Shown here piece by piece: positions 1-64,000 of a stretch of 64,000 nucleotides of DNA. The position numbers and the translations under genes are program-made. The DNA is from Sipunculus nudus (Eukaryota > Annelida > Sipuncula > Golfingiida > Sipunculidae): the NCBI GenBank assembly GCA_026874595.1, contig CM049314.1:72926300-72990299 (forward strand), given 5' to 3'. Every line of letters starts with the position of its first letter. Positions within the stretch are counted from its first letter, which is position 1. Below the pieces are notes generated by a model, which saw nothing but the letters and a program-made list of their open reading frames with translations, ran no database searches and was not told the DNA's origin.

Positions 1-39
1 TGGTTTTTGATCGGACTTTGATACTTAATTTTTAGAATT

Positions 40-1010
40 TGTATCGCACTAACATTCTAATACGAACTCTTAAATGTAGTTTCGTCTTCATGTGACCAAT
101 AACCTTGGCTATCGGCAGTTGTTTGGATATATTGAGAAATATGATTTTTATATTAATTTTATATTAACTAGATTTATATCAACTGCTACTATTATATAAT
201 AGCCTGTCATTGTAGATGTACATAGAGTAAAACTTATTTATTATTCTAATGCATATGTTGTACTCACTATATATATTATTTAGGTCTATAAGAACAGAAG
301 TTTTGGAGCTGATGTACTTTTGCTTGTAATGCCAGTAGTCTGTTGACATTTACTGTTTTTACTCAAAAATAAATATTACGAAATAAACACTAAAGTGGAC
401 AAGGGGCTAAGTTATCATATAATAAATAATTTATCATTATATGATGGCTTTCCTGTGTGTTTACTTAGTTTCTGGCTGGTTTCGAATCACGCTTGAGAAA
501 CGGAGGAACTCATCCTGTCAATTCAGCCACTACGACTGTCTGTACCAGACTGGCATTCGTCGAACGGTAGCATACAATAGACCCATCGACATCATAGAGT
601 AGTGTTAGACACAAACAAATTGATAGTGTAACATTTATCAAACCAAAGGTCTTATAATAAAATCAAACCACAAATTGTTGTGGTCCTGGATGTATTGTGG
701 ACCAGAATGAAATATATTGTGGCTTAATTCCTGTTCCAGTTGACATATTCTCATGCATACCTAGGCCTAAAACGTACCACATCGTTTGACAACCATGCGA
801 AACAATATAAGAACCAACATTTATACTTAATATGACTTTGGTTATTCTGGAACTGGTTGCCAAGTGAAATGGCGTCTGCTATTGGTTTGCAATTTTGGTG
901 TTTTAATTTTCAGAATATTCGTTACAATAACAACCAATCTGTGGCATTTAAATGAAGTTCTTTGTGACCAATAATTTTATTCATCACCAATGGTTTTTAG
1001 ATGTTATGCA
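40..1010 (+). repeat. Duplicated block C, first copy
   Basis: Diverged direct duplicate of 27180-27860. Shared stretches include the phrases around 77 and 27240 (TGTAGTTTC), around 165-320 and 27345-27495 (TGTAGATGTACATAGAGTAAA), and around 990 and 27820 (CAATGGTTTT). Similarity is strong to about 420 and weaker beyond. No reading frame here looks coding. It implies that the PAN-like gene array continues to the left of the window. Confidence 0.6.
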
Positions 1011-2590
1011 TTAAACATTTTTATTTAGTTACTGGTTTTTATGGCTCTGTTCCAGCCGTGGTTGCCATTTTTTATTTAAACATAAAAATTATCTTACAGT
1101 TTCTCATTCAGGTATATGAGGGACTGACGGCACTGAGCATTTCATGTCAAAAATCAGTATTTCTATTTCTTCTATATTATGGAACTGGTAATTAAGTGAC
1201 ACATCCTGTCATTTGTTGCAAACCAAACTGTGATGCTTACATGTGTGGAATATTCATGACAGTAAACAATCAATATACAGTTATTGATGTATGTAACTGG
1301 CCTTGACCTAACCCAGATATTAATAACTATCATTTTTTTATAATTATTTGGCAATATATGGCTTCTTATTCTAGGTTTAAAGATCTATGCATCATTCCTT
1401 CATTGTAGCATATTTCAGACCCGATCTGATGAATTATAAAAAAACACTGTAAAATCTCAATAAGCACCCTATGGTATGTGAATAGCCTATAATGACAGAA
1501 AAATCTTCCAGGGATTTACATAACATTTAGCGGTTGCATATTATGTTCTATTTCTTCAGCCTTTAAGGCTTTTTGAAAACCAATTTTCATTTTATTATTA
1601 AGCATCATTTAACAATATGTACTTTCAACATATATAGTCATTTTACAAAGCATGTCCAAATTACAATACATCCATTTGTCGTATTCATAAGCTTGTAACA
1701 ATGTCTTGATTGCGTCACTCTACCAGCAGGTGTCTAATTTTAACACAGTAATCAATTTAAAGTGATACATTTGAAATTATATGTAGAAACATTAAGCGTA
1801 AATATTCGTATGTTCAAGTGGTGCCAATTTGGTCCTCCGTCAGGCGTTTCCATCTGCATTACTTCATTCATGACGACCTATTTTTTCACCTATCGCTATC
1901 GAGTATCGCCTCCAGAACCTTAAGGTCTTCATTTGTTTCATCAAGTTTATAAATCTGACATTTAAAACCTGTAGATTCATCGTCTTCTTCTACTCATATA
2001 AAAGCTTGCATTTTTAAGTCTTTATTTTTTGTTTCAATATATATACCGGTTGTTTTGTTCTCGATAATACATATTTAGACTTGTTTTACGAATCTTAAGG
2101 TTGATTTCTTATATCACCATATCATGTGCTAAAAGACAATAAAGTTTTAAAATTTATACTACGTAAGAGTAGATATTATTGTGAACTGTTTGTATTACAA
2201 ACTGTGTATTTGTATATAATGAAAGTTTTACCTTTTTTCCTTCGTTTTCTATAACCCGAAATGTTTTTCAATTTAATTTACCGGCATATACATAAAAAAA
2301 TAATAAATTTTCAGTTTTTTCTAAATATATTTACCTCCAGCTATTTTATCTAATTTGTTTGCATGCATAGTAGAATAAATTATTTTATATGCTTTACCTC
2401 GAATATAACTCTTTCTTCTAACAGAGTTACAACAAATGTTAACACCAGAAATACATTGATCTTTATGGCATACAATGGGCTGTCTTACACAAAATTTTTA
2501 AAAAAATCTATGGCGCTATATATATTTCGTGTTTCAATGGAATTTTAATAACCTGCATCAAGAGAGACTTTAATTTCATGGGCTTTTTTA
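1011..2590. other. Gene-free AT-rich sequence
   Basis: I see no credible exon, RNA gene or complete mobile element. Reading frames over 60 codons here are short, AT-rich and lack coding character. Confidence 0.5.
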
Positions 2591-5130
2591 TCATAAACAA
2601 TTTAGAAGCCCAAATATATTTCCCATCAGTTAAATGGACAGGTCTGGGATGTGTGTATTGACATATAGCAATCTAAGCATTGCGGGGAATTTTTATTGGG
2701 GAAGGGAACTATTGCGAGAAACTTTCACCATGATCTTGTGTTTAATATTCAAACACAAGTGTTTGTGTTGTAACAGCCATGATAAAAATAAAGTACAGAT
2801 ACCTACCTGAAGTTGTACTTTTTAAGCTGGACCGAGTTTTGATCAAGGACAGAGTCTTAATTCTATGTCCTCCTCTGTGATGTCGGCTGCCACATCCTAC
2901 AAGTTGTTAAACAATGCTGTGAAGTCCCAGGTCGAAAACACTTTACGCTGGACCAATGTGTTTCATTCTGAATGCTGCAGGCTTACCGACAGGTACAAAA
3001 CAAGTATATAACAAGTATATATCATTTTATTTTGAATTAAATATACAACATATAACTGCTTTAAATTAACAAAATATGCCAAATAAAATATGAAGTAAAT
3101 TATGTATCAAATTGCATATTTTTTTAAATATATAACGTTAAGAATGTTAGGTATATGAACGTATTTTTTTTTAATTTGGCATTGCACCATTGTTTGCACA
3201 AACAGAATTCTGTAGTAGGTAAATATATTTGTAGTAATTTTACAATAGTAACTGGTATTTATCATTCATCATTCTATAAATAAATTCATAAAAAATGCAA
3301 GATTAAAACAATTTATCACAGGTAACAAAACGTAATTAACTCAAGTACGCAATTTAAGCCAGGCTTTATTCTGAATCTTAAAACTGTTTCCACTCCCATT
3401 AAATGAACATTTCAAATATTTTTTTTTTATTCAACTGTAGTGCATCAGTCAGAAAATATTGATGACATAAATAAGCATTTAAAGGTTTCTAAATGTCGCA
3501 CGCATGTTATAATATACTTTCCCAAAACACAATGAAGCTCTTCTGGCAATAATGCATGTTATAAACATACTTTCACACAACACAATCGCCTGAATGCCAT
3601 TTAGCATAGCTGGAGCATATAATCTACCGAAGCCCAACTGGTATTACTAAAGAAAGCAAACGCATTAATTATTGTTTACATCTAACAATGCAACATAAAA
3701 TAAAACGGGCAAAGGGCATACTAAAGTTTCACAACAAGGCCCTTCTGAAATTATTTGAGAACGCAAACACATTTATTTTTACATCTAACAATGTAACATG
3801 CAATGAAAGGGTAGAAGGCATACAATTGGGTTTAGTCATCGAAAAACATATTTTTTTATGTTTCAGCGGAAATATATGACGGTATTAAGTAATTAATAAT
3901 AAGTGATTCTCTTTCAGACAACATATACAACAGAAACAAGTTCTAGTAAATGATTAAGAGGCATAGTCTTACCTTTTTATTTAATTAAGCCATATGTTTT
4001 AACGGTTCTGAAATCAATTGACCGCCGAACATTTTGAAAGGGTTGCACGCGGCCTGCGGTACAATGACAAAATCATAACTAAGTCATTCAAAGGTAAGGA
4101 ACAGGAGTCACCCGCTGCTTTTTTTAACCTTATATAAGGTCCGCTTGTGCAGCACCATGTTTTAGACAATGTGAATCGCCTTCTGTTCATACTTTGACTT
4201 TGGCCTATTTTAATTTAAACATATTATCTACACCAATACGAAATAATACATTTGGTCAATGATACATTATACAAATTATATATTACTTTATATGATGGAC
4301 AATTACAGATTATATTGGATACAAATAATCAAGGTCTTGGACTGTAGATGGGAGAATACCTCTCACGTGTCCTCTAGCCTGCATTAAACTCTTCCGTAAA
4401 TTAGTCTTTTTTAAAATCAATTTAGTATATCCTAGGGAAAATGTAACTGCCATATATTAGCCTCTAAGAGTTGCAACATATAGTTGCGACTATGCGTTTT
4501 CCTGGGAAATGGAGTGCTTTGTCCCTGAACAGGGAAGTCTTTATACCTCATCAGGCCTTGTGTCCCCAAAGTCTGTCAAATCTATCAAGGTGTTGCACAG
4601 ACATCAACTAATAGTATTGTTATCATCGTTTTATGGTGTTCCTTATTGGTAGAGTTCAGTCGACCGGCAGAGCGTCAGTCTATCGTGAGAATGGCTGTAA
4701 ATGGCAGTAACTGAGGTTCTGCGATTCTTCCCCCCCCCCCCCCCCGTTCCGATTTCATGACATGAGAACCCCCATTAAGCAGGTGGGTAAACAGTGGAAG
4801 TTTACAACAATAATCATTGAATACGGTAGGTTACCGGAACAGTTAAAAACATTGTACCATTACCGTACTTGAGGCTTCTTTCTTGATTATCAGAAACTAC
4901 TCCCTTAATTACATTTCATCTGTGTCATTTTTTTCGAAACTTCACGTACTGAAAGATTGCTGTATTCCGGTAAAATAGGCCAGATGTCATCCTCATACGT
5001 TTAACTTCATCTTAATCTTTCAGAATCAGAAACATTTCTCTAAATTACGTTCCATTTATATTAGTCCTACGAAACTCATAGTCTGCTGTGATCTGGTAAT
5101 ATAAATAAACTTAGCAGATTCTGTTGAGGA
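2591..5130 (+). repeat. Duplicated block A, first copy
   Basis: Diverged direct duplicate of 15060-18107. Colinear landmarks are a GCGGGGAATTTTTATT phrase (2681 and 15156), a GATGTCGGCTG phrase (2879 and 15355), a GAACAGGGAAGTCT phrase (4528 and 17511) and a GTCTGCTGTGATC phrase (5082 and 18055). A run of 16 C lies at 4730-4745. No coding region is apparent; the copies differ by many small indels. Confidence 0.8.
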
Positions 5131-5584
5131 AACAAATAGTCATATAATGAAATTTTACTTTTATCAATAGAGCTTAATGAAAATATAACCCTAAAACTCA
5201 AACGTATCACTTAAATCCATATCAAAGTTCAGCGATACGGAACCAGGATAAAAACTGTAATCAGTTTCTGCATTTTTTTCGGTCTGTATTTTGGGAATGT
5301 TCAGGTTGTCGTCATTATATTTTCTAGGAGATTTATACGTTTGGGCTCTTTATTGAAATCGTTTCACTTCTTTATCTACATTTTTGAGTCATTGGCTGCA
5401 TGTCCGATGAAGCTTATTGGTGAATTCGACATATTACATAAACCAGGATAAACACTTGGCGTCGTTATAACAGCGGCTGTTCTGCAAAGTCGATGAAGTG
5501 TATGATGAATCTGCATCTGGCTAACAAAACGCTATACAAAGAAATGTTATGCTCTCTTGTCAGTTTTTCCAGCGGTTATTTATA

Positions 5585-5875
5585 ACCTCCGCCAAGGAGG
5601 TGGTATTTTTCCGGACGTTGGTTGTTTGTCTCACTGTTTGTCTGCTAGCAACATTACTGAAAAAGATATTAATGGATTTTGTTAATATCTTCAGGATAGT
5701 TCGTCAATGATACAAGACACAATTGATTAAAGTATAGGGGTGACCCGGATCACCATCTCGATCAAGGAATAGGAATAATGCTACATTTCTGATGATGCCA
5801 TACGGGGATGCAGAGCTGCCTTTGCGGAGGTCTGCGCCCCCTGAGTGCTTTTCTAGTTTTGCACTCTGCGTTGTT
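5585..5875 (+). mobile_element. Short interspersed element with CCGCCAAGG ends
   Basis: Begins ACCTCCGCCAAGG and closes with GCGGAGGTCTGCGC followed by GAGTGCTTTTCTAG, so the ends are partly complementary. The interior has a TTTGTCTGC phrase, an AGCAACATTACTGAAAAAG phrase and a GTGACCCGGATCACC phrase. A second copy in opposite orientation lies at 41352-41612. Non-coding and MITE-sized. I believe this element type is widespread in marine invertebrates, but that is memory, not a search. Confidence 0.7.
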
Positions 5876-6070
5876 AAAACAAACTGTTATAAGCAACGTT
5901 TAATCAATACAATTAGTAATTGTGATGTTCTTGCTTGTACCATATTAAGTAGACAAAACATTGGAGGAACAAAAACAGTATGAGAAAAAAAATGCAACCT
6001 AATCCGGACACAAAATATAATAACGTGAAACAGGTGTGTAAAAATAGCCCGGGTCTGATGATTATTTTAA

Positions 6071-6949
6071 GGAAGTGGCTAAACAACCGGCAGGGTGCCG
6101 GCAGTTCAGTCCACAGGCTAAACAGCCGGCAGGGATATTGACCTTGCCAGCAGTCTACCCCACTGGCTAAACTGCCGGCAAATTAATGTATGCTCTATTA
6201 AGACTATTTCAGTCTATTTCAGTGTTATACTAATACTCTGTACTTTCCATTATCATTATTATTTGGACAATGAGCTGACAATATAGTGATGACTTACCAA
6301 ATTATCTATTTTGCTGGTCTATATGTAATTAATATATTGAGTAATAATGAGTAGGTATTAAAAGTACACATTTGTGATATTTACAGGGTACTTTTATATA
6401 AATTTTCTGATAAAAATTGTAATATTTACCAGATAGTTTATAGATTTTGTCATAAAAATATACCAGAAATGTGAATGTGTGTCCAGAGACTGTTTATAGT
6501 TTGTACACTAGTGTGCTTATGAGCAAACAAATAATTAGTGTGTGAAAACAAACTCAGGTTATGTCAAATTAATGGCCAAAGGATCAGCTAATTACTTGAT
6601 CAAAGGTATAATCACACAATCTTACAACACACCCATTTGACATTGCTGAGCCTAGCTATTGTGTTGTGAGATGATGCAAGAAATATCCACACCAAATAGC
6701 ATTTCTTAAGAAAAGGCTATCAAAATATCATATCTTATTTGGTAAGTCAGCATTATATTGTCAGCTCATTGTCAAAATGATAATGAAAAGTATAGAGAAT
6801 CACACTGAAATAGAGCATACAATGTTACATTCATTTGCCAACAGTTCAGCCAGTGGGCCATAGACTCAAGGGCAAGGTCAGAATTCCCTGCCGGCTGTTT
6901 AGCCTGTGGACTAAACTGCCGGCACCCTGCCGGCTGTTTAGCCACTTCC
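6071..6949. mobile_element. Mutator-like non-autonomous foldback transposon
   Basis: An 879-bp element starting GGAAGTGGCTAAAC and ending GTTTAGCCACTTCC. The terminal inverted repeats run about 210-240 bp on each side (6071-6310 and 6738-6949); the outer 66 bp are nearly identical. Each arm contains several GCCGGCAG-type subrepeats. The 9-bp sequence TTATTTTAA lies directly on both sides (6062-6070 and 6950-6958), a perfect target-site duplication. Long inverted ends with a 9-bp duplication fit Mutator-like elements. The interior is AT-rich without a transposase, so it would depend on enzyme from elsewhere. It lies in a part of the first duplication unit that is absent from the second. Confidence 0.85.
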
Positions 6950-6958
6950 TTATTTTAA

Positions 6959-8017
6959 CGGTGTCGAAGTTTACAGACACTGGTAAAAGTCAAATTAAGA
7001 GTCCAGGAAGTCACGTTAGCGGTATTATACTTGTAAGAGACTAAGCCGATGATGCGGTACTTTTCACAGATAAACTGGTCTACTCTTTAAAATAATAGGT
7101 CTTCCGATTTTTACTAACAATATTTTACTTGATTGAGCACAAAATTAGAATGACATATTGTCTCTTTAAGTATCTTATTATTATTTGTATGTCAGATTCC
7201 CTATTTATAGTTATAGTAATATTTAAAATCGATCGCTTTACCAATCAACCTTCTTGACAAAATTGGAGAATTTTTACCCGGAAATGCACAAACTATGGCC
7301 AAAAAGTCAGTGAGGAGTAAAATAGTTTAAAAATATACCGTGGCTATTCCATAGATATTAAAACAAAATAAATTTTGGCGGATTCCTCAAACTGTAATTG
7401 GTCAGGTAATAAATAAAAATTCAGTCAATTTAGTAGTACTTTTCAGAGAGTAATTGGTCAACGAAACACGAGTGCCGGTCTCCCTCGTGAATAACCAGTG
7501 CAGCATTAGTGACAGACTAATCGATTGAATCTTGTATTGTATCCGTCTCTGGTCATACATGGGGCTCTCTTGAGCGACGAGCCATGATGAATAATGTAAA
7601 GATGTGAACAATAACATCGGGTATAAAATCCCTCAGTCTTCAAAAGGTTCGAAATAATCTTTTGTTGCTTCATTTTATGTCATGCGGTCCATTAACATGT
7701 GACGTGGGAAACTCGGTTAATGTTCCCTTGAGTGGGGGACTGCTCTTATCTGCATCCGTTTTAAAGTTTCAGCCCAGTAAATCATCAGCACGCATAAGTA
7801 GGAACTGGATACCAAGAGCACATTTGCAGAAAATAGAGTACATGGATGTCTCGAAATATCTGGTCCATAAATTGTTTCATTAACAATAGGAGACTTTCTC
7901 CATTGAAGATGTTCTTCGTTAACTAAAGATCACGAAAGAAAAAACACTTTCTGCTCTTCTCTATCGTCCATTAGTAAAATCAGTGAAGATAAGCTCGAGA
8001 AAAATTGTTTGTTAATC
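6959..8017. other. Gene-free stretch upstream of the PAN-like copies
   Basis: I see no coding region, RNA gene or recognisable element. Short reading frames at 7402-7617 (minus) and 7662-7883 (plus) have no recognisable domain and are probably chance. Confidence 0.4.
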
Positions 8018-8200
8018 ATGTACTACATCAAATTCCCAATTGCCATTCTATTGCTGATTGGAAGATCACTTTTAGCAAAGAAATTTAAACATTTTCCGGA
8101 TTCAGGGTTTTCAGGTGCTTCTCTGGTATTTACAACATAATTTTCCTAGGCTTACTGCTTCTCTTCTTGCGCTGACAATCCAAAGTGTAATTATGGACAC
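8018..8200 (+). pseudogene. PAN-like gene 5' fragment
   Basis: Encodes a signal-peptide-like start followed by KKFKHFPDSG, the same N-terminus as the intact gene at 24326. It reads in frame to a TAA near 8139, then continues as a degraded match to the cysteine-rich part and stops near 8200. It sits just before the next, longer copy and looks like a local duplication of the 5' end. Confidence 0.8.
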
Positions 8201-8267
8201 ACCGCAGGATATTGTCTGTTGTTCTTAAGCAACTAGAGAACTGGGACCAAAGAAAAAGCTATCGGTC

Positions 8268-9166
8268 ATGCTGTGGATAATGTTTTCAATTGTAATTCTG
8301 TTGCTGATCGGAAGATTGGTTATAGCAAAGAAATTTAAACATTTTCCGGATTCGGGATTGTCCGGAGCTTCCGCTATATATACAACAACAGCTTCTTTGA
8401 CGTTTTGCTTTTCATTTTGCACCAGTGATAAAAGTTGTAATTCGCTTGAGTGCCTTTCTGAAGAAAACAAATGCCGCCTCTATAACGAGGGTGAGAATGA
8501 CGGGTTTTACGTGAGTTCCGCACACACAGACTTGTACATAGCTGTGAACCCGCCCTTTGTATGGTATCTTGTGTTACATGCCACCGCTGGTGTCTCTCAG
8601 AGAGTCGTTAATTTTTGTACGTCACAAGGAAGTACCAATCTGACGTCAACGGGAACGGAAACCCGTCAAACCCCGCCAACCAAGCGACAAGTCATTACAT
8701 AGGTGGACTTGTGGACAATTGGGAATATCTGAATCCTTCAGAAGTCAAGTTTGTTTTTTACAAAAATGGCGGTGAATTTTCTCATTTTTTATTCAATGCT
8801 ATCGGGAGTGACAAGATGAACTGGTTTTCACTTGATAGATTTCAGTTTGGTACCTATTCAGATATCAAAGTAAAAATGTTGTCACCATCTTGCACTGGTC
8901 TAGGATGTAAATTTTCTATAATGGGCCACCCTTATAACGTAGCAGGTCCACATCGTCGATTTCTTGTAAGCTGGTATTACAACGGCTGTCCTGATGACGT
9001 GGGCTGGATCATAGTCATCGAAAAAGACACGCCTCATGATGTTTGTAACTTCCAAATACAATAATTGGCCTTCGTTTATGTACTCCACCACAGGACAACG
9101 GGACAATTTGCTTATTCAAATGCTATGGAAACGGCCGACACTCTGGCGGTGTTTCTAAAATTTTAA
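8268..9166 (+). pseudogene. PAN-like secreted protein, frameshifted copy
   Basis: Nearly full-length relative of the intact gene at 24326-25213, with a signal peptide, the KKFKHFPDSG start, the cysteine-rich N-terminal domain and the C-terminal domain (MNWFSLDRFQ, WYYNGCPDD). Two lesions break it. A net 2-nt insertion near 8646-8660 moves the second half into another frame. An 8-nt deletion near 9050, relative to the copy at 18108, causes a stop at about 9062. The remaining 3' end is still readable to the ancestral stop near 9164. In the cysteine-rich part it has an extra cysteine (SLECLSEE where the intact copy has FEWLSEE). Confidence 0.9.
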
Positions 9167-12100
9167 TGTTTCATAATATTAATTATCGTCGGTATGAGCT
9201 CCCTTTATATTCATACGTAAAGCGTGTTAATGTACACATCAATAGGCGTATTTTAATTATTATTACGATCGAGTAGAGTCAGAAGATTCAACATTACGAA
9301 ATGTGATATTATATATTGGAAACATTGTTTTACATTTCATTGAACATATTTAGGAAGGATATAATTGTCTGAGACAAAATGCCAAACACCTTTATAATTA
9401 TCATCATGCACCATGTTACCTATCAAGTGTTTAGCTTTACTCTGTTTATCTAAGTAGGATTCATGATCTAAATTCAAACAAAGAAAATACTAATTTCACA
9501 GTGTATTTTAAAGGTTAAGTATATAATAACATTTCTACCCCAATGATGACATTCAGGAGCAAGAACAGCTGCCGATTGTCCAACACAGAAACCGTACGGT
9601 TAAGTTATGGATTATTTATGCCGAATATTGATGCAGTTCCTTGTTAAATTATACCAACATGTGGGCATTACTTCGTGAGAGTATTTCAACTACATTGGTT
9701 GTGGTATAAGTAATATCGCCTGGTAAACGTGTTAAAGTCAATCTGAGGTAATAAGTGAGGACTACCCTAATAAAAGTATGCACGTTTGCGGCAACATGGA
9801 TTTGTGTGGATACAAGAAATTGCATATTTTTTTAAACATTATAATTATACAATTGTTGTGTATATGACCTATTTATGCATTAAGAGCATTGTAAATGTTG
9901 CATGTGTTTTGATAATAAGTGTCTGCACGTCTTTTTCCTACAGGCTTCCTTTAATCTTTGTTATGAATATCCTAACCATCGTTTACATGTTGTTACAACA
10001 TTACAATATAATGGTGTTTCTTCGAGGCAATATTCAAAAGGCCTAGGTTATATATACTTCTATGTATTACAGTGCATGTTTGACATATAGCAGAAACAAA
10101 TTCATTAAGGATGTGATGCGAATTCGTTAATGGAATCACTAAACAGTTAATTGATATATTAACATAAAATCAGAATAAAATGAGACATGTCTGATACCCC
10201 AACAATGTATGTTGCAAGCTGTATGTAGCAAGTTATAAAATATATTTCTTATGTGTTTATTGTTGTAATGATTATCTATCGGATATTATCACCCCACAAA
10301 GCCTTAATATTTCAATCTAGCATCAAATCTTAACGCTGGTCCTATCTCATATTGATGAATAGATTATGTCATGCTCCAGGTTAATTATCACTCAGAGAGC
10401 ATTTTTGTCCTGACGTTTCAGTTGTAGTGTATCAATTCACGAACAGCGTTGCACTCACAATGGCGCTAAATATCAAAGAGCTTGAGCGCAACGGACGTGT
10501 ATCTGTTTATAGAACCACGCTTTGTGTATACCGTAAATGTTAGCATTAACAGCATTCGTTATAAATGGCTGTGACACAACTTAAATAGGTGAAAAGCCCT
10601 TGTAAAAGGACATTAAGTGAATACGGAATGTCAATGCGTCGGGTAAAGTGGAGTTTCACCATTTATGACCTAGTTTAATTGAATCTTTTCATCTTTAGGT
10701 ACCTTAAATTGTAATTGCTTTTATTGATTATAACATGCAATTGATCATTCTGGATAGGCGATTCTCGTCAACCTGGTCGGTCCATGTAAATAATGGACGA
10801 TTATATTAATGCACAGCTAACAGAGGCGTTCATTTCCCATATCTCTTGCATCTTGTTTTATAGAGTAAACTGGTAATATCGGACACTTTTGACTACCTCA
10901 GCTTACAGTTCCGTGACCGATCAACACAACGCTGGTTTCCGAATATAAATTAAAACGTCACGGACCAGATTTTTAAAACATCATACACGCATACGTCACG
11001 TACAGAAAAAGTTTAGAGGCCGTGGAGGTGCACCTGGGTAATATCGGATACCACCCGCGTATTATCGGACACAACCCTATACGGTAACACCTGGGGCCGC
11101 CGGATTGACAGTGATATCATGGAAACCCGACGTTCACGGCTGGTACAGATGCTATGAGAAGTGCAAAACGTGTTCATTTTTGGGAAACATAGGAAAAGCT
11201 TCCATCTGATCGGTTTTCCTACCAAAGTTAACTTTGGCTGCGCCGTGTATGTCATAGACCTTATTCCGCCATCGTGATAATTTGACGCAGGACGAAACCC
11301 GTTTACTTTGACCGCGCAAACTAGCCAACAAAATGTATTTTGTTTTATAAATTTTGTTTTATAAAATAATAGTCAATATCAATTCTAGATGAACTACCGA
11401 TATAATATGTGCATTGTCCCTGTATATAATTAGTCAACTCGTATCTTTTTTCTGAAATGCTTCGAAATCTAGGCGCTTAAATGGACCTGTTGTGTAGTTA
11501 TTGCTGTTATAAGTCTGATGCACAGGAAAAAGTCGGAACTTTTATATAAATGAATTAAATGAATAATATATGAATAGAAAATAATTATTGAAATGCAAAA
11601 AGCAAGTTCACATCATTATATATTAAAGCAATAGTATATTTGTTAACTTATAAGTTATAATATTTGTTTATTTTTTAGTAAAATGCTTAATTGTATACAG
11701 TGACATCCAAGCAGCTCAATTTGCCGATCTATATAGCAAATATGTTACCTTATGAGGATTAGTATTTTGAACCTATGTACATCTGATTTACTGTGAATAT
11801 GACTCCAAATATCATAACAATTAATTATAAGCGCTTACGCGGTAATGTCCCGTTGTTTATCCTTCAAGGAGCAGCTTTTCAAGATTGACAGTTTCCATGG
11901 TGCCGACTGTCCGATATTACCTGTGTACTTTTTGAGACAAAAAAGTGCCACCCGGGTAATATCAGACATTTAACAAAATACAGAAAATATTTAAATGTCT
12001 TAAACAAACAAAATGCTACAAGTAAAATAAACTGTCTGACTTTGATATAAACAGGTCGTGACATTGCTCTTAATTCTCAGAACTTGAACTACATTAGTGG

Positions 12101-14720
12101 ACAAGCCGACCACGTGTGTCGTACCTGAACTTTTCATGATGGCTGATTCCGGTCATTGGTTAAGTGGTAGCCGTGTTAAACAAATACAAAATCACTATTA
12201 TATGATATTGACTGTGTTTGAAGTTAGAAATATAAACAAAAACGAATCATAAACTTAAATTTCTCATATGCTGTCGATCGGGATAACCGAAAATGGTCGA
12301 TTCCTGATGAATTTTGGGCATGTGTCCGATATTTCCCCGGTTTCCCGGGATATTTATGGGTTAACTGTATCTCTCTCAGATATTAAATAAATGACATGAC
12401 ATGACAAACCAAATAGTTTTTCTTTTCTTAAATGACTAGCTATTCTAAAGACCGTTGAGGATACACGCTCAAGTTGTATGCTCTCTCTGTATATAAAAAA
12501 ATATATCTTAAATGTTTATTGTCACGAGGTCTTAACTATCTGAATACTAAACTATGGAAAGTAAACTGTTTTACATCTTAAAAGTTGGCAATAGAGAAAG
12601 GCCATTAACGTCCAAATAGTAGTGCAGAGTGCTTTTAATGTAAAAAAATATCACATTACATGTATTTAAATAACATGCAATATTTCAATGAACTTACTAC
12701 TTGTACGTGTTACATAAATTACATTTCTAATGCATTTAACTGAATAGATATGTTGCCTGTAATATCAAACCGGACTGTTCATATTGCAGCCATATTGACC
12801 AAACAGGAAATATATTTACTATAAAATTATCCTTGTTTTTATATTTTATATCTCTCATATAAAAACGCGAATATATAATTAAATGTGGACCTCACAAATT
12901 TATTATCCGCGAAACGCTTACTTATCATGGTAAATACTTATCTAAACCTCAGGATATATTGGAATAATTCCGGTGGTCATCAGGGTCGTATTTATTGGAT
13001 AACTTTGGACGTTATACCGACATCCATACAAGATAGGTTCAATCATCTTTTAAAGCTGAACATGTAATTACCATGGCCACCACACAATGAAAATGGATGC
13101 ACCGAACTATACCTCCAGGGAAAACAATAGATCAGGTTAAAGTTGTTGGGATGATTGATATGAGTTCTAGTCCTATCAAATTACATTGGTAAAGGACAAT
13201 AAAAATGCACAAATGTAATCGACTATTTTTTTTATACAAAATGGAAATAGAACCGTACCTGCCCATTAGAAACACTGGTAAAGCAACAGAAATTAACTTT
13301 GAGTGTTTGAGAAATTATTCGCTACGTTATCAATCGGCTTGACTTAGGCTGAAACGAAATCAGAGGAATTTCATGCAAGAAGTAATTCAAATATATGTTA
13401 TATATGCAATAATTGGTCAACTGGCTATTTCATCGCTTAGGATTGGGTATTGTTCAGTCGATACAGATATTGCTACTCCAAAGGTAGCGGGTGTGTTTAT
13501 TCGGAAACATATTTTTCAATTCTTCACTAATACATAATACAATACAAAAGTCATGGAAATACGGGGTAATGTGTATATTCAAGAATAAAATATCTTATAA
13601 TGTTTCATGTATACCTTTAGCTCTTTTGTTAAATGTATGAATACAAGTTACTAAAAATAGGGATAATGCTCTGGGAAATGTTTGGTAATAAGCTGGTCAA
13701 TATCTTTCTAAACCTAAATATTATTCTTTATCTTTAGATGACAAAGCATAATTGATTACGATATAATGAGGTGAACGTTTACGAGACCAAGTCGTAATAA
13801 CAAATACCGTGAAAAAGGATTCCAATATATTCAAAGCATATTTGTAAAGTATACAGACAGAGACGAAAGGATTTCATGAAATATTATAGGAGCATTCCGT
13901 TTGAATTAAGCGGGGATTATATCAACTGTTATCGGTATAAGTATTTTGGTTTGTGAACACTAGTGTGATCCCAAACATATACCAATATAAATGTCGTGCA
14001 AAAAATTACTCGTGTGGTTAAGTGCATCAGTTTTATATGAATGCGGATTAGCCTATGTATTTACATCTTCAACAATTTATTTTATGCAGTTTGCCTTTTT
14101 TACACTGGGTTTAAAAAAAAGCTAATGAAGATTTAATCAGAATAAAATATCAAATAACAATCTAGAAACATAGTATTTTTTAACGGTATCTGTAGACGAA
14201 CCAAGTCACTTCCTTGTCTACAGTTCTATTCTGGTTGCCATGCTACATACAATTTTCAAAATCGTATACGATAGCTTAACGTCTGCTGAAGAAATATCTG
14301 TGTTCATCTGAACAAGCAGAAATGTTCTGCATCTATATTTCAACGTTATATTGTAAATGAAATTATTCAGCGTTATGTTGCAAAGTTAACTATTACGTTT
14401 TAGCGCAGCAAAACAAGTTGCGTGACATTAAGAAAATATAAATATTTTTGTTTTTGAAAGGTTTCACTCCACTATAAAATATTGCTGTACCAACACATTT
14501 CTGTTGACTAATTAACTGGGCCTTTGTTTGTCGATCACTCATAGTAAAGACATTTAGATTAACAAATGTTACCATAGAAGCGGCGCCAAAGGCTGTAACT
14601 GGATTTAACAAGCTACAACAGGTTCGGGGGGAAAAATCCTTCTGTTGTATTAATAATTTGCCACGCATTTCGGTCATCTGGAGTAACCAATAAATACACA
14701 AACTCGTATTCGAATACAAT
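8708..14720 (+). repeat. Duplicated block B, first copy
   Basis: Direct duplicate of 18112-24050, running from inside the PAN-like gene copy through about 5.5 kb of 3' flank. Landmarks include an ACATTCAGGAGCAA phrase (9550 and 19380), a GATATTATCA phrase (10281 and 20070), a GGTGGTCATCAGGG phrase (12971 and 22311) and an ACAAGCTACAACAGGTTC-type phrase (14607 and 23958). Reading frames in one copy are not kept in the other, for example 14393-14719 minus, so the 3' flank is non-coding. Confidence 0.8.
10871..12340. repeat. Cluster of GGGTAATATCGGACA-like motifs
   Basis: At least six copies of a TAATATCGGACA-type motif occur in about 1.5 kb, in both orientations: near 10871, 11034, 11058, 11908 (reverse), 11950 and 12322 (reverse). 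Degraded equivalents survive in the duplicate at about 20630, 20800 and 21428. They may be terminal or subterminal repeats of an old element, or binding sites; the sequence does not say which. Confidence 0.45.
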
Positions 14721-15059
14721 CATTCAGTGATCCCTTAGTAATTTTTGGTTTATCTGTGTCGATAAAAAGTTTTGTAACAATTCAGTTCCTGTGCTATAGT
14801 AAGAACTGGCATGTTTTTGTTTTAGTTACAGTGGATTATTCTGTGTAAAACCTAATTTGCCTTGCATTTGCTTAGCGATTCCTCTCATTATTTTATATGA
14901 TGGTGTGATATGATTACACCATTGTGGCTGGCGGTCTTTAATAACTACTTTTTAAAGGGAAGGTGAAAGTTCTGTACTTGGTTGTCTACGATGTGTAAAG
15001 AACAGAATATTATATTTTAGCCAGACCAATTTCATAAAGTCATGAATTATTTTTTTATT
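14721..15059. other. Junction between duplication units
   Basis: About 340 bp between the end of block B and the start of the second block A. No coding region or element recognised. The unit boundary lies here. Confidence 0.4.
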
Positions 15060-18000
15060 ATTATCATAAACCTTAAATAAGGCCCTAATATCTTCCCGAT
15101 CATCTAAATGGGTAAGTCTAGGATGTGTGAATTGACTTATGGTAAATGTAGAATTGCGGGGAATTTTTATTTGGGAAGGGAAATGTTGTGTGAAACAAAT
15201 TTTGTGTTGTAACAGCCATAATAAAAAAACAGAGTACAGATACCTACCTGAAGTTGTACTTTTAAGCTGGACTGAGTTATGATCAGGGACAGAGTCTTTG
15301 GGATGATTTGTGAATTTGGTCCGGAATTTCCCTTAATTCTAATTCCTCCTCTTTGATGTCGGCTGTCATATTCTATAAGTAGTTTAACAATACTGTGAAG
15401 GTCCCAGGCCGAAAACATTTCGCTGGACCAATTTGTTTCATTCCGAATGCTGTGGCTTATCGACAGGTCCCCATTTACGAAACAAGTATATAATAAGTAT
15501 ATCTCATTTTATTTTAAATTAAATGTACAATGTATGCTTTCAGTTAACAAAATATGTCCATATTTCATTCCAATTTGTTTCATTCCGAATGCTGCTGGCT
15601 TATCGACAGGTCCCCGTTTACGAAACAAGTATATAACAAGTATATCTCATTTTATTTTAAATTAAATGTTCAATGTATGCTTTCAGTTAACAAAATATGT
15701 CAATTAAAATATGAAGTAAATTATGTTACCAAAAGAAATATATTATCTGAAATACATTACCTTAAGAATGTTAGGTACGTACACGTAACATTGCATTGCA
15801 CCATTGTTTGCACCAAACAGAATAATGCAGTATATAAATATATTTGTAGTAATTTTTCAATAGTAACTGGTATGTATCATTAATCATTTTATAAAATGAT
15901 TTCATATATCAATACAAGATTAAAACAATTGATCGCAGGTAACAAAACGTAATTCAACCCCTGTTGCGCAATTTAAGCTAGGATTTATTCGGAACCTTTA
16001 AAACTGTTTCCCTACTCCCCTTGAATGAACATTTCAAATAAATTATCTTTTTATTCAACTGTTGTGCTGATTCAGAAAATGTTGATGACATGAATAAGCA
16101 TTTAAAGGTTGTTAAATATCACACGCATGTTATTAATATCCTTTCCCAGAATACAATCGTTGCCATTTACCATAGCAAGATCGTATTACCTCAACGAAGC
16201 TCTTTTAGCAAAAATGCATGTTATAAATATACTCTCATAGAGCACAATCGCTTAAATGCCAGAAAGCTAGATCGTATTATGTTTCCTAAGCCCTTCTGGT
16301 ATAAATAAAGAACGGAAACACATTTATTGATTTTTTACATCTGACAATGCAACATTCAAGGGCATATTAAAGTTACATAACAAGGCCTTCTGGAATTGTT
16401 TAAGGACGCAAACACATTAATTTATACATCTCACAAACTAAAATGCATTGAAAGGGTTAAATCATACTGTTGGGTTTAGTCAAAAAACATAAATGTTTGT
16501 TTTTCTAGTTTAAGCTGAAATATATGACAGTTTTAAGTAATTAATAAACAGTGATACCCTTTAAGACAACAGATACAGAGTGCTAGTACTTAATTTAGTG
16601 GCAAAGTTTTGTCTGTTTTAATCGAACTTGACCCAGCGATATTTTCAACAGTTCTCTAAAATCTATTAATCTCCGGACGTTTTAAAATAGTTGGACACCG
16701 CATGCAGTTTGAAGTACAAATACAAAATGATGCCTTTTTTTAACTTATAAGAAGGCCTCAAGTGCAGTACCGCGTTTTAGACAATGTGAATCGCCTTCTG
16801 TTCAAACACTGGTGTATTTTTATTTTCATCATGCTATCTACACCAATATGAAAAAAAAGGTTCGATGATACATTATACAAATTAAATATTATTTTATATA
16901 ATGGACTGACAATTACATATTTTACTGGATAAGAATAATCAAGGTCATGATCTTGCTCTTACCTGTATTGTTTTGTTAATCTACTAACTCTTAACTAAGG
17001 CTGCTCTGAGGGCTCTGTTTTGTTGAGCTTTCTGTTTTTTATAGGTGTGTCTTAGCTACACCGAGGAAAGCTGTGGAACCATATATGCCAATAAGGATCA
17101 TCCACTGTTTCAATAAGTATGTAGCTGTTTCAAGTTCAAGCCCGCCTTTCTCATATCACACAGAGCATCTAGTGCTGAGTACTTGAAAAGTAGTTGAGCA
17201 TGAGCACGAGTGCTTTAGTCTATTTTCAGACGTACATGAGTATACGAGTACCGATAAGACAATAATATACCAACCCCCCCCCCCCCCCAAAAAAAAAAAA
17301 CAAATAATAAAAAACACAAATGTGTTTTTTATTAAAGCACTACTGGAATGTATTACTATTTTGTATTTTTTTATATTGTATAAATAAGTAGTATTTTTCG
17401 ACGATGCGGTTTCCGCAGATTGTTTTGGACAAATCATCTCAACCATACTAACTAAGCCATTACAGGGGATATCTCGCTGGGTTTTCGTCTAAACGGCATG
17501 CTTCGTCCATGAACAGGGAAGTCTATTTATCTCATCAGACCTTGTGTCCTCAAAGTCTGCTAAACCTGTCAAATTGTTGCACGGACATCCACTAATGGTA
17601 TTGTTATCATCGTTTCATGTCGTTCATTGAAAGTGTCCAGTCGACCGACAGAGCGTCAGTCCATTGTTGGAATAGTTGTAAATGACAGGAAATTGAGCTT
17701 CAGCTATTTAAATGTTCGCTGGAGCTTTTCGAATTTAAAACATGAGATTCTCATTAAGCAGGCTGATACACAGTAGACGTTTACATCAATAATCCCTGAA
17801 TGAGGAAGATTACCAGAGCTGCCATAAACATTGTACCACCGCTATAATTCTGGCTTCTTTCTTGACATTTAGAAAAAAACTTCATTACATTTCATCTGTG
17901 TCAATCTTTTGAAACTGCACGTATTTAAAACTTGCTGTTTCCTGGTAAATTCGACCATATGTCATCCGTATACATTTCACGTTTTAGAGAATCAAAAACA

Positions 18001-18107
18001 AGTAACAAATTGCGTTTCATTTACGTAAATCCTTCGAAACGTGCACGTACTTACAGTCTGCTGTGATCAGGAAATATAAATCAACTTTGCGGATTCCGTT
18101 ATGCAAA
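15060..18107 (+). repeat. Duplicated block A, second copy
   Basis: Direct duplicate of 2591-5130 with many indels. It carries a private tandem duplication of about 143 bp at 15427-15703. A C-run joined to an A-run lies at about 17273-17300. The block ends abruptly at about 18107, where it joins the middle of a PAN-like gene copy. No coding region supported. Confidence 0.8.
15427..15703 (+). repeat. Two-copy tandem duplication, about 143 bp
   Basis: The phrase TTCATTCCGAATGCTG and the following TATCGACAGGTCCCC occur twice, about 143 bp apart, and end with AGTTAACAAAATATGTC each time. Copy A at 2960-3080 has this only once, so the duplication arose after the segmental duplication. Confidence 0.8.
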
Positions 18108-18582
18108 ATTGAACTTGTTGATATTTGGGAATCTGAATCCATCAGGGGTCACTATTTTGTGTTATACACGAACGGAGGTGAAGTTGTTTATTTGTTATTC
18201 AATACTATCAGGAGTGACAAGATGAACTGGTTTTCACTTGATAGATTTCAGTTTGGTACCTTTTCAGATATCAAAGTAAAAATGTTGTCACCAGCTTGCA
18301 CTGGTCTGGAATGTAAGTTTTCTATAATGGGCCACCGTTTTGACACAGGAGGTGCACATCGAAAATTTCTTGTAAGCTAGTATTACAGCGGCTGTCCTGT
18401 TGACACGGGCAGGATCATGGTGACCGAAAAAGACACACCTCATGATGTTTGTGATTTTGTAACTTCCAAATACAATACTTGGCCTGTGTTCATGTACTCT
18501 ACAACAGGACAAGTGGAGCCATTTGCTGATTCAAATGCTATGGAAACGGCCGACACTCTGGTGGTGTTTCTAATATTTTTAA
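18108..18582 (+). pseudogene. PAN-like secreted protein, 5'-truncated copy
   Basis: Begins in mid-gene (DIWESESIRG) and runs through the C-terminal domain (MNWFSLDRFQ). The signal peptide and cysteine-rich domain are missing. The WYYNGC tryptophan codon has become TAG at about 18379, and the last codons carry an extra T so the ancestral stop is lost. Its 5' limit is exactly where block A ends, so the truncation comes from a deletion of the sequence that lies at about 5130-8707 in the first unit. Confidence 0.88.
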
Positions 18583-18807
18583 TGTTTAATAATATGAATC
18601 ATCGTCGGTATAAATGTTATATGAGACCTCTTTATTTGTATATGTAAACTAAATGTGTAATTCAGTCAAAAGCGTGTGAATGTACACATCAAATGCGTAT
18701 TTTAATTATTATTACTACGATCGAATAAGAGAACAGTCAGAAGGTTGAACATTACGAAATGTGATTTCATATGTAAAAAACATTGTTTTACATTTCATTA
18801 AACATTT

Positions 18808-18923
18808 TCCAAATACTATAATTTGCCATCGTTCATGTACTCCACGACAGTACAACGGGGCGATTTTCTGATTTAAATGCTATGGAAACGGCCGAAACTC
18901 TGGCGTTTTTTCTAAAATTTTAA
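18808..18923 (+). pseudogene. PAN-like gene 3'-end fragment
   Basis: A second copy of only the last 110 bp or so of the gene (FMYS region, ATGGAAACGGCCGA, terminal AAATTTTAA). It is followed by the same 3' flank as 9170 onward and lies about 225 bp after the 18108 copy, whose own 3' flank is a diverged version of it. This is a local tandem duplication of the 3' end. Confidence 0.8.
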
Positions 18924-21900
18924 ATGTTTAATAATATGAAATATCGTCCGTATGAGCTCCCTTTATATTCATTCATAAAGCGTGTTAATGTACACATCAA
19001 TAGGCGTATTTTAATTATTATTACGATCGAATAAGAGTAGATTCAGAAGATTCAACATTACGAAATGTGATAGTATATGTTGAAATATTGTTTTACATTA
19101 CATTAAACATATTTAGGTAGGATATAATTGTCCGAGACAAAATGCCGAAAACCTTTATAATCACCATTATGTGTAATGTTACCTATGACGTGTCTTGCTG
19201 TAATCTGTTTCACTAATCATTGAAGCAACGCATATACCTCATATGGATCATCAAACGTCAGTTTTTAAGATAATTAGGATTCAAACAATCAAAAAATACC
19301 AGTTTCACAGTTTATTTAAAAGAACAATTATTTGAATATATTAGGTTTGTATATAATAATATTTCTACCCTAATGATGACATTCAGGAGCAAAAACAGCT
19401 GGCGGTTGTCCAAAACAGAAAACGTACGGTTAAGGTATGAATTGTTAATGTCGAATATTGAAGTATCTCCTTGTTAAATTATACCAACGTTTGGGCAGCC
19501 CTTAGTGAGATTATTCCTATTACATTGGTGATGGTTTAGGTACTATCGCCTGGTAAACGTTTTATAGTCAGTCTCAGGTAAAAAGTGAGGACTACCTTAA
19601 TAAAAGTATGGATTTGTGTGGATACAAGAAATTGCTTTTTTTTTCAAACATTATATTTATACATTTTGTAGATTTATTTATGTATATGTAGCATTGTTAA
19701 TGTTGCATGTGTTTTGATAATTAGTGTCTCCATATCTGTTTTCTACAGGCTTCCTTCAAGCAGTGTTATGGATATGATTACCATCATTTATATCATTACA
19801 ATATAATGGTGTTTCTCCAAGGCAATAATCAAAAGACCTAGGCCATTTATACTTCCGTGTAACACAGTATATGTTAAATTGTTTGTACTTTCCTAATTGA
19901 TTTGACGTGAATTCATGTATTTAATCACTAAACCGTTTATTGATATATTAGAATGATAACAGAATTAAATAAGACCAGTCTGTAACCCCACCAATGTATG
20001 TTGCAAGCTGTATTTGGTATGTTATAAAACATTTTTCTTATGCTCTTGTTTTTGTATGGGTTATCTATCGGATATTATCATCCACCAAAGCCTTGCGATT
20101 TCAATCTAGCATCAAATCTAAACTCTACTCTCATCTCATATTATGGAATAGCTTTTGTCACGCTCCAGTTAATTTGTTACTCAGAAAGCTTTTTTTGCCA
20201 TGACGTTTTAGTCGTTGTGAATCAAACATCAAAGAGCTTGAGCGCAGCGGTCATGTATCTGTAAATGGAACCACGCTTTGTGTGTACCGTTAATCTTAGC
20301 ATTAACAGCATACGTAATAGAATATACGTGACACAACTTTAAAAGGGTGAGAGCCATTGTAAAAGGACGAAGTGTGGATACAGTCCGTCAATGCGTCGGG
20401 CAAATCAAAGTGGAGGTGCTCCATTAATGACCTAGTTTAACTTAATCTTTTCTTCTGCAGATACCTGAAATTGCAAATTACTATTTAATGATTATAAAAC
20501 TGATCATTCTGGAAAGCCGATTCCCGTGAACCCCGTCGAACCATGTACATAATTGATGGTGATATTAATGAACAGCTCACAGAGGCATTGATTCCCTATT
20601 TCTTTTGCATCTTGTTTTTATAGAGTTAACTAGTAATATCGGACAGTTTTGACTACCTCTGCCTACAGTTCCGTGACCAATCAAAACAACGCCGGTTTCA
20701 GGGATCATTTCAAACCTCACGAACCAGGGATTTTTTTAAATCAAACACGCAAACGTCACGTACAAAAAAATGCAACAGAGACAGTAAAGGTTCATCTAGG
20801 TAATATCTAACACCACACAGGTATAATTGGACACCCTGCTATACGGTGACACCTGGGGCCGTCGAGATTGACAGTGATATCATGAAAAAATGACGTTGAC
20901 GGCTGGTACAGATTCCATGAAAAGCGCAAAACGTATTCATTTATGGGAAACATGGTAAAATCTTCCATTTGATCGTGTTTTCTACCAATGTTAACTCTTG
21001 ACTGCGCCGTGTTTTTCATAGACCTTATTCCGTGATCGTTTATGGCAGCATGACAGATTGGTTGTCGCAGAAACGCCGTTCACATTTAATACGCCAATAA
21101 ACCGACATAATTTGGGTTGTTTATATATAATAACAATAAATACCAATTCTACATGAACTGCTGACGTAAAATGTGTATTTTCCCATTGAATAATCAGTCA
21201 CCTCATATCTTTATTTCTGAAATACTTCGAAGTCCAGGAATAAAAAATAATTATTTAAATGTAAAAAATGACACATCAGAGCAACCCAATAGCAAATATG
21301 TTACATTTTGATTTTCTGTACCATGAACCTATGTACAGCTGATTTACTGTAAAAATAACACAAAATATCATAACAATTAATTTGTGCGCTTAAGTGGCCA
21401 TACCCCTTTTGTTTTCCGTCTGACACAAAAATGGCTACCCGGGTAACATTAGACCCTTCACAAATTACAGAAAATATTAAAATATCTTATTCAAACAAGC
21501 AAAATGCTACACATTAAAAGTAGACAGTCTGTGATAAAAACTAGTCAACAGGTCGTTACATCCCTCCTTTCGTTCAAAACTTGTCCTATATTGGAGGACA
21601 AGCCGTCCACGTCTGTCGTACCTGAAAGTTTCGTGACGACTAAGGCCGTTCATTGGTTAGGTGGTAGCCATGTTAAACAAATACTTAATCACTGTTTTTT
21701 TATTTTGGCTGTATTTAACTTAAGTTATAAACCAAAAGCAATCATAAACATTAATTTTTGACATGCTGTCGCTCAGGATTACTCATCCTGATCGATCCTG
21801 TTGAAACTTTTTTTATTGACTTTGCCTATTTTACCCTATCTCTCGCAGAAAATAAATAAATGACTAGACAGAACCATTTGGTTTTTAAAGAGGATAAGTG

Positions 21901-21999
21901 TCTCCCCTAAAAAAGGAAGATGTAAATTTAAAAAAAAAAATCTTTTCTGAAATGTGTATCTATTTAAAGAACTGTTCCAGGATACACTCTCAGTTGTAT

Positions 22000-22046
<47 letters not shown>
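22000..22046. repeat. (CT)n microsatellite
   Basis: About 23 CT units without interruption. Confidence 0.98.
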
Positions 22047-22050
<4 letters not shown>

Positions 22051-24075
22051 ATGAAATACCTTTTAACTGTTCATTATCAAGAGGTCATAACTTTCTGAAC
22101 ATTATTAAACTTAACTATCGTCAATGTATCATATATTATATTTTCCTAATGCATTCAAATGTTGCCTGTAATATCAAATCGAACTGTTAACAGTATAGCC
22201 ATAATGACCAACGGGGAAACATAATCGATATAAAATCTCTCATAGAAACATTTGTTTTCATATTTACAACGCAAATATATAATGAAAAGTGGACCTCACT
22301 TATTTGTTTACGGTGGTCATCAGGGAGTAAGTTATTGGATAACTTGGGACTTAAACCTGTCATCCAGACAAATTAGGAGCAATCATCTTTTAGAGCTCTG
22401 CATGATTTTACCGTGGACACCACACAGTGAAGATTAATGAACTGAAATATACCACCAGGGAAAACAATAGATCAGGTTAAAGTTGTTTAGGTGATGGATG
22501 TAAGTTCTGGTCCTGTCAGACTATCTGTGTGACAAAACAAGATGATACAATAAATTCTGTAGATGGCGCTCTGTTGCACCAAAGTAAAGGTAATAAACCA
22601 GTTTTTTTATGTAACAAAAATAGAACTGTACCTTCCCAACACCATCAGAAACATCAGTAAGGCAACAAAAATTAAATTTGAATATTTGAAAAACTATTCG
22701 GTACGTTATCAACAAGCTAAACAAAGGCTGAAACGAAATCAGATGAATTTCGTGCAATAGGCGATTAAAAATATAATCTATATGCAATCTATGGTCACCG
22801 GGTCATTCTGTTGCTTTGGACCGCCTTCTGTTTAGTCGACACAAACATCTAACCAGGCTGATATTGCTGTTGTAAAGGTACCAGGTGCGTATGTATCGGA
22901 AACCTGTATCTCGATAATTCACTCGCACATAATACATAACTTAAGTCTCGGGAATAATAATGTGAATATTTAAGAAGAAAAACCTATAAATAAGATATTC
23001 TATACTGATTTCCTGTATATCCTTAGCTATTTTTAAAATGTACAAGTAGAATATATTTAAATAATATGAAGGGATAATGCTCCGGGAAATGTTTGGTAAT
23101 AAGCCGGTCCATATATATCTAAACCCAAACATTATCCTTTGTGTTTAGTTTATAAACCACAATTGGATTAGATGGAGGTGGAAGAGACAAAGTCAAAATA
23201 ACAAATACCAAGAAACTGGAAAACAATGTGCCCCTTTACTCTCAAAAAATATTTGTGAATCATACAGACAGAGACAAATGGATTTCAAAAATATTCTTAG
23301 GAACATTCAGTATGACTTAGTATCACAGTCTGTCCATAACAGCTTGATTCCAAATATATACCTATATAAATGATGGGAAAAGTTTCTCTTGTTGTTAAGT
23401 GTATCAATTTTGTATGAATGAGGATAAGCTTATGTACTTTAAATCTAGAACAATTTATTTCAGCATTTGCCGTAAAAAAAGTATTGCTTTCAATAGAAAA
23501 ATGAATGCAGATTAATCAGAAAAAACAATGTCAAATAACCATCTAGAGACAGAGTATTCTTTAACGGTATTTGTAGGGCCAAACATTTGAGGCGAACCAG
23601 GTGACTCGCTCGTTCACAGATGTATACTGGTTGCCATGCAGTTTCAAACTTGTGTACGATAACTTAACGCCTGCTGACGAAAATGCCGTATTCAACTGAT
23701 TAATCTGAATTGTTCTGTATTTATGTTACAAAGTTACCCGCTACCTTTATAGAGCAGCAAAAGAATTATTTCCGTGATATTTTGAAAATATATTCGTTTG
23801 AACTTTTTACAGGGTTAATAGATTTCACTCCACCATGAAATGTCGCTGCTGCAACACGTTTCTTTTGACTAACTTACCGGGGCTTTGTTGTCCCATTACT
23901 CATTACAAAAATTTAAGATTAATAAATGTTGCCATAGAAGCGACATCTTCGGATTTAACAAGTTACAACAGGTTCAGAAATAAATTTCTTTTTTACTAAT
24001 ATATGCCAGGCCTGCCGCCCATGTGGAGTAAACTTTTAATACACCAAGATCGAGGCTACGCTTGTATTTTGTATC

Positions 24076-24110
24076 TATAAAAGTTTAAACTGCTGGTTCT
24101 GATTCAGTGT
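24076..24110 (+). promoter_or_regulatory. Core promoter of the intact PAN-like gene
   Basis: TATAAAAG at 24076-24083, then an initiator-like TTCAGT centred on A at 24106, 30 bp downstream. This is the standard TATA to start-site spacing and gives a 5' leader of about 220 nt before the ATG at 24326. Predicted from sequence only. Confidence 0.5.
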
Positions 24111-24325
24111 GCAATATCAACTGGACGAATATAGACGAGACCGAATATAGGCAATCACTGGAAGAGGAAGAAGAAAAGGGGGTTGGAATGAGAACATCGG
24201 CTATTCTAAGTTGATAACCCGGCCAGTTGTTCCATTTTAACACGCCGCAGGATATTGCCTATTGTTCTTATTCAACCAGAGCACTCCTGGGACCAAAGAA
24301 AAAGACATCAATCAAGCAGCGCATA

Positions 24326-25213
24326 ATGTGCTCATTGGTAATTTTGTTGCTGATTGGAAGTTCCGTTATAGCTAAGAAATTCAAACATTTTCCAGATTCA
24401 GGATTGTCTGGAGCCTCTGCCGTATATACAATAAAAGCTCCTTTGATTTATTGTTTTTCCTTTTGCACCAAGGAACAAAGCTGTAATTCGTTCGAGTGGC
24501 TTTCTGAAGAAAACCTATGCCGCCTTTACAAGGAGGGTGAGAATGACGGGTCTTTCTTGAGTTCTGCACACACTGACTTGTACATAGCCATGAACCCGCC
24601 CTGTGGATGGTATCTTGTGTTTCACGCCACCGCTGGTATTTCACAGAGTGTCGCTAATTTGTGGCCGTCACAAGGAGGTACCAATCTGACGTCATGGGAC
24701 GGAAACCCGTCAAACCCCGCCATCCAAGCGACAAGTCATTACAAAAGTGGACTTGCGGACATTTGGGAATCAATGAATCCCTTAGAGGCCAGGTTTGTGT
24801 TATACAAGAACGGCAGTGAAGTTGTTCATTTCTTATTCAATGCTATCGGGAGTGACAAGATGAACTGGTTTTCGCTCAATAGATTTCAGTCTGGTACCTA
24901 TTCAGATATCAAAATAAACATGTTGTTACCATCTTGCACTGGTCTGGGATGTAACTTTTCCATAATGGGCCACCCTGAGAACAAAGGAGGTCCACATCGA
25001 AGATTTCTTGTAAGCTGGTATTACAATGGCTGTCCTGGTGACAAAGGCTGGATGATGGTTATCGACAACGATTATGATGTTTGTAAATGGGCTCAGTCCA
25101 GGAATAGTAGTTGGCCTGTCTTCATGTACTCAAAATCAGGGGAAGCAGATCTGTTCAGCAGTTCAACAGTCATGGAAACGGCAGACAGTCTTGCAGTGTT
25201 TGTAAAGTTTTAA
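24326..25213 (+). CDS. Secreted PAN/apple-like domain protein, intact copy
   Basis: A single-exon gene for 295 aa. I chose the ATG at 24326 because it opens a clean signal peptide (MCSLVILLLIGSSVIA, residues 1-16); the upstream open frame has no ATG. Residues about 40-70 form a short cysteine-rich module (C43, C47, C53, C65) resembling the core of PAN/apple domains, which bind proteins or sugars. The rest, about residues 93-295, is one domain with MNWFSLNRFQSGTYSDI, RRFLVSWYYNGCPGD, GWMMV and a C-terminal ADSLAVFVKF. I recognise this arrangement from uncharacterised mollusc proteins but know no function. Four Asn-X-Ser/Thr sites (NLT, NGS, NFS, NSS) fit secretion. It is the only unbroken copy in the array. 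A role in recognition or defence would be a guess. Confidence 0.88.
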   Translation: MCSLVILLLIGSSVIAKKFKHFPDSGLSGASAVYTIKAPLIYCFSFCTKEQSCNSFEWLSEENLCRLYKEGENDGSFLSSAHTDLYIAMNPPCGWYLVFHATAGISQSVANLWPSQGGTNLTSWDGNPSNPAIQATSHYKSGLADIWESMNPLEARFVLYKNGSEVVHFLFNAIGSDKMNWFSLNRFQSGTYSDIKINMLLPSCTGLGCNFSIMGHPENKGGPHRRFLVSWYYNGCPGDKGWMMVIDNDYDVCKWAQSRNSSWPVFMYSKSGEADLFSSSTVMETADSLAVFVKF

Positions 25214-25374
25214 ATTTATAAGTAGGTAATTTTTGCATACTTCAAATTTTACGTTAAAAAGTCTGTGTATTGGTGTAACCACTTAGCTTAATCCAGCTAT
25301 TATGTAGACCTTAACGTCCAAGAATTTCTGTGCTTTGGAATTCAGAATATAAACTTTAAGGACTCTACGCCATA

Positions 25375-25380
25375 AATAAA
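25375..25380 (+). terminator. AATAAA polyadenylation signal
   Basis: First AATAAA after the stop codon at 25213, about 160 nt downstream. Plausible 3' end signal for the intact gene. Confidence 0.45.
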
Positions 25381-25572
25381 CTATTTTATACCTGGTACCA
25401 AAAGTATCGTTAAACATTACAAGATAGAATATGTAGGACTTCAGCTGTTTAATGTCTGTACATTATCATGTAAGATACAGTACTCTATGGTTCTATTATT
25501 CTAAGCTAGAAGGTGAATTATGAAAAGTTACATTTCAAGGATAGCCTAAACCAGCAATGTATGCTATATTCA

Positions 25573-25920
25573 AATTATTCACTGAACAGATTTAAGTCTG
25601 GTGCCTACTCAGATATAAAAATGAAAATTGTGTCATCTCGCACTGGTTTGGGATGTAAGTTCAAATAATTGACCACCCTGACGACACAGGAGTTGAGTAT
25701 CGAAGAACTTTGTAAGCTAGTATTAAAGCGGTTGTCCTAGTGATGTGAGCTGAATGATGGTGATCGAGAAAGAAACGCGTTATTCGGTCTATGATTGGAC
25801 GATTTCCAAATAAAATACTTTGCCTGCGCTCATGTACTCCACAACAGAACAAGCAGAGCAATTTACTGATTCATCCACTATGGAAACGGCCGATACTCTG
25901 GCCTTGTTTGTCAAGTTCCG
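25573..25920 (+). pseudogene. PAN-like gene, degraded C-terminal fragment
   Basis: Matches the C-terminal domain of the gene just upstream (RFKSGAYSDIK, then the TGLGCKF region and the ATGGAAACGGCCGA end). It is broken by many stops and indels and is the most decayed copy. It lies about 360 bp after the intact gene in the same orientation. Confidence 0.85.
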
Positions 25921-26242
25921 AGTTTCCAAGTTAAATCAGATTTACTATATAATTAGAAGAAATATTTTTGTATACATATATTATTTAAAAATATTTTAGT
26001 ATATATATTATATATAATTTATACATATTAGAATATCTTTGTACCTTTATATATAATAATATTATATTAAGTTGAATTCCTTATTGTTGGATCATTAAAT
26101 TCTTGTGTGTAAGCTTCACCAAAAAGGAGATGCAGTTATTGATTCGGGGGATACTGTTTCTGCCATGCAAGAGAGAAACATGGTCAGTTTTGACTAACGA
26201 ACGAAGCCTCATCCCGTAAGGCCTCAGCTCATTTATATTGCT

Positions 26243-26245
<3 letters not shown>

Positions 26246-26291
<46 letters not shown>
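26246..26291. repeat. (TA)n microsatellite
   Basis: About 23 uninterrupted TA units. Confidence 0.97.
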
Positions 26292-26294
<3 letters not shown>

Positions 26295-26721
26295 CTCATG
26301 TATATCAATAACATCAACACGTTTCAGTATGAATATGCATTTTTAAGCAATGTTAAGAATATTTCAAATATGATGAATAATTAATCTGAGAAGCCTGACT
26401 GTAAAATTGTCAAAAAATTATCCTGAACATTAGGCTATTATAACATGGTCCATCATAAAGAGTCATGTTTTATAGGTTAATTTTCACGTGACCGATATGT
26501 TTGAGAAGAATTGGGTTTTGTTTACACTGTTATTCATTCTATAATAGTAAATTGACGTACAGGTACGTAAAGTAAATTGGTGTATTATATTTTTGTTAGG
26601 GTTACCGCCTCAATCATTTTTATGATAGCTTATCTAAGCATATATACATTCGCAGAATTTCATTCTGGTTTCAGAACAGGGCAGTATCATAAGCTTCCTC
26701 ACATTTGATATCCTGATGTTA

Positions 26722-26870
26722 GCCAGGCCTGGTGACTGCTGCACCTGTGGGCCCATGGTGTGCAATCATCCCTATTGCTAGGTCATACCACCAAGGAACC
26801 CCCGAAATGCGAAATATTTTGATAGTGAATTACGTCCTTTGGGCACTACACCTGAGCCACAGAAGCCGGT
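26722..26870 (-). mobile_element. SINE-like fragment, minus strand
   Basis: Its reverse complement matches the body of the element at 35745-36050: a GGGGGTTCCT phrase, a GGTATGACC-type phrase, GGGATGATT and a CAGGTGCAG phrase occur in the same order. The tRNA-like head is not evident here, so it is probably 5'-truncated. Confidence 0.65.
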
Positions 26871-27179
26871 ATCTGCATGTTATGTTTATGTATACGTTGT
26901 ACTAATCACAATTACCAGTATAATTCTAATGTTTAATATAATCAGAAAAATAATACCATGACTTACGTGCTACAGCCTGTTCCAATGTTTGTTACTTTTG
27001 AAAATAATCGTATTTTCATCCAAGCACATATATATATATATATATTACCAAGAATTTTGACACTGAAGAGGATACAGGTCTAAAGGACTAAAATAAAATG
27101 GAAATGTCTTGAAGTAACCAGCATTTGTATTTTAAATTCACCTTGTTTTTCTTGGTCTTTAGGCCAAGGGAAAGGTTCT

Positions 27180-27860
27180 CTGTCATTGGTGTTCAACCTG
27201 CTTTCGATTCTCAGATAATAATTCAATCTGCAACTCTTACATGTAGTTTCCTGTTCAGGTGACCAATAACCTCGGCCATGTCAGTGGTTTGAATATGTTG
27301 TTAAAAAAGTATATTGTTAACTTATAAATCAATTTTATTTAAACTAGATTTATATCCACTGCTACTTCTTCTGTAACAGTCTGTCGTTGTAGATGTACAT
27401 AGAGTAAAATTAATTTATTATGTTAATTATATGTTGTACTCATTTTATATATTATACAAGTCTATAAGATCAGAGGTATTGTTGCTGATATACTTCAGCT
27501 TATACCACCAGTAGAGTCTGTTGCATTGTTTTTTCCCCTCAAAAGTAAATATTACGATAAAATATACACTAAAATGGGTAATCGGTTAAGGCAGTAATAA
27601 AATGAAATATTTTATTACAAGAATCAAATATTATATTTAACAACCTTTGGTCCTGCTGTAGCCGAAGGTACGTGACATCTGACATTGTTTCGTACATAAC
27701 TTAAATAATTATATCTATTTTACATCCTATGACAATGACCAAACAGTCTGCAGTTTTAGAGTGTATTTTGTTGTGCATGTGATCAATTACCTTGTCCCTC
27801 AGCAATGGTTTTCAGATTTTGTGAAAATAGATTTTTAACACATATATTTATAGAAACTAG
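27180..27860 (+). repeat. Duplicated block C, second copy
   Basis: Direct duplicate of 40-1010 (landmarks in that entry). It lies about 2 kb after the intact PAN-like gene. Because the same block opens the window, another gene copy probably lies to the left. Confidence 0.6.
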
Positions 27861-28534
27861 ATGCGACTTCATTGAAACTGCGCAAGTTGTTCACAATAAC
27901 TGATTGTCAGTATTTGTTGATTAGTGGTTAACGTGTCTGACTCCTGAGGCATTTGTCTGTTCGCGTCGAACTTTCAACCAGAGATAATTTTTTTTCTGTG
28001 TCATAAGTCAGCCATCGTATATTACCTCCTGACGCTTTGTAAAATACGATTTTTTGTTTACTTGTTATTTTCTCACCCTGTTGCTTTGTGATGCGTTAAG
28101 GCTACAACACTAACAACAAACCTGTCACTTTAATATATTCTATATATAGTATGTGTGGCGATTCTGCAGTACAGTTCATTTGTTGTTTTGCCTTACTGTC
28201 AGCATGTATGCATTTGCCTTGACTATTTTCAATAAATGTCATAATTTTTACCAGAGTTCTGTTCTGTGTAGATGGTGATTTTGATTTATATCTGATGATG
28301 ATTCTACTTGTTTATATTTAAATCCTGGTCCTGATTAGGGGTAGTCTCGTCGAACCTCAGAGATTCGCTCATGTTTTGAATTTGGATTATTCCTAACCCC
28401 TGTTTGCATATTAACCTGAAATCCAGAAATCCTAATAATTACATATCATTCTTATCATATGGATACCTTCATACTCAATCAACAAACAGAGCCACCAAGA
28501 GGCCATGGGCCAATAGTTTGATATATAAAAGATT
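27861..28534. other. Gene-free stretch
   Basis: No coding region, RNA gene or element recognised. The last 50 bp grade into the minisatellite. Confidence 0.4.
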
Positions 28535-31500
28535 ATGATACTACTTGTTAATTATTAGAGAATGACCCTATTTGTTTATTACAACTCAGTGACAGTACTT
28601 ACTAATTACTAGAGAATTACGTTACTCGTTAATAATTAGAAGGTGACCCTACTTGCTAATTATTACAGAATAAACCTTCTTATGAAATATTAAAGGCTGA
28701 CTTTACTTATAAATTTTTATAGCATTACCAAACTTGTTACATATTACAGGATGGCCCTTCTTATAAATCATAATAGGATGACCCTAATTGTTAATATTAG
28801 TGGATGACCCTACTTATTAAATATTAGAAGATGACCCTACTTATTAAATATTAAAGGATGACCTCACTTGTTGATAATAGAGGATGACCCTACTTGTTAA
28901 TAACAGAGGATGACCCTACTTGTTTATAATAGAGGATGACCCCACTTGTTAATAATAGAGGATGACCCTACTTGTTAATAACAGAGGATGACCTCACTTG
29001 TTAATAACAGAGGATGACCCTACTTGTTAAAAACAGAGGATGACCCCACTTGTAAATAATAGAGGATGACCCCACTTGTTAATAACAGAGGATGACCTCA
29101 CTTGTTAATTACAGAGGATGACCCTACTTGTTAATAACAGAGGATGACCCCACTTTTTAATAACAGAGGATGACCCTACTTGTTAATAATAGAGGATGAC
29201 CCCACTTGTCAATGATAGAGGATGGCCCTACTTCTTAGTAATTGAGGATGACCCCACTTGTTAATAATAGAGGATGACCCCACTTGTTAATGATAGAGGA
29301 TGGTCCTACTTCTTAATAATAGAGGATGACCCTACTTGTTAATAATAGAGGGTGACCCGTTTGTTAATAATAGAGGATGACCTCACTTGTTAATAATAGA
29401 GGATGACCTCACTTGTTAATGATAGAGGATGGCCCTACTTCTTAATAATAGAGGATGACCCTACTTGTTAATAACAGAGGATGACCCCACTTGTTAATAA
29501 TAGAGGATGACCCTACTTGTTATAATAGAGGATGACCCTACTTGTTAAAAATATATGATGACCCTACTTCTTAGTAATTGAGGATGACCCCACTTGTTAA
29601 TAATAGAGGATGACCCCACTTGTCAATGATAGAGGATGGCCCTACTTCTTAATAATAGAGGATGACCCTACTTGTTAATAATAGAGGACGGCCCGTTTGT
29701 TAATAATAGAGGACGACCCTTCATGTTAATAATAGAGGATGACCTCACTTGTTAATAATACAGGATGACCCTACCTGTTATTAATATATGATTACCCTTC
29801 TTGCTAATAACAGAGGATGACCCTACTTGTTAATAATATATGATGACCCTACTTCTTAATAACTGAGGATGACCCTTCTTGTTAATAACAGAGGATGACC
29901 CCACTTGTTAATAATATATGATGACCCTACTTCATAATAACAGAGGATGACCATACTTGTTAATAATATATGATGACCCTACTTTTTAATAACTGAGGAT
30001 GACCCTTCTTGTTAATAATAGAGGATGACCCCACTTGTTAATAATAGAGGATGAACCCACTTGTTAATAATAGAGGATGACCCCACTTGTTAATAATAAA
30101 GGATGTCCCTACTTCATAATAACAGAGGATGACCCTACTTGTTAATAGTACAGGATGACCCACTTGTAAATAAAAGAGGACGACTCTTCTTGTTAATAAT
30201 GGAGGATGACCTCACTTGTTAATAATACAGGATGACCCTTTTTGTTGATAATAGAGGATGACCCCACTTGTTAATAATAGAGGATGACCCTATATGTTAA
30301 TAACACAGGATGACCCTACTTGTTAATAAGAGAGGATGACCCTTCTTGTTAATAATAGAGGATGACCCCACTTGTTAATAATAGAGAATGACCCTACTTC
30401 ATAATAACAGAGGATGTTAATGGTACAGAATGACCCACTTGTTAATAAAAGAGGATGACCCCACTTGTTAATAATACAGGATGACCCTTTTTGTTGATAA
30501 TAGAGGATGACCCCACTTGTTAATAATAGAGGATGACCCTATATGTTAATAACACAGGATGACCCTACTTGTTAATAAGAGAGGATGACCCTTCTTGTTA
30601 ATAATAGAGGATGACCCCACTTGTTAATAATAGAGAATGACCCTACTTCATAATAACAGAGGATGTTAATGGTACAGGATGACCCACTTGTTAATAATAG
30701 AGGATGACCCTACTTGTTAATAATATATGATGACCCTACTTCTTAATAACTGAAGATGACCCTTCTTGTAAATAATAGAGGATGACCCCACTTGTTAATA
30801 ATAGAGGATGTCCCTACTTCATAATAACAGAGGATGACCCTACTTGTTAATAGTACAGGATGACCCACTTGTTAATAAAAGAGGACGACTCTTCTTGTTA
30901 ATAATGGAGGATGACATCACTTGTTAATAATACAGGATGACCCTTTTTGTTGATAATAGAGGATGACCCCACTTGTTAATAATAGAGGATGACCCTATAT
31001 GTTAATAACACAGGATGACCCTACTTGTTAATAAGAGAGGATGACCCTTCTTGTTAATAATATATGATGACCCTACTTCTTAATAATAGAGGGTGACCCT
31101 ACTTGTTAATAACAGAGGATGACCCTACTTCTTAATAATAGAGGATGACCTTTCTTGTTAATAATATATGATTACCGTTCTTGTTGATAATAGAGGATGA
31201 CCCCACTTGTTAATAATACAGGATGACCCTACTTGTTAATAATATATGATGACCCTTTTTGTTGATAATAGAGGATGACCCTACTTGTTAATAATATATG
31301 ATGACCCTACTTCTTAATAATAGAGGATGACCCTACCTGTTAATAACACAGGATGACCCTCCTTGTTAATAATAGAGGATGGCCCTACCTGGTAATAATA
31401 GAGGATGACCCTACTTGTTAATAATAGAGGATGAACCCACTTGTTAATAATAGAGGATGAACCTTCTTGTTAATAATACAGGATGACCCTTCTTGTTAAT

Positions 31501-31860
31501 AAAATATGATTTCCCTATTTGTTAATAATAGAGGATGACCTTACTTGTTAATAATAGAGGATGACCCTACTTGTTAATAATAGATGATGACCCTACTTTT
31601 TTAATAATATATGATGACCCTACTTCTTAATACTAGAGGATGACCCTACATGTTAATAATAGAGGATGACCCTATTTGTTAATAATAGAGGATGACCCTA
31701 CTTGTTAAATATTAGAAGATTACCCTACTTGTAAAATATTAATGGATGACCCTACTTGTTAAATATTAGGTTCATCCTTCAACAATGATAAGTAGGGTCA
31801 TTTCCTTATATTTAACAAGTAGGGTGACCCCTAATATTTAACAAGTAGGGGCATTTTTTA
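28535..31860. repeat. Large minisatellite, unit about 26 bp
   Basis: About 3.3 kb of a unit close to GAGGATGACCCTACTTGTTA plus ATAATA, roughly 120 copies. Unit length is not a multiple of three and stops occur in every frame, so it is not protein repeat DNA. The left edge (28535-28790) is degenerate with longer, irregular units; the centre is homogeneous. Higher-order repeats are visible: a block containing TTTTTGTTGATAATAG then CCTATATGTTAATAACAC recurs near 30239, 30488 and 30946. At the right end (about 31766-31860) the unit is inverted. Confidence 0.97.
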
Positions 31861-32845
31861 AGATTGAATATAAAAATCAAAATGATTTTTAAACGAAATA
31901 TAGTTTTTTTTGCATTATACAACAAATGTTGATTTTAGTAAAACAAACATGTTACTATGGTAACCAGAAGAAGCTAGTACTCTAACGGCAGCTATAGGGC
32001 TGGTCACACAAGTCTTAGACTGGCGTCTGTTGTATTATACAAGGATTGGTACTGGCAAACAAACAAACATAATCTAAGTCATGCAAACTCTGTAATTTTC
32101 AAAGTAATAGAACAATTTTTTTCATTAGGGACTTGGGTTCAAAGCCACGTTTCTCATCTTACCTCATTGCAATGCCAATATTTACCAGCCAAATCGCCAA
32201 TACGCAATTGGCGTGACTCGTCCACCTTGCTGGCTGGAATACCGTAAATAATTGAAAGCTGTGAACAGTTGTTAAGCGACACTGTAAAAGTACATCCTCT
32301 CAGCACATACCATTATTTCCCATCAAATCACTGAACATATTGACATTTACTTCCACTTAGGGGTACGTAAAAATGGAACAGTGGGAATAATGACAACGCT
32401 TCTGAAACATATTAAGCTTCAGTGACTTTGAAAGAGACGGTTAGACGACAAACAAGTACGTTATGGATTATTTCACGCTGTGTGTTAAGTGCATGCGACA
32501 AAAAATTGGAAATGAAACGCTCTGTATATAACACAAAGAATTTACCTGCTTTCACCAACACAGAGTGAATATTTTTTTATTTGCAAGACAAAGGTTATTT
32601 CTAATCCGTGGTAGAATTGTATATTCGTAACAGCAGGTTACTACCCAGATGTGTAAAAATCTTTATATATATTCATTCTGGTGTCATAGGGAGGGCATAT
32701 TTTCCTGTTGTGTGTGATCAGTTCCGAAAAACGCATACTTGCATATTCTCTTCTAAAGTCATTATTTACAATTCACTTAAAATGTAATTTTTCGCATGAT
32801 GTCCAAGTACATACATTTCTTTACAAATATTATATATATATTATA

Positions 32846-32889
<44 letters not shown>

Positions 32890-35640
32890 CCTTTATATCT
32901 GTCATTAAAGGAATTCCTTAGATGTTTATGACGCTGTAAACTAAATGAGAATGAAGCTACCCATAAGAATGATATGTTATTTTTCATCGAATTTTCGTTT
33001 TTAGGTTTTACATAAACGGGTTTAGGGATATTCAGAAGTGTTAAGCTCCTTTACCTGGCGCGGGGTATCTGATATGCATATTTCCTGTGTATAGATGGTA
33101 TATAGATGATATATGTATATATAACTAGGGATGTTTGTGGACGTGTGTCTGTTAACACGTGTTAAATCTCTGTATGAGACAGATTTGATTCGCTCACAAA
33201 ATCGAGTATATCATTTTGATTTCAAATAGTTATATTAATAACCGGGCCTTATATCGGGCTTGGGATGTATTAAATGATGAGGAATTTTGGCTTAAGACCT
33301 GCCCCGCCTGTTCCAGCCGTCGCCCCCTGGACGCTCCCCCCCCCCCTTCCCACATTGGGTTTTTTATTAGGTTTTGCCATTCATTCCCATGGATTCGATC
33401 CCTCCGTTTCCTATATCAAGAGACACATGTTTTTTTTCACATTTACCGTCCATGCAAGCGACCGATTGACTGGATCAAATGTCAGGCCAAACATGCTTAA
33501 ATAAGTCACTGACAGCAGGGGTTATTTATATGCACAATAGACCCTAATCGATTAACCCTAACTGATTGTGATGATCAGCAAGTGAGCACGGACGTATTCC
33601 AGATTTTGCCGAAGGCAGTTCGGCTGTTTTCGGTGGTAGCCTCGACGCAAATTTAAAACCATGCACAAATCACTCAAAATTATGTGTACATTAAAATTAT
33701 TAATTCTCCTATCGGTGAAGTCACTGTGAAAACAATAACCTTTAATATGAGGTAAAACACAGTGTCATACAAAACGGGGTTTCAGAGAATTGCTGACAAA
33801 TGTGGACCGAATTCTCTTTATATGTATTAGATTTATAACAGTCAGGTGGCGTGGTGGTTTAAAATGTTTATCTTACAGATAACCCAAGGATAAAGATCGT
33901 TCCCGTATATCCATGAACATGAGTGGATACTGGATCTAATAAAGGGGGGAGTCAGGATCCTGGACCGGATTGATAAGAGTTAACAAGTATGCCGGGAGTG
34001 AAAATATTCTTTATACACAACTTTCAGAAATATACGGAAGAAAACGGCGAGAGACGCAAAATCCAGATGTATAGTTCTAACAGCAAATTAGTGTGAACGC
34101 TGGCGCCTTTCTCTACAAGAAATAAAAAGTTTCCATGTTTATATAAAACTAATGAGCTGCCTTCAGGAAAGGCCTCGGTCATCGCAGTAGGCCTCTGCAG
34201 TCGTTCATGCACAGAACGATGATTTTTCCAATTCAACAGGGCCTGTTAAGCTGACCCCTAAATGTTAAGTTGTAATTCTCTCTTGTGCAGTGCTAAATTT
34301 ACAAGTTTTTTCCCGGCACATTCTAAACAAATGTTACAGTTTTATGATTGACCATTAATAAATGATTGAATTTCATCTAATACATAAATATATGTAACAC
34401 TCAAGATCAACCGGAAAAAAGTTCAGACTTAAAATAAAAAGGACACTTTCCCTGATGGCAATGGTCCCCTGGCCTTAAACTGCATTGTATACCTCATTTA
34501 AGGCTGACTAGGAAACCCTTGATTACAAGTTTTTGTGACTCTAAATTTCCTCAAATATTATAAAAAGCTAATTTCTCAGAAAGTTTAGGTTTTCCGTGAC
34601 GTCAAAAAAAAAGTGTTTAAACAAAAGAATTGATGTGTTGAAGAGATTAAAAAGCTAAACAAATTAGAAAAGTCTGTATAATTGCCGATAGATATTGATT
34701 ACTGTTAGCTGTTGTTTGAAGACCCTTGGAAATGGACTATGATAATCATGTTAAGAAAGACTTTGCTGTCACCTGTCGACTGGATCTCGAACTAGCTAAA
34801 CTTCATCCACCGTCTAGCAGTGCCATCTATTGGCAATTGATAGAGACAAGAACCATCACTGCGCTGTTTACCTTGAATTTTCTCCATAGGGCACCAATTA
34901 TTGTATATAACACAACGTCCTTTAAAGGTCCCGGGACTGTCTAATGAGAATGCATAAACATTGTTTTCGTTGTCCTTGATGTTTTATAAATTACTGCTCT
35001 GGGACCGGTGACATGGACATATTCGAAAAGATAAGAATGTGTTCTACATGTTGGTATATAGAAAGTATAACATTTTTTAAGGAATTTCATATATTCGACT
35101 AAAAATCATTTTATCTAGCATATTAAATGTAGCTACAGAATATCTCTGGGTGTCATGTAAAACATGACACCTTTGACTAAAAATCTAAAGGCTTTTTTAC
35201 TTGAGGTGTTGACTATCAAAATTATGATTTCATAGGGTATTTAAGTTTTTAATATACAAAAAAAGCTATTTTCACCTATAAAAAATTTCATTTAAAGTAA
35301 GCAAACAATGGCCGAGAAATATCGATCACCCGACATCACTTGAGCGTCTTTTTATAGACTAGATCCACAGTACAGTTTATACTTCCGCCGGTTCTCACAC
35401 AAACGCATATGGAATCAAAGTTTATTATCTATATAAGGTCCTAGTACTGGGGATATAGAGCTTAACAATATTCATTTTATAATGTTCAGATGTACACACT
35501 CTATAAATAAACTGTTTCCTCCAGACATCTGTCAGGAGTTCAGTTTTACCGTTTCTGACTACAATAAGACGCTATAGACTTAGAATCAGCCTTAGGAAAG
35601 ACTCGTTTTATGTGATTGATTTGACAAACTTGTCACTGAA
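31861..35640. other. Gene-free stretch
   Basis: About 3.8 kb with no exon I can support. It holds an (AT)n tract at about 32830-32890 and a C-run near 33340. Frames at 33216-33504 and 34726-34944 have no recognisable domain and no supporting splice structure. Confidence 0.45.
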
Positions 35641-35744
35641 GTGGAGACTAATTTGTGCCCGTGAGTGTAAACAGAGTTGGCTGGTCCAGGGTGACACTTT
35701 GGATACGATACTGATACCGATATAACACTAATGCCCAACTGGCT

Positions 35745-36050
35745 TTTGTGACTCGGAGGTAGTGCACAGGACTCAAAGTTCGGAGTTCGTGAGTTCAAAT
35801 CTCAGCCGAGGAGTGTTGAGATTTTCACGTGGCTCCAACACAGGGTGAGCTCTCTGCAGTCCTAATAGGAAGGTTGTACTCCGCAGCCGTGTATCAGTCG
35901 ATCCCAAACGAATGCGTCTTTGGGGGGTTCCTCGGTGTTATGACCCATCTATGGGGATGATTACACACCCTTGACCTGCAGGTGCAGTGGACACTGATAA
36001 AATGATAGGAAGAGGGTGCTACAGCCCTGTCACGTAGCCCTAAACCTAAA
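35745..36050 (+). mobile_element. tRNA-derived SINE-like element
   Basis: The head contains GGAGGTAGTGCACAGGACTC followed by GAGTTCAAATCTC, close to a polymerase III B box (GGTTCAAATCC type), with tRNA-like spacing. The body continues through a TGGGGGGTTCCTCGGTG phrase and a GACCTGCAGGTGCAGTGGAC phrase. A partial minus-strand copy lies at 26722-26870. The 3' limit is uncertain. Confidence 0.65.
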
Positions 36051-38812
36051 ACGGAACTCTGCAGGTGTAAATATATAGCTTAAGAACTAGATAAGTCGAC
36101 TGTTAAAAAAATGGTGCCGGTTACCTCCACACAAAAAAATAATTAAAACTCTAAAGCCCATAAAAAAATAATTCTAGGTATAGTAGTTCATACACAGGTG
36201 AGGTTTCATAATTGGCTTTTATTATGAACATATATGTTTAGAGATACACCAGGACAAGTATCAGCACACCCCATTTCACACTTTCACTGAAAGGGAAAAT
36301 TATTTTGCTGAAACATGCTCATATTGATCTGATTATATCATTGTTTATTTGCTACCTGACAAGGAGAGAGCCACATGAACAAAACAGGATAATGATCTTG
36401 GAAGGCTGGTATCAATGCATGGCCTATGAGGTAAATATTTAATAGCAAAAGTGTGTTAATGACTAATCAACGTCCGTAGCCTGCCCAACAATTGGTAACA
36501 ATCATTTATAAGAGAAAGTTAAATAATACGTCTGTGACTGACTCAAGTACAATAATATAAGAGACAAAAATCTCTGTTTCTATCAAATATATTGACTGAC
36601 GTAACAGGAGTAAAAAAGATCCATGCCTGAAACTAGATATGTAGTCTGAGCCTACACGGATACTTCCGCAAGATCCTATTCAAACTGTTCTGTGTTATAC
36701 GCAACAGTTCACTTATGTGTTTCACAGGTTCCGAAATGTTAAGTACTGTCCCTTAGGTGTTACCCTAACTCTCCTCAAAATTACATGATAATCCGTTTAT
36801 AACTTTTGAATAAACCCACTAACAGTCAAACTAATCCATCAAGTAACCACTCAAGGGGGAAACCCATAATACCTCGCCACCTGGCGGTGGTATACTGATC
36901 ACTTATGACTGACGTTGATTGTATGTGGGTACCATAAATATTACAAAATGCATCACTAGTGATGTTACTTCATGAAGAATCGTTTTGATATCGTACAGTT
37001 ACGAATTTTTAATTAATATCTGCTCTCTCTTGCCGAAGTCTCATACTGTTTATTATGTACCCTGATAAAGAAAAAAGTAATTCGTTTCATGATTACCGCC
37101 GCCAAACAGTCAGAAATCCTGTTGTTGTCAGAGAATATATACATATAGAATCCAACGCTTATACATATATTTAATACATATATTTACTTATATATTTACA
37201 CATGTTTATATACATATATATATAATATCTCGTCAGGTCTCACCACCCCCACCGCCCCACCCCACCCCCAACCCCCTTCAGACGACCTTTTTGTTCCAAG
37301 AATACTGCAAATTATTATAAAATCTTCCGCTGACATGACCACGTTATCTGGTGCCTGAGATGGCCATATTAGCAAGAATAAAAGTATATAGACTTTAAGT
37401 ATAAATGCCTTTTGCTCCTTTCACTCTATTAAGAGGAAAATCTCAATTCTTCCATCCACTTTTCCCTCTACAACTTATAAATGTTGCGCCTTATATTTGT
37501 GAAATTCGGGATAACGTATTTTTCAATTGCCTCATCGGATCGTGATAAGTCTTAACCTAAGTCATGAAGTATATTATTGAATGTTTGTAAATCAGATAAG
37601 TAAAATCATTCTTAAATCATGAAAAATAAAAGTGTGGTAAATTATTTGTTTGATTGAAGAAAATTATAATATATTCTGGGAGGGGAGCTTTTGTCATTTT
37701 TGTCGTTTATTAATTCATTTATTTATTAAAACATAGGTAGCCCGTTCAGACAAGATTTTCTGATCTGCCACCGGGGCCTTTGGGATATACAGTTTATTCA
37801 ATGTATAAAAAACATGTAAAATGCAATCAGAATTAATAAAAGTGACTAAGGTGTCATAAGAGGGCTGCCTAGAAGAGATTTTTAGGAGATCCTTATTTCG
37901 GCAGAGGCTTTTGCACGGGTTGGGGGGGGGGGGGGTTAAGCAGTATTCCTGTGGATTGTCCCCTCTCATGTTCTCAGTAAACAAGGTAAATTCAATAATT
38001 TCGGCAATTTCAATATCTTATGTTTCATCTATGATGAATTATATATAATGCGATAATACATCCTGAAACTTTCACCCTCACAGCACGAGTATTATTAATG
38101 GTTTTACCTGGTAAACGACACGCCTGATAAATATCGTTTTTGTATGTTGCATCAGAAACACCCATCTTCCATTGATACAACAGATAAACAACTTTAAAAC
38201 AGATACTGTCCTCATGTCACGACCTGAGCGGAATCACCGTGGTTATACGTATACTTATAGCATAGCTTTCAGGAACGGTAAGCGTCTGTGATGCTCGGAA
38301 TCTCTTTTGGACGATCGGTTCTGGGGGAACCAAGCGTCCGTAGGGAAGCGCGAAATTACGGCTATTGAACCGAGAGAATCAAAGCTTTCTCTTCTAGTGG
38401 TCACTGACCATAGCTGAAATCAGTCAGTTTTTTGTGATCACCTGTTGACAACTGAACTTTTCTGTAGAATCAAATATTCATACTATAAAGACGACAACAC
38501 AAACAACAATTAATCAATTTTACATAATATTAATTATTTGACTCAGATATACCGGGCTCAAAAATTCCACGTGACTCTCCAGAATTTTGGCCCGAATGTA
38601 CATGATTCTTCACTTTTATTTTTTTTAATGAAAGCCCTGTTATAGGTCAGAAGCTGCATGTGTCAATTATGCTTGTGCTTCTTTTAGATAAGACCATACC
38701 AAAAGATCAAAACGTATCAAAAAGGCTAAAAAATTTGGTTCGCAATCACTTATTTTCAGATATCGGTGCACGAGGGCGATTTTTTTTTTTTTTTTTTTTA
38801 CCTTTTTTGTAT
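36051..38812. other. Gene-free stretch
   Basis: No supported gene. It contains a C-rich tract at 37240-37275 and a run of about 15 G at 37922-37936. Confidence 0.4.
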
Positions 38813-39065
38813 GGTTCGATTAAATGTCATATGATCATCTTAAAGCAAACTAATAACATAATTGCTTTGCTAAAAGGAAAAAAACACTACATAACAAAGG
38901 AAATCTGATAAAAATTGTATTGTCATATCTTCTTGAAAGAAATGTCCGAGCGGCTGGTCTTCAAACTTTGTAAGTTTCTGATGAAAATCAAAATAAAAAT
39001 AGTTGATGGTGGGGGGGGGGGGTGTTAAAAATAGGCGCGCGATGCCTGAGAACCATACCTTTTTC
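38813..39065 (+). repeat. Dispersed repeat family E, copy 1
   Basis: Shares an ordered set of phrases with 42567-42795: AAATGTCATATGAT, TTGCTAAA, CACTACAT then ACAAAGGAAA, TATCTTCTTGAAAG and GATGCCTGAGAAC. Partial copies lie at 48541-48690 (minus) and 53404-53540 (plus). Non-coding; type unknown. A G-run lies at 39008-39021. Confidence 0.75.
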
Positions 39066-39804
39066 TTGTTTTGGCCTAACCTGCATGAACTATGGAAGGC
39101 CTAATATAAACTTATTTCGAGGCGCTAATTAAAGTGAGCGATATGTGAGGTAATGAGGTATGTACGTATGACAAAATGTGTTCCCTGATGAATAGATACT
39201 TTTTCACCTTTACAAATGTTTTTACAAATTGACAATAATTGGTGTTAATTCAAACAGACGACGATTAAACAAGCAGACACCGGTCAAAACACAACCTTCC
39301 GCGGATGTATTAATTGCAAATCGCAAAAATCATTGAACTCATTTTTTTTCCATTTTATATTTTATTTTTAAATGTAAGTGCATTTTCTGTCTGTACAAAG
39401 GCTTATTTAATGGTGACTAATGAAAAGGGTTGATTGATGGACAGAAGTTTTACAGTAATGGTGTTTTAGTTTGGGTCGATATGATCCGAGTTGATGATTA
39501 TTGATAATCCCTATATCAGATAAACTATACTGTTGTAGTAACAGTGAAGTAGTTGATGGAAAGTGAAGATAAAACAAGTAAACATGAATGTACAGACACC
39601 TCACTAAAAGTAGCTTTATTTATCTGGGAGAGGCTGGCATTGTGCAAGAACAATAACGCTAGTCTTCATGAAACCAATGTGGATGCATGTAGGTAATGAA
39701 CAATGGAAAATCATTTGACCGATAGCGTTAGTAGTACAGCTACTCTAGGTTTTATAACTTAAGTTAACTTTATTAACTTTAGAGTCAATGGGTATTTCGA
39801 TGGT

Positions 39805-39861
<57 letters not shown>

Positions 39862-39919
39862 ATGGGAGATAAAGAAAAAAAGAGCAAGAGAAATAAAGGT
39901 AGACATGTATTTATGTATT

Positions 39920-39966
<47 letters not shown>

Positions 39967-40340
39967 CATAAAGACAATGCGAACATAATGACATTATACG
40001 TATGCACAATGGTATAAGTATCTTATTTATAGGACCTGAAAATTAAACTGCGAAAAATTGGCTTTTGTCTCTGTTATTGTGTATTTTGGTCCAAAAGTAA
40101 CAAGCCGTACTGCAAAAAGCAGAATTGTCAGAAGATATAAGCGATTTCTTGTGTATTACTCTTCTTGTACATTTACGGTTCATTCACGCATTTAAGATTT
40201 TTACACATTTAAGCTTATCATATCAAAACTATGATTACAACTTTACCTAGAGTGAGATACCCGTGGTTATAGCGTGTTCACTTTCTCTGTCTCTCTGTCT
40301 CTGTCGCTCTTTGTCTCACTCTTTCTCCCCCTTTGTCTCT

Positions 40341-40390
<50 letters not shown>

Positions 40391-40392
40391 TG

Positions 40393-40437
<45 letters not shown>

Positions 40438-40540
40438 ACCAACATCAATAACCCTTTGCTGTTGATGGCCCGCTTGCCTAGACCCCCCCCCGGCACCTAT
40501 CAACACACACACGCGTATTTTCTCAAAAGAACGGTTTGAA

Positions 40541-40591
<51 letters not shown>

Positions 40592-40930
40592 CGCTGATGA
40601 ACGGACAAACCACATGAGCGTTCCCGTTTGGCGCTTATCAGGTGATCTCGCATGACGTCTTGTTGTTTTATCCAATACAATACGGTTTCGCGGTTTTTGA
40701 TATGTCAATCAAACCAGTGCAAACATATATAGCTGGTTCAAGTTTCATAACTCTTGGGGGAAGGGTTTCTGCCAAGGTTTTCGCAATCCCGCATCGTCCA
40801 TTCAGGTCTTACCCAGTGTGAAACTGGGCCGAAGAGAGTGATGTTTCCTCTGTAGTTATTATGCGAATAAGCTTTCTGACAACTGCCGAAGTAGTTACCA
40901 AAGGGATTTTCTGGTCACTTCAACAGACAG
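39066..40930. other. Microsatellite-rich stretch before the proprotein gene
   Basis: Contains (TC)n at 39808-39858 and (TA)n at about 39923-39965. At 40263-40590 four dinucleotide arrays occur within 330 bp: CT-rich, (TA)n at about 40343-40390, (TG)n at about 40397-40434 and (GA)n at about 40549-40588. No gene supported, apart from a possible 5' UTR exon ending at 40930. Confidence 0.6.
40780..40930 (+). other. Possible 5' UTR exon of the proprotein gene
   Basis: The sequence ending AACAGACAG is followed by GTATGA at 40931, a good splice donor. The next acceptor (TTATTTTCAG, ending 41895) leads straight into the short leader before the ATG at 41937. No coding potential. The 5' limit is a guess. 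Confidence 0.3.
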
Positions 40931-41351
40931 GTATGATTTTTGTTTTAAAATATGATTGGAGCTAAAACGGGCGCATGTTTATAATTTAATTAGAAACGAG
41001 GGGTTTTAATTCATTCATTGCATTTTTGGAGTAATCATTGTACTTCCTAGAAAAAAGGGTTACAACCAAAATCAATTTTTTCTTGCGTAATGAACAGTTA
41101 GCATGGATTGCAGGCCGCAGCACCCGCGAAAAGCAAGGTGTGACCAAAACAATACAATTAAACTTAAATATTATGATATTGTGTAATTATTTTATACCAT
41201 TTGCTAACTTGTCTTTCGAGGATATTTTATAATTTTTAACGCTCCCGAAATTTCTCACTTTCTGTGTAACTGTGGGTTAATTAAGCAGAGCTAATTATAA
41301 TTACAAGGGATGAATGAATAGGTCATCAGAGATTTTGAATTAATAATAAAA

Positions 41352-41612
41352 TAGAAAAGCACGCGGAGAGCGCAGACCTCCGCCAAGGCAGCTCATTACC
41401 CCTGTCTGGCATTGTCAGCAGTTTTCCTTTTTAAAAAATCCTGGATCCAGAAGGTGATCCGGGTCATCCCCATGATTTAATCAAATATTCCAAGTAACAG
41501 TGCCGAGCTATCTCGAAAATTTCTTCAAAATCCGTTGATAAATTTTTTAGTAATGGGGCTAAAAGACAAACAAACCGACGCTTGCAAAAAAATGACCCCC
41601 TCTTGGCGTAGG
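41352..41612 (-). mobile_element. CCGCCAAGG element, minus-strand copy
   Basis: Reverse-strand relative of 5585-5875. Read on the minus strand it has CCGCCAAGAGGG, a TTTGTTTGTCTTTTAGC phrase, GATGACCCGGATCACC and GGCGGAGGTCTGCGCTCTCC followed by TGCTTTTCTA. It lies just upstream of the first coding exon of the proprotein gene. Confidence 0.75.
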
Positions 41613-41936
41613 TAAAAATCTTGCTAATTTTCAGGACATTTCAGCTCAACTGGCTGGATCATTGGTGTTATCCAAGCTGAAACTAGTGTCCTTCTAAATT
41701 TATTGCATGGCCGTAAAACATTTCAGCTTCACAGTTATTTGATTAAGCCTTGAGTCTTCATAACATTTAGTTCCTATATACTACTGTAAATGTTTAGGAA
41801 CAGTATAACGTCTCAACAGACACACATCCACACAACTTTCGCTCCCCATCTCAGGTTCAGTCCCGCCAGTAAACAATTATTTCTGTTATTTTCAGGTCAT
41901 TAAACACAGAGGCCGGTTTTGGACAAACGACGGAAA

Positions 41937-42002
41937 ATGGCGCTCCTTCTTATGGTGGTGGTTCTAATCTTGGTGGCGAAAACAAATGGAACTCCTTGTC
42001 AG
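41937..42002 (+). CDS. Proprotein gene, exon 1 (signal peptide)
   Basis: ATG to CAG before GTAAAT. Encodes 22 residues, nearly all signal peptide, ending TPCQ. Exit phase 0. Confidence 0.75.
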
Positions 42003-44378
42003 GTAAATGAAACAAATAACTGGAAATATACATTCTGAAGTATGCAGGCCTCCGCCATGTGGGGTGTCCCCATTGAGTTGTGCTCCCCGAAACCCGTGTT
42101 TGCAATCACTTATTCGGCTAATATTCCATGGTTCATTCGTGTATAAGTGACTGTACATTTGTGAACATACCTTGACGACGTCCCGGATTAAGGATCATAC
42201 TTTTCATTAGCTTCTTTTTATGGGACCGCCCCGCCCCATGCACACACACGCTTTTACACATTGGCCGGTGGAATTTGGAGTGGTAAACTATTCCGCTTTC
42301 TCCGCTGACTTCTCGGCTTCAATCCCCTGCGTGGATATGAGAAGGGGTTGTAGTGGCCCGTACAAGGTCGGTGTTTTTCTCAGTCGTTCTCTGGTTTCTC
42401 TCAACTCTAGACACTACCAAACGCCACCATCTGAGCCATGGAGAGTGCCTTGTGTAGTTATAATAACTATTTCTACAGTCCATGTCATTTTAAAAAAAAG
42501 TTTGAAACATTTGGGTAAGAAAGGTTGGGTTCTCAGTCTCTTTCTGTTGAGAAATCAGTTCTGTATAGTTCGTTTAAAATGTCATATGATGAGGGAAAAT
42601 TAAGCATGAAAATAACAGAATTGTTTTGCTAAACAGGTAAAATCACTACATGACAAAGGAAACCGTATCAAAATTGTATAAATTTATCTTCTTGAAAGAT
42701 TTGTCCACTGGAGCTCAAAATTGGTATGTTTCTATTGAAAATAATAATCATAAATATGCGGAGGGTTACAATGCCTGAGAACTATACCTTTTATTTTATT
42801 TTTTTATTTATTTATTTTATTTTTTTTTTACCATAAACATTGTTCCACAATCGAAAACATGCATATATTATTTTTAACAGAACGGCGATGTGGTTGTGGG
42901 GCAGACATCTTGCGTTTTGTCAGATGAACTCAACCAGGATGCCCCTGTCCAGAAAAACATCACGTTCAACGAACCTATGAGCGCGGCACATGTCTTCCAA
43001 GGCCTAGAGAAAGATATGGGTGAGTTCTTAGACGCTACTTAAAATTATCATAATTTATCTATAACATGACTATATTTATATTGACACGCAGATGTATTGT
43101 AGCATGTTGTAATGTGCTTTGCATTATATGCTAAACATCTAGTCACACACACATGTGGATATGTATGTTTAAAATCATACGTTAATACGTATGATTACGC
43201 TCCTAATTATGGACAACCCTGATGACGTCAGACCATCATGACCTAAAGACCAAGGTGAATGACGTCCGTAATGACCTTATGTAGCAGAAACGACGCCCTG
43301 GTGGGGTCATGGGTCCTTAATGCATAATGGTGAATTATCTTATCTACATTAAATCATCTGTCCAGCTCTCGGGGTAATCTCAGTTGACAAATCACCTCAT
43401 TCTCATGTTGGTGGGGTTTTTTTTTCTTAAATAAATACATATCGTTTTGTTTAATTTCTCCAAACGAGACCAAAACTTTAGTGATTTAGTTGTTTTATGC
43501 GGAAAATCCATAGGACTAAGAACTTGCGTTAACCAATTTTTACATTAACATTTTAAATTTTTAATTTTGAAGGAGACCAAGAGCTGAAGATAGAGGGCGC
43601 CAGTCATCGAAAGCTCAGGGCTCTCTTGGAAACCTTAGTCAAACCTGATCGCAAAAAGAAGGGAGACACGACAGCTCGATTTAAACGGCAAGTATTTTGG
43701 ATTGCCTTTTATTTATTCATTTGAAGATTCTTTTGGCGTCGCGTGTTTTTAAAACTATAGGGTTAATGCATGTAAATTCAATCAACAATACCCGTTACAA
43801 ATACAACATGTATTGGTGCAAATGTTCTATTATATGAAAAATAACGAGCAAGATCAAGGTCACCAATGTCCATATATGACGGAGACTTCGGTGGAAATAA
43901 TCTGTGTACCACATTTGAAGAAAAAAAATAATTATTATAATATGAAAGGAATCTGTCCATTAGTTTTTGGCTTATGGTGCTCATATATATATCACTGTCA
44001 AGTGGCAATGATGGGGGGGGGGGTATGAACAGGCGCGAATACAAGAAAAGGATAATAGTGGTAATATCAGTCTCCCGTACTAGACAAAACTATTCAAGAC
44101 CTTAGGTCGGCTTTAGTTTTGGATCAATCCACGCAAGCGTTCATGAGATATTTAAGATTATGTGTAATTTCTAATCAGGATATATCCAAATGCAAGGTCA
44201 CTCTCCTACTAAAGGTCATGACCTCATTTTAATTAGGCTCCGTCCTTTCACCCATATCCAACACGTCATATGAAACATTCGTTATCTCGCAGACAATATT
44301 TTTCTGCGGCGGCTGCGGGACCGTGCTAAATCATAGTATCCCCGACTTTGTATTTGATTTATTTAGAATTTTTTATTG

Positions 44379-44437
<59 letters not shown>

Positions 44438-45046
44438 TATTCTGTTACTCTGTATAATTCTCCGTTACTTCATGCATCTTTATCATGTTCAAATACTAGT
44501 GAAAGCAGAGCCTCTATCTGGAACTTTATATTAGATAAACTTCCCTTCACAGTTAGCGCTGCACTAAGTATTCTGGGTGAGTTCGACTTTGTTGCTACCT
44601 TGCTTGGTAAAGATTTGACAGATTGTCCAGACTGAACATATGAACTTCTATTCTGTATATTTATCGGGCAGCTTTGTTCTTTAAAGAAGTAAGACCAGTA
44701 ATAGAAGCCTTGTAATTTTCAAGTGAGATGTTGCCTGATCTTTCTCATTCTATAAAGAAAAAAACAATAATTTATGCCTCTCCTTGCTATGACAACATAT
44801 AAATTGTAACATTATTACATCCTTTTGTAATCTTGTATTTTTCACGTTGCAGAACCTTCACTGATTTAATCATTATTTATTATTAGTTTTCTTGTCATGT
44901 TTACATATGTATTACATTTGATTGTACTCTTCGATCTTTCGGAGGAAATAAAGATTATCAATCAATCAATCTTTGCACCGTCAAAACCTAGTGAATCCCC
45001 GGAGCAAATCGAAATTTCAAAGTGTGCTGTCTTAGTGATTTCATAT

Positions 45047-45097
<51 letters not shown>

Positions 45098-47657
45098 AAC
45101 AGGCTCTGCAGCTCCGTCGTAAATTCAGAGACATTGGCAAGGATCTACAAGAACACAAGGGGTTACATCCATGTGATCGTCAAAAATCTGAGGGTCGTCT
45201 GTCTAGAGTTCATGACGTCACCCACCAGGACCGGAATCAGAAGGTAGGGGAGAAAACCAGTCGATCATTATAATTTTTATTATCATTATTAATTACATTA
45301 TTATTCCTTATTATTATTCATTCTTATTATTATTTTTTCATTATTTAAGACACATTAACTGGACCTAAATCTGTTTTACTCATAAAATATATACAGTAGA
45401 TTATATTACTTAAATAACATAAATCTTCCTTTTCATGAAACTGCATGTGCATCTTTCGGGATATCTTATTCCTACAAAATTGTAGATTAATTCAATTAAA
45501 TCATAGAATCATATGTTGTCCTATGTAAATATTTCATTCCCGTGTCACCCTCACACGTATTACAACAGCAACCTAACATAATACTATTCTAATATTATAC
45601 CAAAAGATAACAGCGTATACAGGGGCGGACTGGGCCGCCGGGACTCCGGGAAGTTTCTCGGTGGGCCGATGACTTGAGCACATAAATGCGGGGCAGCAAT
45701 TTAGTCACGCTATAATCTGAGTGTCCTTTACACCTTCGTCTGGGCCTCTGTAGGAAAAGGCCAGTTTATGAAACAGACAGACCAAGCTGGGTCTCGTTAA
45801 AACAATATTTCTAAATGGTTTGGTGGTAATGTGAGTGTAAAGTCATCATTAGCCTAAGGCAAAATTTAGCAAGAAAGGGCCCATAGCATATCTAACTAAG
45901 GGGTTCATATTTAAAAAAAAAAGCCGATGCAGTTTTCTGGCAAAAGTGGACTTTTTGGACGAGCTTCGGCCGGACATTGTTTATTCGGACGAGCCTGGTC
46001 AGTATTTTAACAGCTCGTTGGGGTATCGGAGTTAAATAGCGACGAGGACTCGCTAGAAAATTTTGCTCGACAGCAGCTCGCTTGGGCGTCTAGCGTGCAT
46101 CGCTGGTGTGTTTTTTGGGTCGTCCTAAGTCTGCTCGTTTTTTAGGCTAAAAAAGTCCTTCGTGTCCAGAAGGGCCCGAAAGATCCCAAGGATGCCTGCT
46201 AGGCGCTCTGACGTGCGTCCAAAGATTATTTTGCGATGCTTGGCCGACATTTAGGCGGACCACTGAACAGTTTCGGTGGAGATAAAAAGCGTCGGAGGAG
46301 ATCGGAGCAGGTTCAGACGTCCTGTCGGGCCCCTTCACATTTCAGGTGCAAAAAAAAATCTGTGAACTCGGCCGGGCCTCCAAACTTATGTGACCACAAT
46401 CTATAAAAATTGACGTATCTCCGCCGGATTTTTCTCCCCCGCCGTCGCCGAAGGCGCCGTTGGCGGGGGACATAGAAATGGTGAGCGTCCGTCACACATT
46501 TGTTAACTAGGTGACTCAAAAGATGTTTAAGATACAGTCACCAAACGTGCAGCGTTGCACCTCATCAACAGCTAGGTCAAGTTCGAACATGGATGACCCT
46601 GACACATTTTTCAAGGTCCCAGCAGCAATAATGCTCAAATGATGATCACGCAAGAACTCAAAAGGATTTGAGGCACAGTCACCAAACTTTCAGTATTAAC
46701 GTACCACATGAAGGGCCAGGTCAGGTTAAAAAATAGATGACCTTCATGCAGTTTTCAAGGTTGCAGAGGTAATCTGGCTGTGTGATATTGACCCATATCA
46801 TATGTCATGCATGTATTCACATTTTTTTTTAAATATTCCCATATCAGGCGGAGGACATACTTTGCCTTTGTTTCAAATAGGTAAGGAGCTCGTTGCTCGG
46901 GCGATTTTAAAATCCACCGGAGCTCGGCCGGTAATGTGACTTAGACTTTACTTGCATTATTAAGTAATCATTTTTTACTTGTCAAAGATTTAAACGATAC
47001 TTTTTGAAGTTTCAAGATGAACAAATTCATTGATAATGCTTGATTTTTCTATTCTACTCCAAAAAAATGTTCAATGTTCACTGATGTCAATGAATTTAAT
47101 AATTTTGATCATCGTGCCTTTAGTTTATTTACAATTATCTGCTATCTCTGTCAACAACATAGGTTACATGTGAGAGGAGTTTCTCCACTCAGAAGTTAAT
47201 CAAAAACAGATTGAGGAGCATACTTTGTTAAAAAAAAAACCTAAATGCATTCACGTTGATAGCAGTTGAGAAGGTTATTCTGCAAATTCTAGAAGGAGAC
47301 TCTGTAATTACTGCATTCCCAAAGAAGAGTTCTTTGCTAAGACCAGAATTAGGTGACTAATGGATGTTACATGCAAGAAAAAAAGAAATATGAGTTATGT
47401 AATTTAAGTCTTGCAATACAAAAAAAAATATATATAGTTTATGTGTTTAGTCTCATTTTAACTGCCATGGGCCGCTTTCATTCAAATTTCCAGGGCCTTT
47501 TTTTTTTTCTTCCCAGTCCGCCCTTGAGCGTATATGTTTTATCATATTAATAACAGACCATGGGGAACCAGTAAGAGCATTTTCTTGGGAAATTTTGAAA
47601 AACAAGTGGAAAAGAACAAATCTTGGGAACTGTTCCTGCATGATATAACGCATATTT

Positions 47658-47696
<39 letters not shown>

Positions 47697-50117
47697 CTGT
47701 GTGTGATGGTGTGTGTGCTGGAACTTTAATTACCCTTTCTGGGGAATGATTTGTTTGTGTGCGCTTGTGTGTTTGTTCACAATAAACACGCAGACATGAA
47801 CGGAATCTCATGAAATAATCAGGGCATATCAGTAATGGTCCAAAGAGGAATCGATCAGATTTTAATTGCCCGGATTCAGGAAGTCATCAAGGAATTTTCA
47901 CAAATGTACATTCATTTATACACGAGTAAACCTGGGAATATGGGCTGGATAAGTGAAGACAAACAGAGTTTTTTGGAGCATTCCACAGTAGACGGGGGCT
48001 TGCTTGGGAATGCAGATATCTAGTTATTTACCTACATATTTATTTTTGTATTTAGACTTGAGGATTTGGAAGGAGAGATGTCGATGGAATTAATCTGTCT
48101 GACTCGTGGTCAGACGTACGGCCCTCGCTGGAGGTGCCGGAGTCACCGGATCAAGCGTGACGTCATCAACACAGAGCAAGATGGGGATTCTAAGAAGGCG
48201 TCCACTGTGCCAGAGCAGGAAGAAATTCGCCAATTCAACAAAAAGCTCAGAAAATTTTGTCGTCGGAAAAATGAATCCAGTGCGTAAAACTTATTGATTT
48301 CGACATAAGTCATGTAAATACAGTGTAACCTGTGTTATGAGGCCACCAGTGGGACTAGCAAAGGTGGTCTTAGCTAAAGGGGTTTTTTTTCAGACAAGTA
48401 CATAATAACCCATGTGAAGGCTTTTCGGTTCACTCAAAGGTGGTCTTAAGAGACAGGTGGTCTATTATCCAGTTGGTCGTTCAGAAAGGTTTCATCGTTT
48501 CATCAGCTCTACACCCAAACCTATTCCCCGCTTTACAAATTGTTTTAATTTTCACTAAAAATTTAACCAATTTTGAGTTTCAGTCGCCCTAACATTTCTT
48601 TAAAGAAAAGAAAATATGATAACATTTCGATGAAACTTCGTCCTTTATGATGGGCTTTTTCCTGTTTAGCAAAACAGTTCTGGTATTATCATGCTGTCCC
48701 TCGATCAAATGAATTATTTTATCGGGAATTTATGTTAAAAATGTATGTACCTGTAACACTTAGTTCAGAAAAAAATGCCTGAGATCCTAAATTTTGTAAG
48801 GCCGACGATGTTACAACACGTATAAAATCATTGTAGATGTTTAATTGTTATCGTAATAAGATAAATCCGCCATCCATCTATATATTTATGAAATATTTAA
48901 TTATTTTAAAATAACAATAAGTCAGAAATGCACGGACAGAATTGTAAACGCAGACTACTAATATGAAGATGACACGAATAAGAAAACAATAGTTTTACTT
49001 TCCTTTCATTTATAAAGGGAAAGTTATCTGAAATGCTCAGATAAAAACTGCGTAATTTCCATGCAAAACATCCATAAGGAAGAGATCGCTATTATTATTT
49101 ATTTTTACCACTGTCATGTCATGTCATGTAAAGCCATGCGATATGTGACATATGTATTTGTATCAGAACCAAGGAATTCTCTATAAAGGTTTCTTTATTC
49201 ACATGACTGCATGTACGAAAAACACCATCAATTAATAAAGACCAGACGTTATGTAATTAAATTATTGACTACATTTTTGTTATAATCAAATCGATATGTA
49301 TATGATGTCGAAGATGAAAAATTGAGATAATACATGCAATTTCAGTTCTGAGACATCATTTAAAAAGATTTGTAAAAAAAATGTCACATTACCGATGATT
49401 CAAAATGATTGTCTGAACTCTGACGATTTTTTGTTGGTATTTAATATTAAGTTGTCAGATTTTATTCAAATAAACCTTTATCAATTTGCCTAAAAGACAT
49501 ACTGAAAGTCTACATGTAGTCTCCAACACAAAACGCCGTTTAGTGCTGGTCATATAGACCTATATTTTATCATTATATAAAACATGTTATACAAAACTGT
49601 CATCGGACCACGGCACCTTTAGTTTATTCCTTTTATTGTAACCAATTCAACCATTATCCAGGAAACCGCCTGTGCAAGAAGTTCTGAATAGTTACTACAC
49701 GCTACTTTTTTTTAGTAAAGCTAATTTTTTTTTTAAATGGCCGACATAATTCAAATTATACTGTATTTTCTACAGGCGCTTCGTATGACAGGCGTGTGCG
49801 GACGTTTGCCAAAACTACTTTGACCTACATGATGTGTTTGTGTAAAGGCAAAAAAAATTGTGGACACTTTGCTTACAACGCCGCACAGTCTTTCAGGAAG
49901 ACAATAGGTAAGACAAATAAAAACAACCAAGGTTAGCACTTTTGTTGCATAAGCAGTGATAGTGAAATCTGGCTTTATGATCACCCCGTATGACGACCAT
50001 CCCCGCTAAGCTTACACCTTTTCTGGTCCCTGACTAATAAAAATCATCATAAAAAATCATCTATCACTTTGGATAGTCCTTCACGTGGTCGCGTTACCGA
50101 GATTTCGTGTTAATGAG

Positions 50118-50187
<70 letters not shown>

Positions 50188-50511
50188 TGGTCTAATTAAA
50201 ACAGTCTAATTCTGAAAACATTTCAGTCCCATAATTTATGCACGATCACTGATGATGCTAAAAAGTATGCATTTCAAAGCTTCTGATTGGTTGTTGGATG
50301 TCGTAAAAATTAAGTTAAGAGTATAATAACCAGATTTCTTTGGGCACCCTTGGTATAAGGGCATTAACAGCATATACATGCAGAGAATGGAAAAATGGTT
50401 GGGTTGGTCCCGTATTTTATAATTTGTTGACTTTAAATGTTTGGACTTAGCAGGGGTATTTGTGCTCTGTTGACTGCCTTCTACAGTTTAATTTATCGTT
50501 AATTATCGTTT

Positions 50512-50547
<36 letters not shown>

Positions 50548-51409
50548 CACAGCCCCCAGGATGGCTAATTCTCTGAAGAAAGATATTAAAAAGGGCCGGA
50601 GAGCCGAAAAGAGAATGGAAAGACTGGAGAAAGAAAATCCCAAAGTCGAGAGCGAGGTCATCGTTCCTCGGAAGATCCCATTCACGGATGTCGTAAAAAA
50701 TGTGACTAGACTTACGAGAAAGAAGAGGTCTGTGACGTCTCTCTGGTCTACTATAACGAAAGCGATTGGTTGTTCTGTCTCTTTGGAACTCAGAAAACAA
50801 AAATTCACATGCAAAATATTTAAAATAGTAAAAGTAACGATTGCACTGACGTGGAAGTCGACTCTCCCTAGTTTAGATATGTCGGTCAGCATCTGCGTAC
50901 CCGGTGTATCCGGTATAGTCTCAGCCCTTCAGAAAATTCCTTTAATTGATTCACTGCTTAGAAAATTCAACATCATAGACGGGTGTCTGCAGCTTTTCAC
51001 TGCCTCTGCCGATTTCCATCTCGGCATATTTGAAGCACAGATGAAATACCCTTTTATTTATCTTCTTGTGGTGCGAGTCACACTAGTCAGCGATTTCCTG
51101 TTCCGGTTTGATACCCGTAAACCCTTGAGTCAAAGTCTTCCACAGGGGGGTTGGGACTCGAAAGGTATACTTTCATGTTTGCGTAGTCTGCCAAGAATGT
51201 CAAGCTCACGTAGCCAATATTTCAGAGGCTCCTATTCTTGGGATGATAATTGCATGAAAAGAAAAAAGTTGAACATACGCGGAACTCAAAAGTACATAAG
51301 ACTGAAATGTAGAATTGACATAAAGTATTATGAGGTATGGAAGTTATTCTGGGGTTCATGGAAATGCGCATATTGCAAAACATTTGTTGATAAGATTTGG
51401 ACTGTATAA
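41937..51409 (+). CDS. Secreted basic proprotein, seven coding exons, family unknown
   Basis: Joined exons 41937-42002, 42881-43019, 43573-43691, 45103-45243, 48063-48279, 49776-49907 and 50553-51409 give one open frame of about 556 aa. It starts with a signal peptide (MALLLMVVVLILVAKTNG). The middle is rich in Lys and Arg. Three furin-type sites occur: RFKR at 43677-43688, RIKR at 48147-48158 and RKKR at 50717-50728, so the product is probably cut into several peptides. The last part, after RKKR, has spaced cysteines (GCSV, FTCK, SICVPG, DGCLQLF). It is faintly reminiscent of DUF4773-type secreted domains, but I would not assign it. Every junction is GT-AG and phases agree, except that exon 5 must use the second of two acceptors. 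The 3' end is uncertain: a donor-like GGTATAC lies at about 51165. Function unknown. Confidence 0.65.
42010..42190 (-). repeat. Dispersed repeat D, minus-strand copy
   Basis: Reverse complement of a diverged match to 47862-48040. Both contain CACAAATGTACA, TTATACACGA, a GGATAAGTG or CGAATAAGTG phrase and a final AGTTATTT. It lies in intron 1, immediately after exon 1. Confidence 0.75.
42205..42480 (+). mobile_element. SINE-like fragment
   Basis: Contains GAGTGGTAAAC and, about 45 nt later, CGGCTTCAATCCC, resembling polymerase III A and B boxes. These are followed by a GGTGTTTTTCTCAGTCG phrase typical of tRNA-derived SINE bodies. The open frame across it (42220-42603) is not a gene. Confidence 0.5.
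42567..42795 (+). repeat. Dispersed repeat family E, copy 2
   Basis: Matches 38813-39065 in the same orientation. Lies in intron 1 of the proprotein gene. Confidence 0.75.
42881..43019 (+). CDS. Proprotein gene, exon 2
   Basis: Acceptor TTTTTAACAG, donor GGTGAGTT. Encodes NGDVVVGQTSCVLSDELNQD and onward to LEKDM. One cysteine and one NIT glycosylation site. Entry phase 0, exit phase 1. Confidence 0.75.
43573..43691 (+). CDS. Proprotein gene, exon 3
   Basis: Acceptor TTTTGAAG, donor AAGTATTT. Only one frame is free of stops and it fits exon 2. Encodes a basic stretch with KPDRKKKGDT and ends in the furin-type site RFKR followed by Q. Exit phase 0. Confidence 0.7.
44381..44434. repeat. (TA)n microsatellite
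   Basis: About 27 TA units in intron 3, directly upstream of the retrotransposon fragment. Confidence 0.97.
44435..44975 (+). mobile_element. 3' end of a non-LTR retrotransposon
   Basis: A short open frame to 44635 (SRASIWNFILDKL then FVATLLGKDL) resembles the C-terminal tail of non-LTR reverse transcriptase ORFs. About 300 nt of AT-rich 3' UTR follow, closing with AATAAAGATTATCAATCAAT: a tandem ATCA tail of the kind that ends CR1/L2/Nimb-like elements. 5'-truncated, as usual for such copies. Lies in intron 3, sense orientation. Confidence 0.65.
45049..45096. repeat. (CA)n(TA)n microsatellite at a splice acceptor
   Basis: A CA run then a TA run end about 6 nt before the CCAACAG acceptor of exon 4, in the place of the normal pyrimidine tract. 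Confidence 0.95.
45103..45243 (+). CDS. Proprotein gene, exon 4
   Basis: Acceptor ATATCCAACAG, donor AAGGTAGGG. 141 nt, so skipping it would keep the frame. In the frame that follows exon 3 it encodes ALQLRRKFRDIGKDLQEHKG and onward, basic like its neighbours. A second frame is also open (LARIYKNTRGYIHVIVKNL); it would fit the first acceptor of exon 5 but not exon 3. I prefer the first. Confidence 0.55.
45620..47526. mobile_element. hAT transposon, non-autonomous
   Basis: A 1907-bp element with termini CAGGGGCGGACTGGG and the reverse complement of CAAGGGCGGACTGGG. It is flanked by perfect 8-bp target duplications AGCGTATA at 45612-45619 and 47527-47534. CAGGGGCGG ends and an 8-bp duplication are hAT hallmarks. 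No transposase frame survives. The GC-rich interior around 45950-46470 is unlike the flanks, and 46500-46870 contains internally similar CAGTCACCAAAC segments. Lies in intron 4. Confidence 0.9.
47663..47693. repeat. (TC)n microsatellite
   Basis: About 15 TC units with one C-G change near the end, in intron 4. Confidence 0.95.
47862..48040 (+). repeat. Dispersed repeat D, plus-strand copy
   Basis: Inverted relative of 42010-42190. It ends about 20 nt before exon 5 of the proprotein gene. The open frame across it (47835-48023) has an exon-like look, but its match to the intron 1 repeat marks it as dispersed sequence. Confidence 0.75.
48063..48279 (+). CDS. Proprotein gene, exon 5
   Basis: Encodes DLEGEMSMELICLTRG, RWRCRSHRIKR (furin-type site), an acidic stretch and KKLRKFCRRKNES. 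Two AGs compete: TTTAG ending at 48055 and TTGAG ending at 48062. Only the second keeps the frame set by exons 1-4. The donor is AGTGCGTA after 48279, and exit phase 1 matches exon 6, which is open only in that phase. Confidence 0.65.
48317..48490. repeat. Terminal fragment resembling a pogo/Tc1-type element
   Basis: Begins TACAGTGTAACCTGTGTTAT and contains repeated GGTGGTCTTA phrases, in the style of the inverted ends of pogo-like elements such as 54863-55838. No matching opposite end found. Confidence 0.35.
48541..48690 (-). repeat. Dispersed repeat family E, minus-strand fragment
   Basis: Reverse complement carries TTTGCTAAACAGG, ACTCAAAATTGGT and TTAGTGAAAATTAAAAC, matching 42640-42745 and 53420-53460. 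Intron 5 of the proprotein gene; the rest of this intron (48700-49775) shows nothing recognisable. Confidence 0.6.
49776..49907 (+). CDS. Proprotein gene, exon 6
   Basis: Acceptor TTTTCTACAG, donor ATAGGTAAGA, both strong. One open phase, which agrees with exon 5. Encodes SASYDRRVRTFAK, then a cysteine cluster MMCLCKGKKNCGHF and SFRKTI. Exit phase 1. Confidence 0.75.
50121..50188. repeat. (TA)n microsatellite
   Basis: About 34 TA units with a single TACA interruption near 50160. Intron 6. Confidence 0.97.
50513..50547. repeat. Poly-T tract before exon 7
   Basis: About 35 T ending four bases before the ACAG acceptor; it serves as the pyrimidine tract. Length differences in such tracts can alter splicing, and they are often misassembled. 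Confidence 0.9.
50553..51409 (+). CDS. Proprotein gene, exon 7 (terminal)
   Basis: Begins APRMANSLKKDIKKGRRAEK after the TTTCACAG acceptor, phase matching exon 6. About 50 residues of charged, helix-prone sequence lead to RLTRKKR, a furin-type site. After it comes a likely folded domain: GCSVSLELRKQKFTCKIF, then SICVPGVSG, DGCLQLF and LGIFEAQMKYPF. The open frame runs on to TAA at 51407-51409 with more cysteines (CAYCKTF near the end). That last third, after about 51165, is less convincing and may be read-through past a missed donor. Confidence 0.6.
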
Positions 51410-52594
51410 TTGCCAAATTTTGTTTGGTATGGTTATGGGTTGGATTCAGTTGGGATTGCCTTTAAATTTGTTGTCTTAACTTTATTTTTGCAAATGTGAT
51501 TGAATATTTTTAAATATAAATTCAGACGAGGTGAAAATAATGTAAATTATATTTACAGATGTTTTTTTTATTTGGGTTCTCATTGGTCGCATATTATGCG
51601 CAACAGGGTCCAACTTTCCCTGTAGCTTTAGGTATATTTTCATAATACAGGTACAGTAGAACTTCTCCTAACGGGCGCCTCTGTACTAAGGGCACCTCCT
51701 AATTACAGCCACTTACGGGCATTCTCTTGAAAGTAAGTCCCGAAATCTATAACCACCTTACTAAGGGCACCTCTCTGTTGCAAAATGTCCGGTCCCTTCA
51801 ATGTCCGTCATTCGGATGTTTTTCTGTATATAGTGATTATTCATAAATGCCTGATCAAATAGTAATAGATAGGCCTAAGACCAAGATTTTTATTTTACAA
51901 TATATGTTAATACTGTATAGTACAATAAGTAGTTAATGATCAATTTAATAAATTATCAGCAACAATTTAAAAACAAAACAAATTGCGACAGTATAGTAGC
52001 TAGAACAGACGTTCTTGAATGAGTGACATCTGTCCAAAGAAAATGCACTCTTACCAGAAAATGAGAGTGTTTCCTGGGTCGTTGTCGAAATTGTATTAAG
52101 TTATTTTCAAATGGAAATTCATTTACATTCAAAATGTGAAAAATGACGTGTTTTTTTTTTTCTTTTCTTTTAAGTTTACATTTAAAACACAGCTACCAGT
52201 AACTCTGCCTTTGTATTTGCATGTTAGTCTGATCTTAAGTATGATCTTCAAATAATAATGCAAATGCAGTTATTAAAATGCTATTATCTTAATTGTTATA
52301 ACCAAAACAATTTTGAGAATCATGTAACCTTCACGTGTTGCATGGTGAACTGCATAATGGATATAACGAATGCTTATTTATACTCAGATATTTATTCAAT
52401 CTTAACTTATTGAAATCTTGCTTTTTCGCTCAGTATTTATATAATAATTGATATCCTTAATGCAGGAGCGGGAAACGAGTCACTGTCCACAAGTAATGCT
52501 GTATCTGAATATTAGTTTAAAAAATCGTTCGTTAAGTCTACTTTCCGCAATCATAATTATTTTTAATAAACAGTGCAACACATAATTAAAGTCT

Positions 52595-52639
<45 letters not shown>

Positions 52640-54860
52640 GTTACTGCTGTCAAGGAGGTTATGACTTCACCCGTGTTTGTCTGCCTGCATGTTTGTGTGT
52701 GTGCGAAAAATTTTAATAAATATGAGGTAGGTAAAAATTGGAACATTGGCGAGGGAAGATAAATATACGGATACTTATAAAGAGGTGAGTCCCGTATTTT
52801 CCCCCTGAATTATATACACTGCGGCTATTAAGTGACTTTCTACATATTGAAAGACATTAATTACTACAGACTGAGTATTTTGTCTCGATTTTGTAATGTT
52901 CAAACAAAAGTCATGATACCCTTTGCTGGTGCTGACATCTATCAGTGATTATCAGTATTAAAATTGATCCGTTACCACACTGAGGGAAATCCCTGTTTCT
53001 ATAAATTCAATAAACATGGTGCAACCGGTAGAACATACACTGCAAGAGGGACCGGGCTAAAATGTATGCAGTTCTGTCACTTCCAGACTAATATCAACCA
53101 ACACGCCCTTTTATTCAGAGATACACACACTTCTGTGTACAAAGACATTTCACAGGTGGGATCCTGGAATTTGGTTTATCATTTATAATTTTTAATTTAT
53201 CATTTATAATAAATTATAATTATTTTGACACTACTGTAAGCAAAAGGTCTTAAACTTAGCTCCGTTAGAACGAAACCAGGTATATTTCTCTGGGAATTTA
53301 TTAATGTATTTATTTTTTGTTTATATATTTTTTTTGTTATTATAGGTTTACGAATAGATTTCCTATTTTTATCAAAATTTTATTTATTATTTTCTCGTTT
53401 TCACAGCCATGTCCGAGAGACTGGAGCTTAAAATCGGTAAATTTTTACTAAAATTAAAAACGAAAGTTTTCATGGAGGGGTACAAAATTGATGCCGGTGT
53501 TGCCTGAAACAAACCTTTCTTTAGGCCCTATATGTTAACAGATTATTAATATCATACCTTGGTAGGGGACACTCCTTCCCATACATACCCCTTAGATATC
53601 GAATGAGCGGATCCAAATATATTCACCTAATTTTCGAGCAAATTCCTCTAACCCTTTAAGGGGCGTTCATTCATATCCGGTTTTTTTTTTTTTTGTTTTT
53701 TTTTTTTTTTTTTCCTCCCGCACCCGCATCCGTCGCCCGTCAAATTTGAGTCAGTTAAAAATACATTAGGCATCACGCCTATCCTGGGACGGATCCAGGA
53801 TTTATAAAAAGGAGGGGTCAGGTCCAACAGGACAAACCCTAAAGAAAGGTCCCCAGATCCAAACAGCAAAACAAGGGTCTGAAACCCTTTAAAATGTTTG
53901 CGGTGGCTGAAAAGGGGCGGGGGAGGGGGTCCGGGCCCCCTGCACCCCTCGCCTGCATGGATCCGCTTCTGCTTTCCGCTTCCACACTCACATCGAGGTC
54001 CACAAAAATCGGTCTGGGGCCTATTTACGGCCGATGGGGACGACGAAGGCGGACGGGAATCCCTATAGTGACCCTTCTTGTCACCATGAGTTTAGTCATG
54101 CAGTAAAATGCTAAAACCTTACCTGTGGTAGGTCCGTCGGATCCGGGTTTATCACACTGTATGCCAGCAGCCCTTGAGGCTATAATTTACAGTGAAATAA
54201 TTTGAGAGGGGGGAATAAATACTAAATGGCTGTGATAGCAGTAACATATACATATATAAAGTTTATAATTGTATACATTGATTCTGAGATATATGTTTCA
54301 ACATTTATTTATGGCCTAGCCGGTAGTGGTAAGTCTTTCTTAATATTAGCAATTTCACAAGAGTAAACTAGTGGTTTAACAATCCTAGAAATATATATGG
54401 CCCATCTTTATAGGGTTGCCGTGACGTCTCGGATTAGAGGTCGGAAAGATGCAAGATGACAGCACCAATTAATACAGCGGTTAATTCATTCCTGAAGATA
54501 GATGACTGCATGACTTACATTGAGCCTATAGACACCGTCACCCTGTATTTATAATTCCAATCCAGCCAATGTAAATAAAAGGTAAGGTTTTGATTCATGG
54601 TATACTGTCTCTATATTATCAATATATAGGTGTTTTGTAAGATTAGTGCTGATGATTAGACCAAACTTGCTTCATTAAACCATGCACTTACGCTACATGC
54701 CAGTAAACATTGCAGTGTATTGCAATGACCTGCCCTCAGAAACGATGTTTGTACACAAAGTGCTAAATAACCTTATTAGGAAAGACGATCACAGAGATTT
54801 ACACATTTTACATTTATATCAGAATATAATTAATCATCCTAACTACATATAAATAAGTTA
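51410..54860. other. Gene-free, repeat-rich stretch
   Basis: Holds a CAGTAGAACTTCTCCTAACG end with repeated GGGCACCTC phrases at about 51650-51800 (pogo-like terminal style), (GT)n at 52600-52639, a family E fragment at 53404-53540, a poly-T tract at about 53681-53713, and a short element with GGACGGATCCAGGATTT at 53783 and CATGGATCCGCTT near 53957. No gene supported. Confidence 0.55.
53404..53540 (+). repeat. Dispersed repeat family E, fragment
   Basis: Contains ATGTCCGAGAGACTGGAGC and TAAATTTTTACTAAAATTAA, parallel to ATGTCCGAGCGGCTGG at about 38941. The ATG-led phrase looks coding in isolation, but it recurs with indels in the other copies. Confidence 0.6.
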
Positions 54861-54862
54861 TA

Positions 54863-55838
54863 CAGTGAAACTCCTACTTGCGGACAACTCCGTAAGGCGG
54901 ACCACTCACTAATGCGGACACTAAATCTCAGTCCCTTACAATTTGCCATTATATTATGTTTAATGTAAACTCAGTAAAGCGGACAACTCACTATCCCGGA
55001 CAACGGACAAACTTCCCAGGCCCCCAGCATATTCAGAACATATTACGACCCTCTAAAGCGGACAGACATCGTGAGTTCTAATTGTTGTTCATTTATTTCC
55101 GGGAGATGGCGCTCTGAGGTCATGAACTCGTATGACGTGTTTTGGTCAAAGCGACGGCCCGGGGACAAGCGTTGTCCCCGGTGAACCATTGGAATATACA
55201 GTCGAAATTGTTGTTTATTTCTATAAATGTGTAGATTACACAATCATTATTAAACTAAGATTGACAGGTCAATTAGGAAGAAAATCTTTCAAACTGAAAC
55301 CGCTTTTAATTCGACAAGACTACCATCAAAGATTGCAGTTCTTGCTTTGTGATCGGCGTCAGGCCCGGGGAGCCGTAATTAGTTTGCGAAGGTACGCCCT
55401 TTGTATTGTGAATGTGTGGTTAAGACTATCCTTTAAAAAGTGATCATGCTGTCCCGGTGCTGTCAATTATCAATCTTCCATATGCCTAGTGCAACCATAC
55501 GTGAAATGTCGCTTGCTTGGAAGATGAAGCATGGTAGGCCTACGTCGAAGTGAAACCTCTAAGATTAGTTTGCGAGGACTAGCTGATGTTAGTCTTCCTT
55601 TTTTTAAATAATTATATTTTATAAATTGCAAGTGCATATTTAGGCTATTTTGAAATTGATTTTAATCAAATTTATGTAGCCTACTTCAAATTAGGCATAA
55701 ATTTGAACAAAACATAGGATATCAGAAACATTCAATGACAAATTGACGCAATATGCCATATTCCTCTAAACAGGACACCTCACTAATATGGACAAAATCC
55801 TTCAGTCCCTTGAGTGTCCGGCTTAGGGAGTTTGACTG
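54863..55838. mobile_element. pogo/Tc1-mariner-like non-autonomous element
   Basis: A 976-bp element with ends CAGTGAAACTCC and, on the other side, the reverse complement of CAGTCAAACTCC, flanked by TA on both sides (54861-54862 and 55839-55840), the target duplication of this superfamily. The ends extend inward imperfectly for over 60 bp with repeated GCGGACAACTC and GGACACC-type phrases. The interior open frame (55132-55443) is not transposase-like. Confidence 0.8.
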
Positions 55839-55859
55839 TATTCTTAAAAGATATATATA

Positions 55860-55862
<3 letters not shown>

Positions 55863-55908
<46 letters not shown>
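55863..55908. repeat. (AT)n microsatellite
   Basis: About 23 AT units directly after the pogo-like element. Confidence 0.97.
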
Positions 55909-55911
<3 letters not shown>

Positions 55912-55938
55912 ATAGAATTAACTAAACTAGGTTTCCTG

Positions 55939-56011
55939 CAGGCATTTCATGACTAATTTGTTTCGTACCACACGCTCAGAGCGTGTGGCACTCTTCAGAT
56001 GTTGTAGCCTA
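55939..56011 (-). ncRNA. Hammerhead ribozyme candidate, type I
   Basis: Read on the minus strand. The core CTGAAGA (55998-55992) fits CUGANGA. Stem II is 12 bp with one G-U pair and a CTG loop (GTGCCACACGCT with AGCGTGTGGTAC). Then comes GAAA (55964-55961), a very short stem III closed by C-G and A-U with a loop, and the cleavage triplet GTC (55953-55951). Stem I forms from CAT with ATG, an internal loop, and AGGC with GCCT plus a U-G pair. All invariant core bases are present; the usual U in CUGAUGA is A. Short stem III with an internal loop in stem I is the layout known from Penelope-like retroelements. Predicted cleavage lies between 55951 and 55950. Confidence 0.8.
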
Positions 56012-56026
56012 ATATATAGTGCTGTA

Positions 56027-56184
56027 TCAGTTGACGGGGGTCTCTTGTAAAGTCACTGGGGTCAGGGCCAACTGTAGGGTGTCATTCATCTTTGTTGAGG
56101 GCCGGCATCTAGTATTTTCACTGGTCCGAGTGCTGGGGGCTGCGTTACCCTTGGAACACTCTGCCATCAGTTTTTGCAACTGTA

Positions 56185-56200
<16 letters not shown>
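56027..56200 (-). pseudogene. Possible retroelement ORF tail before the ribozyme
   Basis: A minus-strand open frame ending in a stop 16 nt upstream of the ribozyme (LQKLMAECSKG to TLQETPVN). It has no domain I recognise. Its place directly before a hammerhead would suit the end of a retroelement ORF followed by a ribozyme-bearing terminal repeat, but it may be chance. Confidence 0.25.

Positions 56201-56231
<31 letters not shown>
56190..56231. repeat. (TA)n microsatellite
   Basis: About 20 TA units, immediately beyond the ORF tail above. Confidence 0.95.
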
Positions 56232-56233
<2 letters not shown>

Positions 56234-56299
56234 TAAGATCATATAAATATATAGGTTAAGTTTTGTTCGCCTTCGTTACTCTCCAGCTAGGTACCTCCC

Positions 56300-56333
56300 C
56301 CCCCCCCCTTTGTTAAATTCTGGATCCGCCCCT
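56300..56333. repeat. hAT-type terminal fragment
   Basis: A run of C then AAATTCTGGATCCGCCCCTG, the reverse complement of a CAGGGGCGGATCCAG end. A related end (AAATCCTGGATCCGTACCTG) lies at 57243-57262. No matching opposite ends with target duplications were found. Confidence 0.4.
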
Positions 56334-56817
56334 GATCGGTGATATTCTGGAATGTCCTTGTGTTGCCGCGTTGCGGTACGCTAATCTTTACTTATAATAC
56401 TTAATATACTTATATATTTATAAATATATAAACATATTAAAGTCACAATAATTAGCTCGTATAAATGTTGACTAATTTAGACATCCTTATTTAAACGGTG
56501 TTTTCGGGGTGAATCCGATCATAGAGACTCGTAAGTGAACTTGGTCCATTTTAAATCACAGTTCTAAACTTAGTTACAAAACCTACACGAGTTCGGTCAA
56601 ATGCAAGGTATAGGTAGGTAGGTACAAATTCCGAAACGCGGTATAATAGACAATTTGTTTTTAGATTTCGGATCTAGAATAAAATATCCTCATTTTTTAT
56701 AAAAAAAACCTGTTTTAACATTAATATATTTTACAATAAGATGATGATCCAGGGGGTTCGGATAAAGATACAATGTAACATTGTTCTCATTTGCTGATTA
56801 TAACTAATGATATGTTC

Positions 56818-57185
56818 ACATTCATCAGCTTTGTGAAAATAAACCATAAACTAAGAAAAAGAGACATTCATCAGCTTTGTGAAAATAAACCATAAACTAA
56901 GAAAAAGAGACATTCATCAGCTTTGTGAAAATAAACCATAAACTAAGAAAAAGAGACATTCATCAGCTTTGTGAAAATAAACCATAAACTAAGAAAAAGA
57001 GACATTCATCAGCTTTGTGAAAATAAACCATAAACTAAGAAAAAGAGACATTCATCATCTTTGTGAAAATAAACCATAAACTAAGAAAAAGAGACATTCA
57101 TCAGCTTTGTGAAAATAAACCATAAACTAAGAAAAAGTGACATTCATCAGCTTTGTGAAAATAAACCATAAATTAAGAAAAAGAG
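56818..57185. repeat. Minisatellite, eight 46-bp units
   Basis: Exactly 368 bp, eight copies of a 46-bp unit beginning ACATTCATCAGCTTTGTG and ending AAGAAAAAGAG. Only a few substitutions occur (ATCATCTT in unit 6, AAAAGTG in unit 7, AAATTAAG in unit 8). Such homogeneity implies recent expansion. There are no variable spacers. Confidence 0.98.
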
Positions 57186-57262
57186 AATACATGTTACACA
57201 TAAAACGAAAAGGTCTTCCTGGTTGGACCCCTCCTTTTCCTAAATCCTGGATCCGTACCTGC

Positions 57263-58727
57263 TAATTCACATTTAATTACCAAGCTGAAAAATAAATAAA
57301 TCGATGAGACAAGTAAACGGAAGCGGTTAAAGCGGGTACGGGTGAGGAAGGTAAAAACGGATAGATTTGAAGGCTCGCCAAAAGAGAGCGTTTTATCGAG
57401 GTAACGTCACCTGGTGCCTATTCCCAGAATCATGGGACTCATAATTGGGTATATTTCTGGCGGGATATATGGAAAAAGAAAGAATACAGAAAGCAAAAAT
57501 GGATTAAACATGATCAATAGCAGCAAATGAATACACAGGATGACAGCCATACTTACATCTTGCTAACTCAATAATTGGTAATATATTTGATGACAAACGT
57601 GCATATAGTGAAAAGAAACGAAATTCGAATGAACCAATAAATGAGAAAGGAGAAAAGAATATTTCTCATAACGTGCTTATGAATGTTGTGTGATTTGTTC
57701 CATTATGGCTGTGTAGGCCTCAGAATTAGTGAGAGTATTTGGTTGTAAAATCATGTCCAATTATTGAAAGAAGGAAAACGTCCGATAGGCCTTAATCGAT
57801 TAATTAGGCCTATTAAACGATTATTTTTATGTATATTATTTTTTACCATGAAATTTTGTGTATTTTATTTAAATAAATATATTGTCCGATTAAATTCAGC
57901 ATTTTTTTCCCATTTATCTTTAAGGTTGGGGGGGGGGGATGAATGACCCTCAACATTTTATAAACACACACATATATAATAATATTTAAATTAAGTATTC
58001 GATTTTACATCATAAGTTATTACATGTTTCCAGTATGTGCTAATCCTAAACCAGATTTAAATATATAATAATTCAGAGTAAAACCAGAAATGGAACCAAA
58101 GTCTAATTCTAATTATTATCATATTTCATTACCAATATATAAATATTATTCTCTGCAGTGAAAAGCAGGGGGGTGACCCCCCCCCCCCCCCCTCCAATTT
58201 GTTTTAAAACGTGGTTGGGGGGGGGGGGGGGGGTATATCCCCCTTCCCCCTGAATTTACGCCCCAGAACTTCAGTCTGACATGTACATCACGCTGTTAGT
58301 TCAAGGTCACAGCCCGGGTTGACTCTTGATCAAGGGTTCAGTTTTTAATGCTGTCCGATACTTTGTATCCCGTTTTCTTTTATACCTCTCAAAGGATTAG
58401 AATACATTGTATTTTTCTTCTTGATAATATGACTACTTTGCAAGTGCAAATATCATCGTTTGTGATCGATTATTCAAAAGTGTCATCGATTTAATTGATC
58501 ATGAGAGAAAAAGAAAGTGAAAATAATATAATTTATAAATAAAATTTATAATAAATATACTAGCCAACCTTCACTTGAATAACATTTTTAAAATATCAAA
58601 ATAAAGATTATCACAATTTGCACAATTTGTTATATTTTTTTTTTAGTCTTAATTGGTGTGGCGCCACTGAAATTGCGCGGTAAAAAATTCAGAATATTAC
58701 AGAATATATTACACTCCTGTATATCCT
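57263..58727. other. Gene-free stretch before U2SURP
   Basis: No gene supported. A C16 run at 58177-58192 and a G17 run at 58217-58233 lie about 25 bp apart; another G-run is near 57929. Confidence 0.5.
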
Positions 58728-58735
58728 CTTCCGGT
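58728..58735 (+). promoter_or_regulatory. ETS-type site upstream of U2SURP
   Basis: CTTCCGGT, the reverse complement of ACCGGAAG, 11 bp before the ATG. Such sites are common in TATA-less housekeeping promoters, and no TATA box is evident. It could lie in the 5' UTR. Confidence 0.4.
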
Positions 58736-58745
58736 GACATAGAAA

Positions 58746-58808
58746 ATGGCGGATAAAAAGGCGTCATGGCTTTCCAAAGGCGACAGCCTGCGACCTGGGT
58801 CCAAAAAG
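58746..58808 (+). CDS. U2SURP exon 1
   Basis: ATG preceded by GAAA, reading MADKKASWLSKGDSLRPGSK and K, donor AAGGTATAA. Exit phase 0. The MADK start matches vertebrate SR140. Confidence 0.88.
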
Positions 58809-61800
58809 GTATAAAATAGCGTCACGTGTTAACTAAAATAACATGCGCAAAGTCATTTTAATTAATCCTGCCCCTTTACTCACGCTGTAGTGTGAAAAAG
58901 TTTCCATTCTTTGTTTTTTTTTCAATGTTCATGATGAAGTCTGAAAAAAATGTGAAATGTCTGTAATCACTAAATCAGTCGGTCCGCCGGTCCTCCTTGT
59001 CATATTCAGTGAGCTTTGGTGTGTTTATCACACCCATGCCATCTATCTGATTTACTTGATCCTTACAAACGTTGATTATATTAATGTTATATTTATCCTG
59101 AAAAACTGTAGACTGTACCATGACTGAGACGGGCTCCGACTTGGTTGAGCATGCTACTAAAGAAAAATCATCTCCAGTGCAAGCCTGAACAAGGGTCATA
59201 CATAAGGAAAAGAGAAAACAAATATGAACTGTTTAGATGAGTAGGGGCTGAATAACTGCATTCAATGCGGCAATATCCAGGATCCTGGATACCGCCGCAT
59301 AAAAAGCTTCATAGTGAACTGGAGACCTTAAAAACCCTTGTTGGAAAAAAAAAAAAATTGTGTAAAATCAAATATTGCAAAGGAAATTTTAAGTAATCAA
59401 AGGAAGACATAGTATCATATCTGAATGACGGGTATATCTAACACCCGGAGATCTCCGGCCGGAGATCAAAATAAACCCGGAGATCGCGATATCTTAATTA
59501 ATAAGGCAGCAATAAGTATTAAACGTTCCCCTTGACATTTCTAAATGACATCCGCATCGAATATGATACTTAATTTGCAAGTGCACAAAGTATTTATTCA
59601 GTTATCCACAGAAACCTCACCCGGAGACGACCCGGAGATCGTCCGGAGACGGCCATCTTGCCAGGACGATCTCCGGGTCGTCTCTGGGTGAGGTTTCCGT
59701 GGATAACTGAATAAATACTTTGTGCACTTGCAAATTAAGTATCATATTCGATGCGGATGTCATTTAGAAATGTCAAGGGGAACGTTTAATACTTATTGCT
59801 GCCTTATTAATTAAGATATCGCGATCTCCGGGTTTATTTTGATCTCCGGCCGGAGATCTCCGGGTTTTAGATACACCCCTGAATGACCAAGAAATTCGGC
59901 TAAATATTATGTTTTTGTATATAAACAAGACTAATTTTTAAAACTTTGCAAACCTGGCGCTTGAAACTCTCTCAGTATCTGAAGCAATGAACTGCGTGAC
60001 CTTTGCTAGCGCTCGCTGAGCCAACAGGACCCGTTACCACTGGTTACACAGGCGGCTGCCGGCCAGCCCAGGCTGGGGGAAACCAGAGCTGACATTATTC
60101 CCCATGTATCACTGTTTATTAGGACAACATACAACATATATTCTTCTAATCAACATTTAAATTGGACAAACACTGTCTAAGTGGTATGTGATATGCGTAT
60201 TTGATAAGAATATCTTGATTTCATCACGAATACTACGAAATATAAGAATTAAATTGTCTTGTGGAATGTCTCCAGTTTCCTCAAATCATCTTCTAGGGCT
60301 CTCGCACAGCCTAGTGTAGTAAGAGTACAAAGGAGCTAGGACAAGGATGAAGTGCTACTATGACATGGTTTGCACACCCCAAGGCAGGGTACAAACCATG
60401 CCATAGGTTAATAAATTAATGGAGAGGATGTATAAGCCAGTTCTCAGCTGATTGATTGCATACTCTTCTTTGCCAGTACCATATTTTTCTACTAGCAAAA
60501 CCTGAAAATCATCAGAAAATTTCTACTCTGCTAGCAGGAAATTTGAACCCTGCGCACTTTTAGAAGTTTAGCTTCCCTGGGCCTGACAGTTGCTACTAAA
60601 ATTGGGACAATCACAAGGTGGCGAATATGATGCTTCATTCTCCATACAGAAGATTAATCATGAATGTCAAGGATAAACACAACATATCTTGACTCTGCAC
60701 TGGAGGTTGATGGAGGGAATGACATTTTATGCAGGGAGAACCCAGGGAAATCCCCCCACTAGACAAGTTTGTTTTTACCTTGCAACTTGATATTGAAACC
60801 TACCTGATCCAGTCCTTAATCTTTAAAGGACCTAACAATGTTAAAGTGGTATGTTTTGCTACCAAATGATAAAGATATGTTTGTAATCTAATATCTGACA
60901 CTTTTTAGCCAGGGTAATTGGAAAGTGTCCAGTTTTCAAACACCTTATACTAGGGCTCTCTCACAGTGTAGGGAAATGAAACATTGGGAGAGAACACGGA
61001 AGCTAGGGCTAGTACCAGTATATAAGCCTATAAACTCTCTCCTCTAGTTTAATAGTCTGTGACATGGTCTGTACCCTCCCCTCGGGTGCAAACCATGCCA
61101 TGGTAATACTTAAGTTGCTATTAGTTTGGCCTGGATAATTAACTATGAAGAAAACATCAAATCATAATATATAAACTTTTATTAAATAATAGGTCAAATT
61201 TGCTCCCTCTGAGTTCATGCTCCATCAACCTCTTATGACACTGAGACTAGTTTATCATAGCCAGAATATCTGATACCAGCCCAGCAAGGAATGCCCAGAG
61301 CCAGTGCTGTTACATTTCATTTGACTGACAGCTAACCTGCCCAGCAACCATGCGATGTGTCGGGCTTGTCTTTCTGAGCCTATGGTCTGTACAAGCATGG
61401 TTTAGGCCAGTTGGCTGTCAGTCAAAACGAAAATCCATACATGGTCTAGGCCAGTTAGCTGTCAGTCAAAACAAAATATAACAACAGTGGCTCTGGACAC
61501 TCCTCGCTGGGCTAGTCATCATTTTGAAAAAGTTGCTGAGCCCTTCTTTCTGAATTTACAGATATCGGAAAACAAAATGAAGGCATTCAATATTGGGACT
61601 ATGAATGTCTCGAAAAAGGGACTTTCCAAACGAGAGCAGGAAGAGCTTAAAAAGAAGGTGAGTTTCAGTGAGAGTTTGATTATTGAATAATCGGTCATAA
61701 ATTGTATAGGGCATATTTATAAGCTAGCCCAAACTTTTTTTATCTGAATGTGGCAAATTCCAATCATAGTCGAATTTGACTGTACCTGGATTGAGCATTT

Positions 61801-62547
61801 AACACTGAATACCGCCTGTCCAGTTTCTCATGTAAATAGAGGAGAAAAACCTATGGCTGCCACAGCCAGAAGCCCATTTATGCAGGCAAGCTTGATTCAG
61901 CCAGATAATCATTACCATTGTCATATATGACCATCCCAACTATATAAGCTTATGTAGGCTAAGAACTCTATGTGATCATTGAACAAGTATTGACCTAATT
62001 TCCATAAAGTAAAATAACGTTAGATTCTTCTTACTCATTTAACTCCCAGTTAATTCTACACAACAGACAATATACATTTATTCTTTTGTCTCTTTAAATT
62101 AATCCCACCTTGCAAAGGCAGTTGTATTATAATTTATATCTTATTGCTTGAAATCAAGTGACAGTTATGAATAAAGCACTAAACAGGATTGCTTGAATAT
62201 TTTGTGACAGGATTCTAAAACAGGATTGCTTGAATATTTTGTGACCCAACTTTGTGATATATGTGAAAACCTATTAAATTATTAATAGGTGATCTTAAAA
62301 ATATTATAATATTTGATTATTCTTTAGTGATGATGACTTTGCACAATAATTTAAAACTGATTTTCTTAAATATTTAAATCACTTGGTTAATTTTAATGTA
62401 ATGTACTCTGTTAATTAATTTTCCAGCAAGATGAGGCTGAGGCAGCAGAGCTGTATAAGGAGTTTGCCGCTTCGTTTGAAGAAACGAGCAAACTCCAGAA
62501 ATCCTGGGTCAAAGGTGGCATCGTCAACCCGGAAAAGAAAGACAAAG
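58746..62547 (+). CDS. U2SURP (SR140), U2 snRNP-associated splicing factor, first exons
   Basis: Three exons, 58746-58808, 61562-61657 and 62427-62547, join with agreeing phases and GT-AG ends. They encode MADKKASWLSKGDSLRPGSK, then ENKMKAFNIGTMNVSKK, LSKREQEELKKK, and a segment with ELYKEFAASFEE and WVKGGIVN. This parallels the vertebrate SR140 N-terminus (ENKLKAFSIGKM, LSKKEQEELKKK, EIYEEFLAAFEG, FVRGGVVN), so the identity is firm. The protein is a nuclear U2 snRNP-associated factor; its RRM, SURP and CID domains would lie in exons beyond the window. The 5' end is shorter than in vertebrates. The first intron is 2.75 kb and repeat-laden. Confidence 0.93.
58975..59182 (-). other. Possible terminal exon on the minus strand
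   Basis: A pyrimidine-rich TTTTCTCTTTTCC followed by TTGTTCAG, then an open frame of about 69 codons to TGA (ACTGDDFSLVACSTKSEP to YDKEDRRTD) with fair coding character. It lies in U2SURP intron 1, antisense. No further exons were found on this strand nearby. It could be a nested gene, a processed fragment or chance. Confidence 0.25.
59430..59878. mobile_element. 449-bp foldback element with 9-bp target duplication
   Basis: Nearly perfect inverted repeat: arms of about 215 bp (59430-59648 and 59662-59878) separated by a loop of about 19 bases. Termini are GGGTATATCTAA and TTAGATACACCC. The 9-bp CTGAATGAC flanks it exactly (59421-59429 and 59879-59887). The arms contain repeated CCGGAGATC and GGAGACGACC phrases and internal palindromes (GATCTCCGGCCGGAGATC). 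A 9-bp duplication suggests a Mutator-type transposase in trans. It lies in intron 1 of U2SURP, so its transcript would fold into a long hairpin. Confidence 0.93.
59888..61561 (+). other. Rest of U2SURP intron 1
   Basis: Holds a GC-richer repeat-like patch at about 60000-60110 and two related segments (60292-60402 and 60952-61104). Each of these starts TAGGGCTCTC and ends in a CATGGTTTGCAC-type and CAAACCATGCCA hairpin. A two-copy direct repeat of GGCCAGTTGGCTGTCAGTCA lies at 61405-61470, with an inverted match near 61318. No exon supported on the plus strand. Confidence 0.5.
61562..61657 (+). CDS. U2SURP exon 2
   Basis: Acceptor TGAATTTACAG, donor AAGGTGAGT. 32 codons carrying the conserved ENKMKAF and LSKREQEELKKK segments. 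In and out in phase 0. Confidence 0.93.
62427..62547 (+). CDS. U2SURP exon 3
   Basis: Acceptor ATTTTCCAG, donor AAAGGTAAT. Encodes QDEAEAAELYKEFAASFEET and SWVKGGIVNPEKKDK. Exit phase 1. Confidence 0.92.
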
Positions 62548-62629
62548 GTAATTATCTTTAACGTAAAGAACTCCGCTTTAGATAAATGCAATTTATATTA
62601 TGATGATGCATTATTCAAAACTTGACAAA

Positions 62630-62707
62630 CTTCATTTGAAGAAACAAGAAAACAACAGGACTCCTGGATCAAAGGTGAAGGGGTCAACCTGGACAGGAGA
62701 GAGAAAG
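62630..62707 (+). pseudogene. Duplicated 3' half of U2SURP exon 3
   Basis: About 160 bp after the matching part of exon 3. It encodes SFEETRKQQDSWIKGEGVNL and more without a stop, ending in GAAAG then GTAACC, so the donor and exit phase 1 are kept. No acceptor precedes it, and only 82 nt separate it from the exon 3 donor, too little for a normal intron. Use of its donor with the exon 3 acceptor would include in-frame stops (TAA soon after 62547). Confidence 0.75.
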
Positions 62708-64000
62708 GTAACCATCATCCAAAGTGCAGAACTGTCCCCAGAGTGTCTTTTACACATTGTTCAAGTTTTTCCGTAATATTTGTATTACTTAAACCATTGT
62801 CCTGGGACCACTTGACTTGTACTCATTCTGAAAGCTAAAAGGATTCTATGATATAATGTATGATTTCTTAGGAGATTGTCAAAACTGGTTATATTTTAAA
62901 GATTACAAAACAAATATGAGTTTTATCATATACTTTTATATTTAACTTTAAATCAATATTTCTCAGACATTTATGGTTCAAAGCATAAAGTGTTCATTAC
63001 CAGCATGTATTCAGTTGTAAACTTGTTTATTGCTTTAAAATCAATGTCTCAGAAGAAATGCTCAAGTGAAGTGGAAATGGGCGACAATAGGTCCATTAAG
63101 GGGAAATTTTCTGGCGAGGTAAACTCCTGACAGAGAAAATTCTGATTAATACAGGAAAGATCAAATAAAATCAACAACATCGCCATTCATGGGGAGGGAA
63201 TGGGGGTTTCTGAAATGCATATTTTTTTTATTTTTGTCTCACGTCAGTGGAAAGCCTTTTAATTATAGTTAAAAATTATTCTTTTCAATTCAGTCTTAAA
63301 TTACCTAACAAAATCACTACAAAAGTTAGTACCTCAAATGAAGAAGGGCATATAGGGAAGGGTGGCAGGTTTACCCATATTTCAAAATGATGTCCAAAAG
63401 TCTTCTGTATCTTCTGCTGGCATGATGGAATAAAAGAATTTTTCTTGAGATGCTTGGAATCAGTCAAAAATGTTAAAAGTCTAGGCAAAATGCACTTGCA
63501 CAAAAAAACTCCAAAAGTTTCCATTCAATATACCAAAATGTTGAGTATTTCCTGTGGTTGATGTATAAGTAAATGTGTCCCAAAGCAGTTGTTTGTAAAA
63601 TGTTATGGAAAACCTGAAACAATGCTATCACACGCTTGGGAGACAGTTCCAAGGCATTTATGTAAAAAAGTTGCTTTGCATATTACCTTATGATGATGCG
63701 TTAAAACGTGACAAAAATCCCTGCAGTATTCTCAGTCACCAGATCATCTCAAACTGGCGAACATTGAATGCTTTAGAAATAGACACCACATTTTGAAATC
63801 GACACTTAAGGTTACCCCTAATCATGTGATGGATGATGGTCTCACAACCATACAATCTTAAAACAAAATATATATATATGTAATGGTGATCCTAATTGCC
63901 ACTTAAATTCAATAGATCAGCAGTTTCTTCCTAATAGTCAGTGTAATTTCATCATAATTTGTCCATAATTTTTTGAGTAACTCACAAACAGAGAAACTAG
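62708..64000 (+). other. U2SURP intron 3, incomplete
   Basis: AT-rich, no exon recognised up to the window end. The next U2SURP exon must lie to the right. The minus-strand frame 63285-63524 and the plus-strand frame 63605-63796 show no domain. Confidence 0.5.

Follow-up and report, generated by a model that had tools for sequence, protein, structure and literature searches.

In a 64,000-nt stretch of the Sipunculus nudus genome (hereafter the window; G000:C9:72926300-72990299, in a genome of 1.43 Gb) we identified, on the minus strand, a motif which is very probably the type I hammerhead ribozyme (HHR) of the pseudo-LTR (pLTR) of a Penelope-like element (PLE), carried by a short, 5′-truncated and decayed insertion, with a cleavage site predicted from its fold. 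By sequence comparison, the motif belongs to a repeat family that is linked to a PLE-type ORF, has covarying relatives in the same genome and lies in head-to-head arms flanked by (TA)n. PLE-borne HHRs are already known (PMC6155905, PMC11167929, PMC7229834); three features are notable here, with no claim that they are unreported: stem II reaches 12 bp, its length varies among HHRs of the same genome, and the 5′ boundary is sharp.

The whole motif, with a complete core, spans 55939–56011 of the minus strand, on which all of its parts lie. The stem I 5′ strand (55999–56011) consists of an outer UAGGC (56011–56007), a loop UACAA and an inner CAU (56001–55999), and is followed by the core CUGAAGA (55992–55998; CUGANGA with A at position 7), a 12-bp stem II with one G.U pair and the loop CUG (55965–55991), and the core GAAA (55961–55964; G12, A13, A14 and A15.1). 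The helix III 10-mer of the window copy, ACAAAUUAGU, occupies 55952–55961; the cleavage site predicted from the HHR fold, GUC|A, would fall between 55951 (C17) and 55950, and the stem I 3′ strand (55939–55950) reads AUG, loop AAAU and GCCUG. Stem I is open-ended, with 3 bp, a 5 × 4 internal loop and then 5 bp including a terminal U.G pair, and the window copy has, besides CUGANGA and GAAA, an RUH site with the A15.1-U16.1 pair. Stem III, on the other hand, has just A-U and C-G around a 6-nt loop (55961–55952), with the third pair absent and helix III weakened. The sequence-only reading had named the A for U in the core as the one departure from the consensus; the A is present, and recurs in one relative (L061, see below), but the missing third stem III pair and a stem II longer than in five relatives are further departures. 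Since stem II is uninterrupted over 12 bp, the usual tertiary contact would find no loop close to stem I, and no loop-loop contact between stems I and II was found; PLE HHRs are described as usually being without it (PMC6155905). With 2 bp left in helix III, the window copy is probably weak or inactive today and, taken on its own, it is suggestive rather than decisive.

A 101-nt query gave at least 44 matches at 40 loci of the genome (40 of 252 candidates scored; L001–L030 and L039–L048, with the window copy as L001), and the stretches matched at these scored loci are 89–97% identical to the window copy. L004 and L023 lie within a segmental duplication, as L014 and L026 probably do. Over 30 aligned copies the mean column identity is 95%, and taking the majority letter of each column gives the helix III ACUAAUUAGU, a perfect palindrome of 10 nt found exactly in 14 of these 30 and in 21 of the 40 copies. 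An A instead of the first U of ACUAAUUAGU is common to L001, L002, L009 and L012, and thus it may mark a subfamily instead of being decay private to the window copy. In line with a dispersed family, an exact 21-mer spanning helix III and the cut was counted 61 times in the genome, against 0 for its reversed control. No covariation of pairs was detected within the family (93.8% of cells paired, versus 93.7% in shuffles), the core columns are scarcely better conserved than the others (mean 0.91 versus 1.07 changes per 30 copies) and all 11 fixed core letters are intact in 21/30 copies; lack of covariation and weak core conservation are expected of dead copies. Just upstream of the PLE copy in L010, and on the strand opposite to its ribozyme, a tRNA match was also detected (L010:1616-1688; 36.1 bits versus a gathering score of 29).

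The longer copies have up to about 770 nt of upstream sequence in common, with staggered 5′ ends. Among eight 9.9-kb stretches, a 131-codon frame ends about 200 nt before the HHR in L035, and the remaining ones hold shorter frame remnants. In L031 and its segmental duplicate L034 we identified a decayed, nearly complete element, composed of a pLTR with an HHR core, ORF remnants and a second pLTR with an HHR; the stem II of the upstream pLTR has shrunk to GU-GCCAA-AC, which allows 2 bp. A 123-aa RT-like piece (L051) matched the genome at least 150 times (150 of 558 candidates scored), with identities of 53–77%, itself excepted. Many of these scored matches are in uninterrupted 713–718-codon frames in tandem arrays. 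The C17:31.68 Mb series (G000:C17:31676442-31688888) repeats every 2427 bp, with frames of at most 718 codons; C17:42720734-42802951, C12:49441562-49505576 and others repeat at intervals of about 2920 bp, with frames reaching 713 codons. The PLE ORFs of the three series with coordinates appear intact, and those at C12:49.44-49.51 Mb lie on both strands. One further PLE RT match, at G000:C9:45913033-45913320, is inside an uninterrupted frame of 1867 codons, far longer than the frames of its relatives.

A 2211-nt stretch of the 2427-bp C17 series (L072) encodes an intact 710-aa ORF, of which residues 1–72 and 92–701 map by tblastn onto L031 in several frames. It contains FDVVDFYPS and YRDDG, which we take to be RT motifs, and CNC..C..CL..IYQ..YIG, presumably the PLE-type GIY-YIG module. 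Sequence searches of Pfam, NCBIfam and PDB identified no RT or GIY-YIG domain, either in this intact ORF or in the decayed ORF pieces, and tblastn of the RT piece against phages returned six records, at E 4 or worse. The PLE label is therefore based on the putative motifs and on architecture, namely tandem arrays, the pLTRs that flank the L031 ORF and inverted pLTRs in the head-to-head arms of 10/40 copies. This architecture, with tandem units, direct and inverted pLTRs and a tail, matches the PLE descriptions in PMC11167929 and PMC3846280. The Penelope-like terminal-repeat context suggested from the window alone is borne out, as longer copies run into a PLE-type frame, both pLTRs of L031 have HHR cores and divergent PLEs have HHRs at the same place; likewise, the proposed genome search for further copies with an attached PLE RT returned at least 40 loci and an upstream frame that aligns with the intact 710-aa PLE-like ORF. 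The short open frame that had been noted upstream of the motif does exist (56027–56275, minus strand, 82 codons), but it is a frame across (TA)n, distinct from the ORF of the element.

For relatives of the ribozyme we examined 14 stretches of 351 nt upstream of RT matches, chosen for diversity from the 150 matches (L066 being the neighbouring unit of L058), with a descriptor requiring 3 bp in helix III. HHRs were found in 8 of the 14, versus 0.009 expected in Markov sequence, in sense in L058, L059, L061, L065, L066, L067 and L071 and on the other strand in L060; as L066 and L071 repeat L058, and L067 repeats L059, these represent five distinct sequences. HHRs are accordingly present in the pLTRs of the relatives as well as of the own family. 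L070 has an HHR core with one broken stem II pair, and no CTGANGA was found in sense in the 351-nt stretches of L062, L063, L064, L068 and L069, for which 5′ truncation is the likely explanation; these five stretches without an HHR, and the one with a broken pair, count against our main reading. In L001–L057 (581,832 strand-bases) the same descriptor gave 23 own-family hits, at loci that partly overlap, and two rows for one further decayed family copy, with no hit unrelated to the family.

The stems II of the relatives are GUGCCGU/ACGGUAC, GUGCAA/UUGCAC, GUGCAACA/UGUUGCAC, GUGAG/CUCAC and UCGGG/CCCGU (with a U-U first pair), that is 4–8 bp in the five relatives versus 12 bp in the window family. 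Their helices III are ACUGAUUAGU, ACUACGUAGU (twice), ACAGAUCUGU and ACAGUCUGU, and their cut site is GUA or GUU; helix III is palindromic in the own family, L060, L061 and L065. In a structural alignment of six sequences (own family and five relatives), 73 of 75 cells are paired and 9 of 14 homologous pairs, in all three stems, are changed on both sides, although the alignment was made by hand on the structure, and so leans towards it, and L060 and L065 are close to each other. The three stems thus covary across the six sequences, with no covariation inside the own family. In L058, L059, L061 and L065 the core lies 177–215 nt before the candidate ORF ATG. We rejected a leaderless start, in which GUC|AUGAAAUGC would directly precede an ATG with its frame open through the tail, as the relatives have GUA|AAC, GUA|GUA, GUA|GCA and GUU|GUG at this site and the ORF starts about 200 nt further on. 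Together with the relatives at the same PLE site, the comparison upholds the minus-strand type I hammerhead, with all elements in order, that had been proposed for the window.

The insertion in the window is made of two arms. Arm A (55904–56145, minus strand) is the PLE terminal repeat with the ribozyme, matching the family from −147 through the HHR, with a short 3′ end joined to (AT)n, the left insertion end (55851–55908). Arm B (56144–56183, plus strand) is part of a longer 3′ tail with a 37-nt match (56144–56180); it abuts arm A head to head in the opposite orientation and is joined to (TA)n, the right insertion end (56183–56231). The motif had been described as lying between microsatellites, and (TA)n is indeed present on either side, but as the flanks of an insertion of two head-to-head arms. 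Such arms, within about 16 nt of each other, are found in 10/40 copies (L001, L005, L011, L012, L022, L027, L028, L043, L044 and L048); L009 and L041 have inverted arms further away, and in L045, instead of inverted arms, part of the HHR region recurs in direct orientation across (TA)n. Counted from CUGA, the first TA-rich run starts at +72..101 in 11/30 copies and at +151..173 in 14/30, while 5/30 were without an automatic call. Elsewhere in the window, eight near-identical 46-bp tandem units were observed 0.8 kb from the ribozyme (56818–57186), as well as a minisatellite of about 124 copies of a 26-bp unit (28541–31762) and PAN-domain frames (Pfam PF00024) at 8229–8702 and 24218–25213; the frames at 8612–9064 and 18006–18380, with no Pfam match, resemble further parts or paralogues of the same protein.

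The plus arm starts at −21..−12, the 5′ edge of the ribozyme, in 18/40 copies, and both arms end near −21..−12 in L028, L043 and L044; these BLAST edges are accurate to a few bases, and copies truncated inside the ribozyme region are under-sampled as the query required it. In all 40 copies the match continues through the cut site to +66 or beyond, with the cut joined to downstream sequence. The clustering of plus-arm starts favours a defined RNA 5′ end near −13. Counting from CUGA, the RNA of the element would thus start at about −13, where stem I has its 5′ edge, and the ribozyme would be its first folded unit. Cleavage following GUC may cut transcripts of tandem copies to unit length; the reaction would probably work best in a dimer held by the palindromic helix III, or when the element's protein assists. 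An AT-rich cut would be the site at which reverse transcription begins, on the tail that follows the ribozyme, and extension on both strands would give head-to-head arms between (TA)n. Since the 40 examined copies keep the cut site joined to the downstream tail, the template was either uncleaved there or re-ligated. The PLE HHR, the tail, two-strand extension and inverted pLTRs have been described (PMC11167929, PMC3846280); for head-to-head junctions PMC3846280 prefers self-priming, and either this or two-strand extension may be their source here.

The same ends could be read differently. The pLTR might retain the fold chiefly because it is a terminal palindrome or a self-priming structure, with cleavage playing little or no role in transposition. 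The passage of 40/40 matches across the cut site and the start of 18/40 at the 5′ edge of the fold speak for this, as do the head-to-head junctions, read as self-priming in PMC3846280, and the finding that HHR cleavage is unnecessary for insertion in vitro (PMC11167929). However, five divergent relatives conserve the fixed core letters and the RUH site while their stem sequences change, as expected under selected catalysis, and we consider this explanation unlikely. We are similarly doubtful of a further reading for this family, in which the element RNA physically begins with the HHR, this HHR serves to terminate or prime cDNA instead of cutting, some insertions consist of a head-to-head pair of such cDNAs, and the long stem II is a derived, locked form of that role.

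It is much less probable that the motif belongs to a non-autonomous non-LTR retrozyme, the animal type I HHR in tandem repeats of 150–450 bp, and not to a PLE. Of the 40 copies, about half are fragments of some 90–190 nt, L045 has its direct repeat across (TA)n and, among the 61 genome copies of the 21-mer, 15 lie in a satellite-like region of C12 (G000:C12:70840770-71144525), several of them 701–739 bp apart, which would suit an array of about 737-bp units with the 3′ half of an HHR. On the other hand, the long copies continue into the PLE ORF, no array of HHR monomers was found at the window or in L001–L030, the canonical loop-loop contact is absent, and the C12 unit that was read (L073 1-901) holds a PLE insertion with head-to-head arms, in which the HHR is represented by its 3′ half, without CTGANGA.

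As to the motif itself, a descriptor with stem I ≥3 bp, CTGANGA, stem II ≥4 bp, GAAA and stem III ≥2 bp matches the window once, at 55939–56011, versus 0.05 matches expected (98 hits in a 248-Mb Markov strand of the window's dinucleotide composition); with stem II ≥8 bp the expectation falls to 0.0005 per window (one such hit in 248 Mb), in agreement with the earlier judgement that chance assembly is unlikely. A stricter descriptor, with 3 bp in helix III, did not match the window copy. A looser pattern matched the window twice, versus a mean of 0.11 in shuffles; the second match (43584–43640) was rejected as an HHR, being without a matching stem II. In the minimum free energy fold (−25.5) CUGA is paired with UUAG and the HHR core does not form; the HHR fold (−23.1) lies 2.4 kcal/mol higher, and the two pairs of stem III in the window copy have a probability of about 0.02. 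An exact search of viral contigs with the sequence of the 12-bp stem gave 0 matches.

The Rfam scan of the window gave no match at gathering, and RF00163 scores the window copy at 12.0 bits versus a gathering score of 34. The sequence-only reading had stated that a covariance score below threshold would tell against the ribozyme, and taken literally this is what was obtained. However, RF00163 is unlisted at E ≤10 for 12 own-family loci and listed for just one of eight relative stretches (L058–L065), and its gathering score is reached in 0/20 scanned stretches (the 12 own-family loci and the 8 relatives). The one listed, L065, scores 15.8 bits even though its stems covary and its helix III is palindromic with 3 bp; four more of the scanned stretches bear an HHR and are unlisted. 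The model is thus insensitive to PLE-type HHRs, and we rejected it as arbiter. That a 12-bp palindrome happens to lie between CTGAAGA and GAAA...GTC without ribozyme ancestry is very improbable, in spite of the low Rfam score, the eye-catching nature of any perfect hairpin and the 0.05 expectation by which some windows of a large scan would show a match, as a repeat family carries the motif at a fixed place in a PLE and five divergent relatives with covarying HHRs in that position refute chance unless the hand-made structural alignment is wrong.

Surveys relying on the Rfam type I model alone may therefore miss this PLE-borne class of HHRs. For the role of the HHR in PLEs this genome offers a natural test set, with tandem arrays of seemingly intact PLEs from at least two families, differing stem II lengths and many dead insertions that record the ends of template RNA; since the 5′ boundary falls sharply on the ribozyme edge and the junctions are uncut, a role of cleavage is directly testable.

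Compared with known systems, the animal non-LTR retrozymes share with the present case a type I HHR in animal repeats, but they are described with tandem 150–450 bp repeats and canonical loop contacts (PMC7229834), neither of which is seen here. The Penelope families of Adineta vaga (PMC3846280) resemble our element in the inverted pLTR beside a direct one, the head-to-head junctions, the optional tail and, in some families, a palindrome at the pLTR 5′ end; the portion of that paper describing them mentions no hammerhead, and their intact ORFs are about 830–842 aa versus 710 aa here (one ORF). The PLE HHRs of Lunse et al. 2017, covered by the review PMC6155905, are alike in type I topology, in pLTR location close to the ORF start, in a weak helix III that is palindromic and suited to dimers and in having no clear loop-loop contact. 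In this genome, stem II has 12 bp in the window family, 4–8 bp in the five relatives and room for 2 bp in one decayed 5′ pLTR. Finally, PAc, the Poseidon element of Anolis carolinensis (PMC11167929), shares tandem copies, an HHR at the pLTR-ORF junction, an internal RT start giving a 3′ 'tail', AT-rich targets and extension of both strands; its cut, however, is 26 nt downstream of the start codon, whereas in four relatives here the ORF starts about 180–215 nt downstream of the HHR core.
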